Translations under genes and position numbers: made by a program
The notes under the pieces: model-generated
What the model was told of the DNA's origin: nothing
The model's input: the letters and a program-made list of their open reading frames with translations, nothing else
Databases searched by the model: none
Shown: piece after piece, positions 1 through 44,454 of the stretch
Layout of the letters: each line of letters opens with the position of its first letter
How positions within the stretch are numbered: position 1 is the stretch's first letter
Source of the DNA: an uncultured Litorivicinus sp.
Lineage (GTDB): Bacteria > Pseudomonadota > Gammaproteobacteria > Pseudomonadales > Litorivicinaceae
NCBI GenBank assembly: GCA_902536515.1
Contig: CACAXU010000001.1
Location: forward strand, 66,223-110,676
Direction of reading: 5' to 3'
DNA length: 44,454 bases

Positions 1-50
1 GCCATGATCATGTCGCCGACCCAACTCGGGCCAACCACTAAGGTTGGCAT
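1..50 (-). CDS. waaF: LPS heptosyltransferase II, N-terminal fragment cut by window edge
   Basis: Only the first 16 codons are in the window. They read MPTLVVGPSWVGDMIMA (last codon incomplete), which closely matches the conserved start of WaaF (ILVIGPSWVGDM...), the enzyme that adds the second L-glycero-D-manno-heptose to the LPS inner core at the cytoplasmic face. The ATG at 50 lies 3 bases after the ilvE stop. An in-frame GTG at 53 is an alternative start. waaF downstream of ilvE is the pseudomonad gene order, which supports the call. The rest of the gene lies to the left of the window. Confidence 0.8.
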   Translation of the reverse strand, partial: MPTLVVGPSWVGDMIM

Positions 51-53
51 CAC

Positions 54-986
54 TCAGTCCTTAACGAGTGTGACCCACTCGCTGAATTTTTCATTCCGGC
101 CGTGGACGACATCGAAATAATCTGACTGTAGCGTTTCTGTAATTGGTCCTCGAGACCCTGCACCGATTGGCCGCGAATCTAGCTCTCGAATCGGTGTCAC
201 CTCGGCTGCGGTCCCCGTAAAAAATGCCTCATCTGCGATCAAAACCTCATCACGCGTTATCCGTTTTTCAACAACATCGAGACCGTGGTCTTTAGAGAGA
301 GCGAAGATCGTTTTACGCGTTATTCCATCCAAACAGCTGGTTAGCTCAGGGGTATAGATCACACCATCACGCACGATAAAGAAATTCTCGCCGGATCCCT
401 CAGCAACATAACCTTCTGGATCCAATAACAATGCCTCATCTGCACCGCCAGTCAGCGCCTCTTGCAATGCAAGCATCGAGTTCATGTAGTTCCCATTCGC
501 TTTCGCTTTCGTCATCGTGATGTTCACATGATGGCGGGTATAGCTCGAAGTACGGACCTTAATCCCACGCTTCAGATTCTCTTCACCCATGTACGACCCC
601 CACGCCCAAGCAGCAACGATCACGTGAGTTTTGAGCAAATCTGCCCGCAATCCCATTCCTTCGGAGCCATAGAAAACCATTGGTCTCAAATAAGCATGAT
701 CCAAATCGTTTGAGGCAACAGCGGCTTTCTGTGCCGCATCAATTTCCTCCATCGAAAACGGAATATTCATCCCGAGAATTTTCGCTGAATCAAAGAGTCG
801 TCGAGTGTGATCGTGCAGGCGGAAGATCGCTGCACCATCAGCTGTTTGATAGGCACGGACTCCCTCGAAACACCCGAGGCCATAATGCAAAGTATGGGTG
901 AGGACGTGCGTCTGGCATTCCCGCCATGGCTTGAGTTTGCCATCAAACCAAATTAATCCATCGCGATCAGCAAAGTTCGGCTGCAT
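54..986 (-). CDS. ilvE: Branched-chain amino acid aminotransferase
   Basis: Fold-type IV PLP aminotransferase that catalyses the last step of valine, leucine and isoleucine synthesis in the cytoplasm. The product is 310 residues, the usual length (E. coli 309). Visible signatures are IWFDGKL near the N-terminus, HYGLGCFEGVRAY, the PLP-lysine region KAKANGNYMNS (Lys about residue 162), the GYVAEGSGENFF segment and TGTAAEVTPI. I chose the ATG at 986, preceded by TTGGAA. A TTG at 998 would add only four residues. It lies 17 bases downstream of glnE and 3 bases upstream of waaF, so it probably belongs to one transcript with them. ilvD, from the same pathway, lies 5 kb away in another transcription unit. 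Confidence 0.95.
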   Translation of the reverse strand: MQPNFADRDGLIWFDGKLKPWRECQTHVLTHTLHYGLGCFEGVRAYQTADGAAIFRLHDHTRRLFDSAKILGMNIPFSMEEIDAAQKAAVASNDLDHAYLRPMVFYGSEGMGLRADLLKTHVIVAAWAWGSYMGEENLKRGIKVRTSSYTRHHVNITMTKAKANGNYMNSMLALQEALTGGADEALLLDPEGYVAEGSGENFFIVRDGVIYTPELTSCLDGITRKTIFALSKDHGLDVVEKRITRDEVLIADEAFFTGTAAEVTPIRELDSRPIGAGSRGPITETLQSDYFDVVHGRNEKFSEWVTLVKD

Positions 987-1003
987 TTTTATTTCCAATC
1001 AAT

Positions 1004-3631
1004 TCAAGAAGACATCCACCGCGCCCAAAGACCCATAACCGACTGCCGTTCGCTTTCCACTGCTGCAACTGCAACACGGCCTTTGCGACCGGCTAAGATT
1101 GCCCCATGGTTCAACGTCCGATAGCGGACATAAGCTGTTTTCAGCGCATCTGCATCTACTGTCGAAATACACCCTGACTTCGAAAGTCCGTTGAGCTGTC
1201 GGATATTATCCGTGTAGGCCGCGAGCTCTGGATGTGTTTCCGCGTGTGCTAGAATCTGATATTGCACCATAAATTCGATATCAACGATACCTCCCCGGTC
1301 GTGCTTTAAATCAAAACTAGCATCACCGGCTTTGCTACCAAGGTGTGCACGCATTTTTTCACGCATTTCAACAACATCTTTTAACAATTCACTAGGTTCG
1401 CGGGCATTTCGTAAAATCTCGATTCGAAGTGTCTCCAGTTTTGTATTCAGGAATCGATCTCCGGCAACCGGTCGCGCCCTGACAAACGCCTGTAATTCCC
1501 AGGTCCAAGCAGACTCATCGAGATATTTCTTCAGCGCATCAAGGCCAACAACCATCAAGCCAGAGCGACCGGATGGTCTGAGGCGCATATCGATTTCATA
1601 TAAGCGCCCAAATCGTGTATTAGTCTCGATCAGCGCAATGACACGACGTACGACACGATTAACGAAAAGACCACCCTCAATTACGACATCACCGTCTGTC
1701 ATCTGATTGGGATCGATACCATGGACAAATACCAGGTCAAGGTCTGAGCCATAGCTCATCTCTAAGCCACCTAATTTGCCGTACCCAAGAACCGACAAAC
1801 CTAGCGAGTTCTCACCTTCACTTACATTGGCCACCGGATGACCATGCTTTTTGGCAACTTCCCGGTAGGCATAATTCAGCACTTCAGAAACCACTGCCTC
1901 GGCTATCCACGTCAATTGATCGGATACGCGCATTAATGAAATGTCACCACAGATTTCAAATACTGCGACTCGGAATGCAAGACCGCGAGCGAACTGAACA
2001 AGCACTTCGGTGAGGCATTCAGAGTCATCTGGATCGACTCTTTGCAGGCGCATTGATAATTCCTGACCAATTGCCTCGCGTGACATTTCGGCATCACTCG
2101 CCTCGAGCGTGAGTAACTCATCCAACAGAGCGGGCATCTCAATAAGACGCTCAGTGACCCAGGATGATCGATCTAAAATATCGAGCATACGTGAACGTGT
2201 TGCTGGATTCTCAGATAACAGAGATAGATACACGCTTCGTCGGGTACAGGTCGAGATGAATCGAAGCATCCGTGCTGTCACGTCAATCGGATAAATACTT
2301 AATTCGGGTCCTAATTGATTTAAAAGTGTTGTCAGTCGGGAGCGCGCAATCGGTTCGAGGCGATCGCATACTGGATCATCGAGGAATGCATCCAAATACT
2401 CTTGAACCTCGTCTTTGATCGAAGACTCAGCCATCGCTTGTGACTTCTCAACCCGCATAAATGAGACAAATGCCTCATGCACTCGATCAGTGACCTCTCG
2501 ACGTTTTCGTTCAAAACTGTCGGCTGACTCAAAGCCCGTCACCGCAGCCAAAGGCCCACAATCGGGTGGTAATTCCTGTGTTTGTTTATCATTTTCAGCT
2601 TGGATCACGTGTTCGACGTAACGAAGCCACAAATAGTCTTGTCTGAGTTGCAAGCCGTCATTCTCGCTAATGACGGCCTCTATCATCAGAGTCGATAGAG
2701 CATCGAGAAATCCAGTGACCTGCAAGCTCGGAATCTGACCTCCACGCAACAACTGCATCGCTTGAACAATAAATTCGATTTCGCGGATACCGCCGCGGCC
2801 AACTTTAACGTTCTTATCGCGGCCTTGACGACGCACTTCTGCCTCAATTTTCGATTTAAGGTCGCGAATTGATTCAAACACCCCAAAATCGGGGTATTTC
2901 CGATACAAAAATGGCTTCAGCGATCTCAAAAGCGCTTGACCCAGTTTCAGATCACCCGCGACCGGTCGGGCTTTGAGAAGCGCAAATCGTTCCCATTCCC
3001 GACCATGTACTTCGTAATAGTCTTCACAAGCAACGATTGGGATCGCAAGCTGGCCTGCGGAGCCCCAGGGTCTCAGACGCTGATCGACACGTTCGACAAA
3101 TCCGTCAACAGTTGGTGCATCGAGTGATTTTGCCACTTGTTGGGTTAGACGAGTGAAGTAATCGCTATGATCCCTTACTCGTGGACCGGATGTTTCACCG
3201 TCCTCGGCGAAGACGCAGAAAATATCGATGTCAGATGATAAGTTCAGTTCCCGTCCACCTAACTTACCCAAACCCAAAATGGTGAACGCTGGATTTGACG
3301 GAACACCGAAGGCTTTTTCAAGAATCACTCGATGATGTGCTAAAACGGCACTTAATGCAGCTTCAGCCATTTGGGTTGTTACTCGGACTGTGTCCTCAAA
3401 AGAGTCAGCTCCGTTTAATAATCGATGAATGAGACCTGCCTGCGTTTGATTTCTCAATAATCGAGCTTCACGATCGAATTCGTGTGGGCTAAAAGTAACC
3501 AGCTGTTGCCAAGAAGCCTGTATTTCAGTTTCCTTTGGTGGCGTTGCGCCGGAGTCTCTTAGCCACAATTGTTCAGGATCAAACCTCTTAACCCAACGCT
3601 TTAAAAACTGGGAGTACTCAATTGGCTGCAT
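1004..3631 (-). CDS. glnE: Bifunctional glutamine synthetase adenylyltransferase/deadenylase
   Basis: GlnE adenylylates and deadenylylates glutamine synthetase in response to PII status, controlling nitrogen assimilation. Both nucleotidyltransferase halves are visible: LGLGKLGGRELNLSSDIDIF (about residues 118-137) and LGYGKLGGLEMSYGSDLDL in the C-terminal half, each followed by the RLRP...G motif (VDQRLRPWG; IDMRLRPSG). At 875 residues it is shorter than the E. coli protein (946). The shortfall is mostly before the first catalytic domain, so the N-terminal segment is reduced. Its ATG at 3631 lies inside the end of the upstream CYTH gene (14-base overlap), the same pairing as ygiF-glnE in enterics, and implies coupled translation. 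Both active sites look intact. Confidence 0.95.
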   Translation of the reverse strand: MQPIEYSQFLKRWVKRFDPEQLWLRDSGATPPKETEIQASWQQLVTFSPHEFDREARLLRNQTQAGLIHRLLNGADSFEDTVRVTTQMAEAALSAVLAHHRVILEKAFGVPSNPAFTILGLGKLGGRELNLSSDIDIFCVFAEDGETSGPRVRDHSDYFTRLTQQVAKSLDAPTVDGFVERVDQRLRPWGSAGQLAIPIVACEDYYEVHGREWERFALLKARPVAGDLKLGQALLRSLKPFLYRKYPDFGVFESIRDLKSKIEAEVRRQGRDKNVKVGRGGIREIEFIVQAMQLLRGGQIPSLQVTGFLDALSTLMIEAVISENDGLQLRQDYLWLRYVEHVIQAENDKQTQELPPDCGPLAAVTGFESADSFERKRREVTDRVHEAFVSFMRVEKSQAMAESSIKDEVQEYLDAFLDDPVCDRLEPIARSRLTTLLNQLGPELSIYPIDVTARMLRFISTCTRRSVYLSLLSENPATRSRMLDILDRSSWVTERLIEMPALLDELLTLEASDAEMSREAIGQELSMRLQRVDPDDSECLTEVLVQFARGLAFRVAVFEICGDISLMRVSDQLTWIAEAVVSEVLNYAYREVAKKHGHPVANVSEGENSLGLSVLGYGKLGGLEMSYGSDLDLVFVHGIDPNQMTDGDVVIEGGLFVNRVVRRVIALIETNTRFGRLYEIDMRLRPSGRSGLMVVGLDALKKYLDESAWTWELQAFVRARPVAGDRFLNTKLETLRIEILRNAREPSELLKDVVEMREKMRAHLGSKAGDASFDLKHDRGGIVDIEFMVQYQILAHAETHPELAAYTDNIRQLNGLSKSGCISTVDADALKTAYVRYRTLNHGAILAGRKGRVAVAAVESERQSVMGLWARWMSS

Positions 3632-4484
3632 TCATTGACTCCACCGATTGCATAATCATCCAGCGGGCAAGTCCTTCTGGAAGTTCCCCACGTTTTAAGC
3701 CATTGGAGTAGCGAGCAATCGCCTCTTGATCACCTACTGCTTGCAATGCCCGAATTGCTTCCTCTGGGGCAGGGCCAGATAACGGATCCAATGCACGGCT
3801 CAACCGATGAAGCCATAGCTCTTTAGTAAAAGGGATCGGGTCGTCCATCGGGTCCGCGTTGCGAATCAATCGATCACCTCGCTCTGCTTTGGAGATAACA
3901 CCCATAAAGGCGGGTAAGTGCTCAGATACCTCACAGCCAAGTGATATTAATTGCTCGATGTCACCTGAGAACAGTTCAAACTCCAACTCAGATACTTGAG
4001 ACTCAAGACCGCTCGCCCTGACAGAGCCAAGGTCCAGAGACATAATCACATCACAATTGTTTTGTGTGACATGCCAGTCCGTACGTTCAAAGGCGTTCTG
4101 AAATACAGCGTCAAGTAACCGATCCTGTATGACCGGAACGACTGACGCCGGAAGATCCAAACTCTCGAGAAGGACATAGTCGAGCGAAGGGGTGTCGATC
4201 GGAAAATTCCACTCACGCCGTTGCGATAAACCTCGTTCATCAGGCTCTCTGATCTTCACGGTCATTTCACGAGATTCATTCACAAAGCGTGTGCGAATTG
4301 CGACACCCGCCCGGTGTAACAAACCTTTATGATCAAAGTAGACATTTTGTAGCAAAGCTGTCTGCCTTGGAATCACTCGGCCCAAAACGGAATACAGTGC
4401 ATCAGATGCCCTCGACGGGTCGCAATCTCGCAATCCTAATTTGAGCTCAAGTTCAATCGTATCTGGAGTTGGTGCCCAATTCAT
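3618..4484 (-). CDS. CYTH-domain protein, likely inorganic triphosphatase (YgiF-like)
   Basis: The N-terminus IELELKLGL carries the ExExK motif of CYTH phosphohydrolases. Further charged strands follow (VYFDHKGLLHRAGVAIRTR, REMTVKIREPDE, RREWNF) up to about residue 200, as in the tunnel fold that binds triphosphate and metal. E. coli YgiF, an inorganic triphosphatase, is 433 residues with a C-terminal CHAD domain. This protein is 288 residues, so the C-terminal part is cut to about 85 residues and a complete CHAD domain cannot fit. It sits directly upstream of glnE with a 14-base overlap. It is transcribed divergently from argA across only 33 bases. The substrate is inferred from the family. 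Confidence 0.8.
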   Translation of the reverse strand: MNWAPTPDTIELELKLGLRDCDPSRASDALYSVLGRVIPRQTALLQNVYFDHKGLLHRAGVAIRTRFVNESREMTVKIREPDERGLSQRREWNFPIDTPSLDYVLLESLDLPASVVPVIQDRLLDAVFQNAFERTDWHVTQNNCDVIMSLDLGSVRASGLESQVSELEFELFSGDIEQLISLGCEVSEHLPAFMGVISKAERGDRLIRNADPMDDPIPFTKELWLHRLSRALDPLSGPAPEEAIRALQAVGDQEAIARYSNGLKRGELPEGLARWMIMQSVESMNAAN

Positions 4485-4502
4485 CGCACAATTCCCTATG
4501 AG

Positions 4503-4510
4503 AAGAGGAG
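4503..4510 (+). promoter_or_regulatory. Shine-Dalgarno of argA, deciding a non-canonical start
   Basis: AAGAGGAG is the strongest SD-like run near argA. Its spacing is ideal (7 bases) for the ATT at 4518 and poor (22 bases) for the TTG at 4533. It also lies inside a five-codon reading frame (4498-4515) that reads MRRGV. Confidence 0.6.
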
Positions 4511-4517
4511 TTTAACT

Positions 4518-5807
4518 ATTCAAACACAGCCCTTGGTCGCATGGCTTCGCGAAGCCGGACCTTACATTGAGCAATTCAGGGGCAAAACCTTTGTCGTTTT
4601 GCTATCAGATTCCGACCAGACCGAATCAACTATGAGTCGTTTGGTTGAGGATTTAGTCCTGCTCAATGCGTTGGGCGTTCACCTTGTTCTCATACAGAGT
4701 ACACGGCATGCGATCGACTCGTACATTGGTGAGCAGGGATTACAGACTGCCTATCATGGCCATCGTCGCATCACTGATCAGGCGCTTCTCAAAGACATCG
4801 TCGAATTGGTCAGCCAAATCGGACTGACATTCCGTGGTTTATTTATGCGTGCTCAACACAGAAACCACAGCCAATCTTCATTGGTCTCCGGAAACTTTAT
4901 TTCAGCAAAACCTTTGGGTATTCATGAAGGTGTGAACCATCAATTCACAGGATCAATTCGGCGGATTGATGCTTCAGGAATACGTCGTCAACTAGAGATC
5001 GGCTCAGTTGTCTATCTGGATCACATCTCGCACTCCCCAGCAGGCGAACCCTATAATCTTGCAAGCGAAGAGGTCGCATCTGAAACAGCTGTCGCCTTGA
5101 ATGCCGATAAACTGATTCTGATGGGTAACACGCCACACTGTGTTGATGCACACAATAACCGGATATCTGAATTAGAACTTAAACTAGTCGGCACGACTCG
5201 CGCGCATCAAAACGAAGAAATGCAGCGCAGACTTGATGCTGCTGAGCGCGCCATCCGAGGAGGAGTGAGCCGGTGCCATCTGCTCGGTGTAGGAATCGAC
5301 GGCGCGATACTAACAGAGCTTATGACAACTGATGGAAACGGCACCCTGATCGCTTCACTGCCCGCGGCGCCTGTCCGACAAGCATGCGTTGATGACCTGC
5401 CTGGTTTGATCCATTTGCTGGCTCCGATGGAAGAACGGGGAGCCTTGGTGCATAGATCTCGCGATAAACTGGAAGCAGAGATCGATCACTTCTGTGTGAT
5501 TGAGCAAGATGGCCGCATACTCGGATCTGCGGCACTCTACCCGCTCGATCAACGATGCGCGGAACTGGCAGCCTTAGCTGTTGACCATGCGATATCCGAG
5601 CAACAAATCGGCACCAAATTATTGGAGCATATTGAAGAGCAAGCACGTATGCTTTCCGTTGAACACCTTTTCGTATTGACAACGCAAGCAGGCGACTGGT
5701 TCAAAGAGCGCGGCTTTGTGATGTCATCGATTGAAGCTTTACCCGAAAATCGGCAGGCTTTATATAATTTTCAGCGAAATTCGCTGATCCTAAAGAAAAA
5801 ACTATAG
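4518..5807 (+). CDS. argA: N-acetylglutamate synthase (amino-acid N-acetyltransferase)
   Basis: First enzyme of arginine synthesis: acetyl-CoA plus glutamate gives N-acetylglutamate. It has the classical two-domain ArgA layout: an amino-acid-kinase-like regulatory domain (about residues 1-290; [33 protein letters not shown]) and a C-terminal GNAT acetyltransferase domain ([34 protein letters not shown]). The E. coli kinase-domain motif VIMLGGE is replaced here by VVLLSDSD. The start is unusual. No ATG or GTG is in frame near the N-terminus. The strong Shine-Dalgarno AAGAGGAG (4503-4510) is placed seven bases before an ATT at 4518, giving about 429 residues. The only other candidate is TTG at 4533, which lacks a well-placed SD. 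ilvD follows after 8 bases. Confidence 0.93.
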
Positions 5808-5815
5808 GACTCACT

Positions 5816-7489
5816 ATGACCGACAAACGTCGCCCTTATTCGTCCGTTATTGTTGATGGACTCGCACAAACTCCGTCGCGCGCCATGTTACGTGCGGTGG
5901 GCTTTGGTGATGATGATTTCAAAAAGCCACAAATCGGTATCGCTAGTACATGGAGCATGGTGACTCCTTGCAATATGCACATCAACGAACTTGCTGATCA
6001 TGCAGAAGCCGGCGCCAATGCAGCTGGTGCAAAGGCTGTCGTCTTTAATACCATCACAGTCAGCGATGGTATCAGCATGGGAACCCCCGGCATGCGTTAC
6101 TCACTTGTCAGCCGCGAAGTGATTTGTGATTCGATCGAAACTGTTGTTGCTGGCCAAGGATTCGACGGTGTCGTCACAATTGGTGGTTGTGACAAAAATA
6201 TGCCTGCTTGCGTGATGGCAATGCTTCGACTGAACCGTCCATCGATATTTGTTTATGGTGGAACGATTAAACCAGGCAAGGAGCGTCGAGATATTGTGTC
6301 GGTCTTCGAGGCTGTCGGGCAACGCGCAGCTGGAAGGATTGATGACTCGCAGTTAATTGCCGTGGAAAAAACAGCGATCCCTGGACCGGGCTCTTGCGGT
6401 GGAATGTACACAGCAAACACAATGGCAAGCGCAATTGAAGCGCTTGGTTTATCGCTACCAAACTCATCCGCTCAAGAAGCGATCTCAAGCGACAAAAAAG
6501 ACGACTGTGAGCGAGCAGGCGCTGCTGTCATGCAATTGATAGAGATGGATCTCAAGCCATCAGATATTGTCAAGAAAGGTTCATTTGAAAATGCCATTAC
6601 CGTCGTCATTGCGCTGGGAGGTTCGACCAATGCAGTCCTTCACATCCTCGCAATGGCACAATGTGCCGGAATCAATATTACTCTAGACGACTTTACAACA
6701 ATCGGTGAACGGATCCCTGTTTTGGCAGACGTCAAGCCGTCCGGTAAATATCTGATGAGCGAGCTCATTGAGATTGGTGGTATTCAGCCACTAATGAAGA
6801 TGCTACTCGACCGTGGTTTATTGCACGGTGATGTCATGACGTGTACAGGCCAAACAATGGCCGAAAACCTTGCCGATGTGCAGCCATACCCTGAATCACA
6901 AGACATCGTTCGCGCATTCGAAAACCCGGTGAAAAAAGACAGTCATCTTCGAATTCTTTACGGCAATCTGGCGCCCGAAGGAGCGGTTGCAAAGATTTCA
7001 AGTAAGGAAGGACTCTCTTTCACAGGGACTGCGCGATGCTTTAACTCAGAAGAAGAGGCGCTTCAAGCCATTCTCGATGGAAAAATTGATAAAGGCTCGG
7101 TCATCGTGATTCGTTATGAAGGCCCGAAAGGCGGACCGGGCATGCGGGAAATGCTCTCACCAACCAGTGCCATCATGGGCGCCGGGCTTGGCAAAGACGT
7201 TGCACTAATCACTGATGGTCGTTTCTCCGGTGGTTCTCATGGTTTTGTGATTGGCCATGTGACTCCGGAAGCCGCAGTCGGCGGTCCTATCGGACTTCTC
7301 GAAGACGGAGATATGATTACGATCGACGCCGAAACAAACGCTATTATAGTAGATGTTGACGATTCAGAGTTCGCTCGTCGGAGAGCATCATGGACGATGG
7401 AAAAGGAAACACCAAACCGTGGCGTTCTTGCAAAGTATGCGCGCTTAGTGTCTTCGGCCAGTCTCGGCGCAGTAACTGACGGCGACTAA
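5816..7489 (+). CDS. ilvD: Dihydroxy-acid dehydratase
   Basis: Iron-sulfur dehydratase that makes 2-keto acids from 2,3-dihydroxy acids, the third common step of branched-chain amino acid synthesis. Cluster cysteines are visible in [21 protein letters not shown] and [16 protein letters not shown]. The C-terminal half has the conserved [12 protein letters not shown] and [10 protein letters not shown] segments. At 557 residues it belongs to the shorter IlvD type rather than the about 616-residue enterobacterial type. The start ATG at 5816 has AGGA at suitable spacing and lies 8 bases after argA, so the two are probably co-transcribed. The stop TAA abuts the stop codon of the convergent folA with no intergenic base. 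Confidence 0.95.
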
Positions 7490-7999
7490 TTAACGAGGGA
7501 TCCGGTCCCAGACCTCGTAACTGTGGGCCGGTGACGCGACATCGCCAGCACGGTCTTCAACTGAAGTTCGCGTAAACTTCTCTTGATCAGGTGCTTCAAA
7601 AAATGCGTCCCCATCGGGTGACACATTTACCTGTGTCACATACATCCGATCGACTTGGTCAATCGCTTCACGATATAAGGTGGCTCCGCCGATCACCATC
7701 ACCTCGTCGGCGCCATCTTGATCCGCCTGTGATGTTGCAAGCTTCAATGCATCCGCCAAACTTCTGACAACCCGAACCCCTAGTGCCGACCAATCTGCAT
7801 TGCGCGTAATCACGACGTTGGTTCGTCCGGGAAGTGGGCGCCCGATCGATTCAAAGGTTTTTCGGCCCATTACGACGGGTTTCCCCATTGTGACTTTCTT
7901 GAAGTACTTCAAATCGCTCGGCAGGTGCCATGGAAGTTGGTTATCGACTCCAATGACGCCATTATCGGCGCGTGCAACGATTAATGCTATTCGTATCAT
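7490..7999 (-). CDS. folA: Dihydrofolate reductase
   Basis: NADPH-dependent reduction of dihydrofolate to tetrahydrofolate, which regenerates the folate oxidised by ThyA. The 169-residue length is typical. Motifs include [29 protein letters not shown] at the N-terminus (active-site Asp in the WHLPSDL helix), [16 protein letters not shown], and VMIGGATLY. The ATG at 7999 overlaps the thyA stop as ATGA, so translation is coupled to thyA, with which it shares a pathway. It is the last gene of the minus-strand cluster that starts with rppH. Confidence 0.95.
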
Positions 8000-8829
8000 A
8001 TGGCCACCGGTGCTTTGATATGAGGGTGTGGTTCATATCCATCAATCACAATGTCCTCTTCGCGGTAATCCAGAATCGAACTAGGTGTTCGTAGTAACGT
8101 GAGTGTGGGTAGTGGCCGAGGTTCACGAGAGAGCTGTTCACGCGCTTGGTCGACGTGATTCTGATACAAATGCACGTCGCCACCGGTCCAAATAAAATCG
8201 CCCACACCGAGACCACATTGATCTGCAACCAGATGTGTCAATAATGCGTAGCTCGCTACATTAAAAGGTACCCCGAGAAACACATCAGCAGAACGCTGAT
8301 ACAACTGACATGACAATTGATTATCAGCGACGTAAAACTGAAAGAGCGTGTGACAAGGAGCGAGCGCCATCTGTCCTGCGCGGACATTGTCTTGCGGCGA
8401 TTGACTTTCATCAGGCAATAACGATGGATTCCATGCAGAGACCAAGAGACGTCTGGAGTTTGGTCGGACTTTAATTGACTCAACCACCTCCGTCAGCTGA
8501 TCGATCGTGCGTCCATCGGGAGTTGGCCAGGAACGCCACTGTGCCCCGTATAAAGGGCCCAAATCACCATCCTCTGTCGCCCATTCATCCCAGATCGACA
8601 CACCGTGATCGCGAAGATACTGCGTGTTGGTGTCGCCCTGCATGAACCACAGAAGCTCATAGACCACAGACTTCAAATGGACCTTTTTGGTTGTCACCAG
8701 GGGAAAGCCCACGTTCAGATCAAATCGGATCTGATGACCGAAACGACTCAAAGTCCCTGTGCCAGTTCGGTCGCCCTTCGCGGTACCTTCATCCAATAAC
8801 AGTTGGAGTAAATCAAGATATGCGCGCAC
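7996..8829 (-). CDS. thyA: Thymidylate synthase
   Basis: Converts dUMP to dTMP using methylene-tetrahydrofolate. Motifs: [39 protein letters not shown], the catalytic cysteine region [26 protein letters not shown] and the C-terminal [10 protein letters not shown]. The reading frame is open to 8874, but family alignment puts the start at the GTG at 8829 ([15 protein letters not shown]), which has a GGAAGGGG SD upstream, giving 277 residues. The start lies 17 bases inside lgt and the end overlaps folA as ATGA, forming a compact lgt-thyA-folA run. Confidence 0.94.
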
Positions 8830-9604
8830 CCAGCGACCCCTTCCATATGAACAACAACCACACACCGATCGCAATCATGGGAACTGTCAGCAATTGACCC
8901 ATCGTCATCCAATTCAGTGCAATAAATCCAAGATGTGAGTCCGGCTCACGGACAAACTCCACCATAAAACGAAATACGCCATAACCCAACAAGAAAAGAC
9001 CCGTCACTTGGCCGCGTCTCCGCGGCTTGGACGAAAATAGCCATAACACCACGAAAAGTACGACACCCTCGAGGGCAAACTGATACAGCTGACTCGGATG
9101 ACGTGCCAGCTCATCTGCTTTCGAAAAAACCATTGCCCAGGGTAAATCTGTTGGTCGACCCCACAACTCACCACCGATAAAATTACCAAGCCGGCCAAGG
9201 CCCAACCCGATCGGAATGAGAGGCGCTAATGCGTCACCGAGAGCGAGTGGTGCAATTTTGTGCTTTCGAGCAAAAATCCAGGTAAAAGCGATCACACCAA
9301 CCAACCCACCGTGGAAAGCCATGCCGCCCTCCCAAACGTAGAATAACGACAGCGGATTATCGAGTAGCCGATCTGGCTGATAAAAGACCATATATCCCGC
9401 ACGACCACCTATGATTACACCAAGCGCAATCCAGCTCAAAAAGTCAGACATTTGTTCTCGATTGATTGGAAATAGCCCGCGATCAATCCGATAATTCGCG
9501 AGCCCATACCCGCCCAAAAAACCGAAAACGTACATCAACCCATACCAATGGATCCGAATAAACCCCAGATCGAGGGCAACTGGGTTTATTATCCAATCAC
9601 TCAT
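8813..9604 (-). CDS. lgt: Prolipoprotein diacylglyceryl transferase
   Basis: Inner-membrane enzyme that attaches diacylglycerol to the lipobox cysteine of prolipoproteins. It has several transmembrane segments and the Lgt signatures [42 protein letters not shown] and RHPSQLYQ. I chose the ATG at 9604, because it forms an ATGA overlap with the stop codon of the upstream remnant and gives 263 residues. An in-frame ATG at 9619 would add five residues and overlap the upstream frame further. The 3' end overlaps thyA by 17 bases. Confidence 0.94.
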
Positions 9605-9891
9605 CCCACGGACGTCCAAATCAAGCCGGCTGACAATGCAGAGAGAAAAGTCGCAAACAGCCGTTTCAGCAATTTTTGGTCAAGAAAATGGGCAAGCCGA
9701 GCCCCTAAGCTGGCGGATACGGTTGATCTTGCAATATTGCCAATCAATGCCGGCAAACACACGCGGCCAAAGGCCCAATCAGGCCTTCCTGGAAGGTCGA
9801 GACCTGCTACGATAAATGAAATGGCGTCAACAAATGCTGTCGGAATACCTGCGATAATACCTAAGGGCAGATATAAGAATAATTCCGTCAC
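9601..9891 (-). pseudogene. TauE/SafE-family permease remnant (in-frame internal deletion)
   Basis: A 96-codon frame with GTG start. The C-terminal three quarters (GRPDWAFG, LPALIGNIARS, LGARLAHFLDQKLLKRLFA) look like the last helices of TauE/SafE (YfcA-type) permeases, which are about 250 residues. The first 11 or so residues ([11 protein letters not shown]) look like the normal N-terminus. They run directly into GIIAGIPTAFVDAISFIVAG, which resembles the late GLPIALAGAAGF segment. I infer loss of about 150 internal codons without a frameshift. The start overlaps the ptsP stop as GTGA and the stop overlaps the lgt start as ATGA, so the frame still bridges two coupled genes. A functional miniature membrane protein is possible but less likely. 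Confidence 0.7.
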
Positions 9892-12182
9892 GCAATTTCC
9901 ACTTCGAGTGATTCACGCAGATTTGGTGGCACCAGCAGATTCAGGTGCTTATCAATGAATGCTTGGGCGACAATCCGGAGGACTTGGATGCCAGATTCTC
10001 GGGTTAACGCCTCCTCAGCGAGCATCCGACAGTCCGCAGAACTAAAATCACTTAACGCGCGTTTCACCTGAGCCAACGCGGCAGACGACATGGATAACTC
10101 ATTAAACCCAAGACCAACCAGTAAAACTGCCGCTAGAGGGTTTCCCGCCATTTCACCGCATAAAGCAACCGGAATTTTCGCCTGAATACCTGCCTTAGAT
10201 GTCATTTCAAGCGCGCGCAAGACAGCTGGATGAAATCCGTCAAACATGTCGGCAACACGAGCATTTGTTCGATCGACAGCCAAAAGGTATTGTGTCAAGT
10301 CATTTGAGCCTACTGAGAGAAAATCGGCCTCTTTAGCCAACTCAGGCGCGATATAAACAGCACTTGGTACTTCAATCATTACACCGACTTGTGGAGCCAC
10401 AACGGCGTAACCTTCAGCGGTTAATTCCCGAACAACGCGTTGAATGAGCGCTTTTGATGCCCGCAACTCCTCAAGGGTAGTAATCATTGGTAATAATATG
10501 CGCAGATTACCAAATGCTGAATTCGCACGGAGCATAGCCCGAATTTGGGTCAGAAAAATTTCTGGATGATCCAGGGTGACACGAATACCGCGCCACCCCA
10601 AAAAAGGGTTTTCCTCTTCAATCGAAAAATAGGGAAGGCTTTTATCACCGCCAATATCGAGTGTCCTCATCACGACTGGTGCTGGGGAATAAGTCGCAAG
10701 TTCAGCTCGGTACTCACTTTCTTGCTCATCCTCTGTTGGAAATCGAGATCGCGCCAGAAAAATAAACTCGGTTCGATAGAGTCCAACACCATCAACCCAG
10801 CTCCGCTGTCTCTCTGATAACTCACCAAACGGACCTGCGTTAAACATCAGATGAACATGCTGGCCGTCTGACGTCGTCGCGATCCCGGACTCAATCTGCT
10901 CGAGATCCATTTCAAGACTTGCAGCGTCATCGAGCGCCTTTTGATATTCAGACATCACATGCGCTGACGGTTCAACAATCACTTCTCCGCGCCAGCCATC
11001 GACGATCAAGTGAGCCCCTGCGATGTCACCCAGAGGTAAATCTACAGCCCCCATGACTGCAGGAATTCCCAAACTTCGAGCCAAAATAGCCACGTGCGAA
11101 TTGGCAGAGCCCTTCACAGAAACGATCGCCTTAAGCGAACGTGTTTGGACTTCCCCGAGCATGACAGGCGTCACATCTTCCGCCACTAAAATGACATCAT
11201 CTGGATAGTCAAGCGACTCCGATTGCTCGTGCAGTAACTTTGCTAAAATACGTCGTCCCAGATCCAGCAAATCTGTCGCTCGCTCTTTGAGATAGGCATC
11301 ATCCATTGCCTCAAATCGTGCAACTAGATCCGATACAACGTATTTAAGGGCCGTGGGGGCGGTTTCCCCTGACCGAATACGCTGACAGACCTCACCACTT
11401 AATGTGTGGTCTTCTAACATCCTTAAATAGGTATCAAATAATGCTGTCTCTTTACGCGCTAAATGCTCAGACAATGAACCGCTAATCTGGCGAAGCTCTG
11501 CTTTGACCTCACCTAATGCCGTTTGGAACTCTTCGAGTTCATGCTCTGGATTATCAGTCTTCGCATCCTTAACTCGCCTTAAATTAGCAGGTGGCTGACG
11601 CACAAATGCGGTCCCAGTGGTCACGCCTGAAACGCCGGCAACCCCCTTAAAATGAACGTCGATCGGCTGTTCGCCATCAATATTACTGAGATACAGTCGG
11701 CCAGAAACTCTCGCGTGCGCGATCAGCGCTGAAATCTGTGCTGCGACGGTAACGAGCAGTGCCTCCTCATCATCACTGAATTTCCGTTGTGTTGTTTGCT
11801 GTACAACCAAAACACCAAGAATTTCACGCTGATGGACAATTGGAACACCTAAAAACGATTGAAAAATCTCCTCACCGGTTTCCTGTAAAAAACGAAACGC
11901 CGGATGATTCGGGGCGTCATCAAGATTGGCTAATTCACCGCGACTGCCGACTGTCCCGACAAGACCCTCTGTCTTCGCAAGGCTCGCGCTTCTCACTGAC
12001 TCTGGATTTAGACCGTCTGTTGCCATTAAAAGCCAACGATCTGTGGATTCATCGAGCAAATATACAGAGCACACACCAGTCTGCATCGTCTGCTTAATTC
12101 GTGTCACGATAATTGTGAGCGCCTCATCCAGAGTCGCGGCGTCGGTCACCGCCTGAACAAGACGTCGAAGAATATCTAGCAT
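9888..12182 (-). CDS. ptsP: PEP-protein phosphotransferase EI-Ntr with GAF domain
   Basis: First phosphotransferase of the nitrogen PTS; takes phosphate from PEP to NPr and links carbon and nitrogen status. An N-terminal GAF domain (about residues 1-160; [29 protein letters not shown]) precedes the PTS EI domains. The phosphohistidine swivel is [21 protein letters not shown]; the PEP-binding barrel has [42 protein letters not shown] and LCGEMAG. The start is placed at ATG 12182 (MLDILRRLV, as in E. coli PtsP), giving 764 residues and a 7-base overlap with rppH; ATG 12200 is possible. rppH-ptsP is a conserved pair. The matching NPr and EIIA-Ntr genes are not in the window. Confidence 0.95.
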
Positions 12183-12667
12183 GCCATAGGACCGAACCAA
12201 CGTAGTGCAGGTGCAAGCTCCATCATTGCCTGACGATACACGTCCCGTTTAAACGGAATAACCTGGCCCAACGGGTACCAATAGCTGACCCATTGATAGG
12301 CATCGAATTCCGGATGATCTGTCGCATCAAGATTCGGCTGAATAGACGGATCATTCATTGCCAGCAAGTACCAACGTTGCTTTTGCCCGACGCAGGTTTT
12401 TTTGCTACGAGGCCGAACGAGGGACTTTGGTAGCCGATAACGAAGCCAGCCTGCGGTTTTCCCCAACACAAGCACCTGATTTTTCAAGATACCCAGCTCC
12501 TCATAAAGCTCCCGATACATAGCCTCTTCAGGGGTTTCGCCAGCTTTTATGCCGCCTTGGGGAAATTGCCATGCGTCCTCTCCGCGTCGCCTCGCCCATA
12601 GAACAGAACCGGTCGGGTGTGCGAGGATAATTCCCACGTTCAGCCGAAAGCCGTCCTGATCAATCAT
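12176..12667 (-). CDS. rppH: RNA pyrophosphohydrolase (Nudix)
   Basis: Removes pyrophosphate from the 5' end of transcripts and so triggers 5'-end-dependent mRNA decay. The Nudix box runs from residue 38 to 59 (GGIKAG...REL.EELG) with all key residues. The start [15 protein letters not shown] and the WQFPQGG segment are typical of RppH. The 163-residue length fits the family. The ATG at 12667 has GGGAG upstream. It is the first gene of the minus-strand cluster and is divergent from the HAD gene over 75 bases. Confidence 0.94.
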
Positions 12668-12742
12668 TACTTGAAACTCCCTAAAAACCCTCGCATTCTT
12701 TCAACTTTTCATAGATCACTCAAATTAAATAAGACAAATCCC
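12668..12742. promoter_or_regulatory. Divergent rppH / HAD-hydrolase intergenic region
   Basis: These 75 AT-rich bases must hold both divergent promoters. On the minus strand, TTGAGT followed 17 bases later by AAGAAT is a possible sigma-70 promoter for rppH. No clear plus-strand promoter stands out. No repeat or operator-like palindrome was seen. Confidence 0.3.
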
Positions 12743-13399
12743 ATGCAACTTGCCATTTTCGACCTCGACCACACGTTACTTCCATTCGACAGTGACAAGG
12801 CCTGGAATCAATTTCTGATCGACGTTGGGGCGGTCGACGAGGCCTATTATCACGAGAACAACAAACGGTTCTATCAAGACTACCTCGATGCCTGCCTCGA
12901 TATCCGTTCCTACCAACGGTTCGCGTGCGAGGTGCTGCAAAACTACCCAATTGACCAAGTGACCGCTTGGAGACATCAGTACGTTCAGGAAATCGTTCGG
13001 CCGCAATTACAGATTAAGGCTCTCGACTGCATCCAAACTTATAAGATTGAAGGTTTTCACACACTGATAATCTCAGCGACAAATACGTTCATCATCGAGC
13101 CGATCGCCAGTTTGCATGGCGTGGATGATTTCTTAGGATGCGAGTTTGAAATTGTTAAAGGCAAATATACTGGCGAACTGCGAGGTATTCCGACTTATAA
13201 AGAAGGCAAAATTATTGCCTTAGACAATTGGCTTGAATCACAGAACGCGAGTGCATCGACCATTCATTTCTATTCCGACTCAATTAACGATCAGCCACTA
13301 CTTGAGCGAGCTGATCAAGCATTTGTCGTTGATCCAGATCCGTCCTTGGCTCACCTTGCCAAGGATCGAGGATGGCCAGTGATACAATTTTCAGACTAA
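12743..13399 (+). CDS. HAD-superfamily IB hydrolase (SerB-like phosphatase)
   Basis: Begins MQLAIFDLDHTLLPFDSD, carrying HAD motif I (DxDxT; nucleophile Asp in FDLDHTLL). A helical cap follows, then motif II in LIISATNTFI and motif IV in HFYSDSINDQPLL. The 218-residue length and the sequence pattern match the HAD-IB hydrolase family (often annotated as histidinol-phosphatase-like or SerB-like) commonly found next to rppH-ptsP in pseudomonads. The substrate is not evident. The frame is open further upstream, but the ATG at 12743 starts the conserved domain, and upstream starts would run into rppH. It is followed 12 bases later by the deacetylase-like gene. Confidence 0.85.
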   Translation: MQLAIFDLDHTLLPFDSDKAWNQFLIDVGAVDEAYYHENNKRFYQDYLDACLDIRSYQRFACEVLQNYPIDQVTAWRHQYVQEIVRPQLQIKALDCIQTYKIEGFHTLIISATNTFIIEPIASLHGVDDFLGCEFEIVKGKYTGELRGIPTYKEGKIIALDNWLESQNASASTIHFYSDSINDQPLLERADQAFVVDPDPSLAHLAKDRGWPVIQFSD

Positions 13400-13411
13400 G
13401 TAGGGTCTGTT

Positions 13412-14347
13412 ATGAAACGAGTCGGTTATTTCACTCATTCAGATTGCGTAAGTCACAACATGGGACACATGCACCCGGAAAGTCCGATGCGGTTAAAAGC
13501 CATCAATGCTCTGCTTCAAGCCCAGGGACTGATGCTTGATCTGACAAAAATAGATACGAAATCGGCTGAACTCCATCTGATCGATAGAGCACACTCACGT
13601 CAATATGTGCATGACATCGAGCAAGCTGGGCATAATGTGACGGATGGTGATTTAATTCCACTGGATGGCGACACATCGATGGGCCCAGGATCGCTGCGAG
13701 CGGCACTGCTTGCCGCCGGTGCGGGATGTCAAGCGGTCGACTATGTGATGGCTGGAAAAATACAGCGTGCTTTTTGTGCAACCCGGCCTCCGGGGCATCA
13801 TGCTGAAAAATCGTTAGCCATGGGCTTTTGTTTTTTTAATAACGTGGCGATCGCGGCATTACATGCTATCGAACAGCATGGCTTGGAGCGAGTTGCTATC
13901 ATTGATTTTGATGTCCATCACGGTAACGGGACGGTTGATATATTCGAAAATAATGAGCGAGTAATGGTGTGTTCTTCCTTTCAACACCCATTTTATCCGA
14001 ACCGACATTTTGATACTCCAGGCGACCATTTGGTTTTAACACCAATTCTTGCCGGAGCTTCTGGATCAGAATTTCGAAACAAATTGGAACATGATTTTTT
14101 TCCTGCATTGGATCAATTCAAGCCCGAATTGATGCTGATATCGGCAGGCTTCGATGCACATACAAAAGATCCGTTAGGTGAGCTCAATTTAGTGGAGGAC
14201 GATTATCGCTGGATAACGGAACTGATTAGCGATATTTCCAAACGTCATAGTCAATCACGTATCGTATCTATACTCGAAGGTGGGTATCATCTCGAAGCGT
14301 TGAGCCACAGTGTGTGTGCCCACATCGAGACTTTGCTTCATGGCTAA
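13412..14347 (+). CDS. Histone-deacetylase-superfamily hydrolase
   Basis: A 311-residue zinc-dependent deacetylase of the arginase/HDAC fold. All catalytic features are visible: the HH pair in CATRPPGHHAEK (about 129-130), Zn ligands in IDFDVHHGNGT (Asp167, His169) and SAGFDAH (Asp248), and the transition-state Tyr in LEGGYHLEAL (Tyr292). Bacterial members act on acetylated polyamines, small molecules or proteins, and the substrate cannot be read from the sequence. AGGG precedes the ATG. The gene overlaps argD by 8 bases. Deacetylation and acetylornithine metabolism are both acyl-amine chemistry, but a functional link to ArgD is only a guess. Confidence 0.9.
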   Translation: MKRVGYFTHSDCVSHNMGHMHPESPMRLKAINALLQAQGLMLDLTKIDTKSAELHLIDRAHSRQYVHDIEQAGHNVTDGDLIPLDGDTSMGPGSLRAALLAAGAGCQAVDYVMAGKIQRAFCATRPPGHHAEKSLAMGFCFFNNVAIAALHAIEQHGLERVAIIDFDVHHGNGTVDIFENNERVMVCSSFQHPFYPNRHFDTPGDHLVLTPILAGASGSEFRNKLEHDFFPALDQFKPELMLISAGFDAHTKDPLGELNLVEDDYRWITELISDISKRHSQSRIVSILEGGYHLEALSHSVCAHIETLLHG

Positions 14348-15545
14348 CTTATCTGAATATCAAAAAGTATTGACACCAAATTATGGTCTCCCTCCCGCAG
14401 TCATTGTTAAGGGACAGGGCTGTGAGCTATTTGGACAAACCGGTGAACGATATCTAGATCTTGCTGGTGGTATCGCTGTCAGCGCGCTAGGCCATTGCCA
14501 CCCCGATGTCTTAGAAGCACTGACCCAACAAGCCAAAAAAGTATGGCACCTCTCAAACGTATTGGCGAACGAGCCTGCGATCGAACTCGCAAAAGCTCTG
14601 GTGGCATGTACATTTGCTGATCGTATTTTTTTCTGTAATTCCGGCGCCGAGGCCAACGAAGCGGCAATAAAAGCAGCAAGAAAAACCGCATTCGACCTCC
14701 ATGGTCCGGAAAAACATGAAATCATTGCTTTCAACGATGCGTTTCATGGGCGTACGATTGCAACCATAACTGCCGGAGGTCAACCCAAGTATCGAGTTGG
14801 ATTTGGGCCCATGCCAACAGGTTTTACGCATCTTCCTTTCAATGATTGCAATGCACTGAACGCTCAAATTTCCGAGAAGACATGTGCCGTTATGGTTGAG
14901 CCGATTCAAGGAGAGGGTGGTGTCCGTCCAATTTGTCCCACGTTTTTCGAAAAAATTCGTGCCGCTTGCGACCGTGTTGGGGCTGCACTAATCGTGGATG
15001 AGGTACAGACAGGTTTGGGGCGGACAGGTAAACTCTTCGCCTATCAACACAGCGACATTACCCCAGATATTCTGACAAGTGCGAAGAGTCTTGGGTGTGG
15101 ATTTCCAATCGGCGCGATGCTCTGTCAGGAATGGATTTCGGAGCATCTCGTTGCTGGCACCCATGGAAGTACATATGGCGGAAACCCACTTGGAACAGCA
15201 GTAGCTGCACGAGCACTCGATATTATAAATACACCTGAGCTTCTGAGTCATGTCGTGGCTCGTGGGCAACAATTAATCCGGGGGCTGAATCAACTGAATG
15301 AAAAATATGGCCTGTTCAAGACGATACGAGGAAAAGGACTTCTAATCGGTGCTGTTTTAAAAGATGAATACAATGGACGGGCGGACGAGCTAGTGGCCCT
15401 TACTATGCAAGAAGGTCTAATGACACTTGTTGCAGGACCGTGTGTGCACCGATTTGCCCCACCTTTAATCATTTCGGAAGTTGAAATTGATGAAGCATTA
15501 GATCGGCTAGGCCGTGCATATGCTCAGTTTAATAAACAGGCTTAA
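14340..15545 (+). CDS. argD: Acetylornithine / succinyldiaminopimelate aminotransferase
   Basis: Class-III PLP aminotransferase of 401 residues. Signatures: LDLAGGIAVSALGHCHPDV, FFCNSGAEANEAAIKAARK, the cofactor Asp in LIVDEVQTGLGRTGKLFAYQ, the Schiff-base Lys in TSAKSLGCGFPIGAM, and THGSTYGGNPLG. These fit ArgD, the fourth step of arginine synthesis, which also often serves lysine synthesis. The ATG at 14340 is the start of the conserved domain and overlaps the previous gene by 8 bases. argA lies 9 kb away on the same strand in a different unit. Other omega-aminotransferases of this class remain possible. Confidence 0.88.
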   Translation: MANLSEYQKVLTPNYGLPPAVIVKGQGCELFGQTGERYLDLAGGIAVSALGHCHPDVLEALTQQAKKVWHLSNVLANEPAIELAKALVACTFADRIFFCNSGAEANEAAIKAARKTAFDLHGPEKHEIIAFNDAFHGRTIATITAGGQPKYRVGFGPMPTGFTHLPFNDCNALNAQISEKTCAVMVEPIQGEGGVRPICPTFFEKIRAACDRVGAALIVDEVQTGLGRTGKLFAYQHSDITPDILTSAKSLGCGFPIGAMLCQEWISEHLVAGTHGSTYGGNPLGTAVAARALDIINTPELLSHVVARGQQLIRGLNQLNEKYGLFKTIRGKGLLIGAVLKDEYNGRADELVALTMQEGLMTLVAGPCVHRFAPPLIISEVEIDEALDRLGRAYAQFNKQA

Positions 15546-15573
15546 CTCAAACGAATACGCTAAACTACAGAGT

Positions 15574-16083
15574 ATGAAGACATCTCGAATAAAACCGCGG
15601 CTGTTGCTGGCAGCATTCGCTCTCTCGATTTCCCACGCGTCAATTGCATTCGATGTTGCTGGGCTGAAAATCGGGGACACTGTGGACGACTTCCAGGGCT
15701 TGGAAAGTCCTGCGAAAGAGTTTTTGACAATTACTCATAATCCGGACGGCATCATTGTTCGGGTTTTTTATCGCCAAGAGGGCCTTCCGAATGACGAAAA
15801 AACGCAAGCCAAATTGGTCAATCGTATTTGTAACAAATATGGACGTGTCTTGCCTTGCTACTCGGCACTCTCCGAAATCAAAGCTAACGATAAACAGTTT
15901 CTACGATTCTTCCATCTGTATCGTGATGACAACGGAACTCAAGAACTGCTAGCACGCATTCGTCGTACAAAAACGTTCAGTTTGGCTCCAGATTTGACTG
16001 TTGAGATCGATTTGATGGATTCAGCTTACGCAAAAGCGTTACGTGAACAAAAGGCGACTGCGTCTGATTTAATCGACTTTTAA
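15574..16083 (+). CDS. Small exported protein, function unknown
   Basis: I do not recognise this 169-residue protein. From the ATG at 15574 it has a clear Sec signal peptide: basic start MKTSRIKPR, hydrophobic LLLAAFALSI, and a likely cleavage after ASIA (about residue 25), giving a mature start FDVAGLKIGDT. The mature part is about 144 residues with two cysteines (Cys86 and Cys95, in RICNKYGRVLPCYS), which could form a disulfide in the periplasm. No lipobox cysteine is present. The frame is open to an ATG at 15514, but that would extend into argD and spoil the signal peptide. It follows argD by 28 bases and converges with dsbA. Confidence 0.72.
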   Translation: MKTSRIKPRLLLAAFALSISHASIAFDVAGLKIGDTVDDFQGLESPAKEFLTITHNPDGIIVRVFYRQEGLPNDEKTQAKLVNRICNKYGRVLPCYSALSEIKANDKQFLRFFHLYRDDNGTQELLARIRRTKTFSLAPDLTVEIDLMDSAYAKALREQKATASDLIDF

Positions 16084-16121
16084 AAGCCGAACCAACCCGA
16101 GACGACAGATTTGATCTTCGG

Positions 16122-16751
16122 TTACTTTTCACGAGACTTTTCAATCAACTCGTCGAGTAATTGAAATAACTTTTCTTCGCCGCCGGCCTGTGACACGCCT
16201 GTCACGAATTGTCCGTTCACAACAAGTGCGGGAACGCCCTGGATCCCATAAGCTCGGACACGTGCATCAGCGAGGCGCAGCGCACTTTCCGTAGCAAACC
16301 CAGCAAGCTCGCGTTTCACGACCGCTGGATCTGCCCCATATCGCTCGAAAAATGCAACGACATCGTCCACGCGCTGTAAGCGCTGCCCCTCGCGATGAAT
16401 CGCGTTAAATAGTGGCTCGTGGATCTGCTCTAGAAGTCCCAAATTCTTTGCAACCCAGAACATCCTCGCATGCATTTCCCAAGAACGCCCAAAAACAACA
16501 GGCATTCTCGTAAATAATACATCGCTAGGTAGTTGTTGGGCCCATGCCTTCAAAGCCGGATCCACCGTGTCGCAATGTGGGCATCCATACCAAAACAGTT
16601 CCAAAACCTCTACCCGCGCGGGGTCTGATGTGACCACTGGTTTAGCGAGGGTCTGGTAGTGAACTCCTTCCTGAAATGCGTCAGCAGAATAGGCTTGGTT
16701 CACCATCAAGCCCAAGCCGACAGCTATCGTCGAAAGAATGCGCTTTAACAT
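16122..16751 (-). CDS. dsbA: Periplasmic thiol:disulfide interchange protein
   Basis: Oxidises cysteine pairs in exported proteins. It has a signal peptide (MLKRILSTIAVGLGLMVNQAYS, cleavage near AYSA), a thioredoxin fold with active site CPHC (Cys57 and Cys60 in FWYGCPHC) and the cis-proline loop GVPALVVNG. The 209-residue length is usual. The ATG at 16751 shares one base with the cytochrome c4 stop (TAATG), so it is the second gene of that operon. The cytochrome c4-dsbA pairing is the common gammaproteobacterial arrangement. Its convergent neighbour encodes an exported two-cysteine protein. Confidence 0.95.
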   Translation of the reverse strand: MLKRILSTIAVGLGLMVNQAYSADAFQEGVHYQTLAKPVVTSDPARVEVLELFWYGCPHCDTVDPALKAWAQQLPSDVLFTRMPVVFGRSWEMHARMFWVAKNLGLLEQIHEPLFNAIHREGQRLQRVDDVVAFFERYGADPAVVKRELAGFATESALRLADARVRAYGIQGVPALVVNGQFVTGVSQAGGEEKLFQLLDELIEKSREK

Positions 16752-17365
16752 TACTGAAGGCCTCCGACATAGCTCGCAACAGCTTTAATATCTGCATCTG
16801 ACATATTTTTGGCGACACCATTCATCATGACATGCTGACGCTGGCCGTCACGATATGCCTTTAACTGCGTCTCTGAATATGCCGCCCACTGGCCCTTTAG
16901 TGACGGGAAAATCGCTGAAGCCACGCCAGCACCTGTCGGTCCATGACAGGCGGCGCAAGCACTAATGCCCTTTGAGGAATCACCAAACCGATACAACTGC
17001 TCTCCGCGCGTAACCAAAGCTGCTTCGACTGCGCCAGTTGAAATAGTCTGTTGTGAATAATAGGCAGCAAGATCTGCGATATCCGCATCCGATAATGTAG
17101 CAGCCATGCCTCCCATGATCGCGTTTTCTCGCGCACCATCGCGATATGCTTTGAGTGTCGACTCCAAATAAGTCGCGTGTTGGCCTGATAATTTCGGATA
17201 ATCTGCGACCACGCTGTTACCATCCAAACCGTGACATCCAGCACAACTCGCACTTTTTGATTTTCCGTGGTCAGCGTTTCCGACATAAGCCCCAATTTCT
17301 GACGAATCTGCAACGACAAATGTCGAGGCGAGGGTCAATCCAATAACCGTGATTAAAGACTTCAT
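16751..17365 (-). CDS. Diheme cytochrome c4
   Basis: Exported electron carrier of the respiratory chain. Two heme c sites are visible, CAGCH at about 41-45 and CAACH at about 137-141, in two repeated halves with Met-containing ligand regions (NAIMGGMAATLSDADIADLAAYY; HVMMNGVAKNMSDADIKAVASYV). The signal peptide is MKSLITVIGLTLASTFVVA. I placed the start at the ATG at 17365, because AAAGAG then has 9-base spacing; the in-frame ATG at 17374 directly abuts that SD. Length is 204 residues. It is divergent from engB and co-transcribed with dsbA. Confidence 0.94.
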   Translation of the reverse strand: MKSLITVIGLTLASTFVVADSSEIGAYVGNADHGKSKSASCAGCHGLDGNSVVADYPKLSGQHATYLESTLKAYRDGARENAIMGGMAATLSDADIADLAAYYSQQTISTGAVEAALVTRGEQLYRFGDSSKGISACAACHGPTGAGVASAIFPSLKGQWAAYSETQLKAYRDGQRQHVMMNGVAKNMSDADIKAVASYVGGLQ

Positions 17366-17411
17366 TCTTTTCATCTCTTTGTTGGGAAAGCGATAGGTTT
17401 ATCAATAACGT

Positions 17412-17440
17412 ATTATACATCGCACTTGAAATTTATGCAG
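17412..17440 (-). promoter_or_regulatory. Probable sigma-70 promoter of cytochrome c4-dsbA
   Basis: A perfect -10 hexamer TATAAT lies at 17417-17412 (minus strand). The hexamer 17 bases upstream is CTGCAT (17440-17435), a poor -35. The predicted transcription start is near 17405, giving a leader of about 40 bases before the ATG at 17365. Confidence 0.5.
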
Positions 17441-17457
17441 TGAAGGATTCAATTATC

Positions 17458-18066
17458 GTGCGCGATACACAGCTCAACCCAAGACTGGCTCAAACCAAAT
17501 TTCTCACCAGCGCACCGACACTGAATCATTGTCCTCCTGAATGCGGACCCGAAATCGGCTTTTGTGGTCGTTCAAACGCAGGTAAATCCAGTGCACTGAA
17601 CACATTAACTGGACAAAAAAGCCTGGCCAGAGTGTCGAAAACACCGGGACGCACACAGCTGATCAATTTCTTCGAAGTTCCGCTCACAGGTGGTTTCTTA
17701 ATCGATTTGCCAGGCTATGGATTTGCCAAAGTTCCAGAAGCAATAAAAAAACGATGGCAACAACATCTCGGCGAATTTCTTGCAAAACGCCGGACACTTA
17801 GGGGGCTTGTACTGCTAATGGATGTCAGACATCCGATGACAAAACTCGACGAACAGATGTTGTCTTTTGCCGATCATCGGGACATGCATACGCTCCTACT
17901 TTTGACGAAAAGTGACAAATTGAGCCGAAATCAAGCAGCTAAATCTCGGTTAATAGTGCAAAAACAACGTCCACAATCACTAGTGCTAAACTTTTCCAGT
18001 CTCGACAAGATAGGAGTCACCGAGGCATCTGCTTGGATTACTCATCATTTGGATGATAGTGCATAA
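17458..18066 (+). CDS. engB: Ribosome biogenesis GTP-binding protein EngB/YsxC
   Basis: Essential small GTPase of 50S subunit assembly. The G motifs are GFCGRSNAGKSSALN (G1), KTPGRTQLINFF (G2), DLPGYGFAKV (G3) and LLTKSDKLSR (G4). I chose the GTG at 17458, which is preceded by GAAGGA ten bases upstream and gives 202 residues with an N-terminus matching E. coli. A GTG at 17440 is in frame but lacks an SD. Its convergent neighbour across 133 bases is polA, the same layout as yihA-polA in E. coli. Confidence 0.93.
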   Translation: MRDTQLNPRLAQTKFLTSAPTLNHCPPECGPEIGFCGRSNAGKSSALNTLTGQKSLARVSKTPGRTQLINFFEVPLTGGFLIDLPGYGFAKVPEAIKKRWQQHLGEFLAKRRTLRGLVLLMDVRHPMTKLDEQMLSFADHRDMHTLLLLTKSDKLSRNQAAKSRLIVQKQRPQSLVLNFSSLDKIGVTEASAWITHHLDDSA

Positions 18067-18179
18067 TAAAAACCCCGGTAGCTCACACCGGGGTTTCAAC
18101 GTCCGACAGGGGTCTTGTCGGAACAACGACTCAGGGAAACTCGTTGCTAATGATTGAGACTACACGAATCTGAAAAAGT
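18064..18179 (-). ncRNA. Candidate small RNA in the polA-engB interval (Spot 42/ErsA position)
   Basis: Minus-strand candidate of about 115 bases. A promoter sits at the 3' end of polA (-35 TTGAGG, 16-base spacer, -10 GATAAT). Three consecutive hairpins follow: stem CAACGA/TCGTTG (18124-18146), stem TCCGACA/TGTCGGA with loop AGACCCC (18102-18122), and a perfect 10-bp stem AAACCCCGGT/ACCGGGGTTT (18070-18096) followed by a T-rich run ending at the engB stop. The last is a good intrinsic terminator in this direction. Spot 42 in E. coli, and as I recall ErsA in Pseudomonas, are encoded in the same polA-engB interval. I see no obvious sequence identity to Spot 42, so the homology is positional only. 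Confidence 0.55.
18070..18096 (-). terminator. Intrinsic terminator, probably usable in both directions
   Basis: Perfect 10-bp inverted repeat AAACCCCGGT / ACCGGGGTTT with a 7-base loop. The minus-strand side continues TTTTTATTAT, giving a strong terminator for the small-RNA candidate and polA. The plus-strand side has only TTT, so it would terminate engB more weakly. Confidence 0.8.
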
Positions 18180-18185
18180 TCAAAA

Positions 18186-18213
18186 ATTATCAAAAAAAAT
18201 TAATGCGCCTCAA
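18186..18213 (-). promoter_or_regulatory. Promoter candidate for the polA-engB small RNA
   Basis: TTGAGG (18213-18208, inside the last codons of polA), a 16-base spacer, then GATAAT (18191-18186). The predicted transcription start is near 18179. The region around the -10 is very A/T-rich, which favours opening. Confidence 0.45.
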
Positions 18214-20890
18214 ACCAACTTCCGCCACTCCCAATCTCGACAGTTAAAGGAACCGAAAGCGCTGCCGCCCCCTCCATTTCGGTTCGGACGATCTGTCGAG
18301 CGTCATCTAAATCCTGATCACGAACCTCAAACACTAGCTCATCGTGCACTTGCAGTAACAAATTACAGCCTAAATTTGTGGTCACTAGCGCCTTTTGAAC
18401 CCGTAACATTGCGCGTTTTATGATATCCGCTGCTGTCCCTTGCATCGGAGCATTAATCGCGGCTCGCTCGGCAGCCTGACGAATAGGCACTTGGCGTGCG
18501 TGAATATCAGGAAGCGAAAGCCGTCGGCCAAAGACCGTCTCGACGTAGCCTTTTTCGTGAGCCATTGCGCGCGTCGAGTTCATATAATGTCTCACTCCTG
18601 GATATCGCTCAAAATATCGATCGATATATTCGGTAGCCTCTACACGCTCAATTCCAAGTTGGCGAGCAAGGCCGAATGCGCTCATTCCATAGATCAGTCC
18701 AAAATTAATTGCTTTTGCACGGCGACGCTGCTCATCCGTAACGAACATCGGCTCGAGATCAAATACCTCAGCAGCGGTGGCTCGATGGATATCATCTCCA
18801 CGAGCAAAGGCGTCAACCAAACTCTGATCACCAGACAAGTGCGCCATAATCCGTAATTCAATCTGTGAATAATCAGCAGCCATGACTACCCATCCATCCG
18901 GAGCAACAAACGCCTTTCGAATTCGTCGTCCCTCTTCAGTGCGGATTGGAATGTTTTGCAAATTCGGGTCTGATGATGACAATCGCCCCGTCGATGTCAC
19001 GGCCTGGTGGAATGAGGTATGCACGCGCCCATCTTCCGGATCACAGTCATCCGGCAGCCTGTCGGTGTATGTCCCTTTCAGTTTTGAGAGGCTCCGGTGC
19101 TCAATCAGTAACTTTGGCAATGGATAGTTTAGCGCCAATTCTTGCAAAACCTCTTCGTTCGTCGAAGGCGCACCTTTCGGTGTTTTTTTCAAAACCGGCA
19201 GCTTCAACTCATCAAACAAAATTTCTTGTAACTGCTTAGGACTCGCCAAATTAAATGGACGCCCAGCCAATGTCTGAGCTTCTGACTCCAATTCCTTCAA
19301 TCTTGTACCGAGTGACTTCGATTGCGATCTCAATATCGCGCTGTCTAGTAATGCTCCATGATTTTCCATCTCACGAAGCAAAAGCATCACTGGTAATTCC
19401 AAATCTTGATAAATCGATTGTAATAATGGCTCATCAGCCAATCGCCGTGTAAATTGGTTAAACAATCGTAATGTGATGTCAGCATCTTCAGCTGCGTATT
19501 CAGATGCCTGCTCAAGCGGCACCGCTGCAAATCCAATTTGTTTTGTGCCTTTGCCACACACGTCCTCGTAAGAAGTCGTATCAACACCTAATATCCGTTT
19601 CGCTAGCGAATCCATGTCATGGCGACCACCGGCGGCATCCAGCACGTAGCTCATCAACATGGTGTCAGCGAGAGCACATCGTGGGATCAAACCTACAATC
19701 TCCAGTACCGTCAGATCATATTTCAGGTTATGACCAACCATCGTGAGAGTCGGGTCTGCTAGCAGGTTTGAAATGCGGTTCAGGACCACAGTTATATTGA
19801 GCTGCTCTCCACTCAGGTGTGCAACTGGGACATAACAAGCCCTGGCATCTGCAGCCGCTAGTGAAATTCCGACAAGCTCTGCATGCCTAGAAACAAGCGA
19901 CGTTGTTTCCGTATCAAGCGCAAATACTCCTGCCTCACGGCACTGTGACAGCCAAAACTCGAACCGATCGAGAGTAGTTACGAGCTCGTAGTCCGTATCA
20001 ACCACGGCCGGAGTCTCAACGGATGTCTGAAGCCCTACAGACGCGTTTGAGAGTTGTTTTAAAAATTGATTGAGCTCGAGCTCGGTATACAACGCGGTGA
20101 GACGCTCAAGATCCGGACCCGAACGGGATAAATTCTCAAGCCCGACTGGTAATTCACAATCAGTCTTTATCGTGACCAAGGCCCTGGACAATGGCAAAAC
20201 GTGCATGTGCTCCCGGAACATCTCACCAATCTTACCTCCAATGTCATTTGCGCTGGCAACAACCCCATCGAGAGTTCCGTAGGCATTCAACCATTTCGCC
20301 GCGGTCTTCGGGCCACACTTCGGAATCCCAGGTACGTTGTCAACGCTATCGCCGGTCAGAGCGAGAAAATCGATGATGCGTTCTGGTGGAACCCCAAACT
20401 TTTCCAAAACACCAGCAGGCGTCAGGGTGGTTTCACTCATTGTATTCACGAGCGTTACTTTATCAGTCACAAGTTGTGCTAAATCTTTGTCGCCAGTTGA
20501 AATGAGAACGGTTTCTCCGACCGCCTCAGCCATCTTCGCAAGCGTCCCAATCACGTCGTCAGCCTCGACACCCGGTACTGCAAGTAATGGAAATCCTTGC
20601 GCTTTGACAATCGCATGTAGCGGTTCTATCTGCTCACGAAGCTCCGCGGGCATCTTTTCTCGATTCGCTTTATATTCAGCGTACATATCGTCACGAAATG
20701 TCTTTCCTGACGCATCAAACACGACAACCATCCGCTCAGCACCGGTGGAATCTGCCAGCTTATTTAGCATCGAGATCACGCCACGTATCGCGCCGACAGG
20801 CTGGCCTGTGCTCGTTGTCAGTGGGGGTAATGCGTGGAAGGCACGGTATAAATAAGAAGACCCATCGACTAAAACCAAAGGTGCAGGCAT
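18200..20890 (-). CDS. polA: DNA polymerase I
   Basis: Replicates short gaps and matures Okazaki fragments. The 896-residue protein has all three domains: 5'-3' exonuclease (LVDGSSYLYRAFHALPPL; GDKDLAQLV; TGDSVDNVPGIPKCGPKTA), an intact proofreading 3'-5' exonuclease (FALDTETTSL, MVGHNLKYDL, YAAEDADITL) and polymerase (MAADYSQIELRIMAHLSGD, RRAKAINFGLIYGMSAFG, LLQVHDELVFEV). The ATG at 20890 has GGAG five bases upstream. It is divergent from thrB, as in pseudomonads. The 3' end carries the promoter candidate of a downstream small RNA. Confidence 0.97.
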   Translation of the reverse strand: MPAPLVLVDGSSYLYRAFHALPPLTTSTGQPVGAIRGVISMLNKLADSTGAERMVVVFDASGKTFRDDMYAEYKANREKMPAELREQIEPLHAIVKAQGFPLLAVPGVEADDVIGTLAKMAEAVGETVLISTGDKDLAQLVTDKVTLVNTMSETTLTPAGVLEKFGVPPERIIDFLALTGDSVDNVPGIPKCGPKTAAKWLNAYGTLDGVVASANDIGGKIGEMFREHMHVLPLSRALVTIKTDCELPVGLENLSRSGPDLERLTALYTELELNQFLKQLSNASVGLQTSVETPAVVDTDYELVTTLDRFEFWLSQCREAGVFALDTETTSLVSRHAELVGISLAAADARACYVPVAHLSGEQLNITVVLNRISNLLADPTLTMVGHNLKYDLTVLEIVGLIPRCALADTMLMSYVLDAAGGRHDMDSLAKRILGVDTTSYEDVCGKGTKQIGFAAVPLEQASEYAAEDADITLRLFNQFTRRLADEPLLQSIYQDLELPVMLLLREMENHGALLDSAILRSQSKSLGTRLKELESEAQTLAGRPFNLASPKQLQEILFDELKLPVLKKTPKGAPSTNEEVLQELALNYPLPKLLIEHRSLSKLKGTYTDRLPDDCDPEDGRVHTSFHQAVTSTGRLSSSDPNLQNIPIRTEEGRRIRKAFVAPDGWVVMAADYSQIELRIMAHLSGDQSLVDAFARGDDIHRATAAEVFDLEPMFVTDEQRRRAKAINFGLIYGMSAFGLARQLGIERVEATEYIDRYFERYPGVRHYMNSTRAMAHEKGYVETVFGRRLSLPDIHARQVPIRQAAERAAINAPMQGTAADIIKRAMLRVQKALVTTNLGCNLLLQVHDELVFEVRDQDLDDARQIVRTEMEGAAALSVPLTVEIGSGGSWFEAH

Positions 20891-20958
20891 TCAAGCTCCA
20901 AAGAGTGTTGCTTTTGTATCTCTCCATGCATAATACCGCGCTCGGACAGGATTCGGCG

Positions 20959-21924
20959 ATGAGTGTTTACACAGAATTAAACCTGCAGGATATGCAGGAT
21001 TTCACCAAACAATTTGATTTTGGTAATTTGAAAAGCTTTCAGGGTGTGGAGGCAGGTGTTGAAAACACCACTTATTTGGTCTCATTTGATCGAGCTGAAA
21101 CAGTTCTTCAAATATTCGAAGAACAGGGATTTGATGAAATTCCTTTTTTTATTGAACTCAATCGTCGCCTCTCGGAAGATCTCGTTCCGGTCGCAACACC
21201 GCTTGCCAATCGGTCTGGCGACCGGCTCTTTACAATTAAAGGAAAACCGGCTGCTTTATTCCAGCGTATCCAGGGATCAACAATTTCCCCGATCTCTGTC
21301 GAAGCTTGCGGGCAAATAGGTGAAGCGCTCGGAAAGATGCATGCCGCAACGCAACGATATATAGATTTAAAACGCGAGAACCATCGTTGGAACCAATGGT
21401 GGGAAGGTAATGTGAAGCGAGTCATTGACTTGGTACCTGAAGAACACAGAAGCACACTCAAACAACAAATTATTCGCTCGAGAGAATTTGTCGATGTCTC
21501 AGTATCGCTGCCTCAAGGAATCATCCATGGCGATCTATTTTGCGACAACGCACTATTTCACGATGGGCAACTAGCAGGCATAATCGACTTCTATAATGCG
21601 TGTGATGGATGCCTGCTGTTCGACTTGGCCGTCACTATCAACGATTGGTGTTCCACCCCAACAGGGGTTCTCGATGCAGACAAAACCACTGCACTTTTCA
21701 GCCGATATCATGCGTTACGTCCACTAACAGCCGAAGAAATTCCCCACTGGCCAAGAGCCACAGAGACGGCAGCATTTCGGTTCTGGATGCTTCGTCTGGT
21801 GGCGCTCGCTCGAAAACGTGAAGGCGGTCCAAAGGCACCTCCTCACGTGAAAGACCCCAACGATTTCTTGGTTATCTTGGTCGCTCGACACGCAGACCCT
21901 CAATGCGATCTCATATCAGCCTAG
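20959..21924 (+). CDS. thrB: Homoserine kinase (type II, APH-like fold)
   Basis: Phosphorylates homoserine on the way to threonine. The start MSVYTELNLQDMQDFTKQFD, the GVEAGVENTTYLV segment, the catalytic loop in GIIHGDLFCDNALF and the metal site in GIIDFYNACDGCLLFDLAVT match the Pseudomonas-type ThrB of the phosphotransferase (APH) superfamily rather than the enteric GHMP-kinase ThrB. Length is 321 residues. The ATG at 20959 has AGGA seven bases upstream; the open frame before it antisense to polA is not coding. thrB next to polA is conserved in pseudomonads. The MATE gene overlaps its last 22 bases. Confidence 0.93.
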   Translation: MSVYTELNLQDMQDFTKQFDFGNLKSFQGVEAGVENTTYLVSFDRAETVLQIFEEQGFDEIPFFIELNRRLSEDLVPVATPLANRSGDRLFTIKGKPAALFQRIQGSTISPISVEACGQIGEALGKMHAATQRYIDLKRENHRWNQWWEGNVKRVIDLVPEEHRSTLKQQIIRSREFVDVSVSLPQGIIHGDLFCDNALFHDGQLAGIIDFYNACDGCLLFDLAVTINDWCSTPTGVLDADKTTALFSRYHALRPLTAEEIPHWPRATETAAFRFWMLRLVALARKREGGPKAPPHVKDPNDFLVILVARHADPQCDLISA

Positions 21925-23246
21925 AGCCTGTTGGTCGATTGTGGCATCTCGCCTGGCCTCTTATCATCGCCAATATTGCTACACCACTTTTGGGACTTGC
22001 AGATGCCGCCATTGCAGGGCATCTTGAGCAGGCTTATTACCTGGCAGCCGTCACGGTTGGTGCCGAGTTCCTTGTTATCTTCTTTGGCACGTTCTCATTC
22101 CTACGCATGGGAACTACTGGGCTTGTCGCACAGGCTGTCGGATCAGACGATCAGGCCTACTCTTTCCGAATCGTCGCAAATGCTGTTTTACTGGCTTTAG
22201 GAATCGGCTCCCTGCTTCTAATTGCAGGGGCACAAGCGATCGATCCTCTATTGCATTTCGCAAAGCCGACTGTAGCAATAACTGATCCTCTTCAAGAATA
22301 TTTAGTGATCCGGCTATGGGGGGCACCAGCAAACTTAACGCTCATCACCTTGACGGGCTGGTTCATTGGCCAGGGGCTCACCAGAGTCGCCCTCTATCTC
22401 TCTATTGGCATCAATATCCTGAATATTGTATGTAACTATCTGCTTGCAATCGAGCTGCAATTGAATAGTTACGGAATTGCCCTTGGCACAGTCATCTCTG
22501 AATACGCAGGGGCGGTTATCGCCGGCTGTGTGCTTTGGAAAAAATTTGCTCTCAGCGGGGTTGTCATTAATTCTATTCAGGCATCTGGCCTTTGGTTACA
22601 GCTCGTCAAAATCAATACCCCCTTGATGCTCCGCACCATTTTGCTACATAGTGTTTTTGTGACTTTGTCTGTATTTGCGGCTCGACTCGGAGTCCAGGAA
22701 GCTGCCGCAATTGGTTTAATCTTAGTACTTCTTGCAACAGCAGCGTACGCTCTAGATGGGTTTGCCTATGCCGCCGAGATCGAGGCGGGCCAAGCTCTTG
22801 GGGAACGGCATTTTATTAGATTCACAGAAAGCCTATGGGCTGGAGCCATTCTTTCCGTCGTATCGACAACCATCATCGTCCTCGTTGCAAATTTATTCCA
22901 CAGCCAACTCTTTCAAACACTGACAGATTTTCAGGATGTGGTGACCAGAGCCAACGCACTGATGACCTGGTTTACATGGATACTTTTGGCGCTTTGTTGG
23001 TCTTACTGGCTCGATGGTGTGTTTATAGGAATTACTAAAACAGTCGACATGTGCCTTGCTATGTGCGTCGCGACGGCTCTCGGATGGTATGGGGGTCTTT
23101 GGTTGATGGGAACAAATTCACTGAATCAGTTAATGGCTGCCTTTCTCATTTTCTCGGTCATCCGGACCATTACTTTGGCTGCGCGCCTTCCAGCTGTCGT
23201 CTTCGAGATTAAGCGTCTTTCGATCCAGACACATCCAAAATCCTAA
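21903..23246 (+). CDS. MATE-family efflux transporter (DinF/NorM-like)
   Basis: A 447-residue inner-membrane protein with about 12 hydrophobic segments. The N-terminal LAWPLIIANIATPLLGLADAAIAGHL is the hallmark MATE helix 1, closest in pattern to DinF. The repeat in the second half begins near WLQLVKINTPLMLRTILL. Members export cationic drugs or metabolites using Na+ or H+; the substrate here is unknown. The start at 21903 lies inside thrB (22-base overlap), suggesting coupling. The 3' end overlaps the convergent yheV-like gene by 38 bases. Confidence 0.9.
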   Translation: MRSHISLEPVGRLWHLAWPLIIANIATPLLGLADAAIAGHLEQAYYLAAVTVGAEFLVIFFGTFSFLRMGTTGLVAQAVGSDDQAYSFRIVANAVLLALGIGSLLLIAGAQAIDPLLHFAKPTVAITDPLQEYLVIRLWGAPANLTLITLTGWFIGQGLTRVALYLSIGINILNIVCNYLLAIELQLNSYGIALGTVISEYAGAVIAGCVLWKKFALSGVVINSIQASGLWLQLVKINTPLMLRTILLHSVFVTLSVFAARLGVQEAAAIGLILVLLATAAYALDGFAYAAEIEAGQALGERHFIRFTESLWAGAILSVVSTTIIVLVANLFHSQLFQTLTDFQDVVTRANALMTWFTWILLALCWSYWLDGVFIGITKTVDMCLAMCVATALGWYGGLWLMGTNSLNQLMAAFLIFSVIRTITLAARLPAVVFEIKRLSIQTHPKS

Positions 23247-23463
23247 CAGGTTTGATATCTTCATCGAACACTGGATCTGTGTAATTGACCCGTGTAATCA
23301 ACTCCGTTTGTTCGGGGGCCTGAAGTGCAATCACGTCATGATAGCCGCATGAAACACATTCGCGACGCATCACTTTTTCACTCTCGTCTTCCCAAGCTCT
23401 CACTTTGTCTTGCGCCCCACATTGCTGACAAACAGCTCCAGCAATAAAACGTTTCAGTGCCAT
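23209..23463 (-). CDS. YheV-family putative zinc-ribbon protein (DUF2387)
   Basis: An 84-residue protein with two CxxC pairs, CQQC at 12-15 and CVSC at 36-39, in the pattern FIAGAVCQQCGAQD...RRECVSCGYHDV seen in E. coli YheV and relatives. A zinc ribbon is likely. No catalytic role is known to me. The acidic C-terminal half is longer than in YheV (about 66 residues). AGGAG lies six bases before the ATG. It is divergent from the carbonic anhydrase-like gene over about 60 bases and converges on the MATE gene with a 38-base overlap of coding regions. Confidence 0.85.
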   Translation of the reverse strand: MALKRFIAGAVCQQCGAQDKVRAWEDESEKVMRRECVSCGYHDVIALQAPEQTELITRVNYTDPVFDEDIKPVRILDVSGSKDA

Positions 23464-23524
23464 GATTGACTCCTATGCTCTTTGGGAAATAGTGTGGGAC
23501 TTTCAGTGCATCACAAGGATCATT

Positions 23525-24061
23525 ATGACCATTCGCGTATACGATAACCAACGCCCCGAAATCGACGAATCTGCGTGGGTGGACCCTTCTGCTGTCGTCG
23601 CTGGCAAAGTCTCTTTAGGCCGAGACGTATCCGTTTGGCCTCAAGCGGTCATTCGCGGTGACGTCAATTCCATTACTGTTGGCGCACAGACTAATGTACA
23701 GGACGGCGCTGTACTGCACTGCACTCACGATGGACCTTACACCCCAGGTGGAAAATCACTTCAAATTGGGGAACGAGTAACTATTGGACACCAGGCATGT
23801 TTGCACGGCTGTACGGTTGGTAATGAGGTGCTCGTGGGAATTGGAGCGACAGTGCTCGACGGAGCGATTGTCGAAGATCAGGTGATAATCGGTGCGGGTA
23901 GCTTAGTACCGCCCGGGAAAACCCTTGAATCTGGGCACTTATACGTCGGCGCACCTGTCAAAATCGCGAGACCGTTGAAAGACAACGAGAAAGAGTTTCT
24001 CAAATATTCAGCGACGCACTACACCAAACTCGCGAACAAACATCGAGAGATAACGGGCTAA
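23525..24061 (+). CDS. Gamma-class carbonic anhydrase-like protein (YrdA family)
   Basis: Left-handed beta-helix protein of 178 residues, built from hexapeptide repeats ([38 protein letters not shown]). Metal-binding histidines of the gamma-CA family are visible in LHCTHDG and [14 protein letters not shown]. Family members bind zinc and form trimers; carbonic anhydrase activity is proven for few of them. The ATG at 23525 has AAGGA upstream; the frame open before it is not needed. Its stop overlaps the stop of the convergent purE. Confidence 0.9.
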
Positions 24062-24552
24062 CTCGACGCCCGCTCAATTTTCTTTGCTTTCTCGATAACT
24101 TGAGCGGCTAAGTCAGCCTTATATTGTGCAAGACGATCACGAAGTGAGTGGTCGGCTGTCGCGACGATTTGAGCCGCTAAGAGCCCTGCGTTGTATGCGC
24201 CATCAATCGCAACCGTCGCCACGGGAACACCTTTCGGCATTTGAACAATAGACAGCAAGCTGTCTTCGCCATTCAAGCAAGTTGCGACAACAGGTACGCC
24301 AATCACTGGCAACTCAGTCGCAGCAGCAATCATTCCCGGTAGATGGGCAGCACCGCCGGCGCCCGCGATGATCACGTCAAGGCCGCGATCACGTGCCGAT
24401 TTTGCATAATACATTAAACGATCTGGGGTGCGATGAGCCGACACGACCGTCGCCTCAACGCCAACACCTAACGATTTCAGTGCATCAAGAGCACCTTCCA
24501 TGACAGGCCAATCTGAATCTGACCCCATGATTACGCCAACTTTCACCATCAT
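24058..24552 (-). CDS. purE: N5-carboxyaminoimidazole ribonucleotide mutase
   Basis: Converts N5-CAIR to CAIR in purine synthesis, using the product of PurK. It has the class-I PurE core: [25 protein letters not shown] and [16 protein letters not shown], the latter holding the catalytic His. The 164-residue length is normal. The ATG at 24552 overlaps the purK stop (ATGA), so the two enzymes of the same pathway step are translationally coupled. Confidence 0.96.
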
Positions 24553-25703
24553 TGCGGCGTATCTCCTCGAACAACTAAGCTTCTTCGAACCAATTTTAAT
24601 TGTTGAATTAATTCGTCGTGATTGTCACCTATCAAGGTAAAGTGTCCCATCTTTCGGCCTGGACGACACTCATCCTTTCCATACAGATGAATATGCGCAT
24701 CGGGAAGCTTCGATAAATCTTCCAACCCTTCAATTACTGGCGACCCAATAAAACCTGACTCCCCAACCAAATTGGCAGTCAATGCAACACCGCGAAGCTC
24801 GGTCGCCCCGAGTGGCAAGTCCAAACACGCTCGTAGCTGATTTTCAAACTGACTGGTGACACATGCGTCAATGGTGTGGTGCCCAGAATTGTGTGCGCGT
24901 GGCGCGACTTCATTGACTAGTAAATCGCCATCATCGGTCACAAAAAGTTCAACTCCGAAAAGACCATTGGTTCCGAAGGACTCGACAGTTTGTTTAGCAA
25001 ACTTTTGTGCTTGAACTCTCAATGCATCACTGACTCTGGCGGGGGCAACCAGGTAATCGAGTAGGTTTAATGCGGGATCGACAACCATTTCGACTGGATC
25101 GTAAACAACCATCTCACCCGACGCTCGGCGCGCCACCATGACAGCTAACTCGGTTCCTCCACCAACAAATTTTTCAAGAAAACTTGTAGTTTTCAGGCGT
25201 CTATCCCAGTCACCAGCAGACTGGATCACGTGAACACCACGGCCGTCATAACCGCCCGTGTGTGCCTTTTGCACACAAGGCAAACCGAATGCTTTAACTA
25301 CAGCAAAATCTGGTTCGTCGCCGATATCGATGAATTCAGCTGTCGGAATCCCACTGGCCCGATAATGGCATTTTTGGGCTAATTTGTTTTGGATTAGACG
25401 AATCGTCGCGGCTGCTGGAATCAGCTCAACACCTTGATCAGCGAGAGCCATCAGGATATCGGCGCCTACATTTTCGAGATCAAAAGTCACAACATCCGAC
25501 CGTTCGCACAATGCTTTCAGGGCATCAGGTTCATGAAGTGCACCCTGAATTTGACCATATGCGACCTGTCCAGCAGGTGAATTATGCATTGGATCCAACA
25601 CTGTCATCTGAACATGATGCGCATTACACGCCGGTGCAAGCATCCGAGCAAGTTGCCCGCCGCCAACAACACCAAGACGCGCTACGGGAAGAGATTTGAG
25701 CAT
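24549..25703 (-). CDS. purK: N5-carboxyaminoimidazole ribonucleotide synthase
   Basis: ATP-grasp enzyme making N5-CAIR from AIR, bicarbonate and ATP. N-terminal [18 protein letters not shown], central [14 protein letters not shown], and the C-terminal [18 protein letters not shown] with metal-binding residues are all visible. I put the start at the ATG at 25703 (384 residues, TGAG six bases upstream); an ATG at 25709 adds two residues. A longer open frame to 25814 overlaps aroE and is not supported. aroE ends 28 bases upstream. Confidence 0.95.
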
Positions 25704-25731
25704 GGACATCTCACAAAAGTTCCAGAGTATA

Positions 25732-28002
<2,271 letters not shown>

Positions 28003-28527
28003 AAATCATGTGTCATCCAATTCGACTGCCTACGCATGATAAACACCAAATGCCCTTTGATCTTCAACAGTCAGAATGCGAAAAGCTGCTATCATCCTGG
28101 TCTGAAACCTCACTGTGACTGCACTCCCATCTCGCACGCCAAGCGCATCATTGTAATTAATGCTGCCATATCGACGTCCACACAAGAGTCCAGGTTGACT
28201 TTCAACCAACAGAGGCTGATTCAATGGAATGGGGCGTTTCACTTGGTTGTGATGAAGCGACGTAAACACTTAACGGTTAATGGCTCCCAATGAACTGAGG
28301 TTATTGTCGCCCGCGATCAATTCCACCGTTTTGCCATAGTCTTATATGTTGACATAAACACAGTTATCGAGACATTCCGATTGATGTTTCATAAAAACAT
28401 CCTTTCAAATGAACACCAGGCTACAGACGATGCTTTGCGGAAAAGCACACACAGGAAAAGTGCGAGGACCAGCCGAGTTCGGTTACACTTTAATGTCTTA
28501 GACATAATCTGAAATCTTAGAGATACC
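28003..28527. other. 525-base gap between tsaC and def, possible decayed LysM/dprA locus
   Basis: The only long stretch without a convincing gene. In pseudomonad-like genomes this spot carries a LysM-domain protein gene and dprA (minus strand) between tsaC and def; both are absent here. On the minus strand there is a 38-codon frame (28505-28389) that starts MSKTLKCNRTRLVLALFLCVLF, which looks like a signal peptide, and a 79-codon frame (28269-28030) of no recognisable family. I cannot prove that either is a gene or remnant. The divergent promoters of def and the tsaC operon must lie here. No tRNA or clear terminator was seen. Confidence 0.5.
28493..28524 (+). promoter_or_regulatory. Palindrome and direct repeat just upstream of def
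   Basis: ATGTCTTAGACAT (28493-28505) is a perfect 6+6 inverted repeat about one base. The heptamer TCTTAGA occurs at 28496 and again at 28515, 19 bases apart, and the second copy sits in ATCTTAGAGAT. The second copy touches the def SD (AGAG). An operator is conceivable; chance is also plausible in 30 bases. Confidence 0.25.
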
Positions 28528-29040
28528 ATGGCATTACGAAAAATTTTGGAATTTCCTGATCCGCGTCTGCGGACTATCGCAAAGCCAGTCGAAAACGTTG
28601 ACGACTCAATTCGCAAATTGATCGATGACATGTTTGCAACGATGTATGAGTCACAAGGAATTGGGCTGGCCGCAACTCAAATTAACGTCCATCTGCGAGT
28701 TGTTGTGATTGACTTGCAAGATGATGAACACGAACCACTCGTTATGATCAATCCTGAATTCGATACATTGACGAACGAAGTCGACGAAATGCAAGAAGGT
28801 TGCCTTTCCGTCCCTGGAATTCATGAAGTAGTCGAACGTCCCGAACATATTCGGTTAAAAGCACTTGATCGCGAGGGTAACCCATACGAACTCGAAGCGA
28901 CCGGACTCTTTGCCGTGTGTATACAACACGAATGCGACCACCTAAACGGAAAACTGTTTGTTGATCATTTATCGAATCTCAAAAGATCCCGAATCAAAGC
29001 CAAATTAACGAAACAAAAGCGAATTGAGGCAACTTTATAG
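28528..29040 (+). CDS. def: Peptide deformylase
   Basis: Removes the N-formyl group from new proteins. All three motifs are intact: GIGLAATQI (residues 44-52), EGCLSVPG with metal ligand Cys92, and QHECDHLNG with His134 and His138. The 170-residue length fits the E. coli-like type 1 enzyme. AGAG precedes the ATG. The stop codon is followed immediately, with no gap, by the fmt start. Fmt adds the formyl group that Def removes. Confidence 0.97.
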
Positions 29041-29988
29041 ATGTTGCGAGTCCTCTTTGCCGGTACTCCTGAATTCGCTGTCCCAACGCTTGAGGCGCTT
29101 ATCGACGACCCAGAGATATCAGTAGAATGTGTCTTAACTCAGCCAGACCGCCCAAGCGGTAGAGGACAAAATCTGTCACAAAGTGCTGTCAAACGGCGCG
29201 CGATGATCCATGGTTTGGCTTTAAGACAACCGGAAACATTAAAGGATCCCAAAGAGGTAAACTGGATTCGGAAGCAACATTTTGACGCCTTAGTTGTCGT
29301 TGCTTATGGACAAATTCTGAGCGCAGATGTCCTCGAAAGTTCGCGCCTCGGCTGCCTCAATGTTCATGCATCACTCCTTCCACGTTGGCGCGGTGCGGCG
29401 CCCTTGCAGCGGGCAATCGAAGCAGGTGACACAGAAACCGGGATAACCATCATGTTGATGGACGAAGGTCTCGATACCGGGCCGATGCTCGCTACATCAT
29501 TCGTGCAAATCGATGAATCGACGACAACAATCAAACTCCATGATCAACTCGCAATGATTGGTGGTCCTTTACTTGCCGAGACGTTGAAGAAACTTAATAG
29601 TGGCTCCGTTACACCTAGGCGCCAACCGGATGAAGGAGTGTCCTACGCCCACAAAATTTCAACACAAAATGCATGCATTGATTGGAGTCAAGACCGTAAA
29701 ACTGTCATGCGACAGATCCATGCGTTCAATCCCGTGCCTGGAGCATACACATTTGCAGGTCACGAGCGTATGAAAGTTTTCTTGGTCTCTGAGGCTCAAG
29801 GGAAGCACGCCCGACCTGGAACCCTCTGGAAAGTAGAGAATCAAATCCTCGTCAGCACTCAAACAGGTAATCTTCAGATTCTCGAATGCCAACTTCCCGG
29901 TGGCAAGCGACTATTCCAAGAACATATGGTGTCTCATCAAACGGCTCCTTGGAATCAGATAATGACGCTGACGGAGCAGTCGGCATGA
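29041..29988 (+). CDS. fmt: Methionyl-tRNA formyltransferase
   Basis: Formylates initiator Met-tRNA using 10-formyl-THF. The catalytic region NVHASLLPRWRGAAPLQRAI and TGITIMLMDEGLDTGPML are clear. The 315-residue length is normal; the C-terminal tRNA-binding domain begins near GVSYAHKIS. It starts directly after the def stop and overlaps rsmB by ATGA. Its folate cofactor links it to the folA/thyA cluster of the same window. Confidence 0.97.
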   Translation: MLRVLFAGTPEFAVPTLEALIDDPEISVECVLTQPDRPSGRGQNLSQSAVKRRAMIHGLALRQPETLKDPKEVNWIRKQHFDALVVVAYGQILSADVLESSRLGCLNVHASLLPRWRGAAPLQRAIEAGDTETGITIMLMDEGLDTGPMLATSFVQIDESTTTIKLHDQLAMIGGPLLAETLKKLNSGSVTPRRQPDEGVSYAHKISTQNACIDWSQDRKTVMRQIHAFNPVPGAYTFAGHERMKVFLVSEAQGKHARPGTLWKVENQILVSTQTGNLQILECQLPGGKRLFQEHMVSHQTAPWNQIMTLTEQSA

Positions 29989-31301
29989 AAAGATCCGTCA
30001 GGGCTCATGCGGCTGAAATCATTAACGCACTCCAAAATCAGCAATCAAATCTCGATGCTCTACTCCGTAAACACACAAAAAGTCTGAGTCCAAGTGACAC
30101 AAAACTGCTACACTCTATCTGTTATGGAATTTGCCGTGAATGGTTTCATCTAGATGAAATTGAGGCACACCTTTTAGATAAGCCACTCAAGCCACGAGAT
30201 CAAATTTTAAGTGCTATTGTCCGGTGCGGTGTCTACGAACTCGGCTGGATGGGCAGTAAAGAGCATGCTGTTGTCTCCGAATATGTCGATGTCACCCTGG
30301 CTGCTGGGCGCCCATGGGCGAGGGGCCTGATTAACGCTGTTCTAAGGCAATTTATTCGAAAAAAATCTGAACTGAAAATGGAGCGGCATTCCAAACAAAC
30401 TCTTTGGAATCATCCAACTTGGCTCATCGATATGATTCAAGACAGCTGGCCAGACTACTGGGAACAAATTCTGGTCGAAAATAACGTACATCCCCCAATG
30501 ACACTTCGCGTGAATAGAAAAAAATCTGATCGCGACACATATATCAAATCGCTAACATCTCAGGGCATTCATGCAAAGTCTGGTTCTTCACCCGATTCAG
30601 TCCGGCTTTCCAAACCAATAGCAGTCCAATCTTTAGATGGATTTGCAGAAGGTCTGGTAAGCATTCAAGACGAGTCCAGCCAATGGGCCTCAATCGTTCT
30701 TGATCCTCAGCCCAACGAACGCATTCTCGACGCATGTGCAGCTCCGGGCGGGAAAACCTGTCATTTGCTCGAAATCGCCGATGCACGGATAACTGCTCTC
30801 GATATCAGTGAACAACGACTATCGCGCATCAAAGAGAACCTTGTACGACTCGGTCTCCGGGCAGATCTAGTTGCTGCAGACGCGTCACACATAGCTAATT
30901 GGTGGGATCAGGAACCATTTGATGCAATTCTTCTCGATCTTCCATGTTCTGCCACCGGAGTGATCCGCAGAAATCCTGACGTCCGACTCATGCGGTCAGA
31001 GGCCTCTCTCAAGTCACTCCTCGGAATGCAATCCATGATTCTGGATGCAACGTGGGAGACCCTGAAAATTAACGGGCGACTCTTGGTTACGACCTGCTCA
31101 ATATTACCTCAGGAAAATGAGCATCAAATCCGCAAGTTTCTTGATCGACACTCAAATGCTGCATTGGTTCAAGTTGAGGGTATCCCAGGGATCCATACGC
31201 AATTTGGAATCCAACATTTTCCCCTACATACCGGGGGAGATGGCTTCTTTTACTCTCTTCTGGTTAAATCAGCACCCACCAACGGCAGGGTATCGGCTTG
31301 A
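29985..31301 (+). CDS. rsmB: 16S rRNA (cytosine-967-C5)-methyltransferase
   Basis: SAM-dependent rRNA methyltransferase. An N-terminal NusB-like RNA-binding domain (about residues 1-140; [13 protein letters not shown]) is followed by the methyltransferase with SAM loop [16 protein letters not shown], motif [17 protein letters not shown] and the catalytic Cys in [11 protein letters not shown]. The start ATG at 29985 overlaps the fmt stop (ATGA), giving 438 residues. The open frame before it within fmt is not coding. Its stop overlaps the trkA TTG. Confidence 0.95.
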
Positions 31302-32689
31302 AAATCATTATCCTAGGCGCAGGGCAGGTTGGCGCTACCTTAGCGGAAAATCTGGCTTCCGAAGCCAACGACATTACAGTAGTAGACACTGATCGCTTTC
31401 GGCTAAGAGCCTTACAAGACCGTCTAGATATTCGCACCATCCACGGAAACGCGTCATATCCAGATATCTTGAGACAAGCCGGCAGCATAGATGCCGACAT
31501 GCTAATTGCTGTGACCAATTCTGACGAAATCAATATGGTTGCTTGTCAAATCAGCCATGCACTGTTTCGAACACCGACAAAAATCGCTCGCGTCAGATCA
31601 CCGGCATATGACGGGGCGGACGATGGCAAGACAAACCCCCTTTTCGGTGGAAAAGCGGCGTTTCATATCGATCAAATCATTCGTCCCGAACAACTCGTTA
31701 CAGAAGCGATTTTCAGGCTAATACAGCAACCTGGGGCCTTGCAGGTAATGGATTTCGCGGGAGGCTTGGTTCAGCTTGTCGCTGTTCGAGCATACTCTGA
31801 TGGCGCGCTCGTTGGTCGCGAATTGAAGGATTTACGCCAAGATTTACCACAGGTCGATACCAGAGTCGCGGCTATTTTTCGGAAAGATCGTCCGATAATA
31901 CCCCGAGGTGATACGGTCATCGAAGCAGATGATGAAGTATTTTTTTTGGCGGCTAGGAAAGACATTCGGGCCGTTGTTTCAGAGCTTCAGAAACTCGAAA
32001 AACCGTACCGCAGGATTCTAATCGCGGGCGGCGGAAATATTGGCGCGAGACTTGCGATCTCGCTAGAAAATCAGTACCGCGTGAAGCTAATCGAGCGTGG
32101 CCAAACTCGTTGTAAAGAGCTATCTGAAATACTGAATAAAACGGTGGTTCTACAGGGTGATGCATCTGATCAAGACTTGTTACTGGAGGAGCGAATCGAT
32201 GATGTCGATGTGTTCTGTGCAGTCACCAATAGTGATGAAGCCAATATCATGTCCTCGATGCTGGCAAAAAAACTGGGCGCTCGTAAAGTGATGACGCTCA
32301 TTAATAATGCTGCTTATGTAGACTTGGTTCAGGGCGGATTGGTCGATATTGCAGTGAGCCCCGAACAAGCGACAATTGGATCGCTACTGCAGCTTGTTCG
32401 ACGGGGTTCGATCCAGGCCGCACACTCATTACGGCGTGGTGCCGCCGAGGCAATTGAGGCGATCGCGCATGGTGACGCTCGATCAAGCCGGGTGGTAAGC
32501 AGGCATATCAGCGAAATTGATCTTCCATCAGGTGCAACGATCGGGGCGATTGTGCGTGAAGACGAAGTATTGATTGCTCATGATCACACGAAAATCGAGC
32601 ATCAAGATCATGTCATTATGTTTTTGACAGACAAACGCAAGATCACTGATATTGAGCGTCTGTTCTCAGTTGCTCCAACATTCTTGTGA
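31298..32689 (+). CDS. trkA: Trk system potassium uptake regulatory protein TrkA
   Basis: Peripheral NAD(H)/nucleotide-binding subunit that gates the TrkH K+ channel. It has two RCK repeats, each with a Rossmann start ([18 protein letters not shown] and [19 protein letters not shown]) and a TrkA-C domain. The 463-residue length is close to E. coli (458). The start is TTG at 31298, which overlaps the rsmB stop as TTGA; no better start exists because the protein begins exactly as E. coli TrkA. trkH follows with overlap, so both subunits are made from one message. Confidence 0.96.
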
Positions 32690-34140
32690 TGATGAGTTTC
32701 GGTCCAACGCTCCGAATTTTAGGTCTATTACTGATGCTATTCAGTTTGACCATGCTTCCACCCATTGGTGTCAGTCTCATTTTTAGGGATGGCCAAATAC
32801 CGCTGTTTGGAGCCGCCGCCTTTTTAATATTCGGGGCAGGAATGTTGTGCTGGATTCCGGCGAAACGACAAAGAAAAGATTTAAGGATTCGCGATGGCTT
32901 CGTGATCACGGTGTTATTTTGGTTGGTTCTCGGAAGTGCGGGGAGCGTTCCACTTGCACTATCAGACCAATTGAACCTAAGCGTCACCGATGCAGTTTTC
33001 GAATCAATTAGCGGCTTGACGACTACTGGTGCGACGGTAATCATTGGACTTGATGACTTGCCCAAGTCAATTCTATTTTACCGACAACAACTCCAATGGC
33101 TCGGAGGCATGGGCATTGTCGTCTTAGCCGTTGCGATTCTTCCAATGCTTGGGATTGGAGGAATGCAGCTCTATCGTGCTGAAACTCCTGGTCCAGTGAA
33201 AGATGCCAAATTGTCGCCACGAATTGCAGAAACAGCAAAAGCACTTTGGCTGATTTATTTATCATTAACCGCTACATGTACCATTGCCTATTGGATATCC
33301 GGTATGGATTTTTTTAACGCGATCTGTCATGCCTTTTCGACAATCGCGATTGGCGGCTTTTCCCCTCACGACACATCGATCGGCTATTTTGATAGCGTGA
33401 CCATTGAATCCGTCGCAATCGTTTTTATGATTATTTCGGGTATGAATTTTTCGTTGCATTTTATTGCGTGGCACAACAATTCGGTTCGCCATTACCTTCA
33501 TGACCCTGAATGGAAGTCATACCTTTTATTTTTATTCACTTTATCGATGCTGATATCGCTTGTTCTGGTAAACAGTGATACTTACGCTGTCAATGAGGCC
33601 TTTCGTAAAGGTATTTTCGAAACGGTGTCGATCGCGACAACAACAGGTTTTACGACCTCAGACTTTGTGGCCTGGCCGACCTTTATTCCATTTCTACTTC
33701 TGATGAGCGCATTTATTGGCGCTTGCGCCGGTTCAACTGGAGGCGGCATTAAAATCATCCGTCTGTTGTTACTGTGCAAACAAGGTTCTCGGGAAATTAA
33801 GCGCCTGATTCATCCCAATGCGGTGATACCAATCAAAATTGGCAAGAAGCCTGTAAGCTCAAGGGTCATTGACGCTGTATGGGGTTTCCTAGCAGCGTAT
33901 GTGCTGATATTTGCCGTATTGATGCTGATCTGCATGGCGTTAGGGGAAGATCCGATTACTGCATATTCCGCAGTCGGGGCCTGCTTGAACAATCTTGGAC
34001 CGGGACTTGGCGAAGCATCCTTAAATTACGCATCGTTATCTGATGGAACTAAGTATGTTTTGAGCTTCGCGATGCTTCTCGGCCGTCTGGAGTTATTTAC
34101 CTTATTGGTCGTGTTATCACCGTCTTTCTGGGAACGTTAA
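32689..34140 (+). CDS. trkH: Trk-type potassium transporter membrane subunit
   Basis: Polytopic inner-membrane protein of about 483 residues that forms the K+ pathway. Selectivity-loop-like segments recur: ISGLTTTGATV, AFSTIAIGGFSPHD, VSIATTTGFTTSDF and AVGACLNNLGPGLGEAS. The start is ambiguous: GTG at 32686 (GTGA overlap with the trkA stop), ATG at 32689 (TGATG) or ATG at 32692. Its stop shares the tetramer TTAA with the stop of the convergent acyltransferase, leaving no intergenic space and no visible terminator. Confidence 0.95.
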   Translation: MMSFGPTLRILGLLLMLFSLTMLPPIGVSLIFRDGQIPLFGAAAFLIFGAGMLCWIPAKRQRKDLRIRDGFVITVLFWLVLGSAGSVPLALSDQLNLSVTDAVFESISGLTTTGATVIIGLDDLPKSILFYRQQLQWLGGMGIVVLAVAILPMLGIGGMQLYRAETPGPVKDAKLSPRIAETAKALWLIYLSLTATCTIAYWISGMDFFNAICHAFSTIAIGGFSPHDTSIGYFDSVTIESVAIVFMIISGMNFSLHFIAWHNNSVRHYLHDPEWKSYLLFLFTLSMLISLVLVNSDTYAVNEAFRKGIFETVSIATTTGFTTSDFVAWPTFIPFLLLMSAFIGACAGSTGGGIKIIRLLLLCKQGSREIKRLIHPNAVIPIKIGKKPVSSRVIDAVWGFLAAYVLIFAVLMLICMALGEDPITAYSAVGACLNNLGPGLGEASLNYASLSDGTKYVLSFAMLLGRLELFTLLVVLSPSFWER

Positions 34141-34997
34141 GGGTAGCGAAGCGTCCCATCAGGAGCATTGCGAAAGCGGCGATATTCCCACTGATATTGA
34201 GCCGGGTTATCTCTGACTAAACGTTCAATTTCGCTGTTCATCAAAGTCAACCATACATGCTGGTCATGATCTATGGGTGCCGGCATTTGTTTCAACACGA
34301 TTTCATATCCGTGGTCGCGCTTTAAAGCCGCCCCAATAAATACCACAGCATCTGTGGCAAAAGCTAAGCGATATGGTAGGACTGGAGTGAGAACTTCGTG
34401 GCCAAAAAATGGCGCAAATACTCCATCCCCCTCTTTCGGAGCCTGATCAGGAAGTACAATAGCCATGCCCCGGGACTTCAAACACTTCAAGATTTGTTTA
34501 ACTCCCTGCGTCGTTGCTGGAACCAGCTGGTTTCCCCCGCGCTCTCTAGCACCGCGGACTAAGTCTGAAATTTCCGGGATCCTCAGGGGACGAAACATGG
34601 CGGTGTAAGAACGAGATTGGCTCAACCAAATACCAAAAAGCTCCCAATTACCGATGTGCGGTAGCAGGATGAGCGTGGGTTGCTCTCGAGTTTGCGATTG
34701 AAATTCCTGGAAACCAGACACTTGAGATACTTGCCGGTGCGAGTAATCAACAGACTTAACCCAGGTGGTAATCAGATCGAAAAACTTACCACAAAGCTCT
34801 CGAAGTGAATTTTGGACAAGGACAGATCTCTGGCTAATACTGGCGTTTGGATAGGCTAAGGCGATATTTTTTCGAGTGACTCGTGCCGACTGATTTGGGA
34901 CATAAATCAAATAAACACCCATGATCTTTGCCATGGCGGATTTTACAAATTCAGGCATTTGGCCTAGAAACCGAACTAACCACTGAATCAACTGCAC
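34137..34997 (-). CDS. Lipid A acyltransferase (LpxL/HtrB family)
   Basis: A 286-residue member of the lysophospholipid acyltransferase superfamily that adds secondary acyl chains to lipid A at the inner membrane. The catalytic H(x4)E is in [12 protein letters not shown], and [22 protein letters not shown] and [19 protein letters not shown] follow as in LpxL/HtrB proteins. The start is GTG at 34997 ([12 protein letters not shown]). The nearest ATG would remove part of the N-terminal helix. A related gene lies near glyQ in pseudomonads. The exact acyl chain and position cannot be told. Confidence 0.88.
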
Positions 34998-35016
34998 AAA
35001 TTATTAACCTGTTAGC

Positions 35017-35022
35017 TATACT
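35017..35022 (+). promoter_or_regulatory. -10 box candidate for glyQ-glyS-gmhB
   Basis: TATACT matches TATAAT at five of six positions and lies 31 bases before the glyQ ATG. No good -35 is seen at the expected distance. Confidence 0.3.
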
Positions 35023-35053
35023 ATGCCCCGTTATCTTGGCAGACGGAACGACT

Positions 35054-35998
35054 ATGCCGACAACTGGCGCTCCAGATATTTCAACTTTCCAAGGACTCAT
35101 CCTCGCCCTGCAGCAATATTGGGCTGATCAGGGCTGTGTCATTTTACAACCGTATGACATGGAAGTGGGTGCTGGAACCTTTCATCCAGCAACTTTCCTG
35201 AGAGCAATAGGCCCCGAGCGTTGGAACGCGGCTTACGTTCAGCCGTCGAGACGCCCAACAGACGGACGTTATGGGGAAAACCCTAATCGGGGACAACATT
35301 ATTATCAGTTTCAAGTTGTTATGAAGCCAAACCCAAAGAATCTCGTTGATCTCTACTTCGGATCTTTAAAATATCTTGGGATTGATCCACAGATTCATGA
35401 TTTAAGACTTGTCGAAGATAACTGGGAATCACCGACTCTCGGTGCATGGGGGCTCGGATGGGAGGTTTGGCTTAACGGAATGGAAGTCACACAATTCACC
35501 TATTTCCAACAAGTTGGTGGGCTTGAGTGCTATCCCGTGACAGGTGAGCTGACCTATGGTCTTGAGCGTATCGCGATGTATCTGCAAAACGTCGAGTCGA
35601 TGTTTGATTTGGTTTGGACTAAAACAGCTGAAGGTGTCGTTACTTACGGAGACGTATTTCTTCAAAATGAGCAGGAAATGAGCGCATACAATTTCGAGCA
35701 CGCCAATACGAATTGGCTGTTTAGTGCGTTTGACGAAGCAGACGTTGCTTGTCAGCGGTTATTGGAGTCTAAGCTTCCATTGGCTGCATATGAACAAGTT
35801 CTTAAAGCCAGCCACACATTTAATCTACTCGATGCACGACATGCGATTAGCGTCACGGAGAGACAGCGGTATATTTTGAAAGTAAGAAACTTAGCCCGCC
35901 AAGTCGCTGAGGTTTATTTTGAGTCAAGAAAAAGCGCCGGGTTCCCTCTAGCTGACGATAAGTTGAGAGCGGAAGTATTGGAAGGAGCCAAAGGATGA
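35054..35998 (+). CDS. glyQ: Glycine-tRNA ligase alpha subunit
   Basis: Catalytic subunit of the tetrameric bacterial glycyl-tRNA synthetase. Motifs: [63 protein letters not shown] and [11 protein letters not shown]. The start is the ATG at 35054 (314 residues); the longer open frame would overlap the divergent acyltransferase. The stop overlaps the glyS start as ATGA, which suits equal production of two subunits of one enzyme. Confidence 0.97.
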
Positions 35999-38052
35999 CG
36001 ACTTTTGTATTTGAACTTGGTTGCGAAGAACTTCCCTCATCGTCACTTCCCTCTTTGAACTCCCAATTCAAGCAACTATTCACTCAAAAAGTAAATGACG
36101 CTTTTTTGGGTTACGAGTCACTGTCCGTCATCGCTGCACCTCGCCGCCTTGGTGTTGTAATCGAGGGTGTTGACCAGAGGTCTGAGGATAAAGCTTTTGA
36201 ACGGAGAGGTCCCGCAGTTAAAGCAGCATTTCGAGGTGAAAAGCCAACTAAAGCACTTCTGGGTTTTTGTCGCGGCCTAAATATCAAGCCTGAAGACACC
36301 TCCGTCATTGATACCGAGAAAGGCCAGTGGGTGGTTTATCGAGGTATCGAACAAGGAAGGTCTGCATCAGAGGTATTAGGCGCCATTTGCCAGGCTGTAA
36401 TAACAGATCTGGCATTATCAAAGCCAATGCGCTGGGGAAGTAGACGTGATGCATTTCCAAGGCCTGTGCATTGGGTTTTAGCAGTGCTCGATGACGCCAT
36501 TGTGCCATTAACTGTATTTGGAATAAAAAGTGGAAATAAAACATTCGGGCATCGATTCATGGCACCAGAGTCGATCGAGTTGCAATCAGCGAGTGAATAC
36601 CGTGAGCGCTTAATTGATGCGTATGTTATTGCCGACTTTGAGGCTCGAAAGGCAGCAACGTGGTTGACGATTCAATCGACTGCTGAATCGAATGGCGTCG
36701 CGGTAGAGGCAGACGATCTGCTTCTCACAGAGATTAACTGCTTGGTCGAATGGCCGGTGAGTCTTTGTGGTGAATTTGAAGAACACTTTTTGGATCTACC
36801 AGACATTGCTTTGATAGCCGCGATGAAAGGTCACCAAAAATATTTTCATGCCAGAACAGATTGTGGCGAGTTATCCAATAAATTCATCACTGTATCCAAC
36901 ATCGAAAGTCACGACGCATCTCAGGTAATTGCTGGGAACCAACGTGTCATTCGCGCCCGTTTATCAGACGCTAAGTTCTTCTTCGAAACAGACAAAAAGC
37001 TCTCGCTTGAATCGCGGCGTCAAAAATTAGATTCGATTACATTTCATCCCAGGCTCGGGTCTCTCGGAGAAAAAACCAAGCGAGTTTGCAAATTGGCCTG
37101 CGAGATGGCGTCGGCAGTCAATGCCGATAGTACTGTGATGAAACGCGCGGCAGATCTGTCACGGTGCGACTTAGTCTCAGAAATGGTTTTGGAATTTGAT
37201 GAACTCCAAGGCCAGATTGGGACTATTTATGCAGCACTTGATGGTGAGTCTCGCGAAATCAGTCAAGCAATCCAGGGGTTGTATCAGCCGGCTGGCGCCT
37301 CGGATTCCGTCCCAAGTGATATCTATGGAAGTCTACTTGCATTAGCGGACCGACTCGATACCCTCGCCGGACTCTTCGCTATAAATCAACCGCCAACAGG
37401 TAACAAAGATCCCTTCGCGCTGCGTCGGGCTGCAATTGGACTGCTTCGCCTGAATGAACATCCATTACTCCAATTCGATCTGACTCGGTGGATTAATCAG
37501 GCTTTTGAAGCACAGCCGGTGGAGGGCACGGGCGGTGCGCGTGCACTACTAATTCAATTTATTAATGATCGTGAGCGCGTCCGTCTGACTGACTCCGGGT
37601 ACCCTCATGATCTAGTTGTGGCAGTGCAAGCAACCAATGGATTATCGACTGCAAACACGGAAAACCGGGTCAAGGCATTGGCAGCGTTTTCAGAAAAACC
37701 GGAATTTAGTGCGGTCGTATCAACTTATAAGCGAGTTGTCAATTTATTGAAAGAATCTGATCAAGAAGGTGGCGACCAGATTCGGCCCGCACTTTTTGAA
37801 CACCCCTCTGAATCGGCGCTACACGAATCAATAGTCACCATCTCAAGTCTTGTCGCTGATGCCGTTTCACGTGAAACAATCCCCGAGGCGATATCGGCAC
37901 TTCTCGCCATGAAATCTGCCACTGATGCCTTCTTCGAAAACGTGATGATAAATGCCGACAACCAAGCAATTCGCGTAAACCGCCTCAAACTTTGCCGATC
38001 GGTACGCGATATTTATCGATTGGTAGCAGACTTCAGCCTGGTCCAGCAGTAA
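35995..38052 (+). CDS. glyS: Glycine-tRNA ligase beta subunit
   Basis: The 685-residue tRNA-binding subunit. Typical segments: [13 protein letters not shown] at the start, [65 protein letters not shown], the HD-like [15 protein letters not shown], and [11 protein letters not shown] near the C-terminus. ATGA overlap with glyQ. A parS-like palindrome is embedded in its 3' part at 37863-37878. gmhB follows after 6 bases. Confidence 0.97.
37863..37878. other. parS: parS-like site 1 (inside glyS)
   Basis: CGTTTCACGTGAAACA matches the canonical ParB-binding parS 16-mer TGTTTCACGTGAAACA at 15 of 16 positions (first base C). The inner 14-mer GTTTCACGTGAAAC is a perfect palindrome. It encodes part of the residues VSRET of GlyS. 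Confidence 0.8.
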
Positions 38053-38058
38053 CTGCAA

Positions 38059-38592
38059 ATGCCAACGATTGTTCTCGACCGCGACGGCGTTATCAATTAT
38101 GACTCCGATGCGTATATCAAAAATCCAGGCGAATGGTTTGCGATCAAGGGATCTTTGAGTGCAATCAAGCGCCTTAACGATGCAGGCTATGACGTATGCG
38201 TCGCAACCAATCAAAGCGGGCTCGGTCGAGACCTTTTTTCGATTGATACTCTAACGGCAATTCATCAGAAGATGATCAGCGAACTGGAAGCACTGGGAGG
38301 GCGCATTCAAGTAATCGCGTTCTGTCCACATCATCCAGATGTTGGTTGTGGCTGTCGAAAACCAGAACCAGGGTTGCTTCAAGCAATCAATGAACAGTTT
38401 CCACTCGATCCAAATACTTCGTGGATGATTGGAGATACAGGAAAAGATATGGAATGCGCTCGCCGGATGGGAATTCGGGGGGCGCTTGTGAAAACCGGTA
38501 AAGGACAGCGCGAATTGGATAATGGAGTTGTTTCACGTGAAACAACTCCCATCTTTAACGATCTCAGCGAATTTGTTGACTGGCTTTTGTAA
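38059..38592 (+). CDS. gmhB: D-glycero-beta-D-manno-heptose 1,7-bisphosphate 7-phosphatase
   Basis: HAD phosphatase of ADP-heptose synthesis for the LPS inner core; its product feeds WaaF, whose gene start is at the other end of the window. The motif IVLDRDGVINYDSD holds the catalytic Asp7/Asp9, VATNQSGLGRDLF follows, and the zinc-binding CPHHPDVGCGCRKPEP loop is typical of GmhB. Length 177 residues. A parS palindrome at 38529-38544 encodes VSRET near the C-terminus. The gene converges on gyrB with 4 bases between the stop codons. Confidence 0.94.
   Translation: MPTIVLDRDGVINYDSDAYIKNPGEWFAIKGSLSAIKRLNDAGYDVCVATNQSGLGRDLFSIDTLTAIHQKMISELEALGGRIQVIAFCPHHPDVGCGCRKPEPGLLQAINEQFPLDPNTSWMIGDTGKDMECARRMGIRGALVKTGKGQRELDNGVVSRETTPIFNDLSEFVDWLL
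38524..38549. other. parS: parS site 2 within a 26-bp perfect palindrome (inside gmhB)
   Basis: The exact canonical 16-mer TGTTTCACGTGAAACA lies at 38529-38544. Five further bases pair on each side (GGAGT / ACTCC), giving a perfect 26-bp inverted repeat. It is fully within coding sequence near the 3' end of gmhB. Confidence 0.92.
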
Positions 38593-38596
38593 GTCC

Positions 38597-41026
<2,430 letters not shown>

Positions 41027-42103
41027 CTAATCCAATTCAACAATTCCGTGTTTCACGTGAAACACGTTTGCATCTTTTGCTCGATCAGAATTCAATCCGA
41101 TACGATCAATATCGATTCCCGTTGCAAGCACCTGAACTTCAGTTTCCAAGACTTCCTGCCAAACCCTCGATAAAAATTCCCGATCTAACTCGGCCCCAAT
41201 ATCATCAAGGCACAATACTGGCGAGACCCCAAAATTCGCCGCAGCCTGCAACTGTGACAGCGTTAACGCTAAATTCGCAACCTTGAGCTGACCCCTGCTT
41301 AATGTATCAGCGGCCCGCTCTTCAGAGCGCTTAATATCGAAATCTGCACGCTGCGGACCCACCACGGTCGTTCTCATTTTGACATCCCTAGACCGGCCCT
41401 CTCTGAGCGCATCAAGCAACGGCATAGAGCCCCACCCGTTCTTGTAATACAGCTCAAGCTCTATCCCTAATTCTAAACGCCGACACAGCTTCTCAAATAG
41501 AGGTTTCACGTTATCGAGAAACGAGCGGCGCCAGTTATCCACCGCCTCGCCAAAAAGCGCTATCTGACGTTCCCACGGCTCTAGCGCCTTTACGTCGAGT
41601 ATACCACTCCTAAGCGCTGTATTCCGTTGTAAGAGCGCTCGCCTTAATGATGCAAAAATCGCTGCGTTCCCACTCGACCAATGGAACGCTCCCCAATCCA
41701 GAAACCGCCGACGATCGCTAGGACTTCCCGAGATCAGATCGGACACATGAGGGGTCAGATGCAACACTGGCAAAACTTTACTCAGAGCTGCTTGCCCGCG
41801 GGCCATGCCGCCATCTAACCGCAATTTGCGATCTTCCTCGCGACTCACCTGAATAGCCAATCGATGCGTCGTCGACGCTTGGGTAACCTGACCAAATACC
41901 GTCAGGCTAGGTTGATCAAAAGCGATCACTGAACGCAATCGGGAAGTCACAAAACTTCGACCTGATGCCAAAATAGAAACTGCTTCGAGGACAGACGTTT
42001 TGCCTGCTCCATTGCTTCCTATCCATAAATTGAGAGAAGGCCCCAGAGACAAAGATGTATCCTCGAGCCCCCGCACGTGATGTATGTGGAGTGAATTAAT
42101 CAC
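41027..42103 (-). CDS. recF: DNA replication and repair protein RecF
   Basis: SMC-like ATPase that loads RecA at gaps. Walker A GSNGAGKTSVLEA, signature DTLSRGQLKVANLALTLSQ and Walker B VLCLDDIGAELD are visible. The start is GTG at 42103 (VINSLHIHHVRGLED), directly after the dnaN stop codon with no gap. Length 358 residues. The last codons contain a perfect parS palindrome (41047-41066), encoding the NVFHVKHG end of the protein. Confidence 0.95.
   Translation of the reverse strand: MINSLHIHHVRGLEDTSLSLGPSLNLWIGSNGAGKTSVLEAVSILASGRSFVTSRLRSVIAFDQPSLTVFGQVTQASTTHRLAIQVSREEDRKLRLDGGMARGQAALSKVLPVLHLTPHVSDLISGSPSDRRRFLDWGAFHWSSGNAAIFASLRRALLQRNTALRSGILDVKALEPWERQIALFGEAVDNWRRSFLDNVKPLFEKLCRRLELGIELELYYKNGWGSMPLLDALREGRSRDVKMRTTVVGPQRADFDIKRSEERAADTLSRGQLKVANLALTLSQLQAAANFGVSPVLCLDDIGAELDREFLSRVWQEVLETEVQVLATGIDIDRIGLNSDRAKDANVFHVKHGIVELD
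41047..41066. other. parS: parS site 3 within a 20-bp perfect palindrome (inside recF 3' end)
   Basis: The exact canonical 16-mer TGTTTCACGTGAAACA is at 41049-41064 and is extended by CG/CG to a 20-bp perfect palindrome. It lies 12 codons before the recF stop. Confidence 0.92.
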
Positions 42104-43210
42104 TTACAAGCGCATTGGCATCACAACGTATCGTCCGGTCTCATCGCCAACCCCAAGGAGAAGAGCGCTTCGATTACTGTCCCCAAAACGCATCTCGACC
42201 ATCTCGGTTTCAATAGTCGCCAAAACATCTAGTAGATAACTCACGTTAAACCCTATCTCAAACCCGTCCTGACCAACAAACTCAACTTCCAGCGACTCTT
42301 GAGCCTCTTCTTGCTCGGCGTTGTTCGCCATCACATCGATCTGACCTTGTGCCAATCGCAACCGCACACCACGGTACTGCTCGCTGGACAAAATCGAAGC
42401 GCGCAACAGCACCTCTCTCAAACGCTTACGATCAGCCCTAACCACATGATCTCCGCCCTGTGGAACCACTCGTTCATAATCTGGAAACCGCCCATCAATT
42501 AAAACGCTCGTAAAAACAAACTTTGGACCTGAGACGCGAAAATGACTTGTTGAAAACGACAGCTCAACTGTGTCATCCGCACTATTCGCCAACCTCGCCA
42601 ATTCCAAGACAGCCTTTCGAGGAACGATTAACGATGATGGCTCAGATGACATGCCTTCCAGCACTGTTTGATACAGACTCAGTCTATGACCGTCTGTTGC
42701 CACCGTACGAAATTCGCCACCGCCGATGGAAAACAACATGCCATTTAGATAATAACGTACGTCCTGTTGTGCCATCGCAAACTGCGTCTTCGCAATCGCA
42801 TCCTGCAACGGACCCTTGGCTAGCGCCACCGTAGTAAGATCGCCCCGTATTTCCAATCGCGGGTAATCCGCCGCTGGCAGGGTAGCCAATTTAAACCGTG
42901 AACGCCCAGAAGACAGGGACATCTGAACGCCATCCTGCTTGAATTGAACAACTGACCCCTCGGGTAACGCTTTTGCGATATCGACCAACTTTTTACCAGG
43001 CACGGTTACCGCACCGCCAGAGGCCACTTCCACTAGCTCCATGCTGGTAGAGATCTCCGTATCAAGATCCGTACCGGTAACCACGGCACCGGTTGCATCG
43101 ACCTCAATCAGCACATTAGCCAAGATCGCCATCGTTTGTTTGCGTTCAACCACGGATGCCGCGGTTTGCGCTTTCTCGAGTAATTGTTCGCGAGAAACCG
43201 AAAATTCCAT
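42104..43210 (-). CDS. dnaN: DNA polymerase III beta subunit (sliding clamp)
   Basis: Ring-shaped processivity clamp. Three similar domains over 368 residues: MEFSVSREQLLEKAQTAASVVERKQTMAILANVLIE at the start, TDGHRLSLYQT in the middle and the C-terminal GRYVVMPMRL that contributes to the partner-binding pocket. Length matches E. coli (366). It starts 9 bases after dnaA and its stop abuts the recF start. Confidence 0.98.
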   Translation of the reverse strand: MEFSVSREQLLEKAQTAASVVERKQTMAILANVLIEVDATGAVVTGTDLDTEISTSMELVEVASGGAVTVPGKKLVDIAKALPEGSVVQFKQDGVQMSLSSGRSRFKLATLPAADYPRLEIRGDLTTVALAKGPLQDAIAKTQFAMAQQDVRYYLNGMLFSIGGGEFRTVATDGHRLSLYQTVLEGMSSEPSSLIVPRKAVLELARLANSADDTVELSFSTSHFRVSGPKFVFTSVLIDGRFPDYERVVPQGGDHVVRADRKRLREVLLRASILSSEQYRGVRLRLAQGQIDVMANNAEQEEAQESLEVEFVGQDGFEIGFNVSYLLDVLATIETEMVEMRFGDSNRSALLLGVGDETGRYVVMPMRL

Positions 43211-43219
43211 CGTCGTTCC

Positions 43220-44454
43220 TTATCCAGTCAATGCCTTTAATAAGTTGCTGTAATCATCTCGAATCGCCAAATCAGTGTCACATAATTCCCTGATCTTTCT
43301 GCACGCATGCAACACCGTAGTATGATCGCGCCCTCCAAACGCCTCACCAATTTCAGGTAGCGAATGATCGGTCAGCTCCTTGCACAAAGCCATTGCAACT
43401 TGACGAGGCCTCGCCACCGAGCGGTTACGGCGTTTCGAAAGAAGATCAGAAATTTTAATCTTAAAATAATCAGCTACCATCCGTTGGATATTATCGAGAG
43501 AAATTTGACGATCATGAACCGCTATTAGATCTCTCAAAGTTTCCCTTACGAAATCAAGCGTAATCGTTTGTCCAAAAAAATGCGCATTTGCCAACACACG
43601 CTTTAATGCACCCTCAAGGTCACGGACATTACTTCGAACCTTTTGCGCAATAAAGAACGCACAATCCCGCTTCAATTCGACTCCAGCTTCCTGCGCTTTG
43701 TTGATTAAAATCGCAACACGCGTTTCAAGCTCCGGCGGCTCAAGTCTCACCGTCAACCCCCATCCGAAACGTGACTTGAGTCGATCCTCCATATTGTCAA
43801 TCTCTTTGGGGTACCGATCTGACGTCAAAATAATCTGTTGATCACCCTCGAGCAGACTATTAAAGGTATGAAAAAACTCTTCTTGAGATTTCTCCTTTCC
43901 AGCGAAAAATTGAATGTCATCAATAAGTAAAGCATCCACGTTCCGATACACTCGTTTGAAATCAGCAATTGCGTTCAACTGCAACGCTTTCACCATGTCA
44001 GCAACAAACCGTTCGGAATGGACATAAATAATTTTCGCTTTCGAATTTTGCGATCGAATCTGATTGCCAACAGCGTGCATCAAGTGGGTCTTTCCTAGCC
44101 CAGTATCCCCGTAAAGAAACAGGGGATTGTACTCAGACCCTGGTTTTTCTGAGACACGTTGTGCCGCCGCTCGAGCCAATTGATTTGACTTACCCTCAAC
44201 AAAATTACCGAACCGAAAGTCCAAATTAAGGCGATTACTGTGCTTTATTGACCCTTCAACAACCGGCGGCTCACGATCCTGCAACTGTGTGGATTTTTCT
44301 TGTGCTCTGGGATCCTGGCGTTTCTGGGCCTTAGCGACTGACATCGAATTTGAAACCGGCCTGTCACCAGCGTTCGATGAACCCACCCATACCGAGACGT
44401 GAAAAGTGCCACCCACATGCTGGGAATAGAATGACTGGATTCGATCCAGATAGC
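43220..44454 (-). CDS. dnaA: Chromosomal replication initiator DnaA, 5' end beyond the window
   Basis: Initiates replication by melting oriC. The frame runs open to the right edge, and the last residues read [22 protein letters not shown], a continuation of domain I, so the N-terminus is outside; a GTG at 44416 is not the true start. Domain III has Walker [15 protein letters not shown], Walker [26 protein letters not shown], and sensor motifs. Domain IV ends with the DNA-box signature [15 protein letters not shown]. Domain II is a short charged linker ([16 protein letters not shown]). oriC is probably upstream, to the right of the window. Confidence 0.97.

Follow-up and report, generated by a model that had tools for sequence, protein, structure and literature searches.

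Small RNAs (sRNAs) encoded at the polA locus have been described in enterobacteria, xanthomonads and alphaproteobacteria, and the work on sX13 raised the question of sRNAs at this locus in further bacteria (PMC3771888). ErsA of Pseudomonas is strictly sigma22-dependent (PMC7565897), pairs with the ribosome-binding site of algC in an Hfq-dependent manner and represses the porin OprD (PMC6321483), both of which are among its known targets. sX13 has three C-rich loops and represses many mRNAs bearing G-rich motifs independently of Hfq, and in the mode that has been tested, the C-rich loops act on motifs rich in G close to start codons (PMC3771888). Spot 42 (spf) of enterobacteria and Vibrionaceae is encoded in the interval between polA and engB (yihA), and anti-hemB of Burkholderia is convergent with engB just past its 3' end. 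sX13 is not known to be controlled by sigmaE.

Here, we analysed a stretch of DNA of 44,454 nucleotides from an uncultured Litorivicinus sp. (the window), which belongs to a metagenome-assembled genome (MAG) of 1.07 Mb that is 60.8% complete. The closest named genome is that of 'Gammaproteobacteria bacterium LSUCC0096', an OM252 strain for which the name 'Candidatus Halomarinus pommedorensis' has been proposed, family Litoricolaceae, GTDB order Pseudomonadales (PMC8269220). In the window, the gene for the GTPase EngB (YihA) (17440-18066, plus strand) and polA for DNA polymerase I (18200-20890, minus strand), both assigned from their open reading frames and homologues, are convergent, with the engB stop codon ending at 18066 and polA at 18200, and enclose the 133-nt interval, directly downstream of polA, in which a first-pass annotation of the window had proposed a structured sRNA. 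Beyond engB, a gene for a DsbA-like thioredoxin-fold protein and a cytochrome c gene are present (16122-17374); the order polA-engB-cytochrome c4-dsbA is presumably similar in Pseudomonas.

The promoter pattern of sigmaE/AlgU, as for E. coli sigmaE and P. aeruginosa sigma22, consists of GAACTT and GTCtgA separated by ~15-16 nt. On the minus strand of the interval, we identified a -35 element GAACTT (18176-18181) and, 15 nt from it, a -10 element GTCTCA (18155-18160). In 18 of 18 aligned congeners, an invariant TGAACTTTT is followed by 12 variable bases and an invariant GTC, and sites of this type are enriched across the order as described below. Judged by this pattern, the conserved elements upstream of the RNA are a sigmaE (RpoE/AlgU)-type promoter. 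Because the promoter is GAACTT-N15-GTCTCA, the start is placed near 18150 (+/- 3 nt, from the spacing to the -10 element) and, with the end taken from the T-run, the predicted noncoding RNA would have a length of ~84 nt (18067-18150, minus strand); no ATG-initiated frame was found within these coordinates when the sequence was read directly.

The first-pass annotation had placed a promoter at TTGAGG-N16-GATAAT, giving a sigma70-driven RNA of ~115 nt that starts near 18179. Both hexamers exist at a 16-nt spacing (18213-18186) and a few congeners retain an AT-rich -10-like stretch; however, 0.5 such sites are expected per shuffled region, TTGAGG is the end of the polA coding sequence (..Phe-Glu-Ala..) and constrained by it, GATAAT is missing from most relatives, and the additional 5' stretch of the longer RNA holds the conserved sigmaE elements instead. 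We therefore rejected the sigma70 promoter as being at chance level and not conserved, moved the start by ~30 bases downstream to that given by the conserved promoter, and regard a sigma70-driven RNA as very improbable.

A gene for RpoE (TIGR02939) is present in 10 of 10 near-complete congeners, with the curated cut-off passed in four genomes only, and all ten also have a gene for Hfq; in the window's own incomplete genome, the RpoE gene was not found. No sigmaE-like site was detected upstream of rpoE in the genus and, elsewhere in these genomes, matches to the strict sigmaE pattern fall inside coding sequence or at its edge. Thus, the consensus used here was taken over from E. coli and Pseudomonas. 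For the same reasons, a site before rpoE was rejected as backing for this consensus, and a genome-wide sigmaE regulon based on the strict pattern was dropped. Its promoter makes it quite likely that the candidate sRNA is RpoE-dependent.

A conserved block, CTTGTCCTTT...ATGTCAT, precedes rpoE (loci L159-L170) where a sigmaE-like site might stand. Separately, the 3' end of an rlmE-like gene retains a sigmaE-like site, GAACTTCG..GTCTTA, in three congeners (L262, L264 and L267 in G013, G001 and G015, respectively), ~110-130 nt before ftsH; this site lies in coding sequence and its conservation may be protein-driven.

Computed folding of the gap gave the three consecutive minus-strand hairpins that had been proposed. 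Hairpin 1 (18123-18147), assigned from the fold, the alignment and the pair count, has the apical loop GUUUCCCUGAG; most congeners have a UUCCCUC core in this loop, and the window loop reads CCCUG, not CCCUC. Hairpin 2 (18102-18122) has the apical loop AGACCCC. Hairpin 3 (18068-18097), together with the T-run, is the predicted intrinsic terminator of the RNA and abuts the engB stop codon; the perfect 10-bp GC-rich stem of the first reading, AAACCCCGGU/ACCGGGGUUU, is present and followed by UUUUU, and comprises 12 bp in the computed fold if flanking pairs are counted. The folding energy of 18064-18152 (minus strand) is -38.1 kcal/mol as compared with -21.0 +/- 3.2 kcal/mol for shuffled sequences (z = -5.4), and none of 200 shuffles was as good.

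We next turn to conservation of this fold among the RNAs aligned from 17 same-genus loci. RNAalifold on a MAFFT alignment overlooked hairpin 1 because of register shifts, and a hand-written structure was used instead. In this three-helix structure, 92.5% of cells are standard pairs as compared with 38-53% when partners are slid by 1-3 columns, a control that favours the structure since it was drawn up from the same 17 sequences. Moreover, 12 cells are changed on both sides as compared with 3.7 in shuffles (0/500). Helix 2 contains four doubly changed pairs, hairpin 3 is paired in 99.4% of cells, and UCCCU in loop 1 is invariant in 17 of 17 sequences. By eye, most congeners build the stem of hairpin 2 from CCGAC/GUCGG. 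L037 and L153 have GCUGGU/ACCAGC instead, and the sister-genus loci L156 and L157 have AAGCC/GGCUU or GAGCC/GGCUC; each of these stems surrounds a loop with ACCC(C). In L150, hairpin 2 is gone. In total, the three stems are kept with compensatory changes in close relatives, which is the check that the first-pass annotation had set.

To place the RNA among described families, we compared it with Rfam covariance models. Neither the ErsA model (RF01719) nor the sX13 model (RF02232) matched in the window at E <= 10. Likewise, Spot 42 gave no match even at E <= 10, in line with the earlier remark that the sequence is not obviously Spot 42, and membership in this family was rejected. The best Rfam match was to anti-hemB (RF02837) with 28.1 bits, which is below the cut-off of 49.5; homology (E = 8e-5) was rejected because background matches with scores of 27-32 bits are found at other places in Burkholderia genomes.

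ErsA itself had been placed by the first-pass annotation in the polA-engB interval of Pseudomonas, and RF01719 was found there in Pseudomonas-like genomes; the RNAs at L079 and L080 are Rfam Pseudomon-1/ErsA (134 bits), each with GAACTTTCCCGC...GTCAGA before it. Like ErsA, the window RNA is encoded on the polA strand of the polA-engB interval, and both have the same sigmaE-type promoter elements, C-rich loops, several hairpins and an intrinsic terminator; however, the window RNA is shorter (~84 nt as compared with 116 positions in the ErsA model) and does not contain the GUGUUUAGUGUUGGCA stretch of ErsA-type loci. With sX13 of the Xanthomonadaceae, it shares the location downstream of polA, three stem-loops and C-rich apical loops, whereas the third loop of sX13 is C-rich and the terminator loop of the window RNA is not. 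A sister-genus RNA, L155, gave a sub-threshold match to sX13 (30.4 bits, E 0.02). Spot 42 occupies the same interval in the same orientation, but is set apart by the covariance result and, in the enterobacteria and vibrios whose genomes were checked, by a locus without a sigmaE-like site. Finally, anti-hemB is similar in its position relative to engB and in its C-rich first loop, but no sigmaE-like site was seen before it and polA is located elsewhere. The sigmaE-type promoter, a feature absent from the first-pass annotation, ties the RNA to ErsA rather than to Spot 42.

The window RNA adjoins polA and has several conserved stem-loops, C-rich apical loops, and promoter-like and terminator elements, as in the class of polA-locus sRNAs described for sX13 (PMC3771888). 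On these grounds, it appears to be a new member of the positional class of polA-locus sRNAs with C-rich loops known from the open-access literature, and its mode of action is probably like that of ErsA and sX13. The suggestion of a positional family of regulators, with this RNA as a lineage-specific member, is supported by the covarying stems, by the presence of ErsA in the interval and by the described polA-locus sRNAs (PMC3771888).

We also surveyed the DNA downstream of polA at 117 loci in genomes drawn evenly across the order, scoring GAACTT/GTCTGA sites with a spacing of 14-16 nt. A score of at least 10 was reached on the polA strand at 47 of the 117 loci (20 of which belong to the window's family) and on the other strand at one, with a shuffle expectation of 0.65; these strict-score positives are spread over about 18 of 47 family labels. 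Among the 41 gaps of at least 60 nt closed by a convergent engB, with the window's family left out, 32 contain a site with a score of at least 9.5 as compared with 1/41 in antisense. Moreover, in 29 out-of-genus RNAs delimited by the sigmaE-type promoter and a T-run, CCC is present in 44 of 96 apical loops (50 shuffle sets: mean 13.6, maximum 21). Outside the genus, the genus covariance model R2 gave E < 0.001 for L156 and L157 only, and E = 0.6 for ErsA loci; by this model, homology of the RNA body can be claimed with confidence only as far as the sister genus, and most members of the order are not reached. Among named genomes checked, a sigmaE-like site follows polA in several other gammaproteobacteria, for example in some genomes of methylotroph-like bacteria, Pseudidiomarina and Rhodanobacter; none was found at the vibrio and enterobacterial polA loci checked or in the betaproteobacterial genomes checked, in which engB was not found near polA. 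At L039 (G078), the polA-engB gap of 469 nt contains two sigmaE-like promoters, each with hairpins and a terminator downstream, and possibly encodes two tandem small RNAs.

These data bear on the simpler idea that the hairpins are no more than the 3' end of the polA mRNA and a two-way terminator, with no independent RNA. A strong terminator is expected between convergent genes and the hairpin could end polA transcription; however, this idea leaves unexplained the invariant GAACTTTT...GTC, the order-wide and strand-specific enrichment of the promoter, the two additional covarying hairpins with kept loops, and the occurrence of ErsA at the same place. We consider it improbable, and the conserved promoter and fold argue that the interval very probably contains a real sRNA gene. 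A broader proposal, which we put forward tentatively and as possible rather than probable, is that the polA-engB gap is an ancestral sigmaE-controlled sRNA locus of Pseudomonadales, and perhaps of Gammaproteobacteria more widely, in which the promoter and the C-rich anti-Shine-Dalgarno loops are maintained and the body of the RNA changes until its sequence is no longer recognisable; ErsA, sX13 and the window RNA would then be lineages of one regulator of outer-membrane synthesis.

To find candidate targets of the loop core UUCCCUC, we looked in three near-complete congeners for its complement, GAGGGAA, 4-9 nt before an ATG. This gave 42 matches as compared with 20 for the reversed pattern. Among the 30 matches read, the sole gene type found in all three congeners was a porin-like gene with the leader AAGTAACCTTT...AATGAGGGAATCTCAAATG. 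Its ribosome-binding site reads GAGGGAATCTCA in ten congeners, including 7 of 7 genomes with a Pfam Porin_4 match; a truncated stretch alone gave no Pfam match. In G003, G006, G010 and G020, loop 1 reads UGAGAUUCCCUC and, therefore, the GAGGGAATCTCA 12-mer is present in antisense within the sRNA gene. The duplex energy was clearly better than in shuffles for G020 (2/500) and G012 (0/500), moderately better for G001, G008 and G013 (14-24/500), and no better for G007 and G018. We did not find the porin in the window's own, 60.8%-complete MAG, and the window RNA with the porin leader of G018 did not form a better duplex than shuffles allow (87/500). The porin model therefore appears good for parts of the genus and only tentative for the window's species, which has the loop CCCUG and no porin in its MAG.

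The window genome has GAGGGAATCTCA before the ATG of a hydrophobic ORF of 79 aa that gave no Pfam match (L317; G000:C25:9998-10009), a possible second target.

The conserved structure, the position and the sigmaE-type promoter, the C-rich loops, the RpoE and Hfq genes of the genus and the complementarity of congener loop 1 to the porin ribosome-binding site were all computed directly; transcription, RpoE dependence, binding, repression and any need for Hfq are what we infer. We consider it likely that the RNA is a sigmaE-driven, trans-acting, anti-Shine-Dalgarno RNA, the positional counterpart of ErsA with an sX13-like architecture. RpoE, of the sigmaE/AlgU type that responds to envelope stress, would transcribe the noncoding RNA on the minus strand from GAACTT-N15-GTCTCA, and the transcript would end at the intrinsic terminator abutting engB. 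Hairpins 1 and 2 would expose the C-rich loops UUCCCU and ACCCC, which would stop translation by pairing with G-rich Shine-Dalgarno regions; that the candidate sRNA acts through these loops on ribosome-binding sites is probable. The leading target would be an outer-membrane porin, so that envelope stress would switch off porin synthesis, as for ErsA acting on OprD in Pseudomonas, and we lean slightly towards a porin being a target in the genus.

The same sigmaE-driven RNA could have broad targets among G-rich ribosome-binding sites, with the porin being incidental or no target. sX13, with its three C-rich loops, represses many mRNAs with G-rich motifs (PMC3771888), the window loop pairs poorly with the porin site of relatives, and loop 2 (ACCCC) has no assigned target; however, only the porin recurs after GAGGGAA in 3/3 congeners with extended complementarity, part of which may be chance as the porin was singled out from 42 pattern matches. 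In total, we regard the broad-target version as rather unlikely and the porin as the leading target, which is testable in the cultured strain LSUCC0096.

The survey answers the question raised with sX13 in the affirmative for about 18 family labels within a single order, and points to a control element that they share, a sigmaE-type promoter. For OM252 ('Candidatus Halomarinus'), a group of marine bacteria with small genomes, the window RNA is a first candidate for an envelope-stress RNA. Moreover, position, promoter and loop composition jointly find such RNAs where covariance models fail.

In one congener (L154 in G014), the promoter has decayed (GCACTTTG, no GTC) and the C-rich loops are altered, while the porin site GAGGGAATCTCA is retained; the small RNA may have been lost in this species.
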